From positions 1 to 64,000 of the forward strand of contig CASFQO010000002.1 of assembly GCA_949297145.1 (NCBI GenBank): a DNA stretch of 64,000 nt, given 5' to 3'. Under the pieces are notes generated by a model. That model saw nothing but the letters and a program-made list of their open reading frames with translations. It searched no databases and had not been told where the DNA came from. Both the position numbers and the translations under genes were made by a program. Below are positions 1 through 64,000 of the stretch, in pieces (position 1 is the stretch's first letter; the number at the start of each line of letters is the position of its first letter). This stretch comes from an uncultured Alphaproteobacteria bacterium. GTDB taxonomy: Bacteria; Pseudomonadota; Alphaproteobacteria; RF32; CAG-239.

Positions 1-40
1 AAGCCCGAAGAGAGTTTAATCAAATCGGGCTTATTTTTTT
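1..40 (+). terminator. Intrinsic terminator at left edge
   Basis: An 8-bp perfect stem (1-8 with 25-32, AAGCCCGA/TCGGGCTT) is followed by a T-run at 34-40. It ends a plus-strand transcript entering from outside the window. It also sits 3' of the convergent minus-strand gene and may serve both. Confidence 0.65.
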
Positions 41-41
41 A

Positions 42-1973
42 CTATTTTAAATAAGTGGATTTAATAAATTCTTTTAATTCATCTCCACTTGTATAATATT
101 TATAACCATATTTGCTGACAATAGCCTGTGTTTCAGCAGTTTCATTTAATAGTAAAGCAATTGGTTCGCTTAAACCATATTGGATTCCGTCCGGCCAAGC
201 TAAATCAATTATAGCTTCAACAGCTCCTGTCGTTGGATTAATTAATTCAAAATTACTACAACCTTCATATAAACCTTGTTCTATCATCCAATGAGATATT
301 TCTTCAATCTCTGCTTCTTCATTTGAATTTTCTGTATCATTTTTGAATTCTTTCGTAGAAAAAGATTGAACATCTTTTGAAGCTAATTTTCCTTGATATA
401 ATGAGACCAATAAGTTATTTGCAGCTTCGGCTAAGAGAATTCTGCGCTGAGCGAGAAACTCTTCATAATTTTCAACTTTCCATAACTCAGAATCCATTGG
501 GATCCAGTGAGATTCTAATGCTCCAGGACATTTTGTATTATATACAGGAATGTAATCCGTAGGAAATTTATTAGAAATTTCTAAATTTGTATCTTTTGTA
601 AGAAAAGCATAATTAGCTAATGAATTTACAATAGATTTTGATTTTCCGGCTTTGTATAATACATCTTTAGGAAAAATATGATGTACATCTAGTGTTGAGT
701 TTTTACCTAATAAATTATTACTTAATTCAAGATTACTGCTCCAGTCGCGAGCATGGTTTGTTCTTGTAAGCAAATATAAAAGTGGGTAAAAACGAGCACC
801 GGTACTCCAGCCCCAGAAATCTTCTGGACGTACTGTTAAATTTCCTCGTGAAAGTTTTAATAAATTTAACAATCCTTCGATACCTAGCCCATCAGAAATG
901 CATTTTAAATCTCTAGCTAATACACTTTCTGTTGAACCAGCATAGCGCCCAAGCAAAAATGAATGAACATACCAGTAAAGTAATTTGTCCCACTCTTTGC
1001 TGTCAGAAAGTTTCCAATTGTTATAGCGCAAATAGCCAATCATGGTTGCTATGGCAAAGACACCACCGAGAACTCTTGAGTGGTCAAGACCTAATCTCGT
1101 TCCAATATGATCAAGGCATGTACCTATCATTTTATCAACATTGGGCAATGCCTCTTTAACTTTTTGGATGCTGATTTTACTTAGTACATTAAAATAAGGT
1201 TGTCCCGTCATATATACAGTTAAACAACGCAAAAGCCAATCCATAGAAAAATCATAACCAGAATTTTGATATCTAAGCAAAATATTTTTCATCTGTTCTC
1301 TAGCTTCAGGCCATTCACTGCATATTTTAGCAAGAGCCAAATCACCTTTACTTAATTTTGTGCCTCCACTGTTAACCTGATTGAATATTTCTACAACAAC
1401 ATCAATCGTTTTATCTGGACCAGAAACAATTTCGATATGGAGTTCTCTATCTTTAATATTAGCTAATTTTTGTAATTTGGGCATACATAGATTAGTATAA
1501 GCATCAGGATTTTCAATGTCAGACGTTGCTTTTTTTTCAGAAACACACGACCAAGCATCTTTTTGCATAACATCTGTTACACTAAACCATAAAGGATTAT
1601 TTTTCATTTTTGCTGGAGTATAAAATTCGAAAATCTCTTCTTCAACATTAAAATATAGACCAGTAAAAGAGTTAGAATTTCCTTCAAAAAACTTGGGGGC
1701 TTTACCTCTTATAATTCCGTATAAACTCGTAATTCTTTGTTGACCATCTAAAATCATATTGACATTTCCAGGAACTAGCTCTCCTTCTCCTCGAGCAATT
1801 GTAGGATCAGTTGTTGTATTCCATACTAATAAGATACCTATAGGATAACCATTATATAGTGAATTCATAAGTTTCTTAACTTGATCACGATTCCAGACAT
1901 ATCCACGTTGAAATACAGGTATAGCATAATTTCCCGAATCAATAAGTCCTAAAATGTTTGCAATACTGGTCAT
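42..1973 (-). CDS. DUF262 + DUF1524 (HNH) protein, GmrSD/DndB-like family
   Basis: This 643-residue protein has the DUF262 signature near the N-terminus: an IPxFQRxYVW-like stretch at 18-27, DGQQR at 76-80, and FNQVNSGGTKLS with a following acidic DLALAK near 197-216. A DUF1524/HNH-like centre follows, with HHIFPKD at 431-437 and a downstream NxLAN segment. A C-terminal region after about residue 555 is not recognised. DUF262 domains use the DGQQR motif for nucleotide binding or hydrolysis. Together with DUF1524 they form GmrSD-type modification-dependent restriction enzymes and related phage-defence nucleases. Target specificity cannot be read from sequence. It is monocistronic, and the next gene is about 0.8 kb away. 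Start is ATG with GGAG-like sequence (minus strand) a few bases upstream. Confidence 0.88.
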   Translation of the reverse strand: MTSIANILGLIDSGNYAIPVFQRGYVWNRDQVKKLMNSLYNGYPIGILLVWNTTTDPTIARGEGELVPGNVNMILDGQQRITSLYGIIRGKAPKFFEGNSNSFTGLYFNVEEEIFEFYTPAKMKNNPLWFSVTDVMQKDAWSCVSEKKATSDIENPDAYTNLCMPKLQKLANIKDRELHIEIVSGPDKTIDVVVEIFNQVNSGGTKLSKGDLALAKICSEWPEAREQMKNILLRYQNSGYDFSMDWLLRCLTVYMTGQPYFNVLSKISIQKVKEALPNVDKMIGTCLDHIGTRLGLDHSRVLGGVFAIATMIGYLRYNNWKLSDSKEWDKLLYWYVHSFLLGRYAGSTESVLARDLKCISDGLGIEGLLNLLKLSRGNLTVRPEDFWGWSTGARFYPLLYLLTRTNHARDWSSNLELSNNLLGKNSTLDVHHIFPKDVLYKAGKSKSIVNSLANYAFLTKDTNLEISNKFPTDYIPVYNTKCPGALESHWIPMDSELWKVENYEEFLAQRRILLAEAANNLLVSLYQGKLASKDVQSFSTKEFKNDTENSNEEAEIEEISHWMIEQGLYEGCSNFELINPTTGAVEAIIDLAWPDGIQYGLSEPIALLLNETAETQAIVSKYGYKYYTSGDELKEFIKSTYLK

Positions 1974-2767
1974 TGATAATCTCCATATTTGTTTTTTATA
2001 AGATTATACAATTATAACAATATAGCAAGATAAAAATCAGTGTTGTATTATATTAATAACATAACTTTATGACATCAATGCCAATATGTTTTTCTTAATA
2101 TTTTTTTGCCCCGTGGACACAATGTTTTTATTTGGTATAGATTTTAATTATGTTTAATATTTTTTGTAATCTGGGGTTGTTTTAGGCTTGTTTATGTGAG
2201 CGTTTTAAATGAAGTATAGAATCATTTATAGATAGAATGCATTTTATTAACTATTTCCCTCATATAGTTTATTTGTGTTTTTTACAAATATATACTTTGG
2301 TTTTGTGAACACCAATTAATCAACTTTTGCAAAATTTAGCAGAAGTTAATTATAATTTTACAAGAAAAGAAGTCCGCCCCTAATATTTTTGATGATATAT
2401 TTTTTATAAGATTAAGAAAAAGATGTTTGTTGTTATAATCTGTTATGTTTAAATTTTAAAATTATGCATTTTATTCAAATAATATTAAGTATTATAAACA
2501 ATTTTAAATTACAGAAAGAATACTTTATGGCTTGATACGTCACTTTCTAAATATATTTCTTTTGTAGATTTCTAAGTAGCTTCCTTTATTATCAAATAAT
2601 TAATTTTATTATTAATTATTTGAATATCTTTATATATAGGTGTCAAACAGGAAATAAACAGAAAACTGACAAGGAAAAAATATACTGTTTGGAAAATTTT
2701 TTTAGTAGAAACCATAATTTTTACAATTCTATATCATGTTTTAACCAATTATAGAAAGGTGAAATAC
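1974..2767. other. Long AT-rich non-coding gap
   Basis: No gene is supported here. The stretch is strongly AT-rich, lies between two genes pointing away from each other and must hold both promoters. The only clear structure is a perfect AT-rich inverted repeat at 2593-2622, described separately. A weaker 7-bp inverted repeat (CAAACAG/CTGTTTG) occurs around 2644-2691. Confidence 0.5.
2593..2622. repeat. Perfect 12-bp inverted repeat
   Basis: CAAATAATTAAT (2593-2604), a 6-base spacer and ATTAATTATTTG (2611-2622) form a perfect inverted repeat. It lies about 150 bp upstream of the following gene. It has no flanking T-run, so a protein-binding site or cruciform is as likely as a terminator. Confidence 0.6.
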
Positions 2768-3394
2768 ATGGTTGACATTGTAAAAAGCTCAGAATTTAAT
2801 GCTCGAGCTGTTAAAAACATAGATATAGACAATAAAATTCCTGGATACAATTTTTCATATCCAGTTATGAATACAATCGATATTTGTAATATTTTAATGA
2901 TTGGAGGTTCAATCGAAATTTCAATTGAACGAATGGGAAAATCTAAATGGTCTTATAATCTAGATACAAAAGAATTAACTATTGAAAAGCCAACATCTAC
3001 CGAAACACATCTTATAACTAATACTGAAGAACTTATTTGTGAAATGGATAAATATTTTAATCAGAATAAAGATGAGCTTTGGAAAAATACTTATAAGACT
3101 AATATTAAAAAAAGTATGTCAAAAAAAGCCAAAAAGAATGCTCAAAAATCCGAAACATCGAGTTCAAAAAAATCAAAGTTGTTAATTGATGATCAAGGTT
3201 ATCCATTGGAATTTTTTCAGTTATCAGATTATGTAAATTGTGGTATTGAAATACAGAAATATTATGATTGGGTAAAAAAGAACAATTATTTATATAAGTT
3301 AAATGTAGAAACACATCGGTTGTTAATTAGTTATGGAGCACCACTATCTGAAGACATAATAGAAGAAGAGAGAAGAAGAAATTCATACAAATAA
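2768..3394 (+). CDS. Hypothetical protein, lysine-rich linker
   Basis: This product of about 208 residues is not recognised. The ATG at 2768 is preferred over the in-frame GTG at 2759, because AGAAAGGTGA lies at the right distance upstream of the ATG and overlaps the GTG. The N-terminal half (about 1-110) looks like mixed alpha/beta. A lysine/serine-rich linker follows near 115-140, then a short C-terminal domain with many aromatic residues and an acidic RRR-containing tail. There is no signal peptide or membrane segment. It ends against a bidirectional terminator shared with the convergent methyltransferase gene, and it lies between two DNA-defence type genes. Confidence 0.7.
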   Translation: MVDIVKSSEFNARAVKNIDIDNKIPGYNFSYPVMNTIDICNILMIGGSIEISIERMGKSKWSYNLDTKELTIEKPTSTETHLITNTEELICEMDKYFNQNKDELWKNTYKTNIKKSMSKKAKKNAQKSETSSSKKSKLLIDDQGYPLEFFQLSDYVNCGIEIQKYYDWVKKNNYLYKLNVETHRLLISYGAPLSEDIIEEERRRNSYK

Positions 3395-3418
3395 AAAAGG
3401 GAGCTTGCTAGCTCCCTT
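3392..3418 (-). terminator. Bidirectional intrinsic terminator
   Basis: GGGAGCT (3399-3405), TGCT loop and AGCTCCC (3410-3416) form a 7-bp stem. On the minus strand it is followed by six T residues. It separates the convergent 2768-3394 gene and the methyltransferase gene. Confidence 0.8.
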
Positions 3419-3431
3419 ACAGGTAGTTTAA

Positions 3432-5213
3432 TTATGCTTTTACTTTGTTTTTATTAGGAATTGTTGTCATTAGTCTTGCCACATGAAGTGGAGCAAAGCA
3501 TTCTCCGATAACCTCTCTGATTAATTTATCGTTTTTAATAAACTTTCCAGGTACAGGATAATCATCGGGAAGTCCTGTTACTCTAAAGAGCTCAAGAATA
3601 GATAAAGGTCTGCAATCAGAATATGTTCCATCAGATAATGGGCGACCAGGATGTATATTTATTATTCCTCCAATGCTACCATTATCAGTTAAAATTGTAT
3701 TAGATGGTTTGTTCCAATCTTTTCTAGAAAAACTGGCTTTAAAGTTTGCACAGCTTTCACTTCCATCAATATTAACCGGTTGGTATTCCTTTTTATTTTG
3801 CCAAGCAGAAGATGCCGTAGGGGTATGTTTGAGGAACTCAATTTGACAAGCCGGTAAATCTAAAGCATAGTGCATTGGTCTTTCAGGGTCTTGTTGTCCT
3901 GGTTCCAAAGATGGTAAATCTCCGATTGCTTCAAATAAAATCTTTCTGAATTTATCTTTTTTAGGGAATTTCCATAAACCTAACTCTTTTTTAGCAGCAA
4001 GGATAATGGCACGTTTTCTATCTTGAGCTGTTCCATAATCAGCAGCACTATAAACTCCAATGTTAACGATATATCCCATATTTTCTAATTCTTGTTTGAT
4101 ATATTCCCCAATTGTTAAGTCTCCTAACAGTTCTTTTAATTGTTTAGGTTTAGCATTTAAAAAATCAGGAACATTTTCAATCAATGCATAATCAGTGTCT
4201 GTATCGAGAATAAAGTCTAAGTTTGTTCTGAATAAAGGTGTGCGAATATCAGAAACCTTTCCTTTGGAGGTGTTGGCTTTGCTGAATGATTGGCACGGAG
4301 GAGAAGCCAAAACAAGTTTACAACCATGTTGTTTATGCAATTCTACAAGTTTGTTATATACCTTTGGATCAGTTATGTCTCCTTGAACCATTTCAGCATT
4401 TGGATAAATATAATCGTGCCATTCGGCTCTTTCTTTTAGTAATTCATTGGCTACGGCACAATGGATATTTTGATTGTGAAGGTAGTAAGTTCCAATTCCG
4501 ACATTAGCAAACAAAGAAGTATAATAAAGCGGTTCTTCTGATGAAAATACTTTATCTTCAGTTTCTTCAATTGGAGTAAATACTACATTGCCGGTTTCAT
4601 CTTTTTCCCTTTTGGGCAATTGGGATAAAGCAAGAGATCTGGTTGGAATAGTATTGTTTTCTTTGGCTACTTCTAAGGCTTTTTTGATGCATTCTGGCGT
4701 TAGTTTTTCAATATCTCTGGCTTGTCTAGGCGATAACTTGAAATCCTGTTTTATGATTTCTTTCTTTGATTTTACCAAGTGGTTAAATTTAGAAAGCATT
4801 TTTTTCTTATTGATATCCGTTCTCATGCCACGGCAAGTTTTAATTCCTTTTAACATTTCGCTTAATCTTAGTTCAGCTAACAATAGTAAAGAAGCATGCT
4901 CTTGTGTTGTTCTTAAAGCAAGATGGTATCTATTGGGTGTTAATTTTAACCCATTTAACAACTTTGTTTCAGCTTCAATATATTTTTTTGCTAAAGTAAT
5001 ATATTTGGGCAATGCTGTCGGATCTGTAGGAAGAGTAGGGAAGTTATTGTCATTAACGGCAACAAGTTCTTTAGATTCAGATAACTCATGCGGAATATCT
5101 TCACTCGTAATAGTATATTCGACGTCGATAATATTAGGTGTCTCAATTGCTGGATTTTGGTCAATATCAGCTAAATTTTGAGTTTGTGTTAAAGTTGATA
5201 CGGTATTATTCAT
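3432..5213 (-). CDS. DNA (cytosine-5-)-methyltransferase with N-terminal helical extension
   Basis: This protein of about 593 residues transfers methyl groups from S-adenosylmethionine to cytosine C5 in DNA. Its motifs run in order: a motif I variant SLFANVGIG (233-241), SPPCQSF with the catalytic Cys (304-310), ENV (346-348), QDRKR (397-401) and a C-terminal ELFRVTGLPD motif. Motif I lacks the usual leading Asp and has FANVGIG where FAGIGG is common. An extension of about 200 residues, charged and helical, precedes the catalytic domain. Similar extensions occur in phage and plasmid methyltransferases and may bind DNA. The ATG at 5213 is chosen because AAAGGA lies 6 bases upstream. The in-frame ATG at 5228 would contain that SD. 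No cognate endonuclease is visible, so it is a solo enzyme or a regulator-coupled one. The promoter overlaps operator 1. Confidence 0.93.
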   Translation of the reverse strand: MNNTVSTLTQTQNLADIDQNPAIETPNIIDVEYTITSEDIPHELSESKELVAVNDNNFPTLPTDPTALPKYITLAKKYIEAETKLLNGLKLTPNRYHLALRTTQEHASLLLLAELRLSEMLKGIKTCRGMRTDINKKKMLSKFNHLVKSKKEIIKQDFKLSPRQARDIEKLTPECIKKALEVAKENNTIPTRSLALSQLPKREKDETGNVVFTPIEETEDKVFSSEEPLYYTSLFANVGIGTYYLHNQNIHCAVANELLKERAEWHDYIYPNAEMVQGDITDPKVYNKLVELHKQHGCKLVLASPPCQSFSKANTSKGKVSDIRTPLFRTNLDFILDTDTDYALIENVPDFLNAKPKQLKELLGDLTIGEYIKQELENMGYIVNIGVYSAADYGTAQDRKRAIILAAKKELGLWKFPKKDKFRKILFEAIGDLPSLEPGQQDPERPMHYALDLPACQIEFLKHTPTASSAWQNKKEYQPVNIDGSESCANFKASFSRKDWNKPSNTILTDNGSIGGIINIHPGRPLSDGTYSDCRPLSILELFRVTGLPDDYPVPGKFIKNDKLIREVIGECFAPLHVARLMTTIPNKNKVKA

Positions 5214-5499
5214 TTTATTTCCTTTCATAAATTAAAGTTAAAGTTCTCCCTATCCGGAAAAACATGGTCTTACCGGCTGAAAATTGGGAATGTTGTTTTT
5301 TAGATTATTTGATATTAAGAGTTTTCCTGATTATTTTAGGAAAGTGCTTAAAGAGCTTTTCTTTTTTTCATTTCTCCTTTCATTGTTATTTATTCATCAA
5401 AACGATTATTTCGTTTGATAAGGAGAGTGTATGAAGAATTTAAAACAGAATAAAGAGAGAAAAAAACAGAGTAATTTTTATTGTTTATTATTAAATAGT

Positions 5500-5528
5500 T
5501 ATATAAAAAAACTGAAAAATATTGCTAA
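5500..5528 (-). promoter_or_regulatory. Predicted methyltransferase promoter
   Basis: Read on the minus strand, TTAGCA (5528-5523), a 17-base spacer and TATATA (5505-5500) form a sigma70-like promoter. The -35 element lies inside operator 1, so a protein bound to that operator would block RNA polymerase. The 5' leader would be long, about 280 bases. Confidence 0.5.
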
Positions 5529-5538
5529 TATGTTAGCA
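5523..5538. promoter_or_regulatory. Operator 1, near-palindrome
   Basis: TGCTAATATGTTAGCA is a 16-bp palindrome with a single mismatch. It shares both half-sites (TGCTAA/TTAGCA) with operator 2. The centres of the two sites are 33 bp apart, about three helical turns, so bound dimers would lie on the same face of the DNA. Confidence 0.75.
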
Positions 5539-5554
5539 TTTTTTTAAGGGCTAT

Positions 5555-5572
5555 TTGCTAATATATTAGCAA
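5555..5572. promoter_or_regulatory. Operator 2, perfect 18-bp palindrome
   Basis: TTGCTAATATATTAGCAA is a perfect 18-bp palindrome ending 25 bases before the HTH gene start. It contains a TAATAT that could act as that gene's -10. The likely ligand is the HTH protein itself, which would give autoregulation. Confidence 0.8.
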
Positions 5573-5597
5573 TAATAATTGGTAAAAGGAGCGGAAA

Positions 5598-5888
5598 TTG
5601 ATTAGTATATCGCAAAAGAAATTGAAAATTTCTCAGAATCTAAAAACTCAAAGAACAAGATATAAAATTTCTCGAAAGAAATTAGCTCTTTGGGCAGGAG
5701 TTTCTTATGGGACATTAAGACGTTTTGAAGAAACAGGCAATATATCATTTGATGGTTTTCTTAGATTAGCAATTTTTTTAAATTGGGATTCGGCAATTTA
5801 TAGGTTAGAAAATGAACTGCCTGGTCTTTATAGAAATTTGGAATATATTAATTTATATTATTCCAATAAAAAATATTTTGATGATTAA
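5598..5888 (+). CDS. Small HTH (Xre/Cro-type) transcriptional regulator
   Basis: This 96-residue protein carries a helix-turn-helix at about 14-60 with the pattern RTRYKISRKKLA then GVSYGTLRRFE. The GVSxGTLxRFE recognition helix is typical of small Xre regulators that travel with toxin or restriction-modification genes (HipB-like or controller-like). The start is TTG at 5598, with AAAGGAG about 6 bases upstream. There is no ligand-binding domain. It is divergent from the methyltransferase and sits next to two matching palindromes, so it is inferred to repress itself and the methyltransferase, like an R-M controller protein. Direct evidence for the target is lacking. Confidence 0.85.
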   Translation: MISISQKKLKISQNLKTQRTRYKISRKKLALWAGVSYGTLRRFEETGNISFDGFLRLAIFLNWDSAIYRLENELPGLYRNLEYINLYYSNKKYFDD

Positions 5889-6268
5889 CATTAAATTATA
5901 TTTTTTACTTATGTCGTTGAAGTCTATAAGTTTTTATAATTTATGGTTTTACTGAAAATGAGCATGCTTAAATAACCTATACGTGTAAGGCCTTTTTTAC
6001 CCGGCTATAGGTGGGTATTAAAGAATCTTATCAAAAAACTACCATGGAGGTATCCCTGGCGGGAAGGTGCCGGTGTACCCTACTTCCATACTCCATATCT
6101 GAGGCCTATGGTAAATATATTTATGTAAGCAGGACGAATACACTTAATGATATATAAGGTGGTGATTGTTTAACTTAGTGCTTGAATGTATAAGATTTAG
6201 CAGTTACTATACTATTCATTGTAAAATGGATTGCTTTCCTACTATCTAAATAAAAAGGAGTTTTTTTT
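5889..6268 (+). other. Non-coding stretch with -10 element and structured segment
   Basis: No protein gene is supported. A consensus TATAAT lies at 5935-5940 with only a weak -35 upstream. It is followed by an unusually GC-rich, hairpin-rich segment (5976-6110, listed separately) and then AT-rich DNA leading to the next gene. Confidence 0.5.
5976..6110 (+). ncRNA. Candidate structured RNA upstream of RHH gene
   Basis: This segment stands out from its AT-rich surroundings by GC content and nested complementarity. CCTATA (5976-5981) can pair with TATAGG (6006-6011), or TACCC (5998-6002) with GGGTA (6013-6017), and the two pairings are mutually exclusive. A long arm pairs ATGGAGGTAT (6044-6053) with ATACTCCAT (6088-6096), with one bulge. 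It encloses CTGGC/GCCGG (6056-6060/6069-6073). No Rfam class is recognised by eye. It could be a leader of the downstream gene, 160 bases on, or an independent RNA. Confidence 0.4.
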
Positions 6269-6778
6269 ATGGATTATAATATTAAAATTGATTCGAATCT
6301 TTTGGATGAATTAAAGCGATATGTTTCAGAAGAAAAGGTTGGCTCAATGATTGAAAAGTTAATAAGGTCTTATATAAAACAAAAGAAACAACTTACTAAA
6401 ACAGCAGAATCAGACGGAACTAAGATAGCCAACAAAAACAAAATGACTAAGAAAAAGGCTGTAGCTTTATTTTCTCATAAAAATTATGATCTGCATTTAT
6501 GCGTCACATTTGCAAGTACAAATGCCAGCAGAGAAGAGTTTTGGGCTAATCCTAATGTTGAATTTCTTAAGCATGATTGGAGCTTTATTTTAAATGATAC
6601 AAAGAAAAGAAAGTTGTATTTACTCAATATTCCCAAAAATACGTTTACGTCTAAAGATTTTCCTCACAGAAACAAGGGAAAGATGTTGGCAATAGCGTTA
6701 GACACAAGAACTTTAATAAATGTTCTTTCTGATAAGACTGATTTTAGCCCCTATAAAATTGCAGAGATTGGCTATTAA
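6269..6778 (+). CDS. Hypothetical protein with N-terminal ribbon-helix-helix-like segment
   Basis: This 169-residue protein starts at ATG with AAGGAG 8 bases upstream. Residues 4-37 (KIDSNLLDELKRYV then a helix ending in LIRSYIKQ) fit the beta-strand plus two-helix pattern of ribbon-helix-helix DNA-binding proteins. A lysine-rich linker (38-62) leads to a C-terminal domain of about 105 residues with alternating strands that is not recognised. It may be a DNA-binding regulator or an antitoxin-like protein. No partner gene is adjacent. Structured non-coding DNA lies on both sides. Confidence 0.72.
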   Translation: MDYNIKIDSNLLDELKRYVSEEKVGSMIEKLIRSYIKQKKQLTKTAESDGTKIANKNKMTKKKAVALFSHKNYDLHLCVTFASTNASREEFWANPNVEFLKHDWSFILNDTKKRKLYLLNIPKNTFTSKDFPHRNKGKMLAIALDTRTLINVLSDKTDFSPYKIAEIGY

Positions 6779-7210
6779 TTAGGTGAACTTTTAAGAAATT
6801 TAAAACTTGGTGTCGTTGAGGCGCGAAGTTAATATTTAACTATGTAAAAATTTGAATTACTTTATATTGTGGTATGCAAATCAAATATATTTTTTAAGTG
6901 ATATCGGGTTGCGGTGAAGACCTTATACCCGTATTTCTGCCATTTTTAAGTATATCTGCTTCATTTTTTATGCAAATTAACAAAAATAACAAAACAATAT
7001 TGTAAAAAACTCTTGACTTTAAAAATTTTAAATGCAAATATTGTCACAGAACAAAAAAAGTCCTCAGAATTTTTTATGGGCGAATCCTGAGGACTTATCA
7101 GCACAAGAACACAATATGGCCTTGCGTATATATTAACAATTCTATGCTATACCATGAGATGTGAAAAATCAAGTGCTGAATTTTATTAACTTTGCCCATG
7201 GAGAAAAATA
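6779..7210. other. Non-coding gap with hairpins before the restriction locus
   Basis: No protein gene is seen. A hairpin pairs CGGGT (6905-6909) with ACCCG (6927-6931) and encloses GGT-GAAG-ACC. TTGACT (7013-7018) with AAATAT 17 bases on (7036-7041) is a weak promoter candidate for the restriction operon. A strong hairpin follows (7058-7096). TGTCGTTGA at 6811 resembles the same word at 5912, upstream of the structured segment left of the RHH gene. Confidence 0.45.
7051..7096 (-). terminator. Strong hairpin, terminator-like on minus strand
   Basis: AAGTCCTCAG (7058-7067) pairs perfectly with CTGAGGACTT (7087-7096). On the minus strand a run of seven T residues follows. No minus-strand gene feeds it, so it may insulate the locus. 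Alternatively it may form a 5' hairpin in a plus-strand leader. Confidence 0.5.
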
Positions 7211-7420
7211 ATGAAAAAGAAATATTTTGTAAATAATTCAGCGCAATACAACGGTGACCATGAAGTTCACGTGGAAGGTTGTAGATGGTTGGCAATGGCA
7301 AAAGATGTGGCATATTTAGGCGAATTTGAAAGTGCGTCTGATGCTTTAGCTGTGGCTAAAATGCGTTATGCTAAGGCTGACGGATGCTTCTTTTGCTGCA
7401 ATTCTGTGCATGAAAGTTAA
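7211..7420 (+). CDS. Small Cys-rich protein heading the type I restriction locus
   Basis: This 69-residue protein starts at ATG with GGAGA upstream. It has a conserved-looking layout: N-terminal YFVNNSAQYNGDHEVH, a lone Cys in EGCRW, and a C-terminal GCFFCCN cluster. The three or four Cys and nearby His could bind a metal ion. Similar 65-70 residue proteins of unknown function occur beside restriction or mobile genes in many bacteria (from general knowledge, not checked). It lies 57 bases ahead of the half-size specificity gene, on the same strand. Confidence 0.75.
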   Translation: MKKKYFVNNSAQYNGDHEVHVEGCRWLAMAKDVAYLGEFESASDALAVAKMRYAKADGCFFCCNSVHES

Positions 7421-7477
7421 CATAATTAGGGGCGATTTATTCGCCCCACATCTATTTCCTTGTTTGGAGAAGTTGAT

Positions 7478-8092
7478 TTGAAAAAAGTTAAATTAGGCAA
7501 AATTGCTAAACTTAATGTTGGACTGGTTCTTTCGAGGTATGGTGAGAAGCCAAAAGAACTAGGGTATACTCATATTGGACTGGCAGAGAAGGCGATATAT
7601 AAGTCTGTTACATTAAGGGCAATAAGTGATGACGGGATGTTGAATATTTCAGAATGCGATACTTTTGAAGTAACGGAGAAAATACCCTTCCAATATTTTA
7701 CGCAAAAAAATGATATTTTGATGCGTTTATTCAGTCCTATTAAAGTTGGATTAGTGACAAAAGAGCAGGAAAATTTGATTGTGCCATCTCAGTTTGCAAT
7801 AATTCGAGTTGATAGTGAACAAATTCTTGTGGAGTATTTATTTGTTTTGATGCAACAACCATATTTTTGTAATCAAATAGAAAAGGCAAGCAAAGGTTCA
7901 CAGCTTAGAACATTGAGTGTTTCTAGTCTTGCAGATATGGAGTTGAACATACCAGATATACAAACACAGAAAAAAATAATTGATTTTTATAAATTGGTGC
8001 AACAACAAAAAGCAATCGAAAGTAAATTACAAAATTGTAAGAATTTGTATTTTAAAGAGATTTTGAAAAGAATGACAACGGGAGATAATTAA
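7478..8092 (+). CDS. Half-size type I restriction specificity (HsdS-like) subunit
   Basis: This protein of about 204 residues has one target-recognition-domain-like unit followed by a helical C-terminus, so it is about half of a normal HsdS (about 400). Typical features are the N-terminal VKLGKIAKLNVG start, a GSQLRTLSVSSLADMELNIP segment like the HsdS end-of-TRD motif, and IQTQKKIIDFYKLV like the conserved helix. The TTG at 7478 is preferred over the TTG at 7460, because TTTGGAGAAG lies between them at SD distance. Half-S proteins can dimerise to give a functional bipartite specificity unit. It precedes hsdM by 2 bases, and a full hsdS follows downstream, so the locus may have two specificities. 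Confidence 0.82.
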   Translation: MKKVKLGKIAKLNVGLVLSRYGEKPKELGYTHIGLAEKAIYKSVTLRAISDDGMLNISECDTFEVTEKIPFQYFTQKNDILMRLFSPIKVGLVTKEQENLIVPSQFAIIRVDSEQILVEYLFVLMQQPYFCNQIEKASKGSQLRTLSVSSLADMELNIPDIQTQKKIIDFYKLVQQQKAIESKLQNCKNLYFKEILKRMTTGDN

Positions 8093-8094
8093 GA

Positions 8095-9648
8095 ATGACC
8101 ACTAAAGAAGACATAAAAGCAGCATTATGGCGTGGAGCAAATACCTTTAGAGGGCAAATAGATGCAGCAAATTATAAAGACTATGTATTATCTATGCTGT
8201 TTGTAAAATATTTAACAGATACATATGCTGAAAATCTGGCTGAATTACAAAAAAAATATCCAGATGAAATCAGACTTGAACGTGCAAAATCCCGCATGCC
8301 ATTTGTGTTGAAGCAAGAGCAGACTTTTGATTATTTGTATGATAACAGATATGATGCTGAAATTGGGCAAAAAATTAATGCTGCGTTAAGAGCTATTGAA
8401 GACAGCAACATTCAACTGAATGGTGTTTTTAGAAATGTTGATTTTAATAGTCAGTCTAATTTAGGTAATCAAAAACAAAAAATTACCACTTTAAGAAATT
8501 TGCTTGAAGATTTTCGCTCCCTTGATTTAAGGCCCTCCCAAATTGAAGTAGGAGAGGGACAAGTTCCATCAGATGTGTTGGGTGATGCTTTTGAATATAT
8601 GATTGGCGAGTTTGCAAGCCAAGCGGGTAAAAAAGCAGGTTCATTCTTCACGCCGATGATGGTTTCCGAACTTATGGCTCAAATTGCTAAGCCTAAAGCC
8701 GGAGATAGTATTTATGATCCAACCTCCGGCTCAAGCTCCTTGTTGATTAGAGCTGCAAAATATGCCGGAGTAAAAAATGTGTCAATCTATGGACAGGAGA
8801 TGAATGGCTCATCATGGTCTATGGGTAAAATGAATATGTTTATTCATGGTATTATGGATGCAAAATTGGCTTGGGGTAATACGCTATCTAATCCGGCACA
8901 TTTAGATGATGATGGCAATTTGATGCAATTTGATGTAGTTGTTGCAAATATGCCATTTTCTCAAGATAAATGGGCCGAGGGTTTTAATCCAGGCGGAAAT
9001 GAAGATGGTAATAATAAAAAAGATAAAAAGTTCCAGATGGAAGCGTCTTTAGATCCATATAATCGCTTTGAATGGGGAGTGCCTCCTGCAAGTAAAGGAG
9101 ATTGGGCATTCTTATTACACATGATTCATAGCCTGAAACCAAATGGACGAATGGTTGCTGTTGTTCCTCATGGCGTGCTTTTTCGAGGTGCCTCAGAAGG
9201 AGCAATTAGAAGAAAAGTTATAGAAGAAAATTTATTAGATGCTGTTATTGGGTTACCAGAAAACCTATTTTTTGGAACTTCTATTCCGGCCTGCCTTATG
9301 GTAATAAAGAAAAACCGTCCTAATAAAGATGTGTTGTTTATTAATGCTGCAGATAAGGAAAATTATATCAAAGACAGTGCTCAAAATGTACTGACGCCAC
9401 AAAGCATTCAAAAAATAAGAGAAGTCTATGATAATCGGCAAGAAGTAGAGAAATTCTCGCATTTAGCCAGCTTGGACGAGATTAAAGAAAACGACTTTAA
9501 CCTTAATATCCCGCGTTATGTAGATACCTTTGAAGAGGAAGAAGAAATTGATTTGGCAGCTGTTAAAGCTGAAATTGCCGATTTGGAATTACAACTTAGT
9601 GCCGTTCAGGACAAAATGTCTGCATATCTGAAAGAATTAGGAGTGTAG
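8095..9648 (+). CDS. hsdM: Type I restriction-modification methyltransferase subunit HsdM
   Basis: This 517-residue N6-adenine DNA methyltransferase partners with HsdS for methylation and with HsdR for cleavage. An N-terminal HsdM helical domain (about 1-140) is followed by the catalytic domain, with GSFFTPMMVSELM near 182-194 and motif I DPTSGSSSLL at 208-217. Motif IV is NMPF at 285-288, where NPPF or NPPY is usual. A C-terminal coiled coil (about 485-515) is the expected contact for HsdS. It starts at ATG 2 bases after the half-S stop, and the next gene begins one base after its own stop, so the genes are translationally coupled. Confidence 0.96.
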   Translation: MTTKEDIKAALWRGANTFRGQIDAANYKDYVLSMLFVKYLTDTYAENLAELQKKYPDEIRLERAKSRMPFVLKQEQTFDYLYDNRYDAEIGQKINAALRAIEDSNIQLNGVFRNVDFNSQSNLGNQKQKITTLRNLLEDFRSLDLRPSQIEVGEGQVPSDVLGDAFEYMIGEFASQAGKKAGSFFTPMMVSELMAQIAKPKAGDSIYDPTSGSSSLLIRAAKYAGVKNVSIYGQEMNGSSWSMGKMNMFIHGIMDAKLAWGNTLSNPAHLDDDGNLMQFDVVVANMPFSQDKWAEGFNPGGNEDGNNKKDKKFQMEASLDPYNRFEWGVPPASKGDWAFLLHMIHSLKPNGRMVAVVPHGVLFRGASEGAIRRKVIEENLLDAVIGLPENLFFGTSIPACLMVIKKNRPNKDVLFINAADKENYIKDSAQNVLTPQSIQKIREVYDNRQEVEKFSHLASLDEIKENDFNLNIPRYVDTFEEEEEIDLAAVKAEIADLELQLSAVQDKMSAYLKELGV

Positions 9649-9649
9649 A

Positions 9650-10129
9650 GTGATTAAAATCTTCTTTGATATATTTACTGACGTATACAAATGTATCATT
9701 GTTGCTTTAACTTGTACTGTGGTGTGTATAGTCGGAAAATATAGAACGTTTGGTTACGTAAAATTATGGAGTTTTGAGTTATCTTTTGATTTCTTATTTT
9801 TTGTAGCCTTAGTTTTAGCAATTGTTTGTTGGACTATATTAGGTGGTGCAATCTTACGGTTTGTATTTTCTCTAGTTTACGAGAAAATATTGCTCAACAG
9901 ATTGAAAAACTGCACAGTACAAGAAAAGAGATTTTTATATAATCGAATTTTTGAAGAACACAATGCGCGAAGCATTGATTTTAAAGAAGATTCATACTTT
10001 TACCAATATGTTGCTTATAATACTAAGGTGCCTTATCGTGATGATTTAGTGACGAAGGAAAAAGTCTTAAGTTTTTTGTGTAAACTAGAAAATAAAGGGA
10101 TTTTACAAAGTGACGGGGGCAAACAATGA
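9650..10129 (+). CDS. Two-TM membrane protein, possibly SieB-like
   Basis: This 159-residue protein has a GTG start with AGGAGTG upstream, one base after hsdM ends. Two hydrophobic helices (about 14-32 and 46-75) are followed by a soluble tail of about 85 residues containing EKRFLYNRIFEEH and a final LCKLENKGIL. This layout of two N-terminal TMs plus a tail ending in a short helix and GIL resembles the superinfection-exclusion SieB family, but the match is by pattern only. As a membrane protein inside a restriction operon it is a candidate extra defence factor. Confidence 0.6.
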   Translation: MIKIFFDIFTDVYKCIIVALTCTVVCIVGKYRTFGYVKLWSFELSFDFLFFVALVLAIVCWTILGGAILRFVFSLVYEKILLNRLKNCTVQEKRFLYNRIFEEHNARSIDFKEDSYFYQYVAYNTKVPYRDDLVTKEKVLSFLCKLENKGILQSDGGKQ

Positions 10130-10218
10130 TTATTCCCCAACAAGTATGGAATATATTGGTGAAAAAATCCGATGAGATTTTTAAAGGACAAGAAGGAGGA
10201 AAAAATGAAAAATTGTGA
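10126..10218 (+). CDS. Possible 30-residue coupling ORF
   Basis: An ATG overlapping the previous stop (ATGA) opens a 30-codon frame. It ends inside the start region of the next gene, past a strong SD (GGAGGAAAAA) serving that gene. It may be a translational coupling device or a remnant rather than a functional protein. No family is recognised. Confidence 0.25.
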   Translation: MIIPQQVWNILVKKSDEIFKGQEGGKNEKL

Positions 10219-10699
10219 GATGTCTTCAGTAGATATAGCAAAAGAAAGAAAAGGACTGTTTAATTTACTAAAGACATCAGTAAACAAAATTTATAGCAAT
10301 TATCCTAAAGTTATTAAAATAAAAGGACTTGAACAGTGTGTTGCCGCGTTAATATACGCTCAGTTGTTTCAAGAAGTTTCAGCGTCAGAATACGCAGATT
10401 TAGATTTGAATTCTGAATATAACAAAAATTGCGATTCTGTAAAAGCTACGCCAAATTTTTCTAAAGGAGTACGTCCCGATATTATTTTACATAGAATGTG
10501 GAGCAATGAGGAAAACAAAATTGCCATAGAATTTAAAGGATGGTGGAATAATAAATCGAGCAAAGATATCAAAAAATTGAAAGATTTAACCGACCCAAAT
10601 GGAGATTATAAATATCTTATAGGAGTATGGGTTTTATTAGGTAAAGACAACCCTTCATTTAAATTTGTAATAGATGGAGAAGAAAAGGATTCTTTATGA
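10205..10699 (+). CDS. PD-(D/E)xK-like putative nuclease
   Basis: This protein of about 164 residues starts at ATG 10205, directly after an ideal GGAGGA SD. An upstream in-frame ATG at 10172 lacks one. Residues near 85-107 read RPDIIL, a short turn, then KIAIEFKG. That is the strand-turn-strand D...ExK arrangement of PD-(D/E)xK nucleases, preceded by an N-terminal helix with a conserved-looking Glu. The length suits a minimal nuclease domain. It sits inside the type I operon and overlaps the next gene by ATGA. A non-catalytic role in DNA binding is possible. Confidence 0.62.
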   Translation: MKNCEMSSVDIAKERKGLFNLLKTSVNKIYSNYPKVIKIKGLEQCVAALIYAQLFQEVSASEYADLDLNSEYNKNCDSVKATPNFSKGVRPDIILHRMWSNEENKIAIEFKGWWNNKSSKDIKKLKDLTDPNGDYKYLIGVWVLLGKDNPSFKFVIDGEEKDSL

Positions 10700-11430
10700 C
10701 AAATTCAGTAGAAAATAAAATAGATAAAGATGATTTTTTTGAAATTAGAATACCATTTGATAAAGAAAATCCTTTAGATTTGAAAGATTTATCGGCATAC
10801 TTAAGTCGATTAGAAAACTTTTTTCTAGCTCATGGAGTGGAACTTGAAATTTATGAAGCAAGGACAGGATCTTTCATACCAAAATTTCGAAAATTAGGAA
10901 ATGCTCTGATTACGATTGCTTCTGTTTTAGAACCGCTAGATGGAGTTTTTGAAAAAATAAGTAACAATATTCCTATAAACGAATACGAAATTAGGCAGGT
11001 TCAACCGATATTGGCGGTTAATTCCAAAGTTAACATTACTAATATCAATTATAATGGAAAGAATTACGATACTTCAACTCTAGGAGCAATTACTTTAAAT
11101 ACGGATTTTAAAGAGGATGACACTAAAAATATTGAACCTCTTGTAGAAAAGTTTGAAAGCCAAGTCTTAGTATTTTCTAAGATTGATACGCTAAAAAATA
11201 ATAATTGCAGTGGTATCATAAAATCTTTGGATGAAAATGTTAAAAAAGTTTCTTTTAAATCGCTAGATGTGAAACAATTATTTAATTTTTCAGAGACATC
11301 TGAACCGTTTAAACAAAGTTATGTAGTAGATATTAATGTCTATTATAATCCAGATAAATCAGTAGCAAAATATGAAATTATTGACTTAATAGATAATAAA
11401 CCAAGGAATTTATTTAATGACAAAGATTGA
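10696..11430 (+). CDS. Hypothetical protein within type I operon
   Basis: This 244-residue protein is not recognised. It starts by ATGA overlap with the putative nuclease gene, and its 3' end overlaps the hsdS start by 14 bases, so it is part of the same translationally coupled unit. The N-terminal 95 residues (PLDLKDLSAYLSRLENF then an ELEIYEARTGSF strand pair and a helix) look like a compact alpha/beta domain. The rest is strand-rich, with no membrane segment or catalytic motif. Its fixed place between a nuclease-like gene and hsdS suggests these genes entered as a cassette. Confidence 0.72.
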   Translation: MTNSVENKIDKDDFFEIRIPFDKENPLDLKDLSAYLSRLENFFLAHGVELEIYEARTGSFIPKFRKLGNALITIASVLEPLDGVFEKISNNIPINEYEIRQVQPILAVNSKVNITNINYNGKNYDTSTLGAITLNTDFKEDDTKNIEPLVEKFESQVLVFSKIDTLKNNNCSGIIKSLDENVKKVSFKSLDVKQLFNFSETSEPFKQSYVVDINVYYNPDKSVAKYEIIDLIDNKPRNLFNDKD

Positions 11431-12625
11431 GCAGAAGATACCTGAGGGGTGGAGTGTTAAAAAGCTAGGAGAATTAGGAGATATAGTATCAGGAGGAACT
11501 CCAGATACAGAAAATTCTACTTTTTGGGATGGCGATATTTATTGGTTAACACCTTCAGAGGTAACTAAATTACCAACAAAATATGTTTATCAAACTGAAC
11601 GCACCATAACTAAAGAAGGATTGAAAAACAGTTCAGCTAAGTTGCTACCCAAAAATTCATTAATTATTTGTACTAGAGCTACGGTAGGTGATTGCTGTAT
11701 AAATGCAGTTCCCATGTCCACGAATCAAGGTTTTAAAAATATTATTTTATATGAAGGGAGTAATATCATCTATTTATATTACTTAATAGCAAATAATAAA
11801 TTTCAATTTATAAGAAAAGCATGTGGTAGTACCTTCTTGGAAATATCAAAAAAGGATGTATCTAATTTGAACTTTCTACTTCCACCTTTGCCAGAGCAAG
11901 AGAAGATTGCGGGGATTTTGAGCTGTTGGGATGATGGAATTGAAAAATTATCGGCTTTGATTGAAAAAAAGAAAATTCAGAAAAAAGCCTTAATGCAACA
12001 ACTCCTCACCGGCAAACACCGCCTCAAAGGTTTCTCCACCCCTTGGCATGAAGTTAAGCTGGGTGATATCGCGACTATAGCTGCAGGAACATCCAAAGCT
12101 CAATATATCGATGAAAAAGGTGATTGTTTTGTTGTTGATATGGGAGCAGTATCTAATGAGGCAACGTTAATTGCCAAAAAAAGAACATCATATTATGAAG
12201 ATTTCTTAAATGTTAATGATATAATTATGCCTAAAGATGATATAGGCGGTGGTAATATTATCGGAAAATGTATAATAGTATTAGAAAATAGAAAATACAT
12301 TTTAGGAGATCACGTATTCAAACTTGTTATAAAAAACAATTTCCCATTATTTATATGTTTAAAAATTAATAGTTTTGAAATAAATAAATATATGAAACGT
12401 TGTGCTACAGGCTCTGCTCAATTAGGGTTGTCTAAGAAAGATGTTTCTAAATGTTTATTATATATCCCTTCAGACCTTGCAGAGCAAAAGGCTATCGCGG
12501 AGATTTTATCCAAAGCTGATGAAGAAATTGAGCTCTTAAACAAAAAGCTTGAGGCTTTCAAACAAGAGAAAAAAGCTCTGATGCAACAACTCCTTACCGG
12601 CAAAATCAGAGTGAAAGTGAATTAA
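11417..12625 (+). CDS. hsdS: Type I restriction specificity subunit HsdS
   Basis: This 402-residue protein has the full two-TRD layout. TRD1 begins IPEGWSVKKLGELG. A central conserved helix is EQEKIAGILSCWDD...KKALMQQLLTGK. TRD2 begins WHEVKLGDIATI. A second conserved helix EQKAIAEILSKADEE ends KKALMQQLLTGK. The two conserved regions are also near-identical in DNA (about 11983-12014 and 12571-12604), so they can recombine to shuffle TRDs. The DNA around 12000-12060 is clearly GC-richer than the TRD sequence on either side, consistent with past domain exchange. It recognises the two halves of the target site and holds two HsdM. Confidence 0.95.
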   Translation: MTKIEQKIPEGWSVKKLGELGDIVSGGTPDTENSTFWDGDIYWLTPSEVTKLPTKYVYQTERTITKEGLKNSSAKLLPKNSLIICTRATVGDCCINAVPMSTNQGFKNIILYEGSNIIYLYYLIANNKFQFIRKACGSTFLEISKKDVSNLNFLLPPLPEQEKIAGILSCWDDGIEKLSALIEKKKIQKKALMQQLLTGKHRLKGFSTPWHEVKLGDIATIAAGTSKAQYIDEKGDCFVVDMGAVSNEATLIAKKRTSYYEDFLNVNDIIMPKDDIGGGNIIGKCIIVLENRKYILGDHVFKLVIKNNFPLFICLKINSFEINKYMKRCATGSAQLGLSKKDVSKCLLYIPSDLAEQKAIAEILSKADEEIELLNKKLEAFKQEKKALMQQLLTGKIRVKVN

Positions 12626-12627
12626 TA

Positions 12628-13581
12628 ATGAAAACAGATGTCTATTTTGCACGAGATAAAGATTTTGGAGTGATTGCATATGAAAATGCAAAGAAACAAA
12701 ACGTTTTTTTGCAAATAGCAGCTGTTGATTATGCACCACAAATATGCAGTATTCTTATTTGTGATAAAGAATATAATATTGAAAAAGTGATTCAAAATGC
12801 ATTTCAATATTCACTAACTAAAGTAGAAGATATGGATATCGGTTGGAAATATAAACATGTTTGGAAACCTTTGATGAATATCCATATAGAAAGAGAACTT
12901 AATATTAAACAAGTTGAATTATTTCATGCAAAAAGAGATTTGGGAATTTTAATACAGAAACTACAAGAGATTTTATTGTTTGTAGAGCCTTCAGAAAGTG
13001 GCTTGCAAGCTTATAGCCATAAAATTAGAGAATTGCTGTTTTTATCCTGCTCAGATTTAGAAAGCACTCTTAAAAAATACCAGTTTGGTAAAAATGAGCG
13101 AATGAAAGATTATATTGAAATACTTAAATATGTTGATTTAACAAAATATAAGATTTCTTTAGTAGGATATGCTAATCCTTATAAATGTAGTCCATTTGAG
13201 AATTGGAATGCTGATAAACCTGCGAAATCATTGTCTTGGTATGAAGCATATAATAAATTAAAACATGATAGAGAAAAAAATTTTCCTTTAGCAACACTAG
13301 AGAATTGTATAAATGCAATTGCAGCAAATTTGATTCTTTTTGCAGTGCGGTATTCTCCTATGTCTTTATATAATGAAAATGATGTTTGCTCAAATTTAGC
13401 ACGTAGTGCATTAGATTATAAAGTTGAAAATAGTAAAGATTTTTATATTCCTATTTTTGAAGGGAGAAAGAGCTATCAAGGAAAATTAGGCGTTTCTTAT
13501 CCATTTAAGAATGGGGAACAGATTGATTATGTTTATGATATACATGAATTAATACCATTTGAAGAAAGAGAAATGAAATGA
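12628..13581 (+). CDS. Hypothetical protein with HEPN-like C-terminal segment, between hsdS and hsdR
   Basis: This 317-residue protein starts 2 bases after hsdS and overlaps hsdR by ATGA. The N-terminal 70 residues are strand-rich. The middle (about 95-180) is helical. Near residues 205-250 SWYEAYNKLKHDREKNF is followed by a long hydrophobic helix. That NxxKHxR arrangement resembles HEPN-type or abortive-infection helical proteins, many of them RNases, but this is inferred from motif alone. Genes inserted between hsdS and hsdR are often defence or anti-restriction-control genes. Confidence 0.7.
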   Translation: MKTDVYFARDKDFGVIAYENAKKQNVFLQIAAVDYAPQICSILICDKEYNIEKVIQNAFQYSLTKVEDMDIGWKYKHVWKPLMNIHIERELNIKQVELFHAKRDLGILIQKLQEILLFVEPSESGLQAYSHKIRELLFLSCSDLESTLKKYQFGKNERMKDYIEILKYVDLTKYKISLVGYANPYKCSPFENWNADKPAKSLSWYEAYNKLKHDREKNFPLATLENCINAIAANLILFAVRYSPMSLYNENDVCSNLARSALDYKVENSKDFYIPIFEGRKSYQGKLGVSYPFKNGEQIDYVYDIHELIPFEEREMK

Positions 13582-16500
13582 CAACATTAAATCATTATCA
13601 ATATAACGAAAGACCAGAGAGCCAAGATCCTGCAATTGAGTTACTGACAAAACTCGGATGGGATTATATTGCTCCCGAAGATGCTGAAAAGCAAAGAGGT
13701 TCTCTTTCAAATGTTATTTTGAAAGATGATTTATTAGCATTTTTAAAAAAGCAAAGATATGACTACAGAAATGAAAAATTTCAATTTTCTTCCAGCAATA
13801 TAGCTAAAGCAATTTCAGATATTGATGTCCCTTTGCAATCAGGATTAATGAAAACATCAAAAGAAATATACGATTTATTGCTTTATGGAAAAAGCTATGA
13901 AGAAGATTTGTATGATGGCGGAAAGTCTTCTTTTGATTTGAAATTTATTGATTGGGAGCATCCGGAAGAAAATATTTTGCGTGTAACGGATGAATTCTCA
14001 GTGCAAAAGTTAGATCATTCCAAGCGTAGGCCAGATATTGTTTTAACTGTCAATGGTATTCCTTTGGTTGTTATCGAATGCAAAAAATCTGCCGTTAGCG
14101 TAGATGAGGGGATTAAACAAAATATCAAAAATTGGAAAGTTGATGAAATTCCGCAACTATTTAAATTTTCTCAGATTGTGATTGCGATGAATCCACATAC
14201 CTTCAAATATGGTACTTGTGGAACAAAAGCTGAGTTTTTTGTGCCGTGGAAAGAAAAAGATTCCGAATGGTTAAAAACAGAATTAGAACGTTTGGTTGTC
14301 GGCAGAACACCAAAAGAGCAAGATAAAAGCATTATTTCAATGTTATCTGTTCAAAGGTTTTTTGAAATTGTTCGATATTTTATCTTGTATGATAATAACA
14401 TTAAAAAAATTACGCGATATCAGCAATATTTTGGAATTCAGAAAGCTGTGAAGCGTATTTTGAATGAAGATAATAAAAATACCAGAAATGGTGTGATTTG
14501 GCATACTCAAGGTAGTGGTAAATCCTTGACAATGGTCATGCTTGTGAAGAAAATTATGGCATTATCTGAAAATCCTGCGAGTGGTATTAAAAATCCTCGT
14601 TTTATCTTGGTTAATGATCGAATTAATTTAGATAAACAATTGCGAGATAATTTTAATAATACTCAAATGCACCCAACTCGAGCTACTACAGGGAAGGGAT
14701 TGATAACCTTGCTGGAAGATGAAGGAGAAACTTTAATTACAGCGGTTATTAATAAATTTGAAAAGGCTGCAAAACAGAAGACTCAAGTAGATAGTAAAAA
14801 TATTTTTATTCTAATTGATGAATGCCATAGAACACAAAGTGGTAATTTTCATAATTTTATGCTTGATGTCTTGCCGAATGCTGTGAAAATTGGTTTTACA
14901 GGAACTCCTTTGTTAAAAGCTGAAAAATTAAACACCTTTGAACGAATAGGTCCATTAATTGATAGTTATACAATTGATCAGGCAGAGGAAGATAAAGTTA
15001 TTGTTCCATTGGTATATGAAGGAAGAAAAATTCCGCAAAAAACGACTAGTGATGCAATTAATCAATATTTAGAACAAAGTTTAATAGGGTTAGATAAGGA
15101 ACAACAAGAAGATTTAAAGAGAAAATATAGTAAGTTTTCTAAAATTGCATCAACAACGCCCAGATTAACCTGTTTGGCCTATGCTATTAAAGAACATTTT
15201 CAGCGTTTTGTGCAGCCGAAAGGTTTTAAGGCAATGGTTGCCGAATCTTCTCGAGTAAATGCTATAAATTTGTATTATCTATTAAAAGAATTAGGCCTGA
15301 AAGCTGCTGTTGTTATTTCTCCTGAAAATAAAGAGGAGGGAGAAGAAAACTTATTGTCTGATGATAAAGAGAAAATTGCGCAGTTCTTTAAGAAAGAAAT
15401 TGAACCATTGTTTGGGCAAAATTATGAAGCTTATGAAGATTGGGCAAAAAATAGTTTTAACAATGGTGAAGATGTTGATATTTTGGTTGTAAAAGATAAA
15501 CTCCTTACCGGTTTTGATGCTCCAATTGCTCAAGCTTTATATGTTGATAAACCGATGAAAACGCATAACTTATTGCAAGCAATAGCAAGGGTTAATAGAG
15601 TTTATCCTGCCAAGAAAAATGGAAAAATTGTAGATTTTTATGGAATCTTTGCAAATTTGAATACGGCATTGGACTTATATACGGATAAGACATCAGGTAT
15701 GGATGGTTTTGATGCGGAAGATATTCAAAAAACAATTTTTGGTCCAGAAGATGTAAAAAAAGACTTATATGCCAGATATGAACAAGTCATGAAGTTTTTT
15801 GATGGGCATAATACGGATGATGCAGAAGAAGTTCAGTTGCTGTTTAAAGATAAGGATATTAGAGAAGATTTTAGTAATAAATTATTAGATTTTTCAAATT
15901 CTTTAGATACTGCAATTAGTAATTATGAGATTTATAAAGGAATTGGTCTTGATGAAATTAAAAAAATGCAAAAAGACTTTGTGTATTTGCAAAAGTTAAG
16001 AAGTGCAGTTAGATTGAGATTTGGAGAAACGGTTGATTTTTCTAAATATGAGCCAACTATTCGTAATTTATTAAATCAATTTGTAGCAGCAGATGCAGAC
16101 CAAATTGTTATAAATCCGATATATCTTAGTGATAAAGAAAATATGCAAAAAGAGTTGGATAAACTTCCTTCCGATAGAGCAAAGGCGGAAGCAATGGCAA
16201 CTGCAATGTATAGTTCTATCTCAGAAAAGCAATATTCAGATCCTATTTTTTATAAGACTTTTAAAGAGAGAATTGATGAAACTATTGATGAGTATAATAA
16301 AAATAGAGATGAAGAAGCTTATTTAGCTCAGATGAAAAATCTTGAAAGTGATTATGAGAAAGGCTTTATTGGCAATAAATATCCTTCAAATATTACAGAT
16401 GATGATGACGCCAAAGGATTTTATGGAAATTTGAAGCTAGAAATAAGTAAAAAAATTACAATAAATGAAAATGATGCAATAGATTTACAAATGGGAGAAT

Positions 16501-16700
16501 TAGCAACAAAAGTCAAAAGTATCATTAGAAGTGCACGGAAACCAGGATGGAAACACAATAATGTATTGATAAATCAACTTAAACAACAAATTGAAGATGA
16601 AATTTTTGAGTTTCTAGATGCTAATGATATTGAATTGTCTATGGACCAGATGGATCGAATTGAAGACGATATTCTTACAACAGCAAAGAGTAATTTATAA
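13578..16700 (+). CDS. hsdR: Type I restriction endonuclease subunit HsdR
   Basis: This 1040-residue motor and nuclease subunit translocates DNA with ATP and cuts it at random distance from the recognition site. The N-terminal nuclease core shows RRPDIVL (about 151-157) and VVIECKK (164-170), the PD...ExK pair. The helicase follows with Walker A TQGSGKS (310-316), DECH box (414-417), GFTGTPL motif III, and a motif VI-type QAIARVNR. A helical C-terminus probably contacts HsdM/HsdS. It is full length with no frameshift. It shares ATGA with the gene before and one base with the gene after. Confidence 0.97.
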   Translation: MTTLNHYQYNERPESQDPAIELLTKLGWDYIAPEDAEKQRGSLSNVILKDDLLAFLKKQRYDYRNEKFQFSSSNIAKAISDIDVPLQSGLMKTSKEIYDLLLYGKSYEEDLYDGGKSSFDLKFIDWEHPEENILRVTDEFSVQKLDHSKRRPDIVLTVNGIPLVVIECKKSAVSVDEGIKQNIKNWKVDEIPQLFKFSQIVIAMNPHTFKYGTCGTKAEFFVPWKEKDSEWLKTELERLVVGRTPKEQDKSIISMLSVQRFFEIVRYFILYDNNIKKITRYQQYFGIQKAVKRILNEDNKNTRNGVIWHTQGSGKSLTMVMLVKKIMALSENPASGIKNPRFILVNDRINLDKQLRDNFNNTQMHPTRATTGKGLITLLEDEGETLITAVINKFEKAAKQKTQVDSKNIFILIDECHRTQSGNFHNFMLDVLPNAVKIGFTGTPLLKAEKLNTFERIGPLIDSYTIDQAEEDKVIVPLVYEGRKIPQKTTSDAINQYLEQSLIGLDKEQQEDLKRKYSKFSKIASTTPRLTCLAYAIKEHFQRFVQPKGFKAMVAESSRVNAINLYYLLKELGLKAAVVISPENKEEGEENLLSDDKEKIAQFFKKEIEPLFGQNYEAYEDWAKNSFNNGEDVDILVVKDKLLTGFDAPIAQALYVDKPMKTHNLLQAIARVNRVYPAKKNGKIVDFYGIFANLNTALDLYTDKTSGMDGFDAEDIQKTIFGPEDVKKDLYARYEQVMKFFDGHNTDDAEEVQLLFKDKDIREDFSNKLLDFSNSLDTAISNYEIYKGIGLDEIKKMQKDFVYLQKLRSAVRLRFGETVDFSKYEPTIRNLLNQFVAADADQIVINPIYLSDKENMQKELDKLPSDRAKAEAMATAMYSSISEKQYSDPIFYKTFKERIDETIDEYNKNRDEEAYLAQMKNLESDYEKGFIGNKYPSNITDDDDAKGFYGNLKLEISKKITINENDAIDLQMGELATKVKSIIRSARKPGWKHNNVLINQLKQQIEDEIFEFLDANDIELSMDQMDRIEDDILTTAKSNL

Positions 16701-17404
16701 TGGATTTTTATAAATTAAATAAAGATATCAGCATCGAGATTAAAAAGAAAAAAATTAAAAATTTTAATCTACGTGTCTTAAGTAATGGTGTTGTGACTTG
16801 TTCTGTTCCAGATAATGTTGAAGAAAAAGATGTTATGGCTTTTCTTCATAAGAAAAGTTCATGGATTCTTCAGAAAGTAGAAAAATATAAAAAACTCCAA
16901 AATGTAAAATCAATTGATATTTTAAAAAATGGTGGTTCTGTTCAACTTTTGGGACGTCATTATAGAATTAATATAACACAATCTCAAAATTTTCATATAG
17001 AGTTTGATGATTTGACAATTAATATTTATTGCAAAGATAAAGAAAATTTAGAATTTATTCAGCAAGAATATAATTCTTATATAAAACAAAAAATGTATAC
17101 GTTTTTTAGTGATGTTCTCGATAGATTATATCCCGTCGTTCGCAGCTACCATATTGCAAAACCAGAGTTAAAAATAAGGAAAATGCAATCTTGTTGGGGA
17201 AATTGTAATCGTTCTAAGCAAATTATTACGATGAATGAATTTCTCTATAAAGCTTCACCGCTATGCATAGAGTATATAGTCCTTCATGAATTATCTCATC
17301 TAATATATCCGTATCATGATAAAAATTTTTATAATTTTATAGAACTTCATATGCCAGATTGGAAAGAAAGAAAAAAATTATTAAATAGTTACTATGCTGT
17401 ATGA
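16700..17404 (+). CDS. YgjP/WLM-type M48-family metalloprotease (DUF45)
   Basis: This 234-residue predicted zinc protease has HELSH at 196-200 and a third His ligand at 206. The family block SCWGNC (about 164-169) and a beta-rich N-terminal DUF45 domain precede it. YgjP-like proteins are standard companions of type I restriction operons, usually directly after hsdR as here. They are suspected of controlling HsdR levels by proteolysis. The ATG uses the last base of the hsdR stop, giving tight coupling. A second, chromosomal YgjP protein lies at 35359-36072 in this same window. Confidence 0.9.
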   Translation: MDFYKLNKDISIEIKKKKIKNFNLRVLSNGVVTCSVPDNVEEKDVMAFLHKKSSWILQKVEKYKKLQNVKSIDILKNGGSVQLLGRHYRINITQSQNFHIEFDDLTINIYCKDKENLEFIQQEYNSYIKQKMYTFFSDVLDRLYPVVRSYHIAKPELKIRKMQSCWGNCNRSKQIITMNEFLYKASPLCIEYIVLHELSHLIYPYHDKNFYNFIELHMPDWKERKKLLNSYYAV

Positions 17405-17710
17405 AGTAACATATTGTCATCAGAGGCATTATGTTAAAAAAAGACAAGGACTTTGACATCCTTGCCTTTCTATGTGCTGTGCTATACAGTTTTTGAACTC
17501 CGAAGTTATATTGTCGTATTGTTTATTAAATTGGAGCGGTAAAAATTCAACCTGTGCGTAAGTTTTTGATGTATCAACCTCAAGTCATTGATGGCGATAA
17601 ATTGAAAAAAACAATATCGAGTCTGGGGGAGGGATAATATCTTTCAGGTGAGATACGAAATTGATTAAAATCCCGTAAGCTATTGAAATACAAAGATTGG
17701 CAATAAAAAA
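17405..17710. other. Non-coding boundary of accessory region
   Basis: No gene is seen in this stretch between the last restriction-locus gene and the tRNA-Gln. It carries one terminator-like hairpin at its left end. No integrase remnant and no visible copy of the tRNA 3' end is found. Confidence 0.45.
17436..17464. terminator. Hairpin downstream of type I operon
   Basis: CAAGGA (17445-17450) pairs with TCCTTG (17459-17464). The minus strand has a T-run after the stem, and the plus strand continues CCTTTC. It lies about 40 bases past the protease stop and can end the restriction operon. Confidence 0.5.
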
Positions 17711-17760
17711 GTTCGGATGTTGCTCAAAAAAAGCCTATTTTGACTTTTAAACATCCGAAC
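17705..17760 (-). terminator. Long-stem hairpin with T-run (minus strand)
   Basis: GTTCGGATGTT (17711-17721) pairs with AACATCCGAAC (17750-17760), 11 bp. The loop itself contains GTCAAAATAGGC. Six T residues follow on the minus strand. It lies after the tRNA-Gln terminator, so it may end a separate small minus-strand transcript. Confidence 0.5.
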
Positions 17761-17783
17761 CAGTATAAATGCTTGATATATAA

Positions 17784-17808
17784 AGAAAAAACCGTCATTT
17801 CTGACGGT
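17784..17808 (-). terminator. tRNA-Gln terminator
   Basis: ACCGTCA (17791-17797) pairs with TGACGGT (17802-17808), followed by T residues on the minus strand. It lies 10 bases after the tRNA 3' end. Confidence 0.85.
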
Positions 17809-17818
17809 TCGTATTCTG

Positions 17819-17893
17819 TGGCTGGGGTGGCTGGATTCGAACCAACGAATGTCGGCACCAAAAGCCGATGCCTTACCACTTGGCGACACCCCA
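17819..17893 (-). tRNA. tRNA-Gln (anticodon TTG)
   Basis: This is a 75-base cloverleaf on the minus strand. The acceptor stem TGGGGTG pairs with CACCCCA, and the anticodon arm TCGGC-TTTTGGT-GCCGA shows TTG. A GGTTCGAATCC T-arm follows, and the 3' CCA is encoded. A terminator follows directly. tRNA genes are common integration points for islands, and the restriction region lies on its 3' side. Confidence 0.95.
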
Positions 17894-18147
17894 ACGATCT
17901 GTGGTAAAAACTTAATCAACTTAAGCAAAAACATATCTATGCTAAAAAATATATAAATGCAAGTGTTTTTTTGCAAATTGTGAAAAATATTTGCAAGAAG
18001 AAAATAAAGCGTTGTAATTAAAGAAAAATATTTAAGATAAATGTGCATGAACAACACTATTCTAAGAGGATAAATGAATAAAAAAGCTAAGAATAATAAG
18101 AACATAACAAGAAAATAAAAAAATCTTAGTATAACTTTATCCATCCC

Positions 18148-18176
18148 TTTACAGCCCCAAAACTCCTACTTATACT
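18148..18176 (+). promoter_or_regulatory. Predicted nrdAB promoter
   Basis: TTTACA (18148-18153), a 17-base spacer and TATACT (18171-18176) match sigma70 well. They lie 34 bases before the nrdA start. The 250 bases between this and the tRNA-Gln are AT-rich with no other feature seen. No clear NrdR box was found. Confidence 0.65.
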
Positions 18177-18209
18177 GCGCACAAATAACAGAGTAAAAAA
18201 GAGGGAAAA

Positions 18210-20489
18210 ATGGCTGTGGAACTAATCAAAAGAAACGGAAAAAAAGAAGAATTTTCAATATTTAAGATTCAAAAATTATTAAATTACGTATGCAAGGGTT
18301 ATAAGCTTGATGCGCATAAACCGCTGCTTAATTTAGATGAGTATTTGAAAGATGGAATGACAACATCAGATTTATTTAATGCTCTGACAATGAATGTCTT
18401 AAACTTGACATCGGTAGAAGAACCGGAATGGAAAAATGTTGCCGGACGTCTAAAAATGTTGGCTCTCTACAAAAAGACATCGCAACTGCGCCAAGTTCCC
18501 AAGAATGCATCGCCCTATGATTATGTTCGTTTCTTAGACTATGCGATTGATAATAAGGTGTACGATTCAGTAATCAAAGAGAAATACTCCGCTGAAGAAA
18601 TTAAAGAAGCCGCAAGTTTCATTAAGCCGGAATTTGATATGGTATACGATTATGCCGGTGCCAATTTGCTGATAAAGCGTTATTTGTGTGAATTTAAGGA
18701 TAATATTGTGGAATTGCCGCAAGATATGTTTTTATCCATTGCGCTATTGGTAGAGCAGAACGAAGATAAGGCAACACGTATGGCCAAAGTAAAAGATACT
18801 TATGAAAAACTGGCCGATCGCAAGATTTCTTTGGGCACACCGTTGTTGATGAATTTAAGACGCCCGAACGGTAATTTAAGTTCTTGTTTCATAACCGCCA
18901 TGGAAGATACGAGAGAGTCCATATTTTATGTTATAGACCAAGTAGCTTCCATCTCAAAATTTGGCGGTGGCGTTGGCGTTAATATCTCACGCGTCAGAGC
19001 CAAGGGGGCAAGAATTAAAGGGATTAAAAACTCTTCCGGTGGTGTTATACCGTGGATTCGTATCTTAAATGATACAGCCGTTGCCGTAAACCAACAAGGC
19101 AAAAGAAAAGGAGCCGTTACGGTATCTTTGGATATGTGGCATTTAGATATTGAAGATTTTCTGGAATTGAGAACCGAAAACGGCGACCAACGAATGAAAG
19201 CCTATGATATCTTTCCGCAGATTGTTGTGCCGGATTTATTTATGCAAAAAGTAGAGAATAATGAAGATTGGTTGATGGTAGACCCGCACGAAGTTCGGAC
19301 AAAATATGGGATAGAATTAGCCAATCTTTGGGGCAAAGAGTTTGAAAAGGCCTATAATCAACTGTATTTAGAGGCCTCTTTTGGTAAGTTAGAGTTATAT
19401 AAATTCTATCCGGCCAAAGAATTGCTGAAAAAAGTAATGCGTTCACAAATAGAAACCGGTATGCCGTATATTGCGTTTAAGGATACTCTGAACAGATATA
19501 ACCCGAACAAGCATGATGGTATTATTGTCGGCACCAATCTCTGCACAGAGTCACATAGTAATGTGCGCCCGAGCCATATCGAAGATGATGTTTTAGAAAA
19601 TGGCAAAGTAACGAGACGCGCCGATGGCGGATTAGTACACGTTTGCAATCTGGTTTCCATAAACTTAGCCAACATAGATTCGGATGAAGAGTTAGAAAGT
19701 GTCTGCGAGACCTCTGTTCGGTTGTTGGATAACGCGATAGACTTCACCAAAGTACCGGTCTTAGAGGGGCAACAACATAATAAGCGCTATCGGACAATTG
19801 GTGTCGGGGCAATGGGATTGGCTGACAAATTGGCCAAAAACAATGTGCCGTATATTTTGTCAGCGGATTATGTGGATGAATTGTTTGAAAAGATTGCCAT
19901 ATTTAACATCCGCGCATCAATTAAGCTTGCCAAAGAAAAAGGAACATTTGGAGCTTATGAAGGTTCGGATTGGAGTAAAGGGATTATTTTAGGTCATGAT
20001 GAAACCTGGTTTGCAAAAAATGCCAAACATCCGAAAGCCTGGGAAGAGATTTTTGCCGATTTACAAAAATATGGGATTAGAAACAGCCAAATAGCTGCCA
20101 TCGCACCAAATACAAGTTCATCGCTGATACAAGGCTGCACCGCTTCGGTATTACCGATTTATAGCAAATTTTTTGTAGAAACACACGGCAAAGGCTCTAT
20201 CCCGAATTGCCCGCCGTATATTCGTGAAAAATTCTGGTTCTATCAAGAAAACCGCAACATCAGTCAAGAAACGGTGATAGACGTGATGTCTAGAATTAAC
20301 AAGTGGATAGACACGGGAATATCCATAGAGTTGATGTATAATTTGAATCGCAATATTCGCGCCAAAGACATATATGATACGATTATGAGTGCCTGGAAAA
20401 AGGACATCAAAACATTATACTATACAAGAACCATTCAAAAAGACGGCTCCAGTCTCGAAAAAGAAGAATGTGTCAGCTGCGCCGGATAA
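18210..20489 (+). CDS. nrdA: Class Ia ribonucleoside-diphosphate reductase, alpha subunit
   Basis: This 759-residue protein reduces ribonucleoside diphosphates to deoxy forms, using a radical delivered by NrdB. An N-terminal ATP-cone (about 1-90, VELIKRNGKKEEF) gives allosteric activity control. The active site NLCTES near 434-439 carries the radical Cys and Glu. A second redox Cys lies in SSCF near residue 230. The C-terminus ends in a CVSC thioredoxin/glutaredoxin shuttle pair. Length matches E. coli NrdA. The start is ATG with GAGGG upstream. nrdB follows after 19 bases. Confidence 0.97.
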   Translation: MAVELIKRNGKKEEFSIFKIQKLLNYVCKGYKLDAHKPLLNLDEYLKDGMTTSDLFNALTMNVLNLTSVEEPEWKNVAGRLKMLALYKKTSQLRQVPKNASPYDYVRFLDYAIDNKVYDSVIKEKYSAEEIKEAASFIKPEFDMVYDYAGANLLIKRYLCEFKDNIVELPQDMFLSIALLVEQNEDKATRMAKVKDTYEKLADRKISLGTPLLMNLRRPNGNLSSCFITAMEDTRESIFYVIDQVASISKFGGGVGVNISRVRAKGARIKGIKNSSGGVIPWIRILNDTAVAVNQQGKRKGAVTVSLDMWHLDIEDFLELRTENGDQRMKAYDIFPQIVVPDLFMQKVENNEDWLMVDPHEVRTKYGIELANLWGKEFEKAYNQLYLEASFGKLELYKFYPAKELLKKVMRSQIETGMPYIAFKDTLNRYNPNKHDGIIVGTNLCTESHSNVRPSHIEDDVLENGKVTRRADGGLVHVCNLVSINLANIDSDEELESVCETSVRLLDNAIDFTKVPVLEGQQHNKRYRTIGVGAMGLADKLAKNNVPYILSADYVDELFEKIAIFNIRASIKLAKEKGTFGAYEGSDWSKGIILGHDETWFAKNAKHPKAWEEIFADLQKYGIRNSQIAAIAPNTSSSLIQGCTASVLPIYSKFFVETHGKGSIPNCPPYIREKFWFYQENRNISQETVIDVMSRINKWIDTGISIELMYNLNRNIRAKDIYDTIMSAWKKDIKTLYYTRTIQKDGSSLEKEECVSCAG

Positions 20490-20508
20490 GTTAGGAGGTT
20501 AAATTAAA

Positions 20509-21543
20509 ATGCAAAGAAAAAAACTGTTTAATATAGAGGGAAATGATGAGATTATTAACCGCCGGATGATTGGCGGAAACGTGACGAATTTGTTCAATTT
20601 AAACAACGTAAAATATCAATGGGCAAATAAAGTCTATCGTTTGATGATGGAAAACTTTTGGATTCCGGAAAAGGTATCTTTGTTTGATGATAAAAGAGCG
20701 TATGAAGAACTAACCGTATCAGAAAAGAAAGCTTATGATGGAATTTTATCATTTTTGGTATTTCTGGATAGTATTCAGACAAACAATCTGCCGAATATCA
20801 GCGAATATATTACAGCGCCTGAAGTAAACTTGATTTTAGCCATTCAAACTTATCAAGAGGCGGTTCACTCTCAAAGTTATGCTTATATTATTGAAAGCAT
20901 TATTCCTGCAGCAAAACGTGCCGAGATATATGACAAGTGGCGTGAAGATAAGATTTTGTTAGAAAGAAACAAATACATTGCCGAGATATATCAGAACTTT
21001 ATAGATAATAAGAGTGATGTAAACTTTGCGCGCGTATTGATAGCTAATTATTTGTTGGAAGGCGTATATTTTTATAATGGATTTAATTTCTTTTATAACC
21101 TTGCGGCAAGAAGCCTAATGATAGGAACGGCAGATGAAATAAAATACATCAACCGCGACGAATTGACACATTGCGTCATCTTTGCGAATATGATAAGAGA
21201 AATTATGAAAGAAAATTCAGGATTTTTTAACCAAGATGAAATATACGCTATGTTTGATAAAGCCGTTGAGCAAGAAATCGCTTGGAGCAATCACATTATC
21301 GGCAATAACATTATCGGCATTACCGAAAAGACCATAGAGGAGTATACCAAATTTATTGCCAATAAGCGTTTAAAAGATATCGGGTTAAGCCCAAGATATG
21401 AAGGTTTTGACACAAACCCATACAAACAACTTGAAAAAGTTGCCGATACCAACGGTGAGGGTAATGTAAAAGGTAATTTCTTTGAAGCCAATGTATCGTC
21501 ATACAATCAAAGTACGGCGGTAGAAGGCTGGGATGAAATTTAA
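20509..21543 (+). CDS. nrdB: Class Ia ribonucleoside-diphosphate reductase, beta subunit
   Basis: This 344-residue diiron protein holds the tyrosyl radical. All ligand motifs align with E. coli NrdB: Asp in FLDSIQ, Glu and His in QEAVHSQSY with the radical Tyr at its end, Glu in LLEGVYFY, and Glu/His in RDELTHCV. It is preceded by a strong AGGAGG SD and is the second gene of the nrdAB operon. The C-terminal acidic WDEI tail would dock on NrdA. This subunit has the radical Tyr, so it is a standard Ia/Ib type rather than the Tyr-less Ic form. Confidence 0.96.
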   Translation: MQRKKLFNIEGNDEIINRRMIGGNVTNLFNLNNVKYQWANKVYRLMMENFWIPEKVSLFDDKRAYEELTVSEKKAYDGILSFLVFLDSIQTNNLPNISEYITAPEVNLILAIQTYQEAVHSQSYAYIIESIIPAAKRAEIYDKWREDKILLERNKYIAEIYQNFIDNKSDVNFARVLIANYLLEGVYFYNGFNFFYNLAARSLMIGTADEIKYINRDELTHCVIFANMIREIMKENSGFFNQDEIYAMFDKAVEQEIAWSNHIIGNNIIGITEKTIEEYTKFIANKRLKDIGLSPRYEGFDTNPYKQLEKVADTNGEGNVKGNFFEANVSSYNQSTAVEGWDEI

Positions 21544-21570
21544 TAAAACTAGAAAAAACCGAGGTGCAGA

Positions 21571-22176
21571 ATGAATTTCTTTGCAGAGTTTAATCTTCGC
21601 GAGCTCTTTAGTGCATTTGTTGTATTACTGGCGATTACGGATATTCCAGGTAATATTCCGATAGTCATCAGTTTACAAAATAAAGGAATACACATCAGTG
21701 CTCGCCGTGCCTTTTGGTATTCACTGGTTCTTTTGGTATTTTTCTTTTATGCCGGAGAAGCCTTTTTGAAGTTATTTGGATTGGATATATCATCGTTTGC
21801 GATAGCCGGTGCGTTGATTGTCTTTTTGTTTAGCTTAGAGATGATACTAGACATCAATTTGGTGAGTGAAGGAACGGATATTTCCAGCGATGCAACATTT
21901 GTGCCGGTTGTTTTCCCGTTGTTTGTAGGCGCCGGAGTGTTGACAGCACTGTTGGCAATTCGGTCACAATATGCCGATATCAATGTATTGATAGCCGTAC
22001 TATTAAACTGTATAGCGATATATGCCACAATAAGATTATCACGCTTTTTCAAAAAGCATTTAAGCGGCGCCGCCATATATGTGATGAAGAAGTTTTTCGG
22101 AATGGTCTTGCTGGCAATCTCGGTTAAATTATTTATAACAAACGTTGCCGTACTCGTCCAACAAATTAACGGTTAA
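21571..22176 (+). CDS. MarC-family (UPF0056) integral membrane protein
   Basis: This 201-residue protein has six predicted membrane helices, including the DIPGNIPI N-terminal segment and a FPLFVGAGVLTALLA segment, both typical of UPF0056/MarC. Transport substrate is unknown for the family, and the old multiple-antibiotic-resistance link is not supported. It follows nrdB by 27 bases with AGGTG-like sequence upstream, so it is probably cotranscribed with nrdAB. It ends before a strong bidirectional terminator. Confidence 0.9.
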   Translation: MNFFAEFNLRELFSAFVVLLAITDIPGNIPIVISLQNKGIHISARRAFWYSLVLLVFFFYAGEAFLKLFGLDISSFAIAGALIVFLFSLEMILDINLVSEGTDISSDATFVPVVFPLFVGAGVLTALLAIRSQYADINVLIAVLLNCIAIYATIRLSRFFKKHLSGAAIYVMKKFFGMVLLAISVKLFITNVAVLVQQING

Positions 22177-22195
22177 TAGCAAAACATAAAATAAA

Positions 22196-22244
22196 CAAAA
22201 AAAGAGCCCCGAAACAGAAAATCTGTTAGGGGCTCAGTTGTTTT
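22196..22244. terminator. Bidirectional terminator
   Basis: GAGCCCC (22204-22210) pairs with GGGGCTC (22229-22235), with an inner ACAGA/TCTGT stem. A-run before and T-rich sequence after allow use from both sides. It ends the nrdAB-marC unit and the convergent minus-strand gene. Confidence 0.85.
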
Positions 22245-22791
22245 AATAAACATGATTGTAAGCACGAACAGTTTGTTCAATTAAAACCGTCTCATGCTCG
22301 TCGCAAGGCAACTTAGCAATATTTTCAATAGGGTGAGGCGTGGAGTCGGAAAGTGTAAACGGCGACCATATTTCTTGGTAATCAAGTATAATATTATTCC
22401 AAGTTGCCGCGCAAAGAGTATAAGCATTTGCAAATACAGGATTTTTATGAAAAATTTTCACAAAAGCCTCATGCGTGCAAATAAGAACAATATGCGAAGC
22501 ATGAATATGCTCACCTTCCATTTCCAGATAATCCAAAAAAGCCCGAATATCTGAAGAAGAAGCCTGATGATTAAGAGCAGTCGTTTCACAAATTCCGCGA
22601 ACGGCACAAACGAGATTAAAAACTCTGGCAGAGGTCAAAGCTTCATCATTACCGGAAGCAAAAAACATCTGCGGTTTTCCAAATTTTTCGGTAACAATTT
22701 TAGCTAACAAAAACAAAGCTTTTGCATCACTAAGAGAGATACTGCCGTAAGCATTTAAATCTGCGCAACGAACAAAAGTTAAATGTACCAT
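22243..22791 (-). CDS. Degenerate histidine-phosphatase-like protein
   Basis: In this 182-residue protein the N-terminal LTFVRCAD, then SLSDAKALFLLAKIV and FASGNDEALTSARVF, follows the order of phosphoglycerate-mutase/histidine phosphatase proteins (VRHGE, T..G..QA, SSPL.RA..TA). The catalytic RHG is RCA here. The later IVLICTHEAF keeps the family's second His. This points to a non-catalytic relative, but the family assignment is inference. No SD is obvious. It is monocistronic and convergent with the MarC gene. Confidence 0.6.
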   Translation of the reverse strand: MVHLTFVRCADLNAYGSISLSDAKALFLLAKIVTEKFGKPQMFFASGNDEALTSARVFNLVCAVRGICETTALNHQASSSDIRAFLDYLEMEGEHIHASHIVLICTHEAFVKIFHKNPVFANAYTLCAATWNNIILDYQEIWSPFTLSDSTPHPIENIAKLPCDEHETVLIEQTVRAYNHVY

Positions 22792-22935
22792 AAAATAATA
22801 GATTAATGATTAAAATAAAAATTAAAAAACTTCCGCAAGGATAAGCAACGGTAAGAAAAAAATCAAGTTTTTTTTGTATAAATTATCTCAAAAAGCCATA
22901 AAAACAAAATTTCTGCAATAAAGCCGGATAAGGTC

Positions 22936-22941
22936 TTGACA
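22936..22941 (+). promoter_or_regulatory. -35-like element of cysS leader
   Basis: A consensus TTGACA lies 46 bases before the leader-peptide ATG. The best -10 (TACTAT, 22964-22969) is 22 bases away, which is too far, so the exact promoter is unresolved. Confidence 0.35.
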
Positions 22942-22986
22942 AAGAAGATAAAACATTTCAAACTACTATCCGAAAAGTGAGGAAAA

Positions 22987-23034
22987 ATGTTGAAAGTAAA
23001 TGAAATCAAAGAGTGTTGTTGCGGCAAAGCGTAA
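22987..23034 (+). CDS. Cysteine leader peptide of cysS attenuator
   Basis: This 15-codon ORF is read MLKVNEIKECCCGKA. It has AGGAAAA as SD and three consecutive Cys codons (TGT TGT TGC, 23014-23022) just before the stop. It lies 91 bases upstream of cysteinyl-tRNA synthetase and is followed by mutually exclusive hairpins. Slow decoding when charged Cys-tRNA is scarce would stall the ribosome on those codons. Three adjacent Cys in a 15-residue ORF in this position is very unlikely by chance. Confidence 0.85.
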   Translation: MLKVNEIKECCCGKA

Positions 23035-23101
23035 GATTGCTGCCACGCTGGTTTCAGCTACAAAAAACAATGAGGCAGCCTGAGAAAGACTGTCTTTTTT
23101 T
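23021..23101 (+). promoter_or_regulatory. Transcription attenuator controlling cysS
   Basis: There are four pairing segments. Segment 1 is GCGGCAA (23021-23027) and pairs with segment 2, TTGCTGC (23037-23043), with one wobble. Segment 2, as GCTGCC (23039-23044), pairs perfectly with segment 3, GGCAGC (23074-23079). Segment 3, as AGGCAG (23073-23078), pairs with segment 4, CTGTCT (23090-23095), followed by a T-run to 23101: an intrinsic terminator. A ribosome stalled at the Cys codons covers segment 1. This frees 2 to pair with 3 and prevents the terminator, so cysS is read when Cys-tRNA is low. Confidence 0.82.
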
Positions 23102-23125
23102 ATTAAACACAAGAAGGAAAAGAAA

Positions 23126-24547
23126 ATGAGTGTATATTTATATAATACCAGGACCAGAAGCAAAGATGAGTTTAAACCGTTAAATCCGCCGTTGGTAACA
23201 ATGTATTGCTGTGGCCCGACCGTATATAACTATGCACACATCGGCAATTTGCGGACGTATATATTTGAAGATTTGTTGGTCAACACCTTAAAACTCGCCG
23301 GATATAAAGTAAAGCACGTTATGAACGTGACCGATGTCGGACACTTGACCAGTGACGGTGATGAGGGTGAAGATAAGATGAAAGTAGCTGCCGAACGCGA
23401 AAAAAAAAGCGTTCTGGAAATTGCTCGTATGTATGAAGATGCCTTTTTCCGTCATACCAAAGAATTGGGTCTGGCACGCCCGACAGTTGTATGCCGCGCA
23501 ACCGAGCATATTCAAGATATGATAGATTTTATCAAAGATTTGGAAAATAAGGGGTTTGCCTATATTTCTAACGGTAACGTATATTTTGATACGTCAAAGT
23601 TCCCGAAATACGGATGCTTATCCGGCCAAAGTCGTGAAGATTTGAAACATGGCGCACGTACCGAGCAGGATATGAATAAACGCAATCCGTCAGATTTCGT
23701 GTTGTGGTTTACGTCATCAAAATTTGAAAATCAGATATTGCAGTGGGATTCTCCATGGGGAAGAGGGTATCCGGGTTGGCATATAGAATGCTCAGCCATG
23801 TCCACAAAATATCTTGGGGAAAGAATAGATATTCACTGCGGCGGAATTGATCATATTCCGGTTCACCACGAAAATGAAATAGCGCAAAGTGAGGCACACT
23901 TAGGTCATGAGTGGGTAAATTTCTGGGTTCATATGGAATTTTTGAATAACAAATCCGGCAAGATGAGTAAGTCCAAAGGTGGCTTTTTAACCCTGGATAC
24001 GTTAAAAGAAAAAGGCTATGAACCAGTACATTACAAATATTTCTGCTTAACCTCGCATTATCGCAGCTCTGCCATCTTTTCGGATGAAGCGATGGATGCC
24101 GCAAAAAAGGCGTATGAAAATTTGGCAGATTATGTTGCAACCTTTAAGGCCGAAAATGAAAATAAAACTTTATCGGCTCAAGAGCAGGAAGAATTGGCTA
24201 AATTGACCGCAGAGTTTGACAGTTATTTGTTTGATGATTTGAAAACACCGGTTGCATTGTCATACATGTGGAATGTTGTTAAAGATAACAGCAAATCATC
24301 TGGTTTACGCTTGGTCTTTTTAATGCATGTGGATGGGGTTTTGCATTTATTCTTAAAAGACATTGCACCAAAGCAAAAAGAAACGGTAGAAGTAACACCG
24401 GAGATTAAAGCTTTGTTGGATCAAAGAGCCGAAGCAAGAGCAGCGAAAGATTGGGCAAAATCAGATGAGATTCGCGATAAACTGGCGGCACTGGGCGTTG
24501 GTGTTAAAGATTTGCCAAATAAAGAGATAGAATTGATAAAACTCTAA
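23126..24547 (+). CDS. cysS: Cysteinyl-tRNA synthetase
   Basis: This 473-residue class I synthetase charges tRNA-Cys. HIGH-type motif is YAHIGNLRTY near residues 36-45. KMSKSKGG lies near 273-280. Zinc ligands fit the family: Cys in YCCGPTVYN, Cys in HIECSAMS, and His/Glu in HHENEIAQSE. The C-terminal helical anticodon-binding domain ends in a DKLAALGVGVKDLP motif. It has an AAGGAAAAG SD. Expression is predicted to be set by the upstream Cys-codon attenuator. An SDR gene follows closely. Confidence 0.97.
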   Translation: MSVYLYNTRTRSKDEFKPLNPPLVTMYCCGPTVYNYAHIGNLRTYIFEDLLVNTLKLAGYKVKHVMNVTDVGHLTSDGDEGEDKMKVAAEREKKSVLEIARMYEDAFFRHTKELGLARPTVVCRATEHIQDMIDFIKDLENKGFAYISNGNVYFDTSKFPKYGCLSGQSREDLKHGARTEQDMNKRNPSDFVLWFTSSKFENQILQWDSPWGRGYPGWHIECSAMSTKYLGERIDIHCGGIDHIPVHHENEIAQSEAHLGHEWVNFWVHMEFLNNKSGKMSKSKGGFLTLDTLKEKGYEPVHYKYFCLTSHYRSSAIFSDEAMDAAKKAYENLADYVATFKAENENKTLSAQEQEELAKLTAEFDSYLFDDLKTPVALSYMWNVVKDNSKSSGLRLVFLMHVDGVLHLFLKDIAPKQKETVEVTPEIKALLDQRAEARAAKDWAKSDEIRDKLAALGVGVKDLPNKEIELIKL

Positions 24548-24561
24548 GAAAAGGAGGTAAA

Positions 24562-25239
24562 ATGAGAGCATTTATTTCCGGAGCAGGCGGAGGAATAGGC
24601 GGCGCTATCAAAGAATTATATTTGCATAGCGGATATGAAGTGGTGGCACCCCGAAGCTCTGAGCTGGATTTATCAGATATGTCAGCCATTCATAAATGGT
24701 TTGAAACACATCGTGCCGAGTTTGATGTCATCATCCATTGTGCGGGGTACAATAAACCGATGCCGGCACCGGAAATTCCTTTAGAAGAGTTTATGAAGAC
24801 GCAATATGTGAATTACATATCATTGCTGGAAATCGTTAAAGCAAATGATTCGTATTTCAAGGAGCATGGCGGTCACATTGTAGGGATAGGGTCTTTATAT
24901 GCCAGCATATCACGCGAAGGTAGGGCCGCATACACGTGTTCCAAACATGCATTGGTGGGTTTGATTAAAACGTTGGCTTTGGAGTATGGTCCGTATAATG
25001 TTTTATGCAATACGGTATCACCGGGGTTTGTAAATACCAAAATGTTCCAACAAAACAATAACGAAATGAAACGAGCCGAACTTGCGGCCAAGACGGCCAT
25101 CAATCGTTTGGCAGAGCCGGAAGATATCGCCAAGATGGTATATTTTTTAGGCAATCCGGCCAATACATTCATAAGCGGACAAGATATTATCGTAGACGGC
25201 GGTTTTATGGCCGGAAGCTACCAGACAATCAGGAGATAA
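24562..25239 (+). CDS. Short-chain dehydrogenase/reductase (SDR)
   Basis: This 225-residue Rossmann oxidoreductase has a glycine-rich nucleotide site GAGGGIGGAI near 7-16, NNAG-equivalent HCAGYN, catalytic Ser in GIGSLYAS, and the YxxxK pair in AYTCSKHAL. The C-terminal SGQDIIVDGG is typical of classical SDRs such as FabG-like enzymes. Substrate is unknown. A strong AGGAGG SD lies upstream. The next gene starts 3 bases after the stop, so cysS-SDR-xseB-ispA form one operon. Confidence 0.93.
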   Translation: MRAFISGAGGGIGGAIKELYLHSGYEVVAPRSSELDLSDMSAIHKWFETHRAEFDVIIHCAGYNKPMPAPEIPLEEFMKTQYVNYISLLEIVKANDSYFKEHGGHIVGIGSLYASISREGRAAYTCSKHALVGLIKTLALEYGPYNVLCNTVSPGFVNTKMFQQNNNEMKRAELAAKTAINRLAEPEDIAKMVYFLGNPANTFISGQDIIVDGGFMAGSYQTIRR

Positions 25240-25241
25240 AG

Positions 25242-25502
25242 ATGACAGAAGAAAATACCAATTCGGAAGATTTAAGCAAGCTGAGCTTTGAAGATGCTTT
25301 GGCGCAATTAGAAAATATTGTACGAGAATTAGAGAGCGGCAGAATAAAATTGGACGATGCCGTTAATGCTTACGAAAAAGCGATGGCTTTGAAGAAATTA
25401 TGCTCGGAAAAACTTGCCGCCGCCACACTAAAGGTAGAAAAAATCGAGCTGAACAAAGACGGTAGCTTAGGCACGGCTCCATTAGATAATGTAGAGGCCT
25501 AA
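25242..25502 (+). CDS. xseB: Exodeoxyribonuclease VII small subunit
   Basis: This 86-residue protein carries the family signature LSFEDALAQLENIVRELE followed by LDDAVNAYEKAMALKKLC. Several copies bind the large subunit XseA to make a single-strand exonuclease. The length is standard, with a charged coiled-coil fold. xseB before ispA is a widespread gene order. XseA is not in this window. Confidence 0.95.
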   Translation: MTEENTNSEDLSKLSFEDALAQLENIVRELESGRIKLDDAVNAYEKAMALKKLCSEKLAAATLKVEKIELNKDGSLGTAPLDNVEA

Positions 25503-25558
25503 GCCGCAAATAAGAGGAGCGAGAACGAAAATAAGGACGAGGACTAGGGTAGGGAAAT

Positions 25559-26455
25559 ATGATGACTGAAATTGAAGACGTATTGAAGAGTTATTCGGCA
25601 ACTTTTAACCAAGATATGGAAAAATATTTTCCTATAACCGATTCACCGGAGCAACACGCGGTTAAAGCCATGCGTTATAGCGTGATGAATGGTGGGAAAA
25701 GGCTGCGTCCGTTTTTATTGCATGAAACGGCAAAATTATTTGGAGTAGGGTATGAGAAGGCTCTTCCGATAGCGATTTCACTAGAAATGCTGCATACCTA
25801 TTCTCTGATACATGATGATTTACCGGCCATGGATAACGACGATATGCGCCGAGGAAAGCCGACTTGTCATAAAGCCTTTGATGAAGCAACGGCGATTCTG
25901 GCAGGAGACGGCTTATTGACATATGCTTTTGAGGTTTTGAACGGCGCCGATATAGAAGATAGCAAAAAAGTAGAGCTGACATTGCTATTATCAAGATCCG
26001 CCGGTGCGTTTAAGGGGATGATAGCCGGCCAAGTTCTGGATTTATATACGGATACTCATAAAGATTTTCCAAATCCGGAAAGCATTATTCGCCAAACCGA
26101 GGAATTAAAAACAGGATGCTTATTGCGATATCCATGCGAAGCCGGATGCATATTGGGCAATGCTAAAGCCGAAGAAAGAGCTCTGTTGGTTAAATATTCA
26201 CGAAATATCGGCATAGCTTTTCAAATCACTGATGACATATTGGATGTTGAGGGAGATGAACAATTAGTAGGCAAGACTCTCAAAAAGGACAAAGCGCAAA
26301 ATAAATTAAATTTTGTCAGCATATATGGTGTAGAAGGAGCAAAAAACATAGCTCAAAAGCTGATAGCTGAGGCCGAAGACATTTTGTCGGCATTTGGAAA
26401 CAACGGTCAAACACTAAAAAATTTGTCAAGATATATTTTAACCAGAAATCACTAA
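25559..26455 (+). CDS. ispA: Polyprenyl (farnesyl/geranylgeranyl) diphosphate synthase
   Basis: This 298-residue trans-prenyltransferase condenses isopentenyl diphosphate with allylic diphosphates. The first Asp-rich motif is DDLPAMDND at 86-94 with RRGKPT after it. The second is ITDDILD near residue 223. GGKRLRP (45-51) binds diphosphate. The residues before the first motif are bulky, as in farnesyl synthases. The start could be either of two adjacent ATGs. dxs, the usual next gene in this operon, is absent here. Confidence 0.93.
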   Translation: MMTEIEDVLKSYSATFNQDMEKYFPITDSPEQHAVKAMRYSVMNGGKRLRPFLLHETAKLFGVGYEKALPIAISLEMLHTYSLIHDDLPAMDNDDMRRGKPTCHKAFDEATAILAGDGLLTYAFEVLNGADIEDSKKVELTLLLSRSAGAFKGMIAGQVLDLYTDTHKDFPNPESIIRQTEELKTGCLLRYPCEAGCILGNAKAEERALLVKYSRNIGIAFQITDDILDVEGDEQLVGKTLKKDKAQNKLNFVSIYGVEGAKNIAQKLIAEAEDILSAFGNNGQTLKNLSRYILTRNH

Positions 26456-26484
26456 AATATGGCATTTTTGTAACAAAAAACACC

Positions 26485-26513
26485 TTGCCAAGGTCTTAAA
26501 AATCTGGTATACT
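26485..26513 (+). promoter_or_regulatory. Predicted promoter of 26556 gene
   Basis: TTGCCA (26485-26490), a 17-base spacer and TATACT (26508-26513) lie 43 bases before the gene start, just after ispA ends. Confidence 0.6.
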
Positions 26514-26555
26514 CCAATTATAAATAGAAGAGAATTATTATAGGAGGAGCAAACC

Positions 26556-26945
26556 ATGAGCAAAGAAGTAAAAAAGGAGCTAAACGGCAAAGACTTTGTT
26601 GCGAAGCTGGAAGGCTGCAAGACCCCAAAGGCTATATTTGGTTTATTGTCAGAAACGATGGATAAAGAAGTCCTGAAAAATCGTCTGCAAAATGTGCGGG
26701 ATAATGACTTGGTTGTTGCTCTGAATGCGCAGGTAGCAAGGTTTAATGCCAGCCAAGGCCTAAGGACATCACATCAAGACTGTGTGAACATGGCTGCCGA
26801 TAAATATCAACAAATCAGCAAAAAAGGAGTGAAATTCTTTAAAGCTGAAATGAATAAATACATTACCGGACAAGAAAAAGAGGCAAATGCAAAACAATTG
26901 GCAAATGCCGTCATTATGGCAGGTCAAAAATATGCCCGAGATTGA
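26556..26945 (+). CDS. Hypothetical small basic helical protein
   Basis: This 129-residue protein is not recognised. It is lysine-rich, apparently all-helical, without signal peptide or membrane helix. It has a strong GGAGGAG SD, its own promoter and its own terminator, which is the layout of a well-expressed single gene. The final helix ends in a KYARD tail. Confidence 0.75.
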   Translation: MSKEVKKELNGKDFVAKLEGCKTPKAIFGLLSETMDKEVLKNRLQNVRDNDLVVALNAQVARFNASQGLRTSHQDCVNMAADKYQQISKKGVKFFKAEMNKYITGQEKEANAKQLANAVIMAGQKYARD

Positions 26946-26975
26946 TAATCTTAAATTTTATAAATTCATTATACA

Positions 26976-27006
26976 AAAAACTCCCTTATCAAAAAGGGAG
27001 TTTTTA
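26976..27006 (+). terminator. Intrinsic terminator
   Basis: AACTCCCTT (26979-26987) pairs with AAGGGAGTT (26994-27002), followed by T residues. It can also serve the convergent DUF805 gene. Confidence 0.88.
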
Positions 27007-27029
27007 TAGTTTGGTAAAGGGCGCAAATA

Positions 27030-27869
27030 CTATTCAACATAAATATTTTGACCATACGCGTTGTCATCCTTTTTTCCTCTGATAAAGGGGAGGATAATGA
27101 TGGTAATGCCAAGCAGCAACCAACAACCGCTCAAATTTAAATCGTGCAAGCGTCTCCATGCAACGCTAAAGACCGGATAGATAAAGATTAAAAGAAAAGC
27201 TGCAACCCAAAACGTGGTTGTTGTCGGAAGAATATAAGCTACAAGACAAGGTAAAACCACTAAAAGCCCCCAAAAGGTATTAAATTCTTTACGAGAAGCC
27301 CGTCCTTTGAGGGTGCAAAAATTCTCAGTAAAAATAGAACAAGCAATTTGCCCAAACGAGCGGTTGCTATAACTGATTTTTTCAACATTTGGATCTTCGT
27401 ATTCGCTATAAATATTTGTATCAAAACGATTGTCTGCTCTGTCACCTTTAAAGAAAGGGGCAAAAAGCGAGGGAATAAATAACAATAACCACCAACCTCT
27501 CAAATTAAAATCGTGCAAACGACGCACGAGAAGACTGATTGACGGAACAGAAACAAGAAAGAATGAAACGATATCATTGATATGTGTAAGAGTGGTAATA
27601 TCTTGAGCATTATGAGAAGATAAACCAAAGACAATTTTCCCGCCAAAGTAAATTAAAAGAAAAATCACTATAGAATAAACATACCCTAAAACAAGACCGG
27701 CCCAATATTCTTTTCTGGAAGCGCGTCCCTTAAAATTAAAATAATTCCGTCCCCAAAAATCAGTCACAAAAAAGCGTACCCAGTTAGAAGAAGCAGGCAA
27801 GCTATAAGAAGGCAGTTTATTTGCAGCAACATCAAGTTGTTCAGTAGCATCATCAGTTAGAGTAATCAT
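27030..27869 (-). CDS. Tandem DUF805 membrane protein
   Basis: This 279-residue protein has two complete DUF805 units. Each has FKGRASRKEYW or LKGRASRKEF, two or more membrane helices, and RRLHDFNLRGWW or RRLHDLNLSGCW followed by GDRADNRFDTN or GKKDDNAYGQN. DUF805 proteins are normally single units of about 120 residues, so this is an internal duplication. Function of the family is unknown. The start is ATG with GGGAGAA upstream. Confidence 0.9.
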   Translation of the reverse strand: MITLTDDATEQLDVAANKLPSYSLPASSNWVRFFVTDFWGRNYFNFKGRASRKEYWAGLVLGYVYSIVIFLLIYFGGKIVFGLSSHNAQDITTLTHINDIVSFFLVSVPSISLLVRRLHDFNLRGWWLLLFIPSLFAPFFKGDRADNRFDTNIYSEYEDPNVEKISYSNRSFGQIACSIFTENFCTLKGRASRKEFNTFWGLLVVLPCLVAYILPTTTTFWVAAFLLIFIYPVFSVAWRRLHDLNLSGCWLLLGITIIILPFIRGKKDDNAYGQNIYVE

Positions 27870-27947
27870 ATGAATTCTCCCAAATTAATTTTTTTCTATA
27901 GAATAAAAAGAAATAGTTAAGAAATATAAAAGAAATATAACACAAAA

Positions 27948-27975
27948 TAAAAAAAGCGGCCCGACGACCGCTTTT
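27948..27975 (-). terminator. Intrinsic terminator
   Basis: AAAAGCGG (27952-27959) pairs with CCGCTTTT (27968-27975), with more T residues on the minus strand. It ends the 28005-30728 minus-strand genes. Confidence 0.8.
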
Positions 27976-28004
27976 AAATATTATATAAAATCAAATAGAT
28001 AACA

Positions 28005-28613
28005 CTACTCAATACAGCAATCAACCGCCTTGCGAACAAAGGCTTTCATCTTGGCAAATGCGGTTTTGGGCTCTTCGTCTGCAACAGATTCGGTTGTCGC
28101 GGACTCTTCTACCGGAGAACTAGCTGCCACTCCGGCGGCATCAATTTTTTCGCTGATTTTCTTAATGTCCTCAACGCTGTCTTCAATCCATTTAACGTTG
28201 TTGACATCAAGCATATTCATATTTAAGCCCCAGAAAAGACAATATAGATCATAAGCTTTGTTAAAGAGGTCATAGGCTTGTTCTTTGTTTCCCAAACTCT
28301 GCTGCTTGGTACCAACTTCCATCAAACGCATGGAAGAAGCCAGCAAGTGCTTAGATATACACCACACTTCACCCTCATAACTCGGGATAATTTTCATCAT
28401 GAGCTTTTTGCGAGTTTCGCGCACATCTTCAATCAAATCATAAAAGGAAGTTTTACCGGTTTTAGCCCCCGAAAAAACAAGATGCTCCTCAATGGAAATA
28501 AGGTTCATGATAGCAATCGTCAAATCCTGATCCGAAGATAAATCTTTCGGATTAACTTTTTTGGTTGCATCAATACGCTCCACAAATTCTTTAACGTTTT
28601 CTGCTTTTTTCAT
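28005..28613 (-). CDS. Hypothetical helical protein
   Basis: This 202-residue protein is not recognised. A helical core (about 1-150) resembles a four-helix-type bundle, with SIEEHLVFSGAKTGKTSFYDLI near 41-62 and a WCISKHLLASSMRLMEVG helix. An acidic, Ala/Ser/Glu-rich linker (about 163-185) and a short amphipathic Lys-rich tail with CC near the end follow. GAKTGKTS is not a true Walker A, having no strand before it and the wrong spacing. It lies 13 bases after the next upstream gene, so the two are probably cotranscribed. Confidence 0.75.
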   Translation of the reverse strand: MKKAENVKEFVERIDATKKVNPKDLSSDQDLTIAIMNLISIEEHLVFSGAKTGKTSFYDLIEDVRETRKKLMMKIIPSYEGEVWCISKHLLASSMRLMEVGTKQQSLGNKEQAYDLFNKAYDLYCLFWGLNMNMLDVNNVKWIEDSVEDIKKISEKIDAAGVAASSPVEESATTESVADEEPKTAFAKMKAFVRKAVDCCIE

Positions 28614-28626
28614 CTCAAATCTCCAC

Positions 28627-29157
28627 TTAAATATTACTCAAATCCGGAAGCGCCGGGGTGCAAAGCTGCAGATAAGCAAATAACCAAGAGGTAAGAGCCA
28701 GAGCCACAACCGGAACAACAACTTTTTCAAACGGAAAATGCGCATGTCCGCCGTTATTTTTCTTCATCCATTGATAAAATTCGGAAGAATAGTGCAAAAC
28801 CAAAGCTCCGCAAATAGTTGCGAACAAGAACGGATCAATCCAAAAAACAAGAATGGCCTTAGGTGTATAAATCAAATGAGAAATATAGATAAAGCCGATC
28901 ATGGCAACAGATAAAGTAAGAACAATAAAATCTCTGCCTTTAAAGAAATAATTTTTCTTATCCATCCATTTCAGCGTCCAATAGCCGAGTAACAACAAAA
29001 AGGCACCGGACCAAACCCCGACAACAGCGTCATCAACGCCCAATCTTCTGGCAATTTCAAGCGAAGCTCCCACAGCAACCGTGCATACGGCACAAGCAGG
29101 GTTAGCCATGGCTTGCATACTAATCAAACAAAGCGATACAACAAATAAAGCTAACAT
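28627..29157 (-). CDS. Small membrane protein with N-terminal CxxC
   Basis: This 176-residue protein has an N-terminal signal or TM helix ending AMANPACAVCTVAVGASLEIARRLGVDD, then three to four further membrane helices. The CAVC directly after the signal segment suggests a periplasmic thiol or metal site. Proteins with this N-terminal block are seen in several uncultured bacteria, function unknown (from general knowledge). It has a GAGGG SD and is upstream of the 28005 gene in the same direction. Confidence 0.75.
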   Translation of the reverse strand: MLALFVVSLCLISMQAMANPACAVCTVAVGASLEIARRLGVDDAVVGVWSGAFLLLLGYWTLKWMDKKNYFFKGRDFIVLTLSVAMIGFIYISHLIYTPKAILVFWIDPFLFATICGALVLHYSSEFYQWMKKNNGGHAHFPFEKVVVPVVALALTSWLFAYLQLCTPALPDLSNI

Positions 29158-29252
29158 TTCAAACCCTCATAAAACAAATCTCAAACAAGTATGGCTGATA
29201 TATAAGCAAAGTCAAATTTTTTTTAAGAGTTATAAGCCAAGAAAGCAAGGCG

Positions 29253-30728
29253 TTATTTCGCCAAATACTGCCAAAAAATATCTGTTTGATAATCTTTTGC
29301 CGTAAACTGGTGATTAGCGCTCCAACCAAAGACCGGCATAGTGACAACTTTTTGGTTGAGGGTATAAATCCCGTCTGCCACCAAATCTAATTGATGATGT
29401 TTTTGCACAAAATATATCCCTCTGAAAAATTCAAAACCGGGCGTTGCCGCACCCAAAATGAGCAGGAACGCTAACAAACCTTTCGCCCACCGTTTATGTT
29501 CCTTTTCAAAAAGAAAGCGGAAAACATAGATAGAAAGAATAATCAGTGGCGGCAGAGAGGCCCGCATACAAAAATTATTTTGCTGATCTAAGCGGAAAAA
29601 AGGAATAAGGCATAATAAAGCGATAGAAGTCACAAAGAAAAGATGTTTTCTGTAAGCCGGAGCAATAATCAGCGCATAGAGCAGAAATTCCAAAAGCAAG
29701 AAAATGAGCAACCGCCACGACGATGTTTGGTCAAAAATATACCATAACCGATCAATTCCCTCAGAGTTGGTTATAAAATATAACACACAAACCGGCAATA
29801 GCCAAAAAACACCGATAATATTTGGAATAGAAAAGATATTCGTGAAAATAAACTCTTTTTTCAGCTGCGTTTGCATAAATTGTTGAACGGCATAAGCGAG
29901 CATAAAGATTCCCAGAGAGGCCGCCGGATAAGGTGAGAAGAACAACGCTAAAACAATCAAAAATCCAAAATTCTGAATTTTTCTCTCATTAAAAACAAGC
30001 AGCGTAATCAAAGCAATCGGAATAAATTGGTTAAATACCCAAAACATCGCCGTAGAAAAAGAAGAATATTGCATAAAAGTCGCCCACCAATCCAGATGGA
30101 AGATAAAAGGCTGCGGCTGTGTTCTAAAAAAGATAATTCCGATAATATCTAACCCTGAAAACAAAATAAAGAGGATAGCAACAGCCATAGATTTTTTGAA
30201 AGAAACCGTTTTAAGCGCTAAAGCCAGATGCGCAAAAATTAAAATCGTCCCGCACACGGCATAAATAAATAAGAAAATATTGGCAATATAAAAATTCCAA
30301 TAAGCACTGTTTACCCAAAGCGCAGAGAGTTTACCTAAAGCCGCCGGAACGAGCCAAAACCCCATGTAATAAACCAAAGGCGTATCGGCTTTATCATAAA
30401 AAACCGGCCACTCGTATGTTAGCAAATCACGAAAAACGGCATTTCTGAAATGATAATCAAAAGATTGATAATAAAAATATCCGATACCGGCACAAAAGCA
30501 CCAAATTACGGCAAGAATACCGAAACCGTAAAAAGTTTTAGCACTAAGCTCCCAATTAGATGAAGATGCGGTGTATCCCTGATAAATTTTATAAAAAGCC
30601 CCTAAAAACAAAAATGCAAGAGAGATAGCAAAAAAACAATTTAGCCACGAGCAAATAAAGATAAATAAAGGTAGCGCCAAATAGCCGTAAGAAACCTTAA
30701 AAAGCATTTGAGAGTTAAAACGAAACAT
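29253..30728 (-). CDS. Multi-spanning membrane protein, GT-C-like
   Basis: This protein of about 491 residues has roughly a dozen predicted membrane helices and a C-terminal periplasmic-looking tail of about 60 residues. Early loop 1 holds DYHFRNAVFRDLLTYEWPVFYD, with acidic residues in the position typical of GT-C glycosyltransferases (lipid-phosphate-sugar dependent). Substrate and exact family are unknown. The ATG at 30728 is preferred, since GGAGGAG lies 8 bases upstream. A longer TTG start would bury that SD. Confidence 0.72.
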   Translation of the reverse strand: MFRFNSQMLFKVSYGYLALPLFIFICSWLNCFFAISLAFLFLGAFYKIYQGYTASSSNWELSAKTFYGFGILAVIWCFCAGIGYFYYQSFDYHFRNAVFRDLLTYEWPVFYDKADTPLVYYMGFWLVPAALGKLSALWVNSAYWNFYIANIFLFIYAVCGTILIFAHLALALKTVSFKKSMAVAILFILFSGLDIIGIIFFRTQPQPFIFHLDWWATFMQYSSFSTAMFWVFNQFIPIALITLLVFNERKIQNFGFLIVLALFFSPYPAASLGIFMLAYAVQQFMQTQLKKEFIFTNIFSIPNIIGVFWLLPVCVLYFITNSEGIDRLWYIFDQTSSWRLLIFLLLEFLLYALIIAPAYRKHLFFVTSIALLCLIPFFRLDQQNNFCMRASLPPLIILSIYVFRFLFEKEHKRWAKGLLAFLLILGAATPGFEFFRGIYFVQKHHQLDLVADGIYTLNQKVVTMPVFGWSANHQFTAKDYQTDIFWQYLAK

Positions 30729-30744
30729 TTGGTACTCCTCCAAG

Positions 30745-30769
30745 GCAAAAAGGGGCGTTTCCGCCCCTT
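30745..30769 (-). terminator. Intrinsic terminator after terC
   Basis: AAGGGGCG (30750-30757) pairs with CGCCCCTT (30762-30769), with a T-run on the minus strand. It sits between the TerC stop and the next gene's SD, so it should limit readthrough into the GT-C gene. Confidence 0.85.
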
Positions 30770-30783
30770 ATCAAAGATAAAGC

Positions 30784-31776
30784 CTAAGCTCTAACATGTT
30801 TATCTTTTTTCTCTTTAAAGAGCGACAAGAAAATACTGCCGAACAACAAAGAAAACGTAACGGTTAAAGAATGCCATGTCTCGAGCTCTATGCCAAATTT
30901 CGGCAAGAAAATCTTAAGTCCGATAAAGATAAGCACGATAGACAAAGCCTGCTTAAGATAAACAAAACGATGAACCGCCGCCTCAAGCAAGAAATAGAGA
31001 GCTCTTAAGCCTAAGATGGCAAAGATGTTACTGGTGTAAACGATGAATACATCATCCGTGAGCAAGAAAATAGCCGGAATACTGTCCAGAGCAAAAACCA
31101 CATCCATCAATTCAATCGTAATAAGCGCAAAGAGCAGAGGCGTAATATAATGCTTACCGTTTTTCTTAGTGATGAAATGCGGACCATCAATTTCATGCGT
31201 AACCGGAAAATATTTTTCCACAAAACGGTAGATGGCGCTGTTTTTGATATTTTCTTCATTATCTTCATGTTCATCTTTTTTGAGTGAATGCATAGCCATC
31301 TTGACGCCTGTATAAATAAGAAAAGCAGAGAAGATATAGAGCACCCAGTGGAAGTTTTTGATTAACGCTTCACCAACGCCGATAAGCAGCGCACGCATAA
31401 CGATAGCCCCTAAGATTCCCCAAAAGAGCACACGGTGCTGATAAATTCTCGGAACGCCGATGCTGGTAAAGATAATGGACATCACAAAAATATTATCCAT
31501 AGACAAGCTTTTCTCAACCAAGAAACCGGTAAAATACTCCATAGCTTTATTAGTGCCTTCTTCATACCAAACAAAAACACCAAAAAGAAGTCCGGCACCG
31601 ATATAAGCCGCACAAACCCACAACGTATGCGCAAAACTGGGAACTTCATTTTTGCGGTTAAAGACGCACAAATCTAAAAACAACAAAACAATAACGGCAA
31701 TACCGAAACAAGTCCACATCAACTCTTGTGAAAGTACGGCATGATGCGTAAACAAATACTGTAATTTTTCTAACAT
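30784..31776 (-). CDS. TerC/Alx-family membrane protein
   Basis: This 330-residue protein has about nine membrane helices. Typical TerC blocks are present: EYFTGFLVEKSLSMDNIFV near 81-99, and a second repeat with TIELMDVVFALDSIPAIF. The conserved Asp residues in these are thought to pass metal ions, and Alx-type members export manganese. No yybP-ykoY-like leader is visible upstream. It is monocistronic, with its own terminator. Confidence 0.93.
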   Translation of the reverse strand: MLEKLQYLFTHHAVLSQELMWTCFGIAVIVLLFLDLCVFNRKNEVPSFAHTLWVCAAYIGAGLLFGVFVWYEEGTNKAMEYFTGFLVEKSLSMDNIFVMSIIFTSIGVPRIYQHRVLFWGILGAIVMRALLIGVGEALIKNFHWVLYIFSAFLIYTGVKMAMHSLKKDEHEDNEENIKNSAIYRFVEKYFPVTHEIDGPHFITKKNGKHYITPLLFALITIELMDVVFALDSIPAIFLLTDDVFIVYTSNIFAILGLRALYFLLEAAVHRFVYLKQALSIVLIFIGLKIFLPKFGIELETWHSLTVTFSLLFGSIFLSLFKEKKDKHVRA

Positions 31777-31865
31777 AATTTCAATCCGTATGAGTTAAAT
31801 TAAAAATAAAGTCTGATAAACAACATGATAGAATACGATTACGGTTAATAAGCACAATGTCAAGG

Positions 31866-32831
31866 CTAAATTTCCAAATTCCACACCGTTTGAATAATAT
31901 CTTCAACATTGGTATATTGTGGAGACCAGCCCAAAATTTGGTGTGCCAAATCTGCATTAGCCGTCAATTTAGCCGGATCACCCGGACGTCTTGCGGCGTA
32001 ATCATAATTTAATTTTTTACCGATAACTTTTTCTGTCGCCTCAACAATTTCTTTAACACTGGTGCCTTTTCCCGTACCGAGATTAAGCACAAGAGACGTA
32101 TTTTTATTCATCATATATTTTAAGGCCAACGTATGCGCCCGCGCCAAATCGGAAACATGAACATAATCCCGAACGCAAGTTCCGTCGGGTGTGTCATAAT
32201 CATTACCGAAAATAGAGAACTTTTCTCTTTTTCCGGTTGCGGCTTCCATAATAATCGGCATTAGATTTTGCGGATTTCTTTCTTTACCGCGAATAGCCCC
32301 TCCGGCATCATATCCGACAGCGTTAAAATAGCGCAAAGCCGTATAGTTTAATTTGCCGAGTTGAGAAAACCAACGCATATTGTCTTCAATGGCAAGTTTT
32401 GTATATCCATAGTAGTTAATCGGGTTAATCGGGTGTTTTTCATCAATCGGACAATATTGCGGCATACCATAAACAGCGGCAGAAGAGGAGAATACAATAT
32501 ATTTAACGTTGTTTTCAACCATGGCGTTTAAGATATTGATAGAGCCGGAAATATTATTTTCTGCATAAAGAGATGGGTTAATCATAGATTCGCCGACAGC
32601 TTTTTTTGCTGCCAGATGAATAACGGCGTCAATACCGGTCTTAAAAACATTGTGAAGTTTTTCTTTATCAAGAATATTACCCAGAACAAACTCAGCTCCC
32701 GGCAAAACATTAACCTTATCGCCGCTTGATAAATCATCATAAACCACAACCTTAAAGCCCTCGTCCAATAATTGCTTTTGAACGTGGCTGCCAATATAAC
32801 CGGCCCCTCCGGCAACTAAAACTCTTTCCAA
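31866..32831 (-). CDS. galE: UDP-glucose 4-epimerase
   Basis: This 321-residue extended SDR interconverts UDP-glucose and UDP-galactose for glycan synthesis. NAD site is GGAGYIGSH at 8-16, catalytic Ser in FSSSAAVYG, YxxxK in YYGYTKLAIE, and CVRDYVHVSDLARAH in the C-terminal half is characteristic of GalE. The start is TTG at 32831, with GGGAG about 9 bases upstream and no closer ATG. It lies divergent to dnaB. Confidence 0.93.
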   Translation of the reverse strand: MERVLVAGGAGYIGSHVQKQLLDEGFKVVVYDDLSSGDKVNVLPGAEFVLGNILDKEKLHNVFKTGIDAVIHLAAKKAVGESMINPSLYAENNISGSINILNAMVENNVKYIVFSSSAAVYGMPQYCPIDEKHPINPINYYGYTKLAIEDNMRWFSQLGKLNYTALRYFNAVGYDAGGAIRGKERNPQNLMPIIMEAATGKREKFSIFGNDYDTPDGTCVRDYVHVSDLARAHTLALKYMMNKNTSLVLNLGTGKGTSVKEIVEATEKVIGKKLNYDYAARRPGDPAKLTANADLAHQILGWSPQYTNVEDIIQTVWNLEI

Positions 32832-32916
32832 AACTTAAAACTCCCTTATAAAAAAAAGCACTGTTTACCGACAAAAGATATCACGCAAGTGCATAAAATA
32901 AAGGCGCGAAAAGACT

Positions 32917-32925
32917 TTATCCACA
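32917..32925 (+). promoter_or_regulatory. Perfect DnaA box upstream of dnaB
   Basis: TTATCCACA matches the consensus TTATNCACA exactly. It lies in the galE-dnaB divergent gap, 91 bases before the dnaB start. A partial relative ATCCACA follows. One box alone suggests DnaA-linked control of dnaB rather than an origin. Confidence 0.55.
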
Positions 32926-33015
32926 CAATCCACAAGCCAAAGTTTTTTTACGTGCAATTCATCTCTGATTGTACCATAACGCGAAAAGAAAGAGAGTAAA
33001 AAGGATTCTTAAAAA

Positions 33016-34488
33016 ATGGAAGAACTGGACGTCACGCGTTTACCGCGGAATATAGAAGCAGAACAAGCCCTTTTAGGGGCCTTATTAGCCAACAACAAAG
33101 CCTATGAAAAGGTCTCGGAGTTTTTGCGCCCCGAACACTTTTCAGATCCCATACACGTCAAAGTCTATGACGTTATGTCGCGTTTAATTCAAAAAGGCCA
33201 TGTTGCGGACGTTATCACCCTCAAAAATTATTTTGAGCAAGAAGGTACTTTAAACGATGTCGGCGGAATGGCATATCTGATAAAGTTATCGGAAGCATCT
33301 TCGCCGTTGACGAATATAGAATACTACGCCCAGTTCGTATATGACAAATACCTTCGCCGAGAATTGATTGCCACCGGCTATGATATAGCCAGCGAAGCGA
33401 TGAATGAAAATTTAGAAGATACAACGGCCTCCCAGATAGAAAAAGCCGAAAAGAAATTATATGATTTGGCCATGCATGGGGATGGGCAAAAAGGTTTTCA
33501 AGACTTCGGCACCACATTAAATTCCACGTTGCAAATGATTCAGAAGGCCTATGAAAAGGAAGGCAAGGTTTCAGGTCTTTCAACCGGCTTAAACGATTTG
33601 GACTACAAAATGGGCGGTTTAAACGATTCTGACCTGATAATTTTGGCCGGACGTCCGGCAATGGGAAAATCGGCCTTGGCGATGAATATTGCCTATAATG
33701 TGGCAGAAAGTATGCGCAACAATGACAAGATGGACCCGCACGATAAAGGCGTGGCTATCTTTTCGCTGGAAATGTCTGCCGAACAATTGGCAGCACGTAT
33801 CCTGTCCAGTATCACCGATACCCCCGGACATAAATTAAGAACCGGTGATATGGAATTAGGCGAGTTCAACCGTATAGCAACCGCCGTCCGCGAATATCAA
33901 AAATTGCCATTATATATAGACGATACGCCGGGAATTAACATCAATACGATTCGAACACGTGCCCGCCGCCTAAAAAGAACTAACGGATTGGGGCTGATTG
34001 TGATTGACTATATCCAATTGATTAGCGGCTCCGGAGATAAAAAAAGCGAAGGCAACCGTGTGCAAGAAGTTTCGGAAATTTCCAGAGGCTTAAAAATATT
34101 GGCCAAAGAGCTGAAAGTTCCGGTCATAGCGCTTTCACAATTAAACCGTGGCTTGGAGCAAAGAGATGATAAACGCCCGTTGATGTCAGACTTGCGTGAA
34201 TCCGGTTCTATTGAGCAAGATGCGGATATCGTGATGTTTGTGTTCCGTGAAAACTACTATATACATAATGCCGAGCCAAAGCGTAATACCGGAGAAACCG
34301 ATGAGCATTTTGCCAAAAGAACGGAGGAGTGGCAACAACGAGATAGAGAAACCGCAAATTTAGGTGAAGTAATTATCGGAAAACACCGTCACGGTTCAAC
34401 CGGAACGGTAAAACTGTTTTGGAACGGTGAATATGCGCGCTTCAGCAACTTATCACCGGATGACCACCTGCCGGAAAGAAGGGGATAA
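33016..34488 (+). CDS. dnaB: Replicative DNA helicase
   Basis: This 490-residue hexameric 5'-3' helicase acts at the replication fork. The N-terminal DnaB domain (about 8-110) begins PRNIEAEQALLGALL. The RecA-like C-terminal domain has Walker A GRPAMGKS at 212-219, FSLEMSAEQL, Walker B VIDYIQLI, and the conserved ALSQLNRGLEQR motif. No intein or insertion is present. The two cysteine-cluster genes and the YgjP gene follow closely, on the same strand. Confidence 0.97.
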   Translation: MEELDVTRLPRNIEAEQALLGALLANNKAYEKVSEFLRPEHFSDPIHVKVYDVMSRLIQKGHVADVITLKNYFEQEGTLNDVGGMAYLIKLSEASSPLTNIEYYAQFVYDKYLRRELIATGYDIASEAMNENLEDTTASQIEKAEKKLYDLAMHGDGQKGFQDFGTTLNSTLQMIQKAYEKEGKVSGLSTGLNDLDYKMGGLNDSDLIILAGRPAMGKSALAMNIAYNVAESMRNNDKMDPHDKGVAIFSLEMSAEQLAARILSSITDTPGHKLRTGDMELGEFNRIATAVREYQKLPLYIDDTPGININTIRTRARRLKRTNGLGLIVIDYIQLISGSGDKKSEGNRVQEVSEISRGLKILAKELKVPVIALSQLNRGLEQRDDKRPLMSDLRESGSIEQDADIVMFVFRENYYIHNAEPKRNTGETDEHFAKRTEEWQQRDRETANLGEVIIGKHRHGSTGTVKLFWNGEYARFSNLSPDDHLPERRG

Positions 34489-34490
34489 TC

Positions 34491-34874
34491 ATGACACCGG
34501 ATGCCATACAACACTGTACGCCTGAGGCCTGGGAAAAAATCTGCCGCCGATGTGGAAAATGCTGCTTGATAAAGTTAGAAGATGCCGACAGCGGCGAGAT
34601 ATATTATACCAATGTAGTGTGCCGCTATTTTGATGAAGAAAAGATGTGTTGCACGGTGTATGACAAACGGTGCGAATTGGTGCCGCCCTGTTTGAAATTG
34701 ACGCCGCAAAATGTAGATAAACTGCGGTGGATGCCAAAGACTTGCGCTTATAGAGAGCTGTTTGAGAAAAATCCGTCTCCGATAAAGACCACTATAAAAG
34801 GCAGAGTAGTGAGTGAAAGTAATGTACCGGAAGAAGAACTGGAAGACCACATTGTAGAGTGGGAGGATTTGTGA
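34491..34874 (+). CDS. YcgN/YkgJ-type cysteine-cluster protein
   Basis: This 127-residue UPF0260/YkgJ-like protein has Cys residues in CRRCGKCC (18-25), NVVCRYFDEEKMCCTVYDKRC and PPCLKL, ending WMPKTCAYREL. The pattern predicts a zinc or Fe-S cluster. The biochemical function is unknown. It starts 2 bases after dnaB and ends with a shared VEWEDL-type C-terminus also seen in the next gene. Confidence 0.9.
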   Translation: MTPDAIQHCTPEAWEKICRRCGKCCLIKLEDADSGEIYYTNVVCRYFDEEKMCCTVYDKRCELVPPCLKLTPQNVDKLRWMPKTCAYRELFEKNPSPIKTTIKGRVVSESNVPEEELEDHIVEWEDL

Positions 34875-35393
34875 TTGTCAAAAGAAGCCAAAGCAAGAGA
34901 ATATATTTTAGAAGAAGATTACGATCCGCAAAGTCGATTTGCGGATTTATCCGATGTTGAGCCGGAATTTTGGAAAAAGAAAAAATTAGAAGAAATGAGC
35001 AAAAGAGAGTGGGAGCTTCTATGCGACGGCTGCGGAAAATGTTGTTTAAATAAAATAGAGATAAAAGGAAAGATATATTTTACAAACACTTATTGCCGAT
35101 TTTTAGATACGAACAGTTGTTTGTGCAAAATTTATGCAAATCGTTTTCAAAAAGTTAACGATTGCCGTGATATAAATATCTCTGCGATTCGAGAGAAACC
35201 CCGTTGGCTCCCGAAAACTTGCGCTTACGTGTTATTAGATGAGGGAAAACCTCTGCCGGAGTGGCATCCTTTAATAACCGGCCGCGCAGATTCGGTTCAT
35301 AAAGCGGGTATGTCTCTGCAAAAAAGAAACTTAATAAATGAATCTGAGGTAACAGACTATGAAAATTACATTGTTGAGTGGGAAGACCTTTGA
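34875..35393 (+). CDS. Second YcgN-like cysteine-cluster protein (tandem paralog)
   Basis: This 172-residue protein is a paralog of the preceding gene, with CDGCGKCC near 49-56, NTYCRFLDTNSCLCKIY, WLPKTCAYVLL and an identical VEWEDL end. An extra N-terminal segment of about 45 residues precedes the cluster. The longer WHPLITGRADSVHKAGMS stretch is the standard UPF0260 C-terminal motif, absent or reduced in the first copy. The TTG start directly follows the previous TGA, with GGGAGGA as SD. The 3' end overlaps the YgjP gene by 35 bases. Confidence 0.88.
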   Translation: MSKEAKAREYILEEDYDPQSRFADLSDVEPEFWKKKKLEEMSKREWELLCDGCGKCCLNKIEIKGKIYFTNTYCRFLDTNSCLCKIYANRFQKVNDCRDINISAIREKPRWLPKTCAYVLLDEGKPLPEWHPLITGRADSVHKAGMSLQKRNLINESEVTDYENYIVEWEDL

Positions 35394-36072
35394 AATCAAT
35401 GCTGACTTGGGCTTTGATATGAAGGTTGTACATTCCGGTCGTTCACGGCGATTAACGCTCCGCATTGATAAAAAAGACCGTATGGCTGTATTGACGATTC
35501 CAAAGTATTGTTCACGTAAAAAGGCCGTATCGTTTGTAGAAAGCCATCAAGACTGGGTAAGAGATAATTTAAGGAAAATACCGGAGTTAAGATATTTCCA
35601 AAATCACGATAAAATAAGCCTGTTCGGCAAAGAATATACGATTGAGCATAGCCCGATACGAGGCAATACCCGTTTAGATAAAAAGAATAAGATATTGTAT
35701 GTTTCGGGCGGTATAGAGTTTTTGCACCGCCGAGTAAAAGATTTTATCAAAAAACTCGCTTTAGAAGAGTTTAGTAAGCGTTCCGCTGAAGTTGCCGATA
35801 AAATAGGCAAAACCGTACATAATGTATGTATCAAAGACACCAAATCGCGGTGGGCAAGCTGCTCAACCTTAAATAATATCAATTATAGCTGGCGTTTGGC
35901 ATTGGCGCCGGAATTTGTGATTCGTTATATTGTGGCGCATGAAGTATCGCATTTAAAACACCAAGACCATTCAGCCTATTTCTGGGCTTTGGTAGAGTTT
36001 TTGGATGAAGATGCCGCAAAAGGGCGGGAGTGGCTGACAGAAAACGGTCATTTGCTTTATACGTATAAATAA
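35359..36072 (+). CDS. YgjP-type M48-family metalloprotease (DUF45)
   Basis: This 237-residue predicted zinc-dependent hydrolase has HEVSH at 194-198 and a third His at 204. The SRWASC block near 163-168 is the family's second signature. Unlike the copy at 16700-17404, this one sits in a chromosomal operon after dnaB and two Cys-cluster genes. GAGGTAAC precedes the ATG and supports the overlapping start. Its overall sequence is clearly diverged from the restriction-linked copy. Confidence 0.92.
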   Translation: MKITLLSGKTFEINADLGFDMKVVHSGRSRRLTLRIDKKDRMAVLTIPKYCSRKKAVSFVESHQDWVRDNLRKIPELRYFQNHDKISLFGKEYTIEHSPIRGNTRLDKKNKILYVSGGIEFLHRRVKDFIKKLALEEFSKRSAEVADKIGKTVHNVCIKDTKSRWASCSTLNNINYSWRLALAPEFVIRYIVAHEVSHLKHQDHSAYFWALVEFLDEDAAKGREWLTENGHLLYTYK

Positions 36073-36090
36073 GAGAAAACGCTAAAATAC

Positions 36091-36128
36091 AAAAAATCTC
36101 CGTTTTTAATAAAGCGGAGATTTTTTTA
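36091..36128. terminator. Bidirectional terminator
   Basis: AAATCTCCG (36094-36102) pairs with CGGAGATTT (36115-36123), followed by T residues on the plus strand and an A-run before it. It ends the dnaB operon and the convergent bamE gene. Confidence 0.88.
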
Positions 36129-36162
36129 TGCTAAATAAAACAATGTCTTAGAGGAAATAACT

Positions 36163-36624
36163 CTATAAGCCGTTGTTTTCTTTTGTAGGTTGAATAGGCA
36201 TATATCCCACACCGCCAAAGTATTTTTCCATAAAGGTTTCTTCGCTGCCCATAACCGGCGTTTCATCTTTAGAGATAACAATATCACGACCGTTTTCTTT
36301 GGTAAGTTGTACCACTTTTTGTACTTCGCCGTCGTGGTTAAATTCAATGGCAACGACATTGCGGTCCAATTCTTTAGGCTCAAAGAAAGCCATACGCTCC
36401 ATGGTGGAATTCATATAAATCCAAGTGCGATGATCAAGGCTGGAGATAACACTCGGCGACCCCATAATATTTCTGACTTCATTTTGAGACATGCCTCGTT
36501 TGATTTGCATAATATCGTCCTTAGAGGGCATATTGCCTTCTGTTTGTACAAAATACTCATGCGAGCAGGCAGTCAGTAAGAAAAAAGAGGCAACCGTTGA
36601 AAAAAATACTTTGTTTATTGACAT
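36163..36624 (-). CDS. bamE: Outer membrane assembly lipoprotein BamE (SmpA/OmlA)
   Basis: This 153-residue lipoprotein of the BAM complex has a signal peptide with lipobox LLTAC and lipidated Cys20. The mature part shows IMQIKRGMSQNEVRNIMGSP, the BamE hallmark, followed by the WIYMNS strand and a EFNHDGEV strand. The C-terminus is extended with a glycine-rich tail. It is divergent from the DUF177 gene, the usual alphaproteobacterial arrangement. Confidence 0.93.
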   Translation of the reverse strand: MSINKVFFSTVASFFLLTACSHEYFVQTEGNMPSKDDIMQIKRGMSQNEVRNIMGSPSVISSLDHRTWIYMNSTMERMAFFEPKELDRNVVAIEFNHDGEVQKVVQLTKENGRDIVISKDETPVMGSEETFMEKYFGGVGYMPIQPTKENNGL

Positions 36625-36685
36625 AGCACTATCCTTACAATTATATACTGAATATATATAAGCCTATAACACAAGGAAAAAAGGA

Positions 36686-37204
36686 ATGCAAAAAGATTTT
36701 TCTTATCCGCTGAAAATTGAGGATATCAATCAAGGTGAACAAACATATCAATTAAGAGCCAACAAGGCTCAGCTTGAAACTTTAAGAGAAATTCTGCAAA
36801 TTCCGGCTGTGAATTATTTTGAAGCCGATATAAAACTGACGTTTCAAAAGAAGAAGGGAGTTTTGGATGTTAGCGGAGAAGTTCGAGCCGGTTTAACATT
36901 GATAAGCGTCATCAGTTTGGATGAATTTAAGAGAGATTACAAAAACGACTTTACCGTAACATATGATACGAACGCGACTTATGAACAGATTCGTGAAATT
37001 GATGAAGATATCGAAGATGACGTTCCGGATATTGTGATAGACGGGAAAATAGATTTAGGGGATATCGCTATAGAACAGTTGGCTTTGGTGATGGAAGACC
37101 ACCCGCGCAAAGAAGGGGAAGAATTTACTTCATTTATAGAGGATGATACACCGGTTAAAGAAAATCCGTTTGCGGTGTTATCAAAATTAAAAAAGGACGA
37201 ATAA
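36686..37204 (+). CDS. DUF177 (YceD-like) protein
   Basis: This 172-residue protein has the conserved acidic C-terminal segment (IVIDGKIDLGDIAIEQLAL, then a DHPRKEGEEF motif) of DUF177/YceD. The family lies upstream of rpmF in most bacteria and is implicated in 23S rRNA metabolism. The two Cys that some YceD proteins have are missing. A 214-base gap with no recognised feature but several T-rich runs separates it from rpmF. Confidence 0.9.
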   Translation: MQKDFSYPLKIEDINQGEQTYQLRANKAQLETLREILQIPAVNYFEADIKLTFQKKKGVLDVSGEVRAGLTLISVISLDEFKRDYKNDFTVTYDTNATYEQIREIDEDIEDDVPDIVIDGKIDLGDIAIEQLALVMEDHPRKEGEEFTSFIEDDTPVKENPFAVLSKLKKDE

Positions 37205-37418
37205 GCATATTTTCAAGCATAAATGCACAAGGAAGTAACAAGCAAGGATAAAGAAAAAATAGGAACTTGGCCTAAAAAGAAGAAAAATAATAAAAAAACA
37301 CTTGCCAAATACAATTTTTTTATATAAAAGCTAATCCAGCGACCCTTGCGTAATTTCTGCATAGAGATTAGCGAGAGTTATTTGTGTCAAATAATTTAAG
37401 GTAAAAAGAGTAAAAGAG

Positions 37419-37610
37419 ATGGCTACACCAAAGAAGAAAACATCACAATCTCGTCGCAATATGCGCCGCTCTCATGATGCATTAAAACCAAATGCATATC
37501 ATGAATGCCCGAACTGTGGCGAATTGAAGAGACCACATAACGTATGCCCGAAATGCGGCCAATATGATGGTAAAGAAGTTATTGCTCACAAAACACAAGA
37601 TGCCGAGTAA
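37419..37610 (+). CDS. rpmF: 50S ribosomal protein L32, zinc-ribbon form
   Basis: This 63-residue L32 begins [22 protein letters not shown]. Four Cys occur as CPNC and CPKC around GELKRPHNV, a zinc ribbon. Many alphaproteobacterial L32 proteins lack these Cys (from general knowledge), so the C+ form is noteworthy. The gene has an AAAGAG SD and lies just before plsX. Confidence 0.95.
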
Positions 37611-37640
37611 TAACTAAGGAAGATTAATTAATTTATTTTT

Positions 37641-38705
37641 ATGGAGCAGGTTTTGTCTGAGAGTAATCTGGTCATATCAATAGATGCTATGGGGGGGGAC
37701 AAATCCCCCGCAGTAGTGATAGAAGGTCTGGCTCTTGCCCACAAAAGAAATCCGGATATAAGATTTTTAGTATATGGGGATGAACCGAAAATAACTGCTG
37801 AGATGAATAAATATCCGGCACTAAAGGAAGCTTGTCAGATTTTTCATACAGAAGAATTTGTTCATAATGAAGATAAGCCGTCACACGTTATCCGTAACCG
37901 TGAAACAAGCATGTACAAAGCTGTGGAAGCCGTAAAAGAAGGCAAAGCCGCGGCAGTTGTTTCAGCCGGTAACACGGGAGCGTTGATGGCTATTTCTAAA
38001 TTAGTGCTAAAAACGATACAAAAGATACATCGTCCGGCAATCATAAGCATTATGCCGCACATCAAAGGCAAATATGTAATGCTCGATTTGGGCGCAAATA
38101 CAGATTGTGACGGTATCAATTTGGCTGAATTTGCGATAATGGGCAACATCTTTGCCAAATATGCCTTAGGGATTGAAAGTCCTCGAGTCGCATTGATGAA
38201 TATCGGTGCTGAGGAGATGAAAGGCAAAGGCGAGATACACGTTGCCGCGCACATTATTAAAAACACGCATTTGAACTTGAATTTTACGGGTTATATTGAA
38301 CCTCATGAAATTCCGAATGGTAAAGCGGATGTTGTCGTTGCCGATGGCTTTTCCGGAAACATTGCCTTAAAATCGGTAGAAGGCACCTGCAATTTAGTGA
38401 TGAAATTAATAAAGGCGGCAATCAAACAATCATTTTTAGCAAAACTCGGCTTACCGTTTATGATAGGAGCCGGTCGCAAATTAAAAAAGACCATGGATCC
38501 GCGCTTATATAACGGAGCGATGTTTGTCGGATTAAACGGATTATCAGTCAAAAGTCATGGCGGAACCGACGCTTTTGGATTTTCGGTAGCTGTTGAAAAC
38601 GCTGCTCGTTTGGTACGCAAAGATTTTGTCGGATCAATCCGTCGTGAGTTAGAAAATATAGATTTAGATGAACTTTCACAGGAAGCTTGCTATGAAGTGT
38701 ATTAG
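37641..38705 (+). CDS. plsX: Phosphate acyltransferase PlsX
   Basis: This 354-residue enzyme makes acyl-phosphate from acyl-ACP for phospholipid synthesis. It opens with SIDAMGGDKSP near 14-24, the PlsX signature. VVSAGNTGALMAISK and DVVVADGFSGNIALK are also typical. A run of eight G bases (37691-37698) encodes MGGD, and the frame is intact across it. The 3' end overlaps fabH by 14 bases. Confidence 0.95.
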   Translation: MEQVLSESNLVISIDAMGGDKSPAVVIEGLALAHKRNPDIRFLVYGDEPKITAEMNKYPALKEACQIFHTEEFVHNEDKPSHVIRNRETSMYKAVEAVKEGKAAAVVSAGNTGALMAISKLVLKTIQKIHRPAIISIMPHIKGKYVMLDLGANTDCDGINLAEFAIMGNIFAKYALGIESPRVALMNIGAEEMKGKGEIHVAAHIIKNTHLNLNFTGYIEPHEIPNGKADVVVADGFSGNIALKSVEGTCNLVMKLIKAAIKQSFLAKLGLPFMIGAGRKLKKTMDPRLYNGAMFVGLNGLSVKSHGGTDAFGFSVAVENAARLVRKDFVGSIRRELENIDLDELSQEACYEVY

Positions 38706-39672
38706 AACAGAGATTATCGGCTGCGGACATTATTTACCGTCCAAAGTCCTGACAAATGATGATTTGTCTAAAATGGTAGATACCAACGATGAGTGGATAA
38801 GCACCAGAACGGGGATTCGCTCACGTCACATTGTTGCCGAAGGGGAATTAACATCTGATATGGCTCTGCATGCTGTAGAAATGGCTATGCAACAGGCAAA
38901 AGTAACTGCAGAAGATTTAGATTTGGTCGTTGTTGCCACCTTAACGCCGGATAACACAACCCCATCTGTATCGGCAAGAATAGCCGGACGTTTAGGCGTC
39001 AAAGTAGGCACGCCTGCATTTGATATCGGCGCAGCATGTTCCGGATTCGTATATGCGATGACAATGGTAGATAATATGATTCGCCTAGGCCAAGTAAAAA
39101 CAGCCGCCGTTATCGGGGTAGAAAGCTTATCAAAAATCACGGATTGGACCGATAGAAACACCTGCGTTCTGTTTGGTGACGGTGCCGGAGCAGTGATTGT
39201 CAGAGCAACGGAAGGTGAAGGTGTTGCGAGCGATACAGGCGTTTTGGCAACAAAAATCTATGCCGACGGTACCGAGTATGAAAATCTGTATACAACCGGT
39301 GGCGTTGCCTTAACTCAAAATGCCGGATTTATCAAGATGAACGGCAAGGAAGTTTTCAAATTTGCGGTTGGCGCAATGAGTGAAGCATGCATGGAAGTAA
39401 TGTGCCAAGCCAATGTAACGGCAGAAGAAGTAGATTGGTTGCTGCCACATCAAGCAAATATCAGAATTATTGCGGGTGTTGGTCAAAAATTAGGTGTTCC
39501 GACCGAAAAAGTGATTGTAACGGTTGATCATCACGGCAACACATCCGCCGCATCAATTCCGTTGGCTTTATCAGAATCAGTTGCTTCTGGAAAAATCAAG
39601 AAAGGAGATTTGGTACTGATTCCGGCCATGGGTGCAGGCTTTACGTGGGGCGGAATGCTCGTAAGATACTAA
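38692..39672 (+). CDS. fabH: 3-oxoacyl-ACP synthase III (KAS III)
   Basis: This 326-residue protein starts at ATG 38692, with AGGAAG 7 bases upstream inside plsX. An in-frame ATG at 38668 has no SD and adds a non-family N-terminus. It condenses acetyl-CoA with malonyl-ACP to start fatty-acid synthesis. Catalytic Cys116 in AACSGFVY, His in LLPHQANIRI, and Asn in GNTSAAS form the Cys-His-Asn triad. Length and motifs match FabH. Confidence 0.95.
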   Translation: MKCIRTEIIGCGHYLPSKVLTNDDLSKMVDTNDEWISTRTGIRSRHIVAEGELTSDMALHAVEMAMQQAKVTAEDLDLVVVATLTPDNTTPSVSARIAGRLGVKVGTPAFDIGAACSGFVYAMTMVDNMIRLGQVKTAAVIGVESLSKITDWTDRNTCVLFGDGAGAVIVRATEGEGVASDTGVLATKIYADGTEYENLYTTGGVALTQNAGFIKMNGKEVFKFAVGAMSEACMEVMCQANVTAEEVDWLLPHQANIRIIAGVGQKLGVPTEKVIVTVDHHGNTSAASIPLALSESVASGKIKKGDLVLIPAMGAGFTWGGMLVRY

Positions 39673-39707
39673 AAAATTACTCTGTATAATTTTCAAGAAA
39701 TGTTGAA

Positions 39708-39736
39708 TTGTTACAGAGGCGAGATTATGGTATAAA
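39708..39736 (+). promoter_or_regulatory. Predicted ihfA promoter
   Basis: TTGTTA (39708-39713), 17-base spacer and TATAAA (39731-39736) lie 40 bases before ihfA. This allows ihfA expression independent of fabH. Confidence 0.6.
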
Positions 39737-39775
39737 GCAATAAAAAGGTAATATTTATTTTTAGGAAGGTAAAAA

Positions 39776-40060
39776 ATGACAACAGTAACTCGTGCCGACA
39801 TAGCAGAAACCATTTGTGAAGAGATTGGTTTATCCAGAAAAGACGCCGGAGATATTTTGGATATGGTAATTGATGAGATAAAAGGTGAATTGATTGCCGG
39901 AAGAGATGTCAAGATATCATCATTTGGTTCATTTTTGTTGAAAAAGAAAAATGCACGTATCGGACGCAACCCGAAGACGGGTGTTGAAGCAGAAATCACC
40001 CCGAGAACAGTAATATCTTTCCGTCCGTCACAAAATTTGAAAATGTCAGTTAATAAGTAA
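39776..40060 (+). CDS. ihfA: Integration host factor alpha subunit
   Basis: This 94-residue DNA-bending protein carries the HU/IHF signature GRDVKISSFGSFLLKKKNAR with IGRNPKTG (conserved Pro at the DNA-intercalating tip). The ihfA position after fabH and before a MerR regulator is the alphaproteobacterial order. The IHF-beta partner is not in this window. A good AGGAAGG SD precedes it. Confidence 0.93.
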   Translation: MTTVTRADIAETICEEIGLSRKDAGDILDMVIDEIKGELIAGRDVKISSFGSFLLKKKNARIGRNPKTGVEAEITPRTVISFRPSQNLKMSVNK

Positions 40061-40082
40061 GAGATAAACGAATAAAAGTATG

Positions 40083-40123
40083 AAAAAGGACGGAGAACCT
40101 AAAAGCGGTGCTTCGTCCTTTTT
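40083..40123 (+). terminator. Terminator between ihfA and merR-family gene
   Basis: AAAAAGGACG (40083-40092) pairs with CGTCCTTTTT (40114-40123), 10 bp, with a 21-base loop. It lies just 18 bases before the next start and could attenuate that gene. Confidence 0.7.
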
Positions 40124-40141
40124 AATGTAAGGGAGAAAATC

Positions 40142-40555
40142 ATGGGCGTCAATAAATCAAAATCAGCATTCAGAAGCATCGCGGAAGTTACCGAAGATTT
40201 AGGAATTGCGCCGCATGTTTTGCGCTTTTGGGAAACAAAATTCAGCCAATTAAAACCGATGAAGACCAAGAGCTCCAGACGTTACTATCGTCCGGATGAC
40301 GTAGAATTATTAGCCCTGATTAAAGAGTTATTGTATGATCGCCGCTACACGATAGAAGGCGTACAAAAGTTATTTAAAAATCGTAGTTTAAAAGACATTT
40401 TGGGTACAGAAATCCAAAAAGATTTTTTTGAAGAAGACGAAGAAAAAGCAGAAATAGAAGCAGTCGTGGCCGAAAATCAGACAGCGATTGAAGAAGCTAT
40501 AAAAGATTTAACAAAAATCCGTAACGACCTACAGATGATGTCTTCAGCCATATAA
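40142..40555 (+). CDS. MerR-family transcriptional regulator
   Basis: This 137-residue protein has an N-terminal MerR winged helix: SIAEVTEDLGIAPHVLRFWETKF then RRYYRPDDVELLALIKELL. The C-terminus is a charged coiled coil without effector-binding Cys residues. This short MerR type follows ihfA in many alphaproteobacteria. It probably has a lineage-wide housekeeping role, but the target is unknown. Confidence 0.9.
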   Translation: MGVNKSKSAFRSIAEVTEDLGIAPHVLRFWETKFSQLKPMKTKSSRRYYRPDDVELLALIKELLYDRRYTIEGVQKLFKNRSLKDILGTEIQKDFFEEDEEKAEIEAVVAENQTAIEEAIKDLTKIRNDLQMMSSAI

Positions 40556-40664
40556 CCAAGACAAGTTTTTAATAGTATTGCATTACTGAAGAAAAGCACT
40601 TTACAAACCGAGCTTAGAAATTTATTCTTGTGGAAGAAAAGAGAGTAAGGGATAAGTCTTTGTG

Positions 40665-42074
40665 ATGCAAACAAAATTAAGCGAGAACATAATAAATATA
40701 TTCTATGCATTGATTTGGCTGATGATTTCACTATGGTGTGGTGTTAATCATGAAATTTTTGCGGATGAAGCACAAGCCTATCTAATAGCAAGAGATGCCT
40801 CCATATCAGAAATATTAACCACGGTAGCGCGGACGGAAGGAACTCCTGCACTGTGGTTTTTATGGCTGAAATTGTTGATATTTTGGGGCTTAGATTATTC
40901 TCATCTGTATATAGCTTCAATCTTGCCAAATTTCATCGGTGTATGTTTATTTATCACCAAAGCCCCGTTTTCCAAAGTTGTTAAATACGTATTACCGCTG
41001 ACATATTTTGTGTTGTATCAATATAACATTGTTGCCAGAAATTACAGTTTGCTGTTTTTAACGAGCGTAATCGCATCCATAGCGTACGGACAAAGACAAA
41101 AACATCCATATAGATTAGTGTGGAGTTTAATTCTCTTAGGTTCGACAACATCGCACGCCTTTTTATTATCTTGCTCTATTATGCTGTTTTGGATGTATAA
41201 CGATGCTCAAAAGGCAGAGGGTATAAAGGGCTATCAGAAATTTATAAAAGGCAATTTAAGAGCTTTAAGTCTTTTCGGAATTTTCATTATTTTCAGCGTG
41301 TTATATCTATATCCTGAATCATCAAATCAGTATATAAGCAATTACGAATTAATAAAAGGGTTTCGTGCCCGTAATATATTAGCGTTGTTTTCGGTTGGTT
41401 TAATCACATCAAGTGTGTTGTCTCCGGAAAATCTCGAATACATATTCATAGGGTTGTGCTATTCTATGTGTATGATAGGCATAATGACAAAAGAATATAA
41501 GTTAAAATTTGGGATATTATTGCTCCCCAATATCTTGTTTATGCTATACGTTCCATATAAACCATGGCATGCTGGCATAATCATTATGAGTATTATGTTT
41601 TTACTATGGCAAGAAAAAGAAGAAGTATCGCATTGGATAAAAATTGGTATAGGGCTATTATTTGTCATGCAAATAATATGGAGTTATGAAGGAATAACAA
41701 CAGATATAAAAGGAAAATATTCTGTAGGAAAGGACATACATACTTTTTTAGAAAAACAAAATATTTCGTCAACAGAAACGAAGATTGCTGCATTTAATGG
41801 AATATCTTTACATATATATGAGAATAATCCGAATTTTAGTTATTGGGATTGGCGTGAACATGGGTTCACGCAAAGAGTGACAAGCGAAGATATAAAACAA
41901 AAACGCGCAATAATCATCAATAAAGAAGTTTATGATGTATTTAATAAGCGCATCAAAGAAATTCAAGAGCAAGGAAAATATCAAATCAAAGTTTTCAAAT
42001 CAGATCACTTTTTTGCTTTACAAGATATGGGTAAAGATGAAACTTTATACGTATTGTATAGGGATGAGCCATGA
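40665..42074 (+). CDS. GT-C-like multi-spanning membrane protein
   Basis: This protein of about 469 residues has around ten membrane helices and a soluble C-terminal domain of about 110 residues (WDWREHGFTQR, INKEVYDVFNKR). Loop 1 carries NHEIFADEAQAYLIARDA, with DE in the position expected for GT-C glycosyltransferases such as ArnT/PMT-like enzymes. Substrate is unknown. It overlaps the next membrane gene by ATGA, so the two work or are at least made together, probably in envelope glycan decoration. Confidence 0.78.
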   Translation: MQTKLSENIINIFYALIWLMISLWCGVNHEIFADEAQAYLIARDASISEILTTVARTEGTPALWFLWLKLLIFWGLDYSHLYIASILPNFIGVCLFITKAPFSKVVKYVLPLTYFVLYQYNIVARNYSLLFLTSVIASIAYGQRQKHPYRLVWSLILLGSTTSHAFLLSCSIMLFWMYNDAQKAEGIKGYQKFIKGNLRALSLFGIFIIFSVLYLYPESSNQYISNYELIKGFRARNILALFSVGLITSSVLSPENLEYIFIGLCYSMCMIGIMTKEYKLKFGILLLPNILFMLYVPYKPWHAGIIIMSIMFLLWQEKEEVSHWIKIGIGLLFVMQIIWSYEGITTDIKGKYSVGKDIHTFLEKQNISSTETKIAAFNGISLHIYENNPNFSYWDWREHGFTQRVTSEDIKQKRAIIINKEVYDVFNKRIKEIQEQGKYQIKVFKSDHFFALQDMGKDETLYVLYRDEP

Positions 42075-43579
42075 GCAAAAAGCATTTTAAAACAGATGAA
42101 TATATCAGCAATTTCAAGTTAGGTCTCATCTACTTTATTTTGGCAAATATACTTTTTTTATATTACCAAACGACTTTTTTCATCGGCAATCATGATTGGG
42201 ATTGGATAAAAGGAACGACGCAAGTTCTTAAATGGGATACCGGTCTATTTGAAGGAAGATACGCCAAGTTTATCTTAAACGTCTGCTTATTCGGCGGTCA
42301 GATATTACCGCTTTTGAATAATATAACCGCACTGGGATTATTATCATTAGGGCTGGTTTTATTAACTAAATATTGGAAAATAGAAAAAACAAGTTCATCC
42401 ATAATCATCGGTGCGCTTATCATCAGCTCGCCATACATTTGGGATTGGTTATATTTCCCGATAAATATTCTCGGAAATTTTGCAGCCATTCCGTTAGTCG
42501 TAGGCGGTTTAATATGGGCAGAACGCCAGCAATGGTATTATAAATTGGCAGGTTTAGTTTGCTTTGTAACGGCGTTGGGTGTATATCCGAGTGTGGCAGA
42601 AATGATAATTGTGTGCTTGTCCATAAAGAGCCTGCAAGAAAAAAATATAAAATACGGCGCTTGGGGAACCGCGTTATTGTCTTTGGTCGTATTTGCCTTG
42701 GTTTTGCAAATATTAACGGTTCAAGGAGTGATTTATACCGAGCATTATAATGTGCAAACCGCAGGCTTTGAAGAGTTAATTCACAGAATTCCGGAAATGG
42801 TTACGCTTGCAGTAAGCCAGTTATATATGAGCATCCCGTTTTTCCCAACAGAGCTAAAAGTAATCGGAATTTTGATAATTCTGGGAGCTGTCATAACAAC
42901 ACTACGAGAAAATTTTAGTTTGAAAACACTAATACTTTGGGGAATAGGACTTGGCGCAACGGTTTTGAGTGCATTTTTAGCAGCGCGCTGGGAAGAGGCG
43001 GCGTATATGGCTCGTATTAATTTTTATGGACTAAATTTCTTATATGCAGGGGCTTTGGCTTTACTGTTAAGCGAGCGAACATCCAAGTTAACTGGAAATT
43101 TAGGCTTACTGCTGGGGATTTTATTTATATGCATAGCTTCAAGAGAAGGATTTTATGTACAAAAAGTCTGGCAAATGGGGAAGCTTGCTGAAGAAAAGAT
43201 GATAGAAAGAGTAGAAGCCAGAATAGAAACACGTTTGGAGCCTAGAAATCAGTCTTTTCTGATACCGGTTGTTGCCGGAGAAAAGGCTTTGCGCCCTCGT
43301 TATTATAGTGAAAAGTATCAAAAAAATAATCCATATATGCTAACCAGTCCATTTATGGTACGCCATATTCCTGCCGGAATGTTGAATTTTTATGCAATAA
43401 AACCCATGTATGCAGGCCAGTCGCAAATAGGTGAGTTGACCGTTCCCTTATATGTCTTTTTAAGAGATACCAAATCTCCATGGCCGGCAGAAGAGGGGGT
43501 GTATGTGGATGATACCTATGCAATCATTTTGCTGACAAAAGAGGGGATAAAGGCTATCCAAGCTCAAATACCCAAATAA
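42071..43579 (+). CDS. GtrII-like glucosyltransferase-type membrane protein
   Basis: This 502-residue protein has about eleven membrane helices and a C-terminal soluble part. The N-terminal loop HDWDWIKGTTQVLKWDTGLFEGRYAKF resembles the GtrII family of O-antigen glucosyltransferases, which use undecaprenyl-phosphate-glucose. The assignment is by pattern and moderately confident. It is translationally coupled (ATGA) to the preceding GT-C gene. No GtrA/GtrB flippase or transferase is visible nearby. Confidence 0.72.
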   Translation: MSKKHFKTDEYISNFKLGLIYFILANILFLYYQTTFFIGNHDWDWIKGTTQVLKWDTGLFEGRYAKFILNVCLFGGQILPLLNNITALGLLSLGLVLLTKYWKIEKTSSSIIIGALIISSPYIWDWLYFPINILGNFAAIPLVVGGLIWAERQQWYYKLAGLVCFVTALGVYPSVAEMIIVCLSIKSLQEKNIKYGAWGTALLSLVVFALVLQILTVQGVIYTEHYNVQTAGFEELIHRIPEMVTLAVSQLYMSIPFFPTELKVIGILIILGAVITTLRENFSLKTLILWGIGLGATVLSAFLAARWEEAAYMARINFYGLNFLYAGALALLLSERTSKLTGNLGLLLGILFICIASREGFYVQKVWQMGKLAEEKMIERVEARIETRLEPRNQSFLIPVVAGEKALRPRYYSEKYQKNNPYMLTSPFMVRHIPAGMLNFYAIKPMYAGQSQIGELTVPLYVFLRDTKSPWPAEEGVYVDDTYAIILLTKEGIKAIQAQIPK

Positions 43580-43583
43580 GATA

Positions 43584-43611
43584 TTGACAAAAACAAGAAA
43601 ATGTCTAAAAT
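43584..43611 (+). promoter_or_regulatory. Predicted promoter of 43638-44964 cluster
   Basis: TTGACA (43584-43589), a 16-base spacer and TAAAAT (43606-43611). It lies 26 bases before the ATG of the first of three small genes. Confidence 0.65.
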
Positions 43612-43637
43612 AAGCTTTGCAAAAAAATTATTAGCAT

Positions 43638-44105
43638 ATGGATAGAAATGAATTATTACAAAGGATAAATAACCGTGGCAAGGTCCAGGGATATCCGCTG
43701 TTTGTTATGTCGGATGGGAGAATATTAAAGACTCTGCCGAAAGATGAACCGTTCAAATTCATTGTTTTTGAAGAATTGAATATAAAGAAAAGTCTTCAAC
43801 ATCAAGGAATCATGAAATATGAGACGTGGCTGAGAAGAACGCCAAGCGTTGCTTCAGCTCCACAAAATCCTGAACAAGCCGATTTTCCAGAAAAGTTTAC
43901 AATTCCATCTCATCTAGAGCCCAAAATATGTTGCAATGGAAAGGTATATATTTACGCAGAACACTATGTGAGATACTTGGTGGAAACAATCAGAGAAAAT
44001 GGTAGAGAAGGTATAGAAATATATCTATTACAAGTCGGGGTAAAAGTGGATCAGTTAACGATCAAAGAAAAAGGGATAAAAAAGACATATTATTATTTAC
44101 ATTAA
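43638..44105 (+). CDS. Hypothetical protein, first of a three-gene cluster
   Basis: This 155-residue protein is not recognised. An N-terminal strand pair reads GYPLFVMSDGRILKT (about 19-33). The next gene has GYPIYVFSDGTYAST in the same position, so both share a small N-terminal domain. A variable Pro-rich middle leads to a C-terminal KVYIYAEHYVRYLVE segment. No signal peptide is present. No SD is visible, and with the promoter so close the 5' leader is very short, perhaps near-leaderless. Confidence 0.68.
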   Translation: MDRNELLQRINNRGKVQGYPLFVMSDGRILKTLPKDEPFKFIVFEELNIKKSLQHQGIMKYETWLRRTPSVASAPQNPEQADFPEKFTIPSHLEPKICCNGKVYIYAEHYVRYLVETIRENGREGIEIYLLQVGVKVDQLTIKEKGIKKTYYYLH

Positions 44106-44116
44106 AAAGAAGAAGT

Positions 44117-44599
44117 ATGACAGCTGAAACTTTTAACGAATTTGGTAGCCGATATGGCTATCCGATTTATGTATTTTCTGATGGAACATACGCTTCAACG
44201 CGTATTCCTGGAAAACAAGTGGTATTTACGGTAGAAGGTCCGATAGACACAAATCCGGCGCATCAACGTCAGTTGACATCAAACAGAGGCAATTATCCGG
44301 CGTTTCGCCCCAAGGAAGAACAAAAGACATCTGGCTTTTGGGATAGAGTAAAGCAAAGGATTAATGGAATGTTCTCTCCGATAGAACCGGAAGATACGAA
44401 CTATGAAGAAGTAACAGATGTTACCTATACGCCTAAACAAGAAACCAGTCTGGAAAGATGTGATGGAAATGGCACGAAAAGAACATTTACTCACCAAGGG
44501 AAAGATTGGACTGTGCGGGCCGAAGGCGTGAAAGAAGTAAAAACTTATCATGCCAAAGATGGAGATAGAGAAGTTTTTGTAGCCAATTATAAATTTTAA
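44117..44599 (+). CDS. Hypothetical protein, second of cluster
   Basis: This 160-residue protein is not recognised. It shares a GYPIYVFSDGTYAST N-terminal domain with the preceding gene. The middle is polar and disordered-looking. The C-terminus has a strand-rich RTFTHQGKDWTVRAEG and EVKTYHAKDGDREVFVANY. It starts 11 bases after the previous stop, with AAGAAG as a weak SD. Confidence 0.68.
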   Translation: MTAETFNEFGSRYGYPIYVFSDGTYASTRIPGKQVVFTVEGPIDTNPAHQRQLTSNRGNYPAFRPKEEQKTSGFWDRVKQRINGMFSPIEPEDTNYEEVTDVTYTPKQETSLERCDGNGTKRTFTHQGKDWTVRAEGVKEVKTYHAKDGDREVFVANYKF

Positions 44600-44604
44600 G
44601 TCCT

Positions 44605-44964
44605 ATGAAAACTCTACTTCAAACCATTAATTTCCATCTTTGGAAACGCGAGGCGTTTAATAATTGTCCAAGAGGCGGACTGTTAGGTACAGCCGGCCGC
44701 CCTTTAGCGCAAAGGATAGAAAACTGTCCGATACTTCCGAGGGATATGCCCGGAGAAATACATTCATTCAAAGGAGGAATTGTGACGATTTATAGTGAGC
44801 CGCATATTCGTCCGCTATTTAAGGTGTATATTGCCGGAAATCTGTTACAGGAAGGTTTTATCATTGAAAGTGCAGAAAATTTGATGATAGAGCAAGCCAT
44901 GCGTTATTACAATGAAGACAAGAATAACAAATACGGATTGTGGTATTTGTATATTCATGACTAA
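44605..44964 (+). CDS. Hypothetical protein, third of cluster
   Basis: This 119-residue protein is not recognised. It starts 5 bases after the previous stop with no clear SD, so it probably depends on coupling. GGIVTIYSEPHIRPLFKVYI near 64-83 echoes the KVYIYAEHYVRYLVE segment of the first gene. This suggests that the three genes derive from one ancestor or interact. The cluster ends at a strong terminator. Confidence 0.65.
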   Translation: MKTLLQTINFHLWKREAFNNCPRGGLLGTAGRPLAQRIENCPILPRDMPGEIHSFKGGIVTIYSEPHIRPLFKVYIAGNLLQEGFIIESAENLMIEQAMRYYNEDKNNKYGLWYLYIHD

Positions 44965-44971
44965 AAAGAAA

Positions 44972-45004
44972 AACCGTTTTGCAGATAAGCAAAGCGGTTT
45001 TTTT
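44972..45004 (+). terminator. Strong intrinsic terminator
   Basis: AACCGTTTTGC (44972-44982) pairs with GCAAAGCGGTT (44989-44999) through 11 bp, with one wobble. T residues run to 45004. It isolates clpB from the upstream cluster. Confidence 0.9.
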
Positions 45005-45045
45005 GTGTGCAAATAAGAAAAAATAAAAGCATTTTAACAAATCCC

Positions 45046-45070
45046 CTTGATTTTGGTAAATCCCCCACAC
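45046..45070 (+). promoter_or_regulatory. Heat-shock (RpoH, sigma32)-like promoter of clpB
   Basis: CCCCTTGATT (45043-45052) and CCCCCAC (45062-45068) resemble the sigma32 elements CTTGAA and CCCCAT as in dnaK. The spacer of about 11 is at the short end of the range. It lies about 30 bases ahead of the clpB ATG. Function in clpB, a classical heat-shock gene, makes this plausible. Confidence 0.55.
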
Positions 45071-45099
45071 TACATAACAAGATGAAGGAGATGAATAGG

Positions 45100-47661
45100 A
45101 TGAATATAGAAAAATACACAGTCAAAAGCCAAGAGGTAATAAAAGGAGCGATTGATTTAGCCATCAAAAGAGGCAATCAATTCGTAACCCCTTTACACTT
45201 ATTGGGTACAATATTGGATTTAAATGATCCGACGACTGAAAATTTAATCACGGAAAGCGGAGGTAATCTTGCCGTATTAAAATCAAGTACAGACAGTGAG
45301 TTGAAAAAATTACCGTCCGTATCCGGTGAAAACGTTCAGAGCTCAATGTCACAAGAATTGAGTCGTCTATTGCTGGAAGCAGAGAGCTTTAGCGAAAAGA
45401 ACAATGATAAGTTTGTAACCATAGAGCGCTTATTGCAAGTACTGGCACAATCAGCCGGAAACAAAGCATCAGAGCTCTTAAAAGCCGCAGGTGTTAACCC
45501 CGTCAAATTAAATCAGGCGGTTGCTGCATATCGTAAAGGTCGTTTGGCAGATTCGGATACGGCCGAAGACACCTTCGAGAGCTTAAAGAAATTTACCGTA
45601 GATTTGACGGCACGCGCGAAAGAAGGAAAGCTAGATCCGGTGATAGGCAGAGATGCAGAAATACGTCGTACGATACAAGTCTTATCACGTCGTACCAAAA
45701 ACAATCCGGTGCTTATCGGTGAGCCGGGTGTTGGTAAAACGGCTATTGTTGAAGGCTTGGCAATGCGTATCATCAATAATGATGTACCGGAAAGTTTAAG
45801 ACATAAACGTTTACTGGCATTGGATATGGGCGCATTGATTGCCGGTGCAAAGTATCGTGGTGAGTTTGAAGAGAGACTGAAATCAGTCTTAAAAGAGGTC
45901 GAAGAAGCCGCCGGAACAATAATTTTGTTCATTGATGAAATGCACACGATTGTTGGCGCCGGAGCAAACGAAGGCTCAATGGATGCTTCGAACTTATTAA
46001 AGCCTGCCTTGGCAAGAGGTGAATTACATTGTGTCGGTGCAACAACTTTAAGCGAATATAAAAAATACGTTGAAAAGGATGCAGCCTTGGCACGTCGTTT
46101 CCAACCGGTTTATGTAGACGAGCCGGATGTGGAAGAAACCATAACCATCTTGCGTGGTATTAAAGATAAGTTTGAACTTCATCATGGGGTCAGAATATCC
46201 GATGCCGCTTTGATTTCGGCAGCCACCTTGGCCAATCGTTATATTGCCGACAGATACATGCCGGATAAAGCGATTGACTTGATGGATGAAGCCGCATCAT
46301 CCTTGCGTATGAGCATAGATTCAAAGCCGGAAGAGTTGGATACATTGGACCGTAAAGTTCTGCAGTTGAAGATAGAAAAAGAGGCTTTGAAAAAGGAAAC
46401 CGATGAAAACTCTAAAACAAGATTAGCCGAAGTTGAAAAAGAACTGGCTAATTTGGAAGAGCAATCTCGAACTTTGGATGCAAAATGGAAGCAGGAAAAA
46501 GAGAATTTGCAACATATCACCGAGATAAAGGATAAGTTGGATAAAGCCAGAAGCGAAGCACAAATAGCCGAGCGTAACGGACAATATGAACGTGCCGGTG
46601 AATTGCAATATGGCATCATACCAAAGTTAACCGCCGAGTTGAATGAGCTGGAGAAAAACACAAAAAAGACGGAACAACAAACCGTTCAACCGGAAGATAT
46701 CGCGAAAGTTGTTTCTAAATGGACTGGTATTCCGACCGATAAGATGTTGTCATCCGAGCGTGAAAAACTGTTACATTTGGAAAGCTATCTGAAGAAACGT
46801 GTTGTTGGTCAGGATGAAGCCGTTGAAGCCGTAGCCAACGCGGTACGTCGTTCACGTTCAGGTATCTCCAATCCAAATCAACCGATCGGTTCATTCCTGT
46901 TTTTAGGCCCGACCGGTGTTGGTAAGACCGAATTGAGCAAGAGCTTAGCTGAATTCTTGTTTAACGATGAGAACGCAATGCTGAGAGTAGATATGTCCGA
47001 GTATATGGAAAAGCACTCTGTGGCTCGTTTAATCGGTTCCCCTCCGGGATATGTCGGATATGAAGAAGGCGGTATTTTAACCGAGAGCGTCCGTCGTCGT
47101 CCATATCAGGTTATTCTGTTTGATGAGGTAGAAAAAGCGCATCCGGATGTATTTAACATCTTGTTGCAGGTTTTGGATGATGGTCGTTTGACAGATAGTA
47201 AAGGCCGTACGGTAGACTTCAAGAACACGATTATTATCATGACCTCAAACCTTGGTGCGGAATATCTGATAAACCAGAATTTGACGGAAGAAGAACAACG
47301 GGCAAAGGTCATGGAAGCCTTGAAAAATGCTTTCCGTCCGGAGTTCATAAACCGTATTGATGATATAGTCGTCTTCAAACGTCTGACGAAAGAAAATATT
47401 AAAGCCATAGCTGCCTTGGCATTGGCTAATATTGAAAAACGTTTGGTAGACAGAGGCATCAAATTAAAATTGACGCCGCAAGCCGACCAGTGGATTGTTG
47501 ATAACGGCTATGATGAAGTATACGGAGCCCGTCCGTTAAAGAGGTTATTGAAGAAAGAATTGGAAAACAAATTAGCCTATGCGCTATTGTCCGATACAAT
47601 TCATGATAATTCCGAAGTAACCGTGGATGTCGGCAAAGATGGTCTGGAAGTAAAAGAATAA
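45100..47661 (+). CDS. clpB: ATP-dependent chaperone ClpB
   Basis: This disaggregase of about 853 residues works with DnaK. The N-domain begins [17 protein letters not shown]1 has GEPGVGKT near 200 and [10 protein letters not shown] Walker B. A long coiled-coil M-domain (about 390-520) identifies ClpB rather than ClpA/C. NBD2 has [14 protein letters not shown] and [14 protein letters not shown]. The ATG at 45100 is taken because AAGGAG lies 9 bases upstream and the family N-terminus begins here. Earlier in-frame starts overlap the promoter. Confidence 0.96.
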
Positions 47662-47682
47662 AACTTTCGGATAAAAGTTAAA

Positions 47683-47720
47683 AAAGACCTCTGTTTGTGG
47701 AAATAAACAGAGGTCTTTGT
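47683..47720 (+). terminator. clpB terminator
   Basis: AAAGACCTCTGTTT (47683-47696) pairs perfectly with AAACAGAGGTCTTT (47705-47718), a 14-bp stem followed by a short T-rich stretch. Confidence 0.88.
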
Positions 47721-47733
47721 GTATCTAAAAAAC

Positions 47734-47762
47734 TTTACAATCGCTAAAAAATGTGGTAAAAT
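47734..47762 (+). promoter_or_regulatory. Predicted promoter of 47810-49672 pair
   Basis: TTTACA (47734-47739), 17-base spacer and TAAAAT (47757-47762). The start codon is 48 bases downstream. Confidence 0.62.
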
Positions 47763-47809
47763 AACCTAAAATTTAGACGAATATGTCAGATATTTTTAGA
47801 GAGGCTGTT

Positions 47810-48928
47810 ATGTCAGATACGCGTTCAGAATTAAAGAATAAAATGCAAGAAGATGCAAAACGTGCATGGCAGACGATTAAAGAGGCATTTAATCGTTACA
47901 GTCAATATGGTGTCGTCGCTTTAGGTTTGGCAACAGGTGTAACGCTAGGAGCCGATGATAAGGCCTCTCAATATGCACAGAACCTTGTAAAAGGAAATCA
48001 AAAGTTAGAAAACAAACTCAAAATAAAAGAAGTTAAAAATCATACCATAAGTCCATTACGCACAACAGAAGAGATACAAACAACCGTTAACTGGGATGAG
48101 GCGATGTCTCAAATCCAACCATCATCATGGCTCAAAGAAGATATTTCAAGAAAGACAGACGAGATATATGAAAAGAGCATTGGCGATGATATAAGTGGCA
48201 ATATTTCGGTACAAGATTTGTTTAATAAGGCCGGTGTAACCAAAGCGGATATGCAATCGGTTATAGATAAACACCCTGAAATGCTGAAAGGCATGATGAG
48301 CGGTGAAACAAATGATAAGTTAGCTCGTGCGGCAAATCATATAGAAAATGAAACAAAAGGCAAATGCACTCAAGGTGTACAAATGATTTTTGCCAAAGCC
48401 GGAATGGGAGAAATGGTTTCCGGCAGTAATCCGAATTGGCCAGAAAAAGAAAGAGGAGCAGGCAACAGTAATTCGGGTTGTAATGTTCATATAGTCTTAG
48501 AGCGAGGCGGGGAATTTACGACGGTACATGTGAAAAATGAGGCATACAGCCGTAGACCGGATGCAAAAAAACAACAAGCCATGAATGAAAAAATGAATAA
48601 TTTCATAAGCGATTTACCGCCGGGAACCCCGATTAGCATAGATAACCGAGTGGATGAATATCAGGGGCGGAGATTACCGCAAGACAATCAAGGGATTATA
48701 CATGGTCATACAGGTGTAATTAATAAACGTCATCATGTCGCGTGTGACTTTGAGCAGGTGAATGGGGTTAATTTCAGTCGATACGGAGAATATGTCAATA
48801 TCTCCATAGCCAAAGATATGAAATTAAATCGAGATTTTGCCAAAGCGTGCATCAAAGCAAAACTAGAGCGCGAACAGCGCGTCGCACAAGCGGAACAACA
48901 AAAAAAGATGGCCTATCTGGGAAGATAG
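47810..48928 (+). CDS. NlpC/P60-like putative cysteine peptidase/amidase
   Basis: This protein of about 372 residues takes ATG 47810, with GAGAGG upstream. The in-frame ATG at 47783 has none. One hydrophobic stretch near 32-48 (YGVVALGLATGVTLGA) could be a membrane anchor. The C-terminal domain has GKCTQGVQMIFAKAG with Cys near 186 and GIIHGHTGVI with His near 298-300. That matches the Cys-His order of NlpC/P60 or CHAP hydrolases, which cut peptidoglycan peptides. The substrate and even secretion are uncertain. It is paired with a coiled-coil gene 12 bases downstream. Confidence 0.65.
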   Translation: MSDTRSELKNKMQEDAKRAWQTIKEAFNRYSQYGVVALGLATGVTLGADDKASQYAQNLVKGNQKLENKLKIKEVKNHTISPLRTTEEIQTTVNWDEAMSQIQPSSWLKEDISRKTDEIYEKSIGDDISGNISVQDLFNKAGVTKADMQSVIDKHPEMLKGMMSGETNDKLARAANHIENETKGKCTQGVQMIFAKAGMGEMVSGSNPNWPEKERGAGNSNSGCNVHIVLERGGEFTTVHVKNEAYSRRPDAKKQQAMNEKMNNFISDLPPGTPISIDNRVDEYQGRRLPQDNQGIIHGHTGVINKRHHVACDFEQVNGVNFSRYGEYVNISIAKDMKLNRDFAKACIKAKLEREQRVAQAEQQKKMAYLGR

Positions 48929-48940
48929 AGGGAGGAAACC

Positions 48941-49672
48941 ATGAGTACGGAAAATTTGAAACAAGGTAGCGTTGTGAGTGATAAAATAAGTTTGATGCTG
49001 CGTAACGGAGAAAATGAACAAGCATTAGCTTATTTAGAGCAAAGTTATGGTCCAATGGCCAAAAATGCTTTAGAAAAAGTAATGAAATACAGTAACTTAA
49101 GTCAAGATGAATTAGTGCGTGTTTTTGCAAAAGTGGCAGATATATTAGAAAATGTCGCTGAAAAAATAGAAAAAAACGAGCGGTTAAATGCCAAAAAAGA
49201 ACAACTGGCCATGGAAAAAGAAATGGCCGAAGATGCTAAAGAACTGGCCTATATGCAAGAAGCGGCACAGGAGCGCCAACAAAAATTTGAAGACCGCATA
49301 AAATGGATGGAAGAGCAAAAGAGAAAAATGGCCGAAGAAAAACGTAAGTTAGAAGAAGAATATCGCCGTGAAAGGGATGTGCGTAAACGTAGAGAAATAG
49401 AAAAGAAAATGAAGAAGCTGGAGGAACGCAAGAAACATCTGGAAGAAGAGCGCCAAAAGCTGGAAGAATTAAAACAACAAAATGCGACCCGTGATTATTC
49501 TAATGATAATAAAAAAGTAGAAACAAAAGAGAATAGCTACAATCAAGAAAAGCACGAGCTAGATAAAGAGCCAAAGAGTGAACTAAGAAAAGAAGCGCCT
49601 GAAAACACACCGAATAATCAAGCTCCGCAAAGAGTTGCCCTGCTAAAGGCAGAAAGGTCAGCCGGAAGATAA
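48941..49672 (+). CDS. Highly charged coiled-coil protein
   Basis: This 243-residue protein has a short N-terminal helical domain (about 10-75, with NEQALAYLEQSYGPMAKNALEK). A long unbroken Glu/Lys/Arg coiled coil (about 80-180, EEKRKLEEEYRRERD-like repeats) and a polar disordered tail ending AERSAGR follow. There is no membrane helix. It has a GGAGGAAA SD and follows the NlpC-like gene by 12 bases. It may scaffold or carry that protein. Function is unknown. Confidence 0.75.
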   Translation: MSTENLKQGSVVSDKISLMLRNGENEQALAYLEQSYGPMAKNALEKVMKYSNLSQDELVRVFAKVADILENVAEKIEKNERLNAKKEQLAMEKEMAEDAKELAYMQEAAQERQQKFEDRIKWMEEQKRKMAEEKRKLEEEYRRERDVRKRREIEKKMKKLEERKKHLEEERQKLEELKQQNATRDYSNDNKKVETKENSYNQEKHELDKEPKSELRKEAPENTPNNQAPQRVALLKAERSAGR

Positions 49673-49838
49673 ATTACTCATAAAAACTCAAATAAGCAGC
49701 CGAGGTATGCATACTTTAACGTAAGTATGACACAGAAAGGTAAGTATTGCCAAAAGAGCAGATAAAAGCATATTCTAAGACTTGTTATTGATAAGGGAGA
49801 GCAGGCTATGATGAAGTAGCTTTGCGAAAGGAGCAAGT

Positions 49839-50393
49839 ATGAGTAAAAAAATTATAATCTTAAACGGCAGTCCTCGTCCCAACGGGAACACCAAAGCACT
49901 AATACAAAAATTTACGGAAGGCGCAGAAAGTAAAGGCCACACAGTAAAATGTTTTGATTTACAAACCATGAACATCCATGGATGCCGCGGATGTTTTGGC
50001 GGTGGCAAAGATAAATCGAGTCCATGCGTGCAAAAGGACGATATGTTAAAAATTTATCCGGAATATATGGCAGCAGATATAGTCGTATTGGCATCTCCGA
50101 TGTATTACTGGGGATTTTCCGGCCAATTAAAATGTGCCTTTGATAGATTGTTTGCCGTAGCAGAGTGTAATCCATCTTATGAAAACCCGAAGAAAGACTG
50201 TATTTTACTAATGGCCTCCGAGGGAGACAGTAAAAGCAATTTTGAACCTGTAGAGAATTACTATATGTCGTTACTAAAAAATCTGGAATGGCATAATCTC
50301 GGGATTGTGGTTGCCGGAGGTGTGCTGCACATTGGAGATATAGAGGGGCATAAAGCCTTGGAAGAAGCCAAAGCCTTGGGCGCATCATTATAA
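49839..50393 (+). CDS. NAD(P)H-dependent FMN reductase, flavodoxin-like
   Basis: This 184-residue flavoprotein has the FMN phosphate loop NGSPRPNGNT at 9-18, HGCRGCFGGG near 47-56 and ASPMYYWGFSGQLKCAFDR near 92-110. This is the NADPH-dependent FMN reductase/iron-sulfur-flavoprotein fold. The Cys spacing is not enough to hold a 4Fe-4S cluster. It probably reduces quinones or nitro/azo compounds. The last 6 bases overlap the 3' end of the HxlR-type regulator on the other strand. SD is AAGGAGC. Confidence 0.9.
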   Translation: MSKKIIILNGSPRPNGNTKALIQKFTEGAESKGHTVKCFDLQTMNIHGCRGCFGGGKDKSSPCVQKDDMLKIYPEYMAADIVVLASPMYYWGFSGQLKCAFDRLFAVAECNPSYENPKKDCILLMASEGDSKSNFEPVENYYMSLLKNLEWHNLGIVVAGGVLHIGDIEGHKALEEAKALGASL

Positions 50394-50726
50394 GTGTGGA
50401 CGGTTTTTATCTCCCCAATCACACAAAGAAAACAATATCGGAATAAGCGATTTTCCTTTAGGGGATAGGCTATATTCCACTTTAGGAGGCATCTGGGGGT
50501 AGACGGTTCGAATAATCAAACCGTCTGCCTCTAATTCTTTTAAGGTAGAGCTAAGCATTTTAAAGGATATTTTACCGATAAGGCGTTGCAAAGCATTATA
50601 ACGCAACACATTAAATTCGCCCAACCAATATAAGATAATCATTTTATATTTACCGCCGATAATAGACATGGTATATCCAAAGCCGGTATCTTCAATTTTA
50701 ATATTAGGTTCAATACAACGCTGCAT
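50388..50726 (-). CDS. HxlR-family winged-helix regulator
   Basis: This 112-residue HxlR/YodB-type repressor has the MSIIGGKYKMIILYWL helix, FKMLSSTLKELEADGLI recognition helix and VEYSLSPKGKSLIPIL wing. A single Cys near the N-terminus (residue 4) is where YodB-type proteins sense electrophiles. A second Cys lies in SLCDWG. It is convergent with the flavoprotein gene and overlaps it by 6 bases. A role in its control is inferred from adjacency only. Confidence 0.92.
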   Translation of the reverse strand: MQRCIEPNIKIEDTGFGYTMSIIGGKYKMIILYWLGEFNVLRYNALQRLIGKISFKMLSSTLKELEADGLIIRTVYPQMPPKVEYSLSPKGKSLIPILFSLCDWGDKNRPHL

Positions 50727-51134
50727 GGTATGCTCTCCAACGAATAGGTATAAGTCTAAAACAGAGTGTAATTAAAAAATTTGCGATTTCAACAAAAAAC
50801 AAATGTTATAAACGAAAAAGCCATCTTAACTATAAATTAACTCATAATTCTATAGCATAAAACAGTACCTTGAGAAAGGTGCGGAGCTGTCGTAAGCTCT
50901 TTTATATGGTTCGGTGTAGGATAACATCGTTAGTTATTGTCATAAGACAATGACAAATATCCCCGGCTATCAATGGTCGGGGAGCTTTTAGCGTATGTCC
51001 AAAGGCTATCTTTATCCTTGAAAAAAATAGTCTGAAAGGCTAAAAGAGTCATCTAACCATATATGATTTACGAACTCTCCGACCGCCTTTTTGAAGGTGG
51101 TTTTCTTTTTAATGCAATAATGGGGAGATTTGTT
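50727..51134 (+). other. Structured leader region upstream of thermonuclease operon
   Basis: This gap of about 400 bases has no gene but several hairpins in order. These are ACCTT-GAGA-AAGGT (50867-50880), GAGCT/AGCTC (50884-50899), TTGTC-ATAA-GACAA (50937-50950), and CCCCG/CGGGG (50961-50982) followed by AGCTTTTA. A terminator follows at 51082-51110. The order of structured domain then terminator then gene is that of a riboswitch or attenuator. No known class is recognised. It could equally be a separate small RNA with its own terminator. Confidence 0.5.
51082..51110 (+). terminator. Terminator 25 bases before thermonuclease gene
   Basis: ACCGCCTT (51082-51089) pairs with AAGGTGGT (51094-51101), with one wobble, then TTTCTTTTT. 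Its place just before an SD and start codon suits conditional termination. Confidence 0.75.
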
Positions 51135-51593
51135 ATGAAAAAAATCGTATTACCGTTAATGACTATTTTACTGGCAAGTGCAGCGTTTACCAATAGTTTT
51201 GCCGAAACCGATAAAAAGGTAAAAGAGCCAATTGTTGTGACTAAAGTGAGTGATGGAGATACAATAAAGGCCGTAATGGGACAAGAAAAAGTTACCATAA
51301 GGCTGGCTAATGTGGATTGTCCGGAGATTAGAACAAGTGATAAATCTTTAAAACAAGCTCGTGAAATGAAGATTGAACCGGAAGAAGTAAAGATATTAGG
51401 TAAAGAGGCTCAAAAGACATTGAAAAAATTATTAGATTTCAACGAAGGTAAAATTTACTTTGAAGAAACACCGGAAAACGTATGCAAAGGAGAGAAGCGT
51501 CTGGTTGGAAATTTGTACGCAGGTGAAACAAATGTAAATGATTATATGCTAAAAAATAGCAAATGCAGACCATTTACTTGTGCGGATAAATAG
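51135..51593 (+). CDS. Secreted thermonuclease (SNase) family protein
   Basis: This 152-residue exported nuclease has a signal peptide MKKIVLPLMTILLASAAFTNSFA. The SNase fold follows with VSDGDTIKA, IRLANVDCPEI (catalytic Arg and Glu) and KRLVGNLYAGETNVNDYML (third Arg), so all three active residues equivalent to Arg35, Glu43 and Arg87 appear present. A Cys pair near the C-terminus may form a disulfide. ATG 51135 is chosen for the signal peptide and GGGGAGA SD. The operon continues with a second SNase 7 bases on. Confidence 0.9.
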   Translation: MKKIVLPLMTILLASAAFTNSFAETDKKVKEPIVVTKVSDGDTIKAVMGQEKVTIRLANVDCPEIRTSDKSLKQAREMKIEPEEVKILGKEAQKTLKKLLDFNEGKIYFEETPENVCKGEKRLVGNLYAGETNVNDYMLKNSKCRPFTCADK

Positions 51594-51600
51594 GAAAAAG

Positions 51601-52077
51601 ATGAATAAATATAAAGAGTTTCTGGCAAAACATTCTGATGCAGTTATAGCAAGCATTTTGTTCTTATGTGTTACATCTGTTTTTTTGTATAATACTCGTA
51701 TGCAGAAAGTCTATGACTATAGAGTGATAGACGGAGATACGGTTACTGTGTTTTTAGAAAAATGGCAAGGTAATTTAGATACAGTACAAACAATCAGATT
51801 TACGGATATTGAATGCAATGAAATAAAAAGGACGGCCAAGGCTCGTCAACAGGCAAAACAACAAAATATAACAGCAGAAGAAGTAGTGTCTATAGGTAAA
51901 AAATCAAAACAAATATTATCGGATTTACTGGCTAAACATAAAAATGAAATTTATTTCAAAGGTCAAATACTTCCACATTATGATGTATGGGGCAGATTGC
52001 TGGGAACTCTATATATTGGCAATAAAAGCGTGACAACATATATGATAAATCAAGGAAAATGCTCAGCATCAGATTAA
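51601..52077 (+). CDS. Membrane-anchored thermonuclease (SNase) family protein
   Basis: This 158-residue protein has an N-terminal membrane helix (about 13-32, DAVIASILFLCVTSVFLY) without a cleavage site. The nuclease domain follows: VIDGDTVTV, IRFTDIECNEI (Arg, Glu) and YDVWGRLLGTLYIGNKSVTTYM (Arg). Active residues are again preserved. It is a diverged paralog of the preceding gene and would face the periplasm. The ATG has AGGAAAA upstream. Confidence 0.88.
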   Translation: MNKYKEFLAKHSDAVIASILFLCVTSVFLYNTRMQKVYDYRVIDGDTVTVFLEKWQGNLDTVQTIRFTDIECNEIKRTAKARQQAKQQNITAEEVVSIGKKSKQILSDLLAKHKNEIYFKGQILPHYDVWGRLLGTLYIGNKSVTTYMINQGKCSASD

Positions 52078-52092
52078 AATTAGGAAAACATC

Positions 52093-52647
52093 ATGTCAAA
52101 ATATTCCAAAGAAGAAATCAGTGAAGTTTATCAAAAAGAAACACATCCATTATTAGATGAAGAAGATAGGGTGGCAGAAAAAAGCACTTCCGAATATGAA
52201 AGAATGGTATTATTAGATGATCCGGAAAAATATGAGGAAGAAGATTTGGAGTATGATGATTATGAACCCGATAGATATGAAGATGATATCGTATTGGAAG
52301 ATGTCGTCTATGCCAATGAAGAAGAGGAATTATCAATTACGGATGAAGATTTAGCCGAACATCAGTTGAAAGAAAAAATCAGACGATGCCTGCCGTTGGT
52401 AAACAATGATGAAGTCAGTCAAATATCAAAATATTTTATTAGCCGATATGGAAAAGATAATCTACCTTTTGATAGGCTGCAACAGTATATTTACGGGCAA
52501 ATAATCAGCGAGTGCCAAGATTCGGATATAGAATGCTCGGATAATGAAGGTTTGAACGAAGACCTCGGAAATTATGATGAAGAATGGCAAAAAGTCTCTC
52601 AAAAGCAAAACAAGAAATACGATATAGATGATGATGTTCCCTTTTAA
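52093..52647 (+). CDS. Acidic protein with SSB-like C-terminal tip
   Basis: This 184-residue protein is very acidic. A disordered Asp/Glu/Tyr-rich first half is followed by a helical segment (about 95-145, LKEKIRRCLPLVNNDEVSQISKYF). The last residues are DIDDDVPF, matching the conserved D-D-D-[IV]-P-F tip of bacterial SSB, which docks SSB-interacting proteins. There is no OB fold in the rest. It starts 15 bases after the second SNase, in the same operon. Whether it mimics SSB or titrates its partners is inference. Confidence 0.75.
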   Translation: MSKYSKEEISEVYQKETHPLLDEEDRVAEKSTSEYERMVLLDDPEKYEEEDLEYDDYEPDRYEDDIVLEDVVYANEEEELSITDEDLAEHQLKEKIRRCLPLVNNDEVSQISKYFISRYGKDNLPFDRLQQYIYGQIISECQDSDIECSDNEGLNEDLGNYDEEWQKVSQKQNKKYDIDDDVPF

Positions 52648-52705
52648 TGCTAACCAGAATAAAATGCAATTTGACAGAAAGCATATAGGTAATGCAATTA
52701 AATAG

Positions 52706-52734
52706 TTGACGAGAAGGCGAATTATTTCTATATA
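52706..52734 (+). promoter_or_regulatory. Promoter of candidate small RNA
   Basis: TTGACG (52706-52711), a 17-base spacer and TATATA (52729-52734) predict transcription from about 52741, exactly where the closed stem of the following RNA begins. Confidence 0.7.
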
Positions 52735-52740
52735 TAAAAG

Positions 52741-52832
52741 TGTCCTCGGCTACTGGGAACGAAATCGAAATCGCCCAGTCAGTATCTATTGGCACGCTTG
52801 GATGCGGCTAATAGGATCCGAGGATATTTTCT
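52741..52832 (+). ncRNA. Candidate small RNA of about 90 nt, three-way junction
   Basis: The closing stem TCCTCGG/CCGAGGA (52743-52749, 52818-52824) encloses two arms: CTGGG/CCCAG (52753-52757, 52774-52778) and CTATT/AATAG (52786-52790, 52810-52814). It is followed by ATATTTTCTTATATT. It is GC-richer than its surroundings and has its own sigma70-like promoter. No ORF occurs. It does not match tRNA, SRP, 6S or RNase P RNA by eye. It is independent of the gene to the right, since the tRNA-Lys beyond it is on the other strand. Confidence 0.6.
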
Positions 52833-52874
52833 TATATTAGTGGGCGGGCGTATAAAGCACAATAAAGCTATAAT

Positions 52875-52902
52875 AAAAAGCCGTCTTAAACAAGACGGCT
52901 TT
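52875..52902 (-). terminator. tRNA-Lys terminator
   Basis: AGCCGTCTT (52879-52887) pairs perfectly with AAGACGGCT (52892-52900), and the minus strand then carries TTTT. It starts 6 bases after the tRNA 3' end. Confidence 0.88.
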
Positions 52903-52907
52903 CAAAG

Positions 52908-52984
52908 TGGTAGACGCGCAGGGATTCGAACCCTGGACCCACTGATTAAGAGTCAGTTGCTCTAGCCAACTGAGCTACGCATCC
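52908..52984 (-). tRNA. tRNA-Lys (anticodon CTT)
   Basis: This is a 77-base cloverleaf on the minus strand. The acceptor GGATGCG pairs with CGCGTCT (two G-U pairs), and the anticodon arm ACTGA-CTCTTAA-TCAGT shows CTT. The T-arm is GGTTCGAATCC, with 3' CCA encoded. It lies in the gap before the cca gene. Confidence 0.95.
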
Positions 52985-53131
52985 ATAACCAAAATCTTCC
53001 ATGACTATAACCAAAAGATTTTTTTTTGCAACAATTATTTTTAGTTTTTGATATTTTTTTTAAGCTCCCGATAAACACCTTGCAAAATAGAGATTATTTT
53101 ATTACATTAAACCAACAAGAAAGGGAGCAAA

Positions 53132-54376
53132 ATGCGTTTTTATCAGGTTGGCGGTGCCGTCAGAGACAAGATATTGCAAAGACCAAGTCAAGATAAAGAT
53201 TACGTTGTTTTAGGCGGAACTGAAGAAGAAATGATATCTTTAGGATTTAAGAAAGTGGGCAAAAGCTTTCCTGTTTTTTTGCACCCAAAAACCGGAGAAG
53301 AATATGCATTAGCGAGAAAAGAAATAAAAACAGGAAAAAGACATCAAGATTTTAAGTTTGAGTTTACGCCGGATATCACGTTAGAGGAAGATTCTCTACG
53401 GCGCGATTTTACCTGTAATGCCCTTTACTTTGATGAAGAAACAAATCAAATCATAGATTATCATAATGGGTTAGAGGATATCAAAAATCATATTTTGCGA
53501 CACATTTCCGACCATTTTTGTGAAGATCCGCTACGAGTTTTGCGGATGTGTCGTTTTGCTGCACAGTTAAATTTTGCGGTGGCTCCGGAAACCATGGAAT
53601 TATGCTGCCGGATGGTGCAAAACGGCGAGTTAAAAAATTTGAGCCCGCAACGCATCTGGTGTGAAATAGAAAAGGCTCTGCATTGTAAACATTTTGATAA
53701 ATTTATCTTAACAGCCAGAGAATGTGGCGCATTACAAGAAATATTGCCTGAAGTAGATAAACTCTGGAGCATTCCGGAAAGATTGGATTATCACCCAGAA
53801 GGCAATAGCGGACAACATACATTGCTGGCGCTCCAAGCGATTGCTTCAGATGATGCGTTTGTAAATTTTGGGACATTATTGCATGATATCGGCAAAGGAG
53901 CGACAAATCCGCAAAGATGGCCTTCGCACAAAGGGCACGATGTATTGGGAGATAAAATCATTGCCGATATATCCAAAAGGCTGCATTTCCCCGTGGCCTA
54001 CACAAAGTTTGCCAGATTTTGTGCTCTAAATCACATGGTTTCGCACAATCCGCTATTAAAAGTAAAAAAGCAGCTGATGCAGATAGCCATCGGTTTGCAC
54101 AATTTTCCGCAAAAAATATATTTAGAGCGTTTTATCGCAGTCATGTCTGCGGATATACACGGGCGTGCTTATGAGATTCCTAAAGCAGATGAGCAAAATT
54201 TTAGAGAAATAGAGAAGGCGTTACGAGAGCTATATGAAAAAGCCTCACAAATACACTTAAATGAGATTCCTGAGTTTCATCAGCTCTTAAACCAACTTAA
54301 AACCCAAAAAATAACGCCACAAGACTTTCAAAATCAAAAAACAAAACTTATGTTAGAAAAAGTAAAAGCCTTATAA
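53132..54376 (+). CDS. cca: CCA tRNA nucleotidyltransferase (multifunctional, HD-containing)
   Basis: This 414-residue class II nucleotidyltransferase adds or repairs CCA at tRNA 3' ends. QVGGAVRDKIL at 5-15 and DKDYVV (21-26, catalytic Asp pair) begin the head. RRDFTCNALYF and EDPLRVLRMCRFAAQ follow. A C-terminal HD domain with LLHDIGKGATNP resembles the E. coli-type enzyme with phosphohydrolase activity, and the length is close to that of E. coli (412). The start is ATG with AAAGGGAG upstream. Confidence 0.95.
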   Translation: MRFYQVGGAVRDKILQRPSQDKDYVVLGGTEEEMISLGFKKVGKSFPVFLHPKTGEEYALARKEIKTGKRHQDFKFEFTPDITLEEDSLRRDFTCNALYFDEETNQIIDYHNGLEDIKNHILRHISDHFCEDPLRVLRMCRFAAQLNFAVAPETMELCCRMVQNGELKNLSPQRIWCEIEKALHCKHFDKFILTARECGALQEILPEVDKLWSIPERLDYHPEGNSGQHTLLALQAIASDDAFVNFGTLLHDIGKGATNPQRWPSHKGHDVLGDKIIADISKRLHFPVAYTKFARFCALNHMVSHNPLLKVKKQLMQIAIGLHNFPQKIYLERFIAVMSADIHGRAYEIPKADEQNFREIEKALRELYEKASQIHLNEIPEFHQLLNQLKTQKITPQDFQNQKTKLMLEKVKAL

Positions 54377-54504
54377 TATCAAGAAACTAAGCAAGCAAAA
54401 ACAAGCTGTGTAAATGCGAATTTATGCTTTAAAAAATAAGAGAGATATGTTTAAATCAACAACGGAGAACTTTATTTTTGAATTTTAGGAATTATGGTGC
54501 TGTT

Positions 54505-57500
54505 ATGAAAAAATCACTTAGTATTGCTTTATTGCTCACAGTTTCATTACCGGCGTTGGTCTGCGCAAGCTCAACCAATACGCTGACAGATTCATCATCA
54601 GTCGGAGTTTATACATTAGATGAAGAAAAGGCAGAAGCCAAAGCAGAAGAAAAACAAGCACAAAAGGATTTAAGTGCATCATTGTCTCAAAAGCCCCAAA
54701 ACAAACAAGAAGAGCCAGAAGACAATAACAAGCCTAAAATTATCAAAGAAGAAACGGAAGACGGACATATAGAAAAGCTTATTTCGCCAGATGGTAAGGT
54801 GATTGCCGAAAAGACCATCCGAGACGGAGAGATTGTCAAAAAAGTTCTGAACTACTATCATCCAAATGGGCAGATATCGCGTCAAATCACCGCTTTGGAA
54901 GATGGTAAAGGTTTTTATGCGGAAGACTATTATACCAATGGAAAACTGGCAGCTCAAGCAACCTATCTTAATGAAAACAATAAAATCGGCACAGAAAAGA
55001 GATACGATAACAATGGCGTTCTGCGCCAAGAAATACCTTGGGTTTTGCCAAAAGCCGCAGATAAGGATAAACCTGAAAACCAGCAGACGATTCGTCAGGG
55101 CAATATCATTACCTATTATCCGGATGGACGCATAGCCGCATCTTTTGCCGTCGGGAGAGAAGGCAAAAATATTTTCTTTAACCGCCAGGGGCGCAGTATT
55201 AAAGAAGTCGAGAATGTCAATATTTTGAATTTTGCACCAGAGTTAAATGCAGAAAATTGCAAAGATAAAGTCGTTAAACTAAGTCTGGAAGAATTGGTGG
55301 AATTATACGAAGACGAGGGAGATATTTCTTATAACAAATGCGGATTACCTTATCGGGAAAATTTCGTTTATGAAATAGCAGACAGCAAAGGAAATACGAC
55401 AACGAAAATCAGTTACGATGAAACCGGTATGATAAGAAAAATCACGCCTTATGCTGGTGGATTAAAAAACGGCGTTGAGCAAAAGTTTGATGCAGCCGGC
55501 AATTTAACGGCGGAAATCAATTATAAACAAGGTGTAAAAGACGGTATGGCCAATGGCTATTTCCCAACCAAACAAGTCGCTTTCAGAAAAAGATATAATA
55601 ATGGCAAAGTATCGGGAAAATTAACCTGCTACTTTCCAACCGGCGGCGTTGCGGCGGAATTTCCATATAAAAATGGCCTAAAAGATGGCGTTGCGAAGAT
55701 TTATGGCCCGCAAGGAAGAGAAATAAAGTTTACGGCAGGCAAGATAGACGGAGCTGAACCTGAAGCCAAACCCAGAATAATCAATCCGTCTAAATTAGCC
55801 GAGCTAAAACAACCGGATAAAGGCTGTTTGGATTTTACCAATAAACAAAGCGAGTTGCAATTAGAAGTAGACGCCAATGTGAATACGATAAAGAAGGCTT
55901 TTCAATTCGATATTCCGAGAGATTGCATAGAGTTTACATCTTTTAAGCCGGAGAACAGCAATTACGCCTGCTATGACCGCTTAAACAGATTAAGAGCAGT
56001 GTTCCCGACAGGGTACAATCGCGGCGAATATGCGATAGAAACGGTATATGATGAAAAAGGTAACCGCATCTATAGTATTCCGTATTATCAAAAGCAAAAG
56101 CAAGGCATAGCGCAAAAGTTTGATGAAAAAGGGGAATTGTGGGCGGAAGTTCCATATAATCAGGATAAACAGTCAGAAAGCGCCAGAAGTTATCATCCAA
56201 ACGGTGCGGTAAAAGAGATGATGACCATAGCAGAAGATTCTCCAAAGTCAGTGTACGTGCGCTACACTCAAGACGGAAAGTTAGCGTTTAGTGCAAATTA
56301 TAACGATAACGAAAAAACAGATGCGTTCATTGCCGAGCCGAGCAAGAATAAGGATATCTTTATCCGATTCTATGATGATAAGATGGATTACATCAGAGAG
56401 GTTAATGCCGGCAATCCTTTCAATTATATAGAATATAACCTGGCATTGGGAGAATATCTGGTATATAAAAATAATCAGTTGATAAAGGGCGGCCATATTT
56501 GCGGATATGAAAACGCGAATACGCCAACCGTAACCCCAGTAACAGAGCCAAAAGCGCCCTCAGAGCCTGTAGCGAAGAGCGCTTCAAAGACAACAGAGCC
56601 TGAGATTAAGCAAGAAGCAGCCACACAAATAGCTCAACCGCAAAAAGAGACATCTACCCTGCAACAAACGGCTGCTAAAGCACCGGTTGCAACGGAGACG
56701 GCAGATAAGGCTGTAGCGGTAGATAAGGTTGAAAATCAACCAACGGAAATCAAGCAAGAACCAACGCAGATTGCAGAGCAACCGAGCGAAAAGTTAGTCA
56801 CACCGGAAGTCAAAGCAACATTAGAGCCAAAAGAAGAAAATAAGCCGACAATCAGTGCCGATAAGCCGGTGGCAAGTGCTTTACCGATAATTGTTCCGAC
56901 ACCTGTTATAGAAAAAACGATAACGGCAAATAAGGATGAAAATACCAATAAGGCTGTAGCGGAAGAAACAGTAAGTCAAAATAAAGAAACAGCAGAACCG
57001 GCCATAGAGCATAGTGAAAAAGAAGCGGAAGTTTCACCGGTTCTTCCTGCCGAAGCTGCCCCGATGGTAGAAGATTTGGAGCCGATATCGTTTGAAGACA
57101 TAAAGGTTAAAAATGCTATTATCCCGACCGCCGAAGAAAAGAAAGAGGCAGAATTGGCCGCTAAAAATATCGGCCCTGTTTCCAAACCGGATATAGAAGA
57201 TTTAACCGATGTTGTGTCAAAAGAACATATGACGCAGGCAGCAGAAAAAGCAACAACAACAGAACCGGAAATCCAAAAGTTGTATTATCCGAACGGAAAT
57301 CTGCGTAAAACGATAAAGACGAAAGACGGCCGTACGGAAGAGGTGAAAGAATACTCAAAAACCGGTCTCTTAATCACAGATACAAAGTATGAAAAAGACG
57401 GAATTTTGATTGAAAAATACTATGGTTCGGGAGAAATACGCCGCAAAACCCATAAGGATTATACGGATAATGCCGTAATGGCGTTTGTATCAAGAGAAGA

Positions 57501-58215
57501 CTACTTTGATAACGGTAAATCGCGCTATGAGATACAACGCAAACCGGAAACATTACTGTTCGCTGATAAGACCTATTATCCGGAAGGCACCGTCAAATCA
57601 GAAAGCGAACAAACATCACCACTTGTATTTATCACCAAAGAATATAACAAGGATGGTAAGTTAGTTAAAGAAACCGAGCAACAAGGCATAGCCTCTGTTG
57701 AAAAAGAATATGATGACTCAGGCAAAGTCAAGTCATTAAAACTCAACAAAGCCGATATGCCGCAGAATTTAGCTAAGAATAGTGCCGAACTGTTAAAAGA
57801 CAGCCTGAAAGTATATGGCAAAAAAGGCGGTGTAACATCAGAATTTAAGTCAGACAGCAAAGGCAATGCGGTTATGGAATATTATGGCAACGGCAAAACA
57901 AAGACGGAAATAATGTTCTATAACAATGGCGAAATTTCGGTAAAATCGTATGATAAAGAAGGCAATTTAGCAAAATTTGCTTATCTGGCACCAAACGGAA
58001 AACTCTATATTCAAAAGCCGAGTGTACACACCATTCCATCGTATCGGGAACGTTATTGGGTAGATTATAACAATCCGCGGTGGGTAGAAAATCAAGACAA
58101 ATACAGCATTAAATCAATCGCAAGGTTGAACTTAGATACAGCTGCGTACATATTGGCGGAATTAAAAGTAGATGTTCCGGAAGTCCTAAAGAAACTCTAC
58201 GATGTGTATAAATAG
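54505..58215 (+). CDS. Large exported YwqK/MORN-type repeat protein
   Basis: This protein of about 1236 residues has an N-terminal signal peptide (MKKSLSIALLLTVSLPALVCA). Many degenerate repeats of the form YYPNGQI, YDNNGVLRQEI, FDAAGNLTAEINY and YYPDGRIAASF occur, typical of YwqK/MORN-variant proteins. A Pro/Glu/Lys-rich low-complexity stretch (about 680-930) splits the repeats into two blocks. A C-terminal 45-residue YWVDYNNPRWVENQD region is distinct. No enzyme motif is present. It is probably periplasmic or surface exposed. The ATG at 54505 fits the signal peptide. Confidence 0.85.
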   Translation: MKKSLSIALLLTVSLPALVCASSTNTLTDSSSVGVYTLDEEKAEAKAEEKQAQKDLSASLSQKPQNKQEEPEDNNKPKIIKEETEDGHIEKLISPDGKVIAEKTIRDGEIVKKVLNYYHPNGQISRQITALEDGKGFYAEDYYTNGKLAAQATYLNENNKIGTEKRYDNNGVLRQEIPWVLPKAADKDKPENQQTIRQGNIITYYPDGRIAASFAVGREGKNIFFNRQGRSIKEVENVNILNFAPELNAENCKDKVVKLSLEELVELYEDEGDISYNKCGLPYRENFVYEIADSKGNTTTKISYDETGMIRKITPYAGGLKNGVEQKFDAAGNLTAEINYKQGVKDGMANGYFPTKQVAFRKRYNNGKVSGKLTCYFPTGGVAAEFPYKNGLKDGVAKIYGPQGREIKFTAGKIDGAEPEAKPRIINPSKLAELKQPDKGCLDFTNKQSELQLEVDANVNTIKKAFQFDIPRDCIEFTSFKPENSNYACYDRLNRLRAVFPTGYNRGEYAIETVYDEKGNRIYSIPYYQKQKQGIAQKFDEKGELWAEVPYNQDKQSESARSYHPNGAVKEMMTIAEDSPKSVYVRYTQDGKLAFSANYNDNEKTDAFIAEPSKNKDIFIRFYDDKMDYIREVNAGNPFNYIEYNLALGEYLVYKNNQLIKGGHICGYENANTPTVTPVTEPKAPSEPVAKSASKTTEPEIKQEAATQIAQPQKETSTLQQTAAKAPVATETADKAVAVDKVENQPTEIKQEPTQIAEQPSEKLVTPEVKATLEPKEENKPTISADKPVASALPIIVPTPVIEKTITANKDENTNKAVAEETVSQNKETAEPAIEHSEKEAEVSPVLPAEAAPMVEDLEPISFEDIKVKNAIIPTAEEKKEAELAAKNIGPVSKPDIEDLTDVVSKEHMTQAAEKATTTEPEIQKLYYPNGNLRKTIKTKDGRTEEVKEYSKTGLLITDTKYEKDGILIEKYYGSGEIRRKTHKDYTDNAVMAFVSREDYFDNGKSRYEIQRKPETLLFADKTYYPEGTVKSESEQTSPLVFITKEYNKDGKLVKETEQQGIASVEKEYDDSGKVKSLKLNKADMPQNLAKNSAELLKDSLKVYGKKGGVTSEFKSDSKGNAVMEYYGNGKTKTEIMFYNNGEISVKSYDKEGNLAKFAYLAPNGKLYIQKPSVHTIPSYRERYWVDYNNPRWVENQDKYSIKSIARLNLDTAAYILAELKVDVPEVLKKLYDVYK

Positions 58216-58218
58216 AAA

Positions 58219-58244
58219 AGGGGAGCCGACGAGCTCCCTTTTTT
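58219..58244 (+). terminator. Intrinsic terminator
   Basis: GGGAGC (58221-58226) pairs with GCTCCC (58233-58238), with flanking AAGG/CTT pairing and a T-run to 58244. Confidence 0.85.
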
Positions 58245-58310
58245 ATAATAAGAAAATAGATTGACAAGAAGCCGAAACTGGAATACATCAAATCGTGATA
58301 AAATATAGAT

Positions 58311-59087
58311 ATGTCAAACCAATTAAATTGTAAAATTATGGAAGAAAAAATCAGTGTTGCAGAAATCAGCCGTATGCGTGAAGCTGCAGAGGAAGAAAGA
58401 CGAAAACATCGTGAAATCATGGCAAAAATTGCACAGCATCGCACAGAAAAAGTTCTGACCGATGAAGAACAAATGGCAATTGTCAAGAGAGGTAATAAAA
58501 CAGAAATTACCAAGATGTTGGAAGTCTTTGGAGAAAGTTATCCTTTAAGCCACGAGGTGCAGTTGTACATTTATAAACACGCCGGTTCAAACGATGTGAT
58601 TTGTGAACAGATGTTAAAAAATGGACATTGGTGCCTAGAACTTGAAAAAGAAATAATCAATAAAGGTCTGAGCGCTTTAAGGGTGCAAAAGAAATTTTCT
58701 CCGCAAGCCGAAGTCTACTTGCTCCAACAAAGTCTTGCGAAAAGTCAAGATAGGCATACATTGGCTTATCTTGAAGATGTCGAAAACTATTTGGCCTCAA
58801 ATCCTCTTTCCCCTTTAGGAGAAAAGGAGTTAATGAGTTATCTTAAGGTAGAATACGGTAAAGATAGTTTAATAGACAAGTGTGAGCAATGCGTCAGAGG
58901 ATATATCTTTAAGTACAAGGCGTTGTGTCTTGAAGCGCAGCGTTTGTTAATCAAGAGCGGCAACCACAAAGCAATCATGGATTACATTCAAGACTCAACC
59001 AAAGGGCTTGAAGTCGAAGATGAACTGTTGGAACGAGGCAATCGCGAAGAAGTGAAAGCCTATTTTGAACGCTATGCAGCCATGTAA
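58311..59087 (+). CDS. Hypothetical helical-repeat protein
   Basis: This 258-residue protein is not recognised. After a charged coiled coil (about 9-48), repeated units of about 30 residues follow the form LSHEVQLYIYKHAGSNDVICEQM, LCLEAQRLLIKSGNHKAIMDYIQ and EVEDELLERGNREEVKAYF. These are helical repeats resembling LRV- or HEAT-type solenoids seen in uncultured alphaproteobacteria. No SD is obvious before 58311, and ATG 58338 is an alternative. No signal peptide is present. Confidence 0.7.
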   Translation: MSNQLNCKIMEEKISVAEISRMREAAEEERRKHREIMAKIAQHRTEKVLTDEEQMAIVKRGNKTEITKMLEVFGESYPLSHEVQLYIYKHAGSNDVICEQMLKNGHWCLELEKEIINKGLSALRVQKKFSPQAEVYLLQQSLAKSQDRHTLAYLEDVENYLASNPLSPLGEKELMSYLKVEYGKDSLIDKCEQCVRGYIFKYKALCLEAQRLLIKSGNHKAIMDYIQDSTKGLEVEDELLERGNREEVKAYFERYAAM

Positions 59088-59103
59088 ACTGTAACAAAGA
59101 AAA

Positions 59104-59138
59104 ACAAAGCCTCACAGAATATTCTGCGAGGCTTTTTT
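59104..59138. terminator. Bidirectional terminator
   Basis: AAAGCCTCACAGAAT (59106-59120) pairs with ATTCTGCGAGGCTTT (59121-59135), with one mismatch, leaving almost no loop. A and T runs flank it. It ends both convergent genes. Confidence 0.85.
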
Positions 59139-59154
59139 GTTGAACAACAGAAAA

Positions 59155-59685
59155 TTAAAAAGTTTCCCAATGTACTTTTTCAGGATTAAACCGATCTTCA
59201 GGTTGTTTAGGTGTTTCGAGAGGATACCCGATTGTAATAATAGCAATAGGGAGCATAGTTTCGGGCATATTAAATTTTTTGCGCAGGTTATCGACGACCA
59301 TTGGCATCGGAGCCGCCCCACAGAAACAAGCACCCAGTCCTTTGGCATGGCAAGCAAGCAAAAGATTTTCTGCCGCCAACGAACCATCGATTTGCGCATA
59401 GTTCCAACCTTCTTTTTCACGGTGAAAAGTTTCCAATTCATCAGCACAAACAATTACGACGCAAGCAGCATCTTTAGCAAAAGAGGTCCACGGTTGAACG
59501 GTTCTAAGTGTGCGTAGAGTTTCAGCATCTTTGAGCACCAAAAAGTGCCACGGCTGCTTGTTGTGCGCGGAAGGGGCATAGCTCGCCGCCCGCAAAAGTT
59601 CAATAATTTGCTCATCAGATAATTTTTTTTCTGGATCATATTTTCTGATGGAGCGTCTGGTTAAAAGTCCTTCATATAATTCCAT
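59155..59685 (-). CDS. Nitroreductase-family protein
   Basis: This 176-residue FMN-dependent reductase begins LYEGLLTRRSIRKYDPEKKLSDEQIIELLRAA. The RRSIRKY motif binds FMN phosphate, with YAPSAHNKQPWHFLVL next. LGACFCGAAP and IAIITIGYP are typical later motifs. It probably reduces nitro-aromatics, quinones or flavins. The start is ATG with CAGGAG upstream. It is probably cotranscribed with the UPF0149-like gene 27 bases upstream. Confidence 0.93.
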   Translation of the reverse strand: MELYEGLLTRRSIRKYDPEKKLSDEQIIELLRAASYAPSAHNKQPWHFLVLKDAETLRTLRTVQPWTSFAKDAACVVIVCADELETFHREKEGWNYAQIDGSLAAENLLLACHAKGLGACFCGAAPMPMVVDNLRKKFNMPETMLPIAIITIGYPLETPKQPEDRFNPEKVHWETF

Positions 59686-59711
59686 AGTAAAAACTCCTGT
59701 AAAAAGGCGGA

Positions 59712-60323
59712 TTAGTTAACACTTCTCTGCAGTTTCTCAATATGTGGCAAGACCAAATGTTCAATAAGGAAATGCAGAGTTTTGAGCACCATTTTATCGG
59801 TATTAAGAATAACCGGATAAATATCATCGGGATTTTCAGATTGAGAAAGTTTTTTAGCGAGCATGGCATAAACACCGGCCATGTCAGAAAGAGAAGAAAT
59901 TAACTCCGCCGCAAAATTAGGGATATTAAGCGTTTCGCAACCGCCCCAAAATCCTTCCACAAAGCCGCATTCAATTTGATCCGCCCGATTATAGCATAAT
60001 TCAATAAGACTCTGTGTATCATGAATATCACCGTGGAATTCAGGCAATTCCAAAGAATTGGTTTTAATTTCAATAAACATCTGATCCCACAGTCCCATAA
60101 AAAACTTAAAGAACAATTCAGCCTCAGCTTTCGTCGTCAAACGCGGTTGAGCATTATCCGGAAAGAAAGAAGCAATAACATCCGTCGGTCTCAAATTAGG
60201 GTTAGGGCTGCAAATAGCACCGGCAAATTTTAGTTTTGCAACATCAACAGGTGTCGGACAATTATAGTGAGCGAGGAAGCGTTCAAATTTATCATCCCCA
60301 ATATATACATTTTCGCTTTGCAT
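59712..60323 (-). CDS. UPF0149/YecA-like helical protein
   Basis: This 203-residue helical protein begins with a FERFLAHYNCPTPVDVAKLKFAGAIC stretch and has PTDVIASFFPD and ECGFVEGFWGG. This gives the UPF0149 order of an LxGxL/Ixx start, central Phe-rich region and GFxxGF motif. There is no C-terminal SEC-C metal motif. Assignment is by pattern and moderate. Function is unknown. It shares an apparent operon with the nitroreductase. Confidence 0.6.
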   Translation of the reverse strand: MQSENVYIGDDKFERFLAHYNCPTPVDVAKLKFAGAICSPNPNLRPTDVIASFFPDNAQPRLTTKAEAELFFKFFMGLWDQMFIEIKTNSLELPEFHGDIHDTQSLIELCYNRADQIECGFVEGFWGGCETLNIPNFAAELISSLSDMAGVYAMLAKKLSQSENPDDIYPVILNTDKMVLKTLHFLIEHLVLPHIEKLQRSVN

Positions 60324-60381
60324 TTTAATTCATCTTTATATATAATGACTAACATACACAATTTAACGGGAGTTTTACAAA

Positions 60382-60696
60382 TTGTCCACACTAAAATTAT
60401 CATTGTTATTATCTGCGTTTTGCCTGCTGAGTGCATGCTCGCAATTTGCTCCATTTGAGGACCGAAGACGAGAGCCTGGAACAGAATATGTATATGTCGG
60501 CAGTTCAAAACCTGGTCGTCCGGCCATCTGTTACAATCCTTTGTTGTCAGATAAAGAAGAGGTAAAGGCCAAAGCAGATGAACTATGCCGAGCGCACAAG
60601 GAAAAGACGCATGCGGAAGAAATAGATAATGATATTTTTACGTGCAGACTTTTTGTACCCTCCAAAGCTTATTATAAATGCGTCGCAGACAAATAG
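60382..60696 (+). CDS. Small lipoprotein
   Basis: This 104-residue protein has a signal peptide with lipobox LLSAC (Cys19), and a mature part of about 85 residues with Cys residues in AICYN, ELCRAH, FTCRLF and YKCVADK. Four Cys suggest two disulfides in the periplasm. The start is TTG with CGGGAG 8 bases before, and no ATG is available. It lies divergent from the UPF0149-like gene. Confidence 0.75.
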   Translation: MSTLKLSLLLSAFCLLSACSQFAPFEDRRREPGTEYVYVGSSKPGRPAICYNPLLSDKEEVKAKADELCRAHKEKTHAEEIDNDIFTCRLFVPSKAYYKCVADK

Positions 60697-60769
60697 TTGA
60701 GATGAAGAGGAAATAAAATTATTTCTGTAAGTTGGTCTCTGCAGGCGCGTTTATAAGAAAGGAGACGCT

Positions 60770-61480
60770 ATGAAAATATATATATTTGATATGGATGGAA
60801 CGATAACGCCGGCCCGCCAACAGATGACGCCTGATTTCAGCCGCAGATTTATCCCTTGGTTAAAATCTCATTTAGCTTATTTAGCCGCAGGTTCAAACTA
60901 TGAAAAAGTATGCGAACAGATTCCATCCGAAGCGATGCTGTCCTTTAGCGGCATTTATAGCTCCATGGGCAACGTATTTCATCAAAAAGGCAAAGAAATT
61001 TATCGTCACGAAATTAAGTTAAAAAAAGAGTTATTGCAAACTTTGGAGCGCTATCGTCGCAATACGGAATACGAAGGGCAGCTTTTCGGAAATTACATGG
61101 AGTTGCGCCCCGGAATGCTGAATTTTAGCGTGTTAGGAAGAAATTGTCCTTTTTCGGAACGCGCCAAATATAATGAATGGGATAATGTACATCACGAACG
61201 CGAAACCATTGTTCAAGATGTTAATGAGAATTTTCCGGAATATGAAGCGAGCGTCGGTGGCAAGATATCCATAGATATTGTGACCAAAGGCTGCAGCAAA
61301 GAGCAAATCGCGCATAAAGTAAGAGAGATGCACCCAAATTATAAAATAATTTTCTTAGGAGACCGCACGGAAAAGGGGGGTAACGACTATGCGTTGGCAG
61401 AAGTTCTGCGCGGTATGGAAAATACGGAAGTTGTACCGGTTAATAGTCCGGATGATGTTTTGAAATATCTGGAAATATAA
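60770..61480 (+). CDS. Eukaryotic-type phosphomannomutase (HAD superfamily)
   Basis: This 236-residue protein aligns along its length with human PMM1/PMM2, not the bacterial ManB type. FDMDGT (6-11) carries the nucleophile Asp7 and Asp9. RPGMLNFS (113-120), GRNC (123-126), SER (129-131), SVGGKISID (161-169) and GDRTEKGGND (197-206) follow. The three Arg matching PMM2 Arg123, Arg134 and Arg141 are present. It would interconvert mannose-6-P and mannose-1-P for GDP-mannose. The SD is GAAAGGAG. The scattered occurrence of this enzyme in bacteria suggests transfer. Confidence 0.88.
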   Translation: MKIYIFDMDGTITPARQQMTPDFSRRFIPWLKSHLAYLAAGSNYEKVCEQIPSEAMLSFSGIYSSMGNVFHQKGKEIYRHEIKLKKELLQTLERYRRNTEYEGQLFGNYMELRPGMLNFSVLGRNCPFSERAKYNEWDNVHHERETIVQDVNENFPEYEASVGGKISIDIVTKGCSKEQIAHKVREMHPNYKIIFLGDRTEKGGNDYALAEVLRGMENTEVVPVNSPDDVLKYLEI

Positions 61481-61515
61481 AAAGCCAGCGCCTAAAAACT
61501 GAATAAATAACCCGA

Positions 61516-61544
61516 TTGACAGATTCTCAATTTTCGGGTACACT
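61516..61544 (+). promoter_or_regulatory. Predicted promoter of C26 hydrolase gene
   Basis: TTGACA (61516-61521), a 17-base spacer and TACACT (61539-61544). The start codon is 30 bases downstream. Confidence 0.7.
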
Positions 61545-61574
61545 TAGATATATGCAAAAAAGGAGTTTTTTACG

Positions 61575-62540
61575 ATGAAAACTAAAAAAATATATCTGGA
61601 GTATTTGGAAGAGTTTAAGAGTTTCGGTATTTCCAAAAAAGAGATAGAAGAATTAAAGGCACAAGGTATCGTGGCCGATATTCGCTTTCATAAAGAGTTA
61701 TATGAAAATAAAAGTTCATCTCGTCCGACAGTAGGATTTTTATTGGGGCAAGATAAAGGCGATAATGGTGAAGAATATTACACCATCGGATTGACCTATG
61801 CGCAAGCGGCGTTGTCAACAGGGGCAGAGATAAAGTTTTTGGATTATGAAAACACCTATCAACAGATGAAAGATTGCGATGGCGTCATTTTGCCGGGTGG
61901 CGCCTTTGATAATCCGGAAGATTTCTTCATAGACGGAAAAGATATGGGTGGTAAAGAAGGCAAACGCTTTTTTGCATATAAAGCAGCGATAACCGAGGCC
62001 TACCGTAATCATAAACCGATGTTGGGTATTTGTGCCGGTGCGCAAATGATAGGGGCTCTACTGGGCAAATGGAAAATGTACCGTAGCCTAGAAAAAGAAG
62101 TGTCAAAAAAGACAGTTCATAAGCCAAAAGCTGAAACCGACGTGCGTATTCATGGATTGAAGTTAATCAAAGGAACGCCGATATTTGATATTATGGGGTT
62201 AGATGAGAATGAAGATAAGATTATGATAAATTCGCGTCACAACCAGGCCATGGTTCATCCGGTTTTGCAAGATTATGTAGAAGGAACGCCACAAGTTAAA
62301 ATGGATATGTACGCCGTGTCAGATTCGGACGGTATACCGGAAATCTGGGGCAATGAAGCCGCAGGGATTTTATGCATCCAAGGCCATCCGGAAGATTTGG
62401 CCGCTAAAGGAAATCAAAAAATGCAGCGTTTGTATGATTATATAGCGAAAAAGGCTGCCGCATATAAACGTGAACATACTAAAACTATACTAAAACTAAT
62501 AAACCTACGAAAGAAATGTAAGGTTATAGAGAAACCATAA
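61575..62540 (+). CDS. Gamma-glutamyl-GABA hydrolase-like (peptidase C26) protein
   Basis: This 321-residue class I glutamine-amidotransferase-like hydrolase has nucleophile Cys153 in LGICAGAQMIGALLG, the catalytic His in IQGHPEDLA (near residue 276), and GVILPGGAFDNPEDFF ahead of it. This is the PuuD/C26 layout, which frees GABA or other gamma-glutamyl amines. An extra N-terminal segment of about 50 residues is lysine- and glutamate-rich. It has an AAAAGGAG SD and its own promoter. The 3' end overlaps the DMT permease gene on the other strand by 17 bases. Confidence 0.85.
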   Translation: MKTKKIYLEYLEEFKSFGISKKEIEELKAQGIVADIRFHKELYENKSSSRPTVGFLLGQDKGDNGEEYYTIGLTYAQAALSTGAEIKFLDYENTYQQMKDCDGVILPGGAFDNPEDFFIDGKDMGGKEGKRFFAYKAAITEAYRNHKPMLGICAGAQMIGALLGKWKMYRSLEKEVSKKTVHKPKAETDVRIHGLKLIKGTPIFDIMGLDENEDKIMINSRHNQAMVHPVLQDYVEGTPQVKMDMYAVSDSDGIPEIWGNEAAGILCIQGHPEDLAAKGNQKMQRLYDYIAKKAAAYKREHTKTILKLINLRKKCKVIEKP

Positions 62541-63417
62541 CAACGCCAATAACGATAACAATAAAGCAAACCATCTTTTTCACCATAATGCGTGGAGAGA
62601 TGGTTTCTTTGACTCTGATGTCAAAAATCTTTTTTAAGGCAATGCTGATAAAGAGCATAAAGATTGGCGCCGTAGCATTGATTGCGGAAAGTGTCACGGC
62701 AGACATATGAGATAACGCAAAAATGAAAGCCGCCCCACCTAAAAAGCAAAGGAGTTCATTTAAGCAAAAAATTTTAGTTCGCTTACGATAAGAGTTAAAG
62801 GCTTTTTTGATGCGTTCTGCCGAAGGCTTATGGAAAAAGAGTAAAAAGGGTAAGAGGCCGGAAAGTGTATTGACGTAAATCATCATATTGATCCAGCTGT
62901 CATCATACTGAAAAGCACATTTTTGAATCACCACATAAAACGCTCTCAAAAACGAAACAAAGACCATATAGTAAAAGGCACGATTAAGTTTAGGCATTTT
63001 AAAGTCATTGATGCTCAAAACAATAGAGGCAAGAATGATAATGACAAAACCAAAATATTGCGATTGTTTGAGGTGTTCATCCAAAAAGAGATACGTCATA
63101 ATCGGGATAGTGATTTGCCCCAAAGAGAATAGAGCAGATACGATAGAGGTATCAATAACCTTCATAGCTTTGTAATAAGGATAGAGATAAACCACATCAA
63201 TAATGGCTAAGACAAGATAAAAAGGCAAAACACTAAGCGTCGGCAACGTCGGCATACCAAAAAAAAGCAACAGCGGCAAAAAGACGCAGTTCATCAAAGA
63301 AATGTAAAAAATCATCGTGAGTGGGTGCTTAAAATTATTATTAGAAAGTTTGCACTCAATGATATTAGCAAAAGAAGTGAATAGCGGAGCAAGTAAAGCA
63401 ATAAATAAAATAAACAT
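62524..63417 (-). CDS. EamA/DMT-superfamily permease
   Basis: This protein of about 297 residues has ten predicted membrane helices in two five-helix halves, typical EamA/RhaT-type architecture. VDTSIVSALFSLGQITIPIM and HMSAVTLSAINATAPIFMLF are the paired conserved segments near the end of each half. Substrate is unknown. The ATG at 63417 opens with the first membrane helix. Longer in-frame starts add a non-membrane prefix covering the upstream terminator. It is convergent with the C26 gene. Confidence 0.85.
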   Translation of the reverse strand: MFILFIALLAPLFTSFANIIECKLSNNNFKHPLTMIFYISLMNCVFLPLLLFFGMPTLPTLSVLPFYLVLAIIDVVYLYPYYKAMKVIDTSIVSALFSLGQITIPIMTYLFLDEHLKQSQYFGFVIIILASIVLSINDFKMPKLNRAFYYMVFVSFLRAFYVVIQKCAFQYDDSWINMMIYVNTLSGLLPFLLFFHKPSAERIKKAFNSYRKRTKIFCLNELLCFLGGAAFIFALSHMSAVTLSAINATAPIFMLFISIALKKIFDIRVKETISPRIMVKKMVCFIVIVIGVVMVSL

Positions 63418-63492
63418 AAAATACCTATATGCTGTTATTCCTAATTTAATTATAACCCAAGAAGAATAAAGAGTAAAGAGGGGATAAAAAGA

Positions 63493-63520
63493 AAAATAAA
63501 AAAGGCCCTCCGAAGAGGGC
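63493..63520 (-). terminator. Intrinsic terminator
   Basis: GCCCTC (63505-63510) pairs with GAGGGC (63515-63520), with flanking AAG/CTT pairs. The minus strand continues with a long T-run. It ends the gene at the right edge. Confidence 0.82.
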
Positions 63521-63541
63521 TTGAAATAGAACAAACACAGA

Positions 63542-64000
63542 TTAGTGCGATAATAAATAACGCAGCGTTTCGCGTTTATTTAAAGTATCGCCTTGCACAA
63601 GTGAGATAAATTTCTGTCCGTAGTCAAACAGAGATTCAGAAATATCTTCTCCTGGCACTTTACGAATAAAGGCTTCAAAGAGCATCTTTTGCTGTTGTAG
63701 AGGAATCTCAAGCGCCAGAACCAACAGGCGGTTTTGCCGAATGAGACCGATAAATTTTTTTGCAAAAACGAAAGGTTTATCATCTTCTTGGATGGCAAAC
63801 TGTTCTCCGTTACCCAAACGTAAATAGACATTACCGATTTTAGAAATATAAAACTCACAGTTGGGAGCATCAGGCAAAAAGTATTTTTCGTGTACGGGGT
63901 TTGCCGTCAGGCAATCATACGTCGCATCCATATTTCGACACATTTTCTTTTGAACTAACCAACGATAATCAACGTCCAGATTATCAAGTAAGGGGATTAA
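63542..64000 (-). CDS. Hypothetical protein, 5' end outside the window
   Basis: Reading is open from the right edge to the stop at 63542, so at least 152 residues are present and the start is probably outside. Internal ATG 63943 has no SD, and the 19 codons before it (ending VDYRWLVQKK) are in frame. The visible part has strand-rich FYISKIGNVYLRLGNGEQF and a helical C-terminus ending TLRYLLSH. It is not recognised. Confidence 0.65.
   Translation of the reverse strand, partial: LIPLLDNLDVDYRWLVQKKMCRNMDATYDCLTANPVHEKYFLPDAPNCEFYISKIGNVYLRLGNGEQFAIQEDDKPFVFAKKFIGLIRQNRLLVLALEIPLQQQKMLFEAFIRKVPGEDISESLFDYGQKFISLVQGDTLNKRETLRYLLSH

Follow-up and report, generated by a model that had tools for sequence, protein, structure and literature searches.

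A putative cysteine-codon attenuator ahead of a probably acquired cysS gene in one alphaproteobacterial genus

The cysteinyl-tRNA synthetase gene (cysS) of an uncultured alphaproteobacterium is preceded by a short leader that is very probably a ribosome-mediated transcription attenuator, which would sense charged tRNA-Cys and control cysS. Gene and leader lie in a stretch of 64,000 nucleotides, referred to here as the window. A first-pass annotation of this DNA had described a 15-codon open reading frame (ORF) with a Shine-Dalgarno (SD) site and three adjacent Cys codons, after which come 1:2, 2:3 and 3:4 pairings that exclude one another, the last with a T-run, 24 bases before cysS. Coordinates and folds agreed with this description (Table 1). 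Its reading of the region as an attenuator of the trp/his type with Cys as the sensor was supported by Cys codons, pairings and covariation in the genus.

Table 1. Features of the cysS leader and the predicted controlled gene in the window
Feature	Position	Strand	Basis or remark
-35 box-like TTGACA	22936..22941	+	In 17/17 leaders, -181 to -207 from cysS; unreported by consensus scanner
Candidate -10 region CAAACT	22959..22964	+	17 nt past -35 box; 17 leaders have an A-rich hexamer there
SD-like GAGG of leader ORF	22979..22982	+	Sequence
Leader peptide ORF MLKVNEIKECCCGKA	22987..23034	+	Translation; ATG 22987, TAA 23034, 15 sense codons
Putative sensor, adjacent Cys codons TGT TGT TGC	23014..23022	+	2-5 Cys codons per locus, 18 loci
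Segment 1, 5' arm of 1:2 hairpin	23018..23032	+	Fold of the region; covarying part 23028-23032
Segment 2	23037..23049	+	Core GCTGCC 23039-23044; 1:2 3' arm extends to 23049
Segment 3	23072..23079	+	Antiterminator 3' arm GGCAGC 23074-23079, also terminator 5' arm
Segment 4, terminator 3' arm	23090..23096	+	CTGTCTT, pairs with GAGGCAG 23072-23078
Terminator U-run	23095..23101	+	Sequence; poor in relative L013
cysS, cysteinyl-tRNA synthetase	23126..24547	+	TIGR00435, 459.5 bits vs cut-off 340

According to the proposed mechanism, a plentiful supply of Cys-tRNA would allow the ribosome to reach the leader stop codon and to mask segment 2, so that the 3:4 terminator forms and transcription ends near 23101. 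A shortage of Cys-tRNA would make the ribosome stall on the Cys run and cover segment 1; with segment 2 left free, the 2:3 pairing would form and cysS would be transcribed. In an untranslated leader the 1:2 hairpin would form and the terminator would prevail. The footprint of a ribosome extends about a dozen bases past its A site. The Cys run starts 23 to 33 nt before segment 2 and the stop codon lies 7 to 10 nt before the segment 2 core in 18 leaders, and with this footprint the spacing provides the geometry needed by the stalling model in all of them. We infer from this arrangement that the hairpin works as a terminator, that ribosomes stall on the Cys run and that Cys-tRNA is the signal.

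The leader was conserved in the genus. CysS was detected in 55 of 58 genomes, and among the 19 genomes of the genus that were examined, all 17 that have this cysS type together with its 5' region carry a Cys-run leader. A named MAG from yak rectum (L052), with a CysS from within the genus clade, provided the eighteenth locus, while L051 and L053 were counted as second copies of L012 and L019, respectively. The alignment of relatives proposed in the first-pass annotation thus found the Cys codons kept in 17/17 genomes of the genus and in L052. G016 (L039), also assigned to the genus, has a CysS of only 39% identity and no leader, which could be due to misplacement, contamination or a second replacement. 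No CysS match was obtained in G007, a genome of 72% completeness.

The leader ORFs comprise 14 to 16 codons, and AGG or GAGG precedes the ATG in 17 leaders, at a greater distance in L016. A short ORF with an SD site and a codon run for the regulated amino acid was present, at the level of sequence, at 18 of 18 loci. A hairpin with a U-run precedes cysS in the 17 leaders and in L052, with a poor T-run in L013. The peptides themselves have diverged (for example MKKFFVNCFCCCNS, MIYNKNICCCCCQTH, MLNIVINICCCKAS and MNSLFNICCCCFCS) and have little in common except their Cys codons, which occupy positions 8 to 13 over the 18 loci (codons 10 to 12 in the window) and in which TGT and TGC interchange freely. 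L003 has just two, with Ser codons after them. Although a Cys cluster could in general bind metal, a functional micropeptide with a metal or redox role that precedes cysS by chance is highly improbable, as little beyond the Cys run is conserved between subgroups, the Cys residues number between 2 and 5, and the distances of the RNA pairings are nearly constant.

Covariation was examined in alignments of 17 rows, A2 without L052 and A3 without L005, which is close to L004. In A3, 93.4% of the cells of stem 3:4 were paired, and changes on both sides occurred in four of eight pairs. The number of cells changed on both sides was 10 compared with 5.1 in shuffles, while the number of further pair types (8 vs 8.2; 451 of 500 shuffles) was not above the control. 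Stem 1:2, which extends across the stop codon and the bases past segment 2, was paired in 72.9% of the cells; four of its five pairs had changed on both sides, in 13 cells compared with 5.3 in shuffles. Stem 2:3 was paired in 99% of the cells and contained only one pair changed on both sides; 70 of 500 shuffles matched it on every measure, because its segments hardly vary. Segments 2 and 3 of L015 are both altered (GCTCTT with AAGAGC) and pair in a shifted register.

The pairing energy of own and foreign arms was also compared with 5000 permutations of 16 rows, L005 and L011 being left out. Foreign arms did as well 0 times for 3:4, 31 times for 1:2 and 322 times for 2:3. With one row per group (11 rows, 5000 permutations) the corresponding numbers were 0, 356 and 450; neither shuffles nor permutations fully allow for the relatedness of the rows. 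The compensatory changes anticipated in the first-pass annotation for segments 1 to 4 were therefore found in 3:4 and 1:2, while 2:3 showed little variation. As judged from the alignments, the three pairings are mutually exclusive and conserved, with 2:3 nearly invariant and without significant covariation.

These data also bear on translational control, in which the leader ribosome would affect how accessible the ribosome-binding site of cysS is, the hairpin being incidental. The leader and cysS are near each other, and some Cys leaders of Actinobacteria are described in the available text of PMC1262725 as lacking conserved terminator hairpins. Such control is nevertheless unlikely here, since the SD-like sequence of cysS (AAGGA, 23114-23118) is outside all segments, and since covariation is seen in stem 3:4, after which the leaders have a T-run, with L013 as the only poor one. 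That the leader is a T-box or a metabolite riboswitch and its short ORF incidental has a negligible probability. Although synthetase genes are often controlled by T-boxes in Bacillota, no Rfam 15 family, T-box included, gave a match with E ≤ 1 in the leader, and no part of the leader ORF is more constant than the Cys run. A sub-threshold greA match at 22113-22243 lies outside the leader.

Both strands of the window were searched for a short ORF with an SD-like site, a residue run and a downstream hairpin with a T-run. The sole match was the MLKVNEIKECCCGKA ORF together with its internal TTG start. With the start restricted to ATG and a three-residue run required, 60 dinucleotide-shuffled windows gave 14 matches in total for any residue and none with CCC. 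The stability of the whole-leader fold was unremarkable (z -0.68), and 44 of 200 shuffles were as stable. A simple consensus scanner reported neither a promoter nor a plus-strand terminator at the leader, and the candidate -10 region is a poor match to TATAAT. As the fold is ordinary and the scanner was silent, the case for an attenuator rests on comparison. Comparison of the sequences reveals the ORF, its Cys run, the spacing, the conserved alternative pairings and the hairpin with its U-run, and conservation at 18 loci is the main strength of the observation.

The covariance model of the element (R1) gave hits with E ≤ 1e-6 in 17 of the 19 genus genomes. Nothing comparable was detected in the 134 other genomes of the family (153 in total), where the best hit (8.4e-5) was a hairpin after another reading frame. 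Among 289 genomes of the class only the genome of the window itself gave a strong hit, and the next value among the other 288 was 0.004. Filtering was stricter in the family and class searches, which may overlook distant relatives. Outside the genus, 20 weak R1 loci (L148-L167) consist of hairpins followed by T-runs and have no three-Cys run in the listed short ORFs; by eye they look like generic terminators. Of 15 genomes from other genera of the family, 13 had a CysS match, and the leader was absent from all of their upstream regions of 260 to 320 nt. The only ORF with adjacent Cys codons in these regions, in L038, appears to be gltX in another frame.

Four loci of the sister genera, two from g2 and two from g8, show a TTGACA that resembles a promoter element and a short 5' region that lacks the leader, and R1 gave no strong hit in the genomes of g2 and g8 that were searched. 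The leader is thus not present in every relative. The first-pass annotation had named relatives without the Cys codons or the alternative pairings as evidence against its reading; the genus keeps the leader, while these four loci with a related CysS are without it. Among 80 named relatives, a short ORF with adjacent Cys codons was found within up to 400 nt before cysS in 11. The attenuator is present in two of them (L051 and L052), while for the other nine the judgement is based only on the peptide and its position. In Clostridium thailandense (L065) a short ORF, MSYCCCRYC..., lies 184 nt before cysS.

The cysS gene itself probably entered these genera by horizontal replacement. In a midpoint-rooted tree of 47 proteins, including 11 of the 18 genus CysS rows, the genus and the sister genera g2 and g8 formed one clade (100/98) within Spirochaetota, Bacillota and others. 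This clade was away from nine of the ten other alphaproteobacterial rows; the tenth, L021, is on a long branch. The clade is adjoined by L069, a MAG labelled as a proteobacterium. All leader-bearing CysS rows formed a single clade (100/99), whereas the branching of g2 versus g8 was weak (82/43). CysS of the sister genera (L018-L020) was 62 to 65% identical to that of the window. The tree points to a probable replacement of CysS in the genus, g2 and g8 (L018-L020, L059), unlike in other genera of the family.

The simplest history would be transfer of cysS first and a later origin of the attenuator on the stem of the genus; loss of the leader in g2 and g8 is a possible alternative history. A wider proposal, to which we give about even chances, is that Cys-codon attenuators of cysS had several independent origins in Alphaproteobacteria, and that the present one was built de novo in one genus on an acquired CysS of the Spirochaetota/Bacillota-like type. 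This would have occurred after the gene had entered the family, because at the sister-genus loci the related acquired gene follows a simple, short 5' region. As the synthetase clade, apparently a transferred one, has the attenuator on one branch and not on the sister branches, the birth of an attenuator could be traced here.

Three genes follow cysS closely on the same strand (24562-26455), namely an SDR-family gene, xseB and a farnesyl diphosphate synthase gene. Their short spacing and orientation suggest that they may also be under the control of the cysS attenuator. Genes of the cysK type were above the cut-off in 15 of the 19 genus genomes, and no nearby Cys leader was found in any of the eight genus genomes checked. 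In L339 and L340, short CC ORFs lie at least 276 bases upstream of cysK. As cysK is without a nearby Cys leader, control by the attenuator seems to be aimed at tRNA charging rather than at cysteine synthesis.

Cys-rich short ORFs were also found before cysS elsewhere in the class. The survey covered 106 cysS upstream regions from 184 genomes with a match, some of them shortened by contig ends (100 bases in L199). A short ORF with at least three Cys in six residues was present in 15 of the 106 regions, compared with a mean of 1.15 in 40 shuffles (sd 1.19, maximum 6), which do not model coding overlap with gltX; one region, L026, had joined the survey after its ORF had been seen. Five of the 15 (L172, L182, L186, L219 and L252) were discarded since by eye they seem to lie in the coding end of gltX in another frame, and ten remain. 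A looser CC criterion was matched by 16 of 105 class regions, so some of the following family matches are due to chance.

Four families were chosen because one member matched, and that member is included in the counts; L278, in which no motif was detected, and the incomplete L301 are not. A Cys-rich or CC short ORF lies before cysS in 12 of 24 genomes of f24 (for example MKSICIICCIISC), 4 of 4 of f122, 3 of 3 of f117 and 6 of 23 of f147, where four of them represent all four genomes of genus g178. In f11, MTCRCCRKNTTES(L/P)A occurs in two genomes (L026 and L206). The candidate loci precede the usual alphaproteobacterial cysS in f122 (L302-L305), f24 (L308, L309, L311-L314, L316, L318-L320 and L323), f117 (L330-L332), f147 (L281, L283, L288 and L299) and f11 (L026 and L206). 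R1 gave no match at the leaders of 22 loci of f24, f122, f117 and f147 (L306 left out) or at the two of f11, and no Rfam family reached its gathering score in nine other Cys-leader loci. The ORFs in these five families are candidates for further Cys attenuators and provide a lead. If they prove to be attenuators, cysS would be a favoured target of this type of control in Alphaproteobacteria.

In classical attenuators of the trp/his type in Proteobacteria, the leader peptide contains many residues of the amino acid under control, the 1:2, 2:3 and 3:4 pairings exclude one another, and an intrinsic terminator is present. The cysS leader has the same layout, including conserved exclusive pairings and a hairpin with a U-run before the putatively controlled gene; here Cys would be sensed, and a synthetase gene would be the target.

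The first-pass annotation had considered attenuation by Cys codons before a synthetase gene as rarely described in Alphaproteobacteria. This was only partly right, because a Cys-codon attenuator before cysS had already been proposed for Rhodobacterales; leader peptides with Cys runs are also described from Actinobacteria. According to the available text of Brewer et al. (2021; PMC8632094), uORFC-8-2 has 145 examples, exclusively before cysS of Rhodobacterales, with an AUG uORF, tandem Cys codons, stems and a terminal U-run, and ribosome-mediated attenuation was proposed. The present leader likewise precedes cysS in Alphaproteobacteria and shares the AUG uORF, the tandem Cys codons, the stems and the terminal U-run. 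It differs from uORFC-8-2 as described there in the type of CysS and in its Cys codons, which number 2 to 5 at positions 8 to 13, whereas those of uORFC-8-2 are usually two, at positions 14 and 15. Relatedness was tested indirectly: f24 may be Rhodobacteraceae and its leaders uORFC-8-2, and R1 had no match at 11 Cys-leader loci of this family. As for the host, close relatives that bear a name are labelled only as Alphaproteobacteria bacterium.

In Actinobacteria, leader peptides with Cys runs precede cys operons and cbs (PMC1262725). As in these leaders, the Cys codon run of the present short ORF is near the stop codon. The available text reports no conserved terminator hairpin for Mycobacterium, and the gene that follows differs, being cysS in the present case. 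No published report of this particular element was found in a search whose scope left out most subscription papers on proteobacterial attenuators.

The principle is already published, and the present RNA is another instance of it, for which sequence kinship to uORFC-8-2 is not claimed. New in comparison with the known systems are the foreign-looking type of cysS, the leader conserved in a genus, its absence at four sister-genus loci, and the Cys-rich ORFs in other families. A putative Cys-sensing attenuator is thereby documented, with covariation, in a lineage known here from genomes alone.
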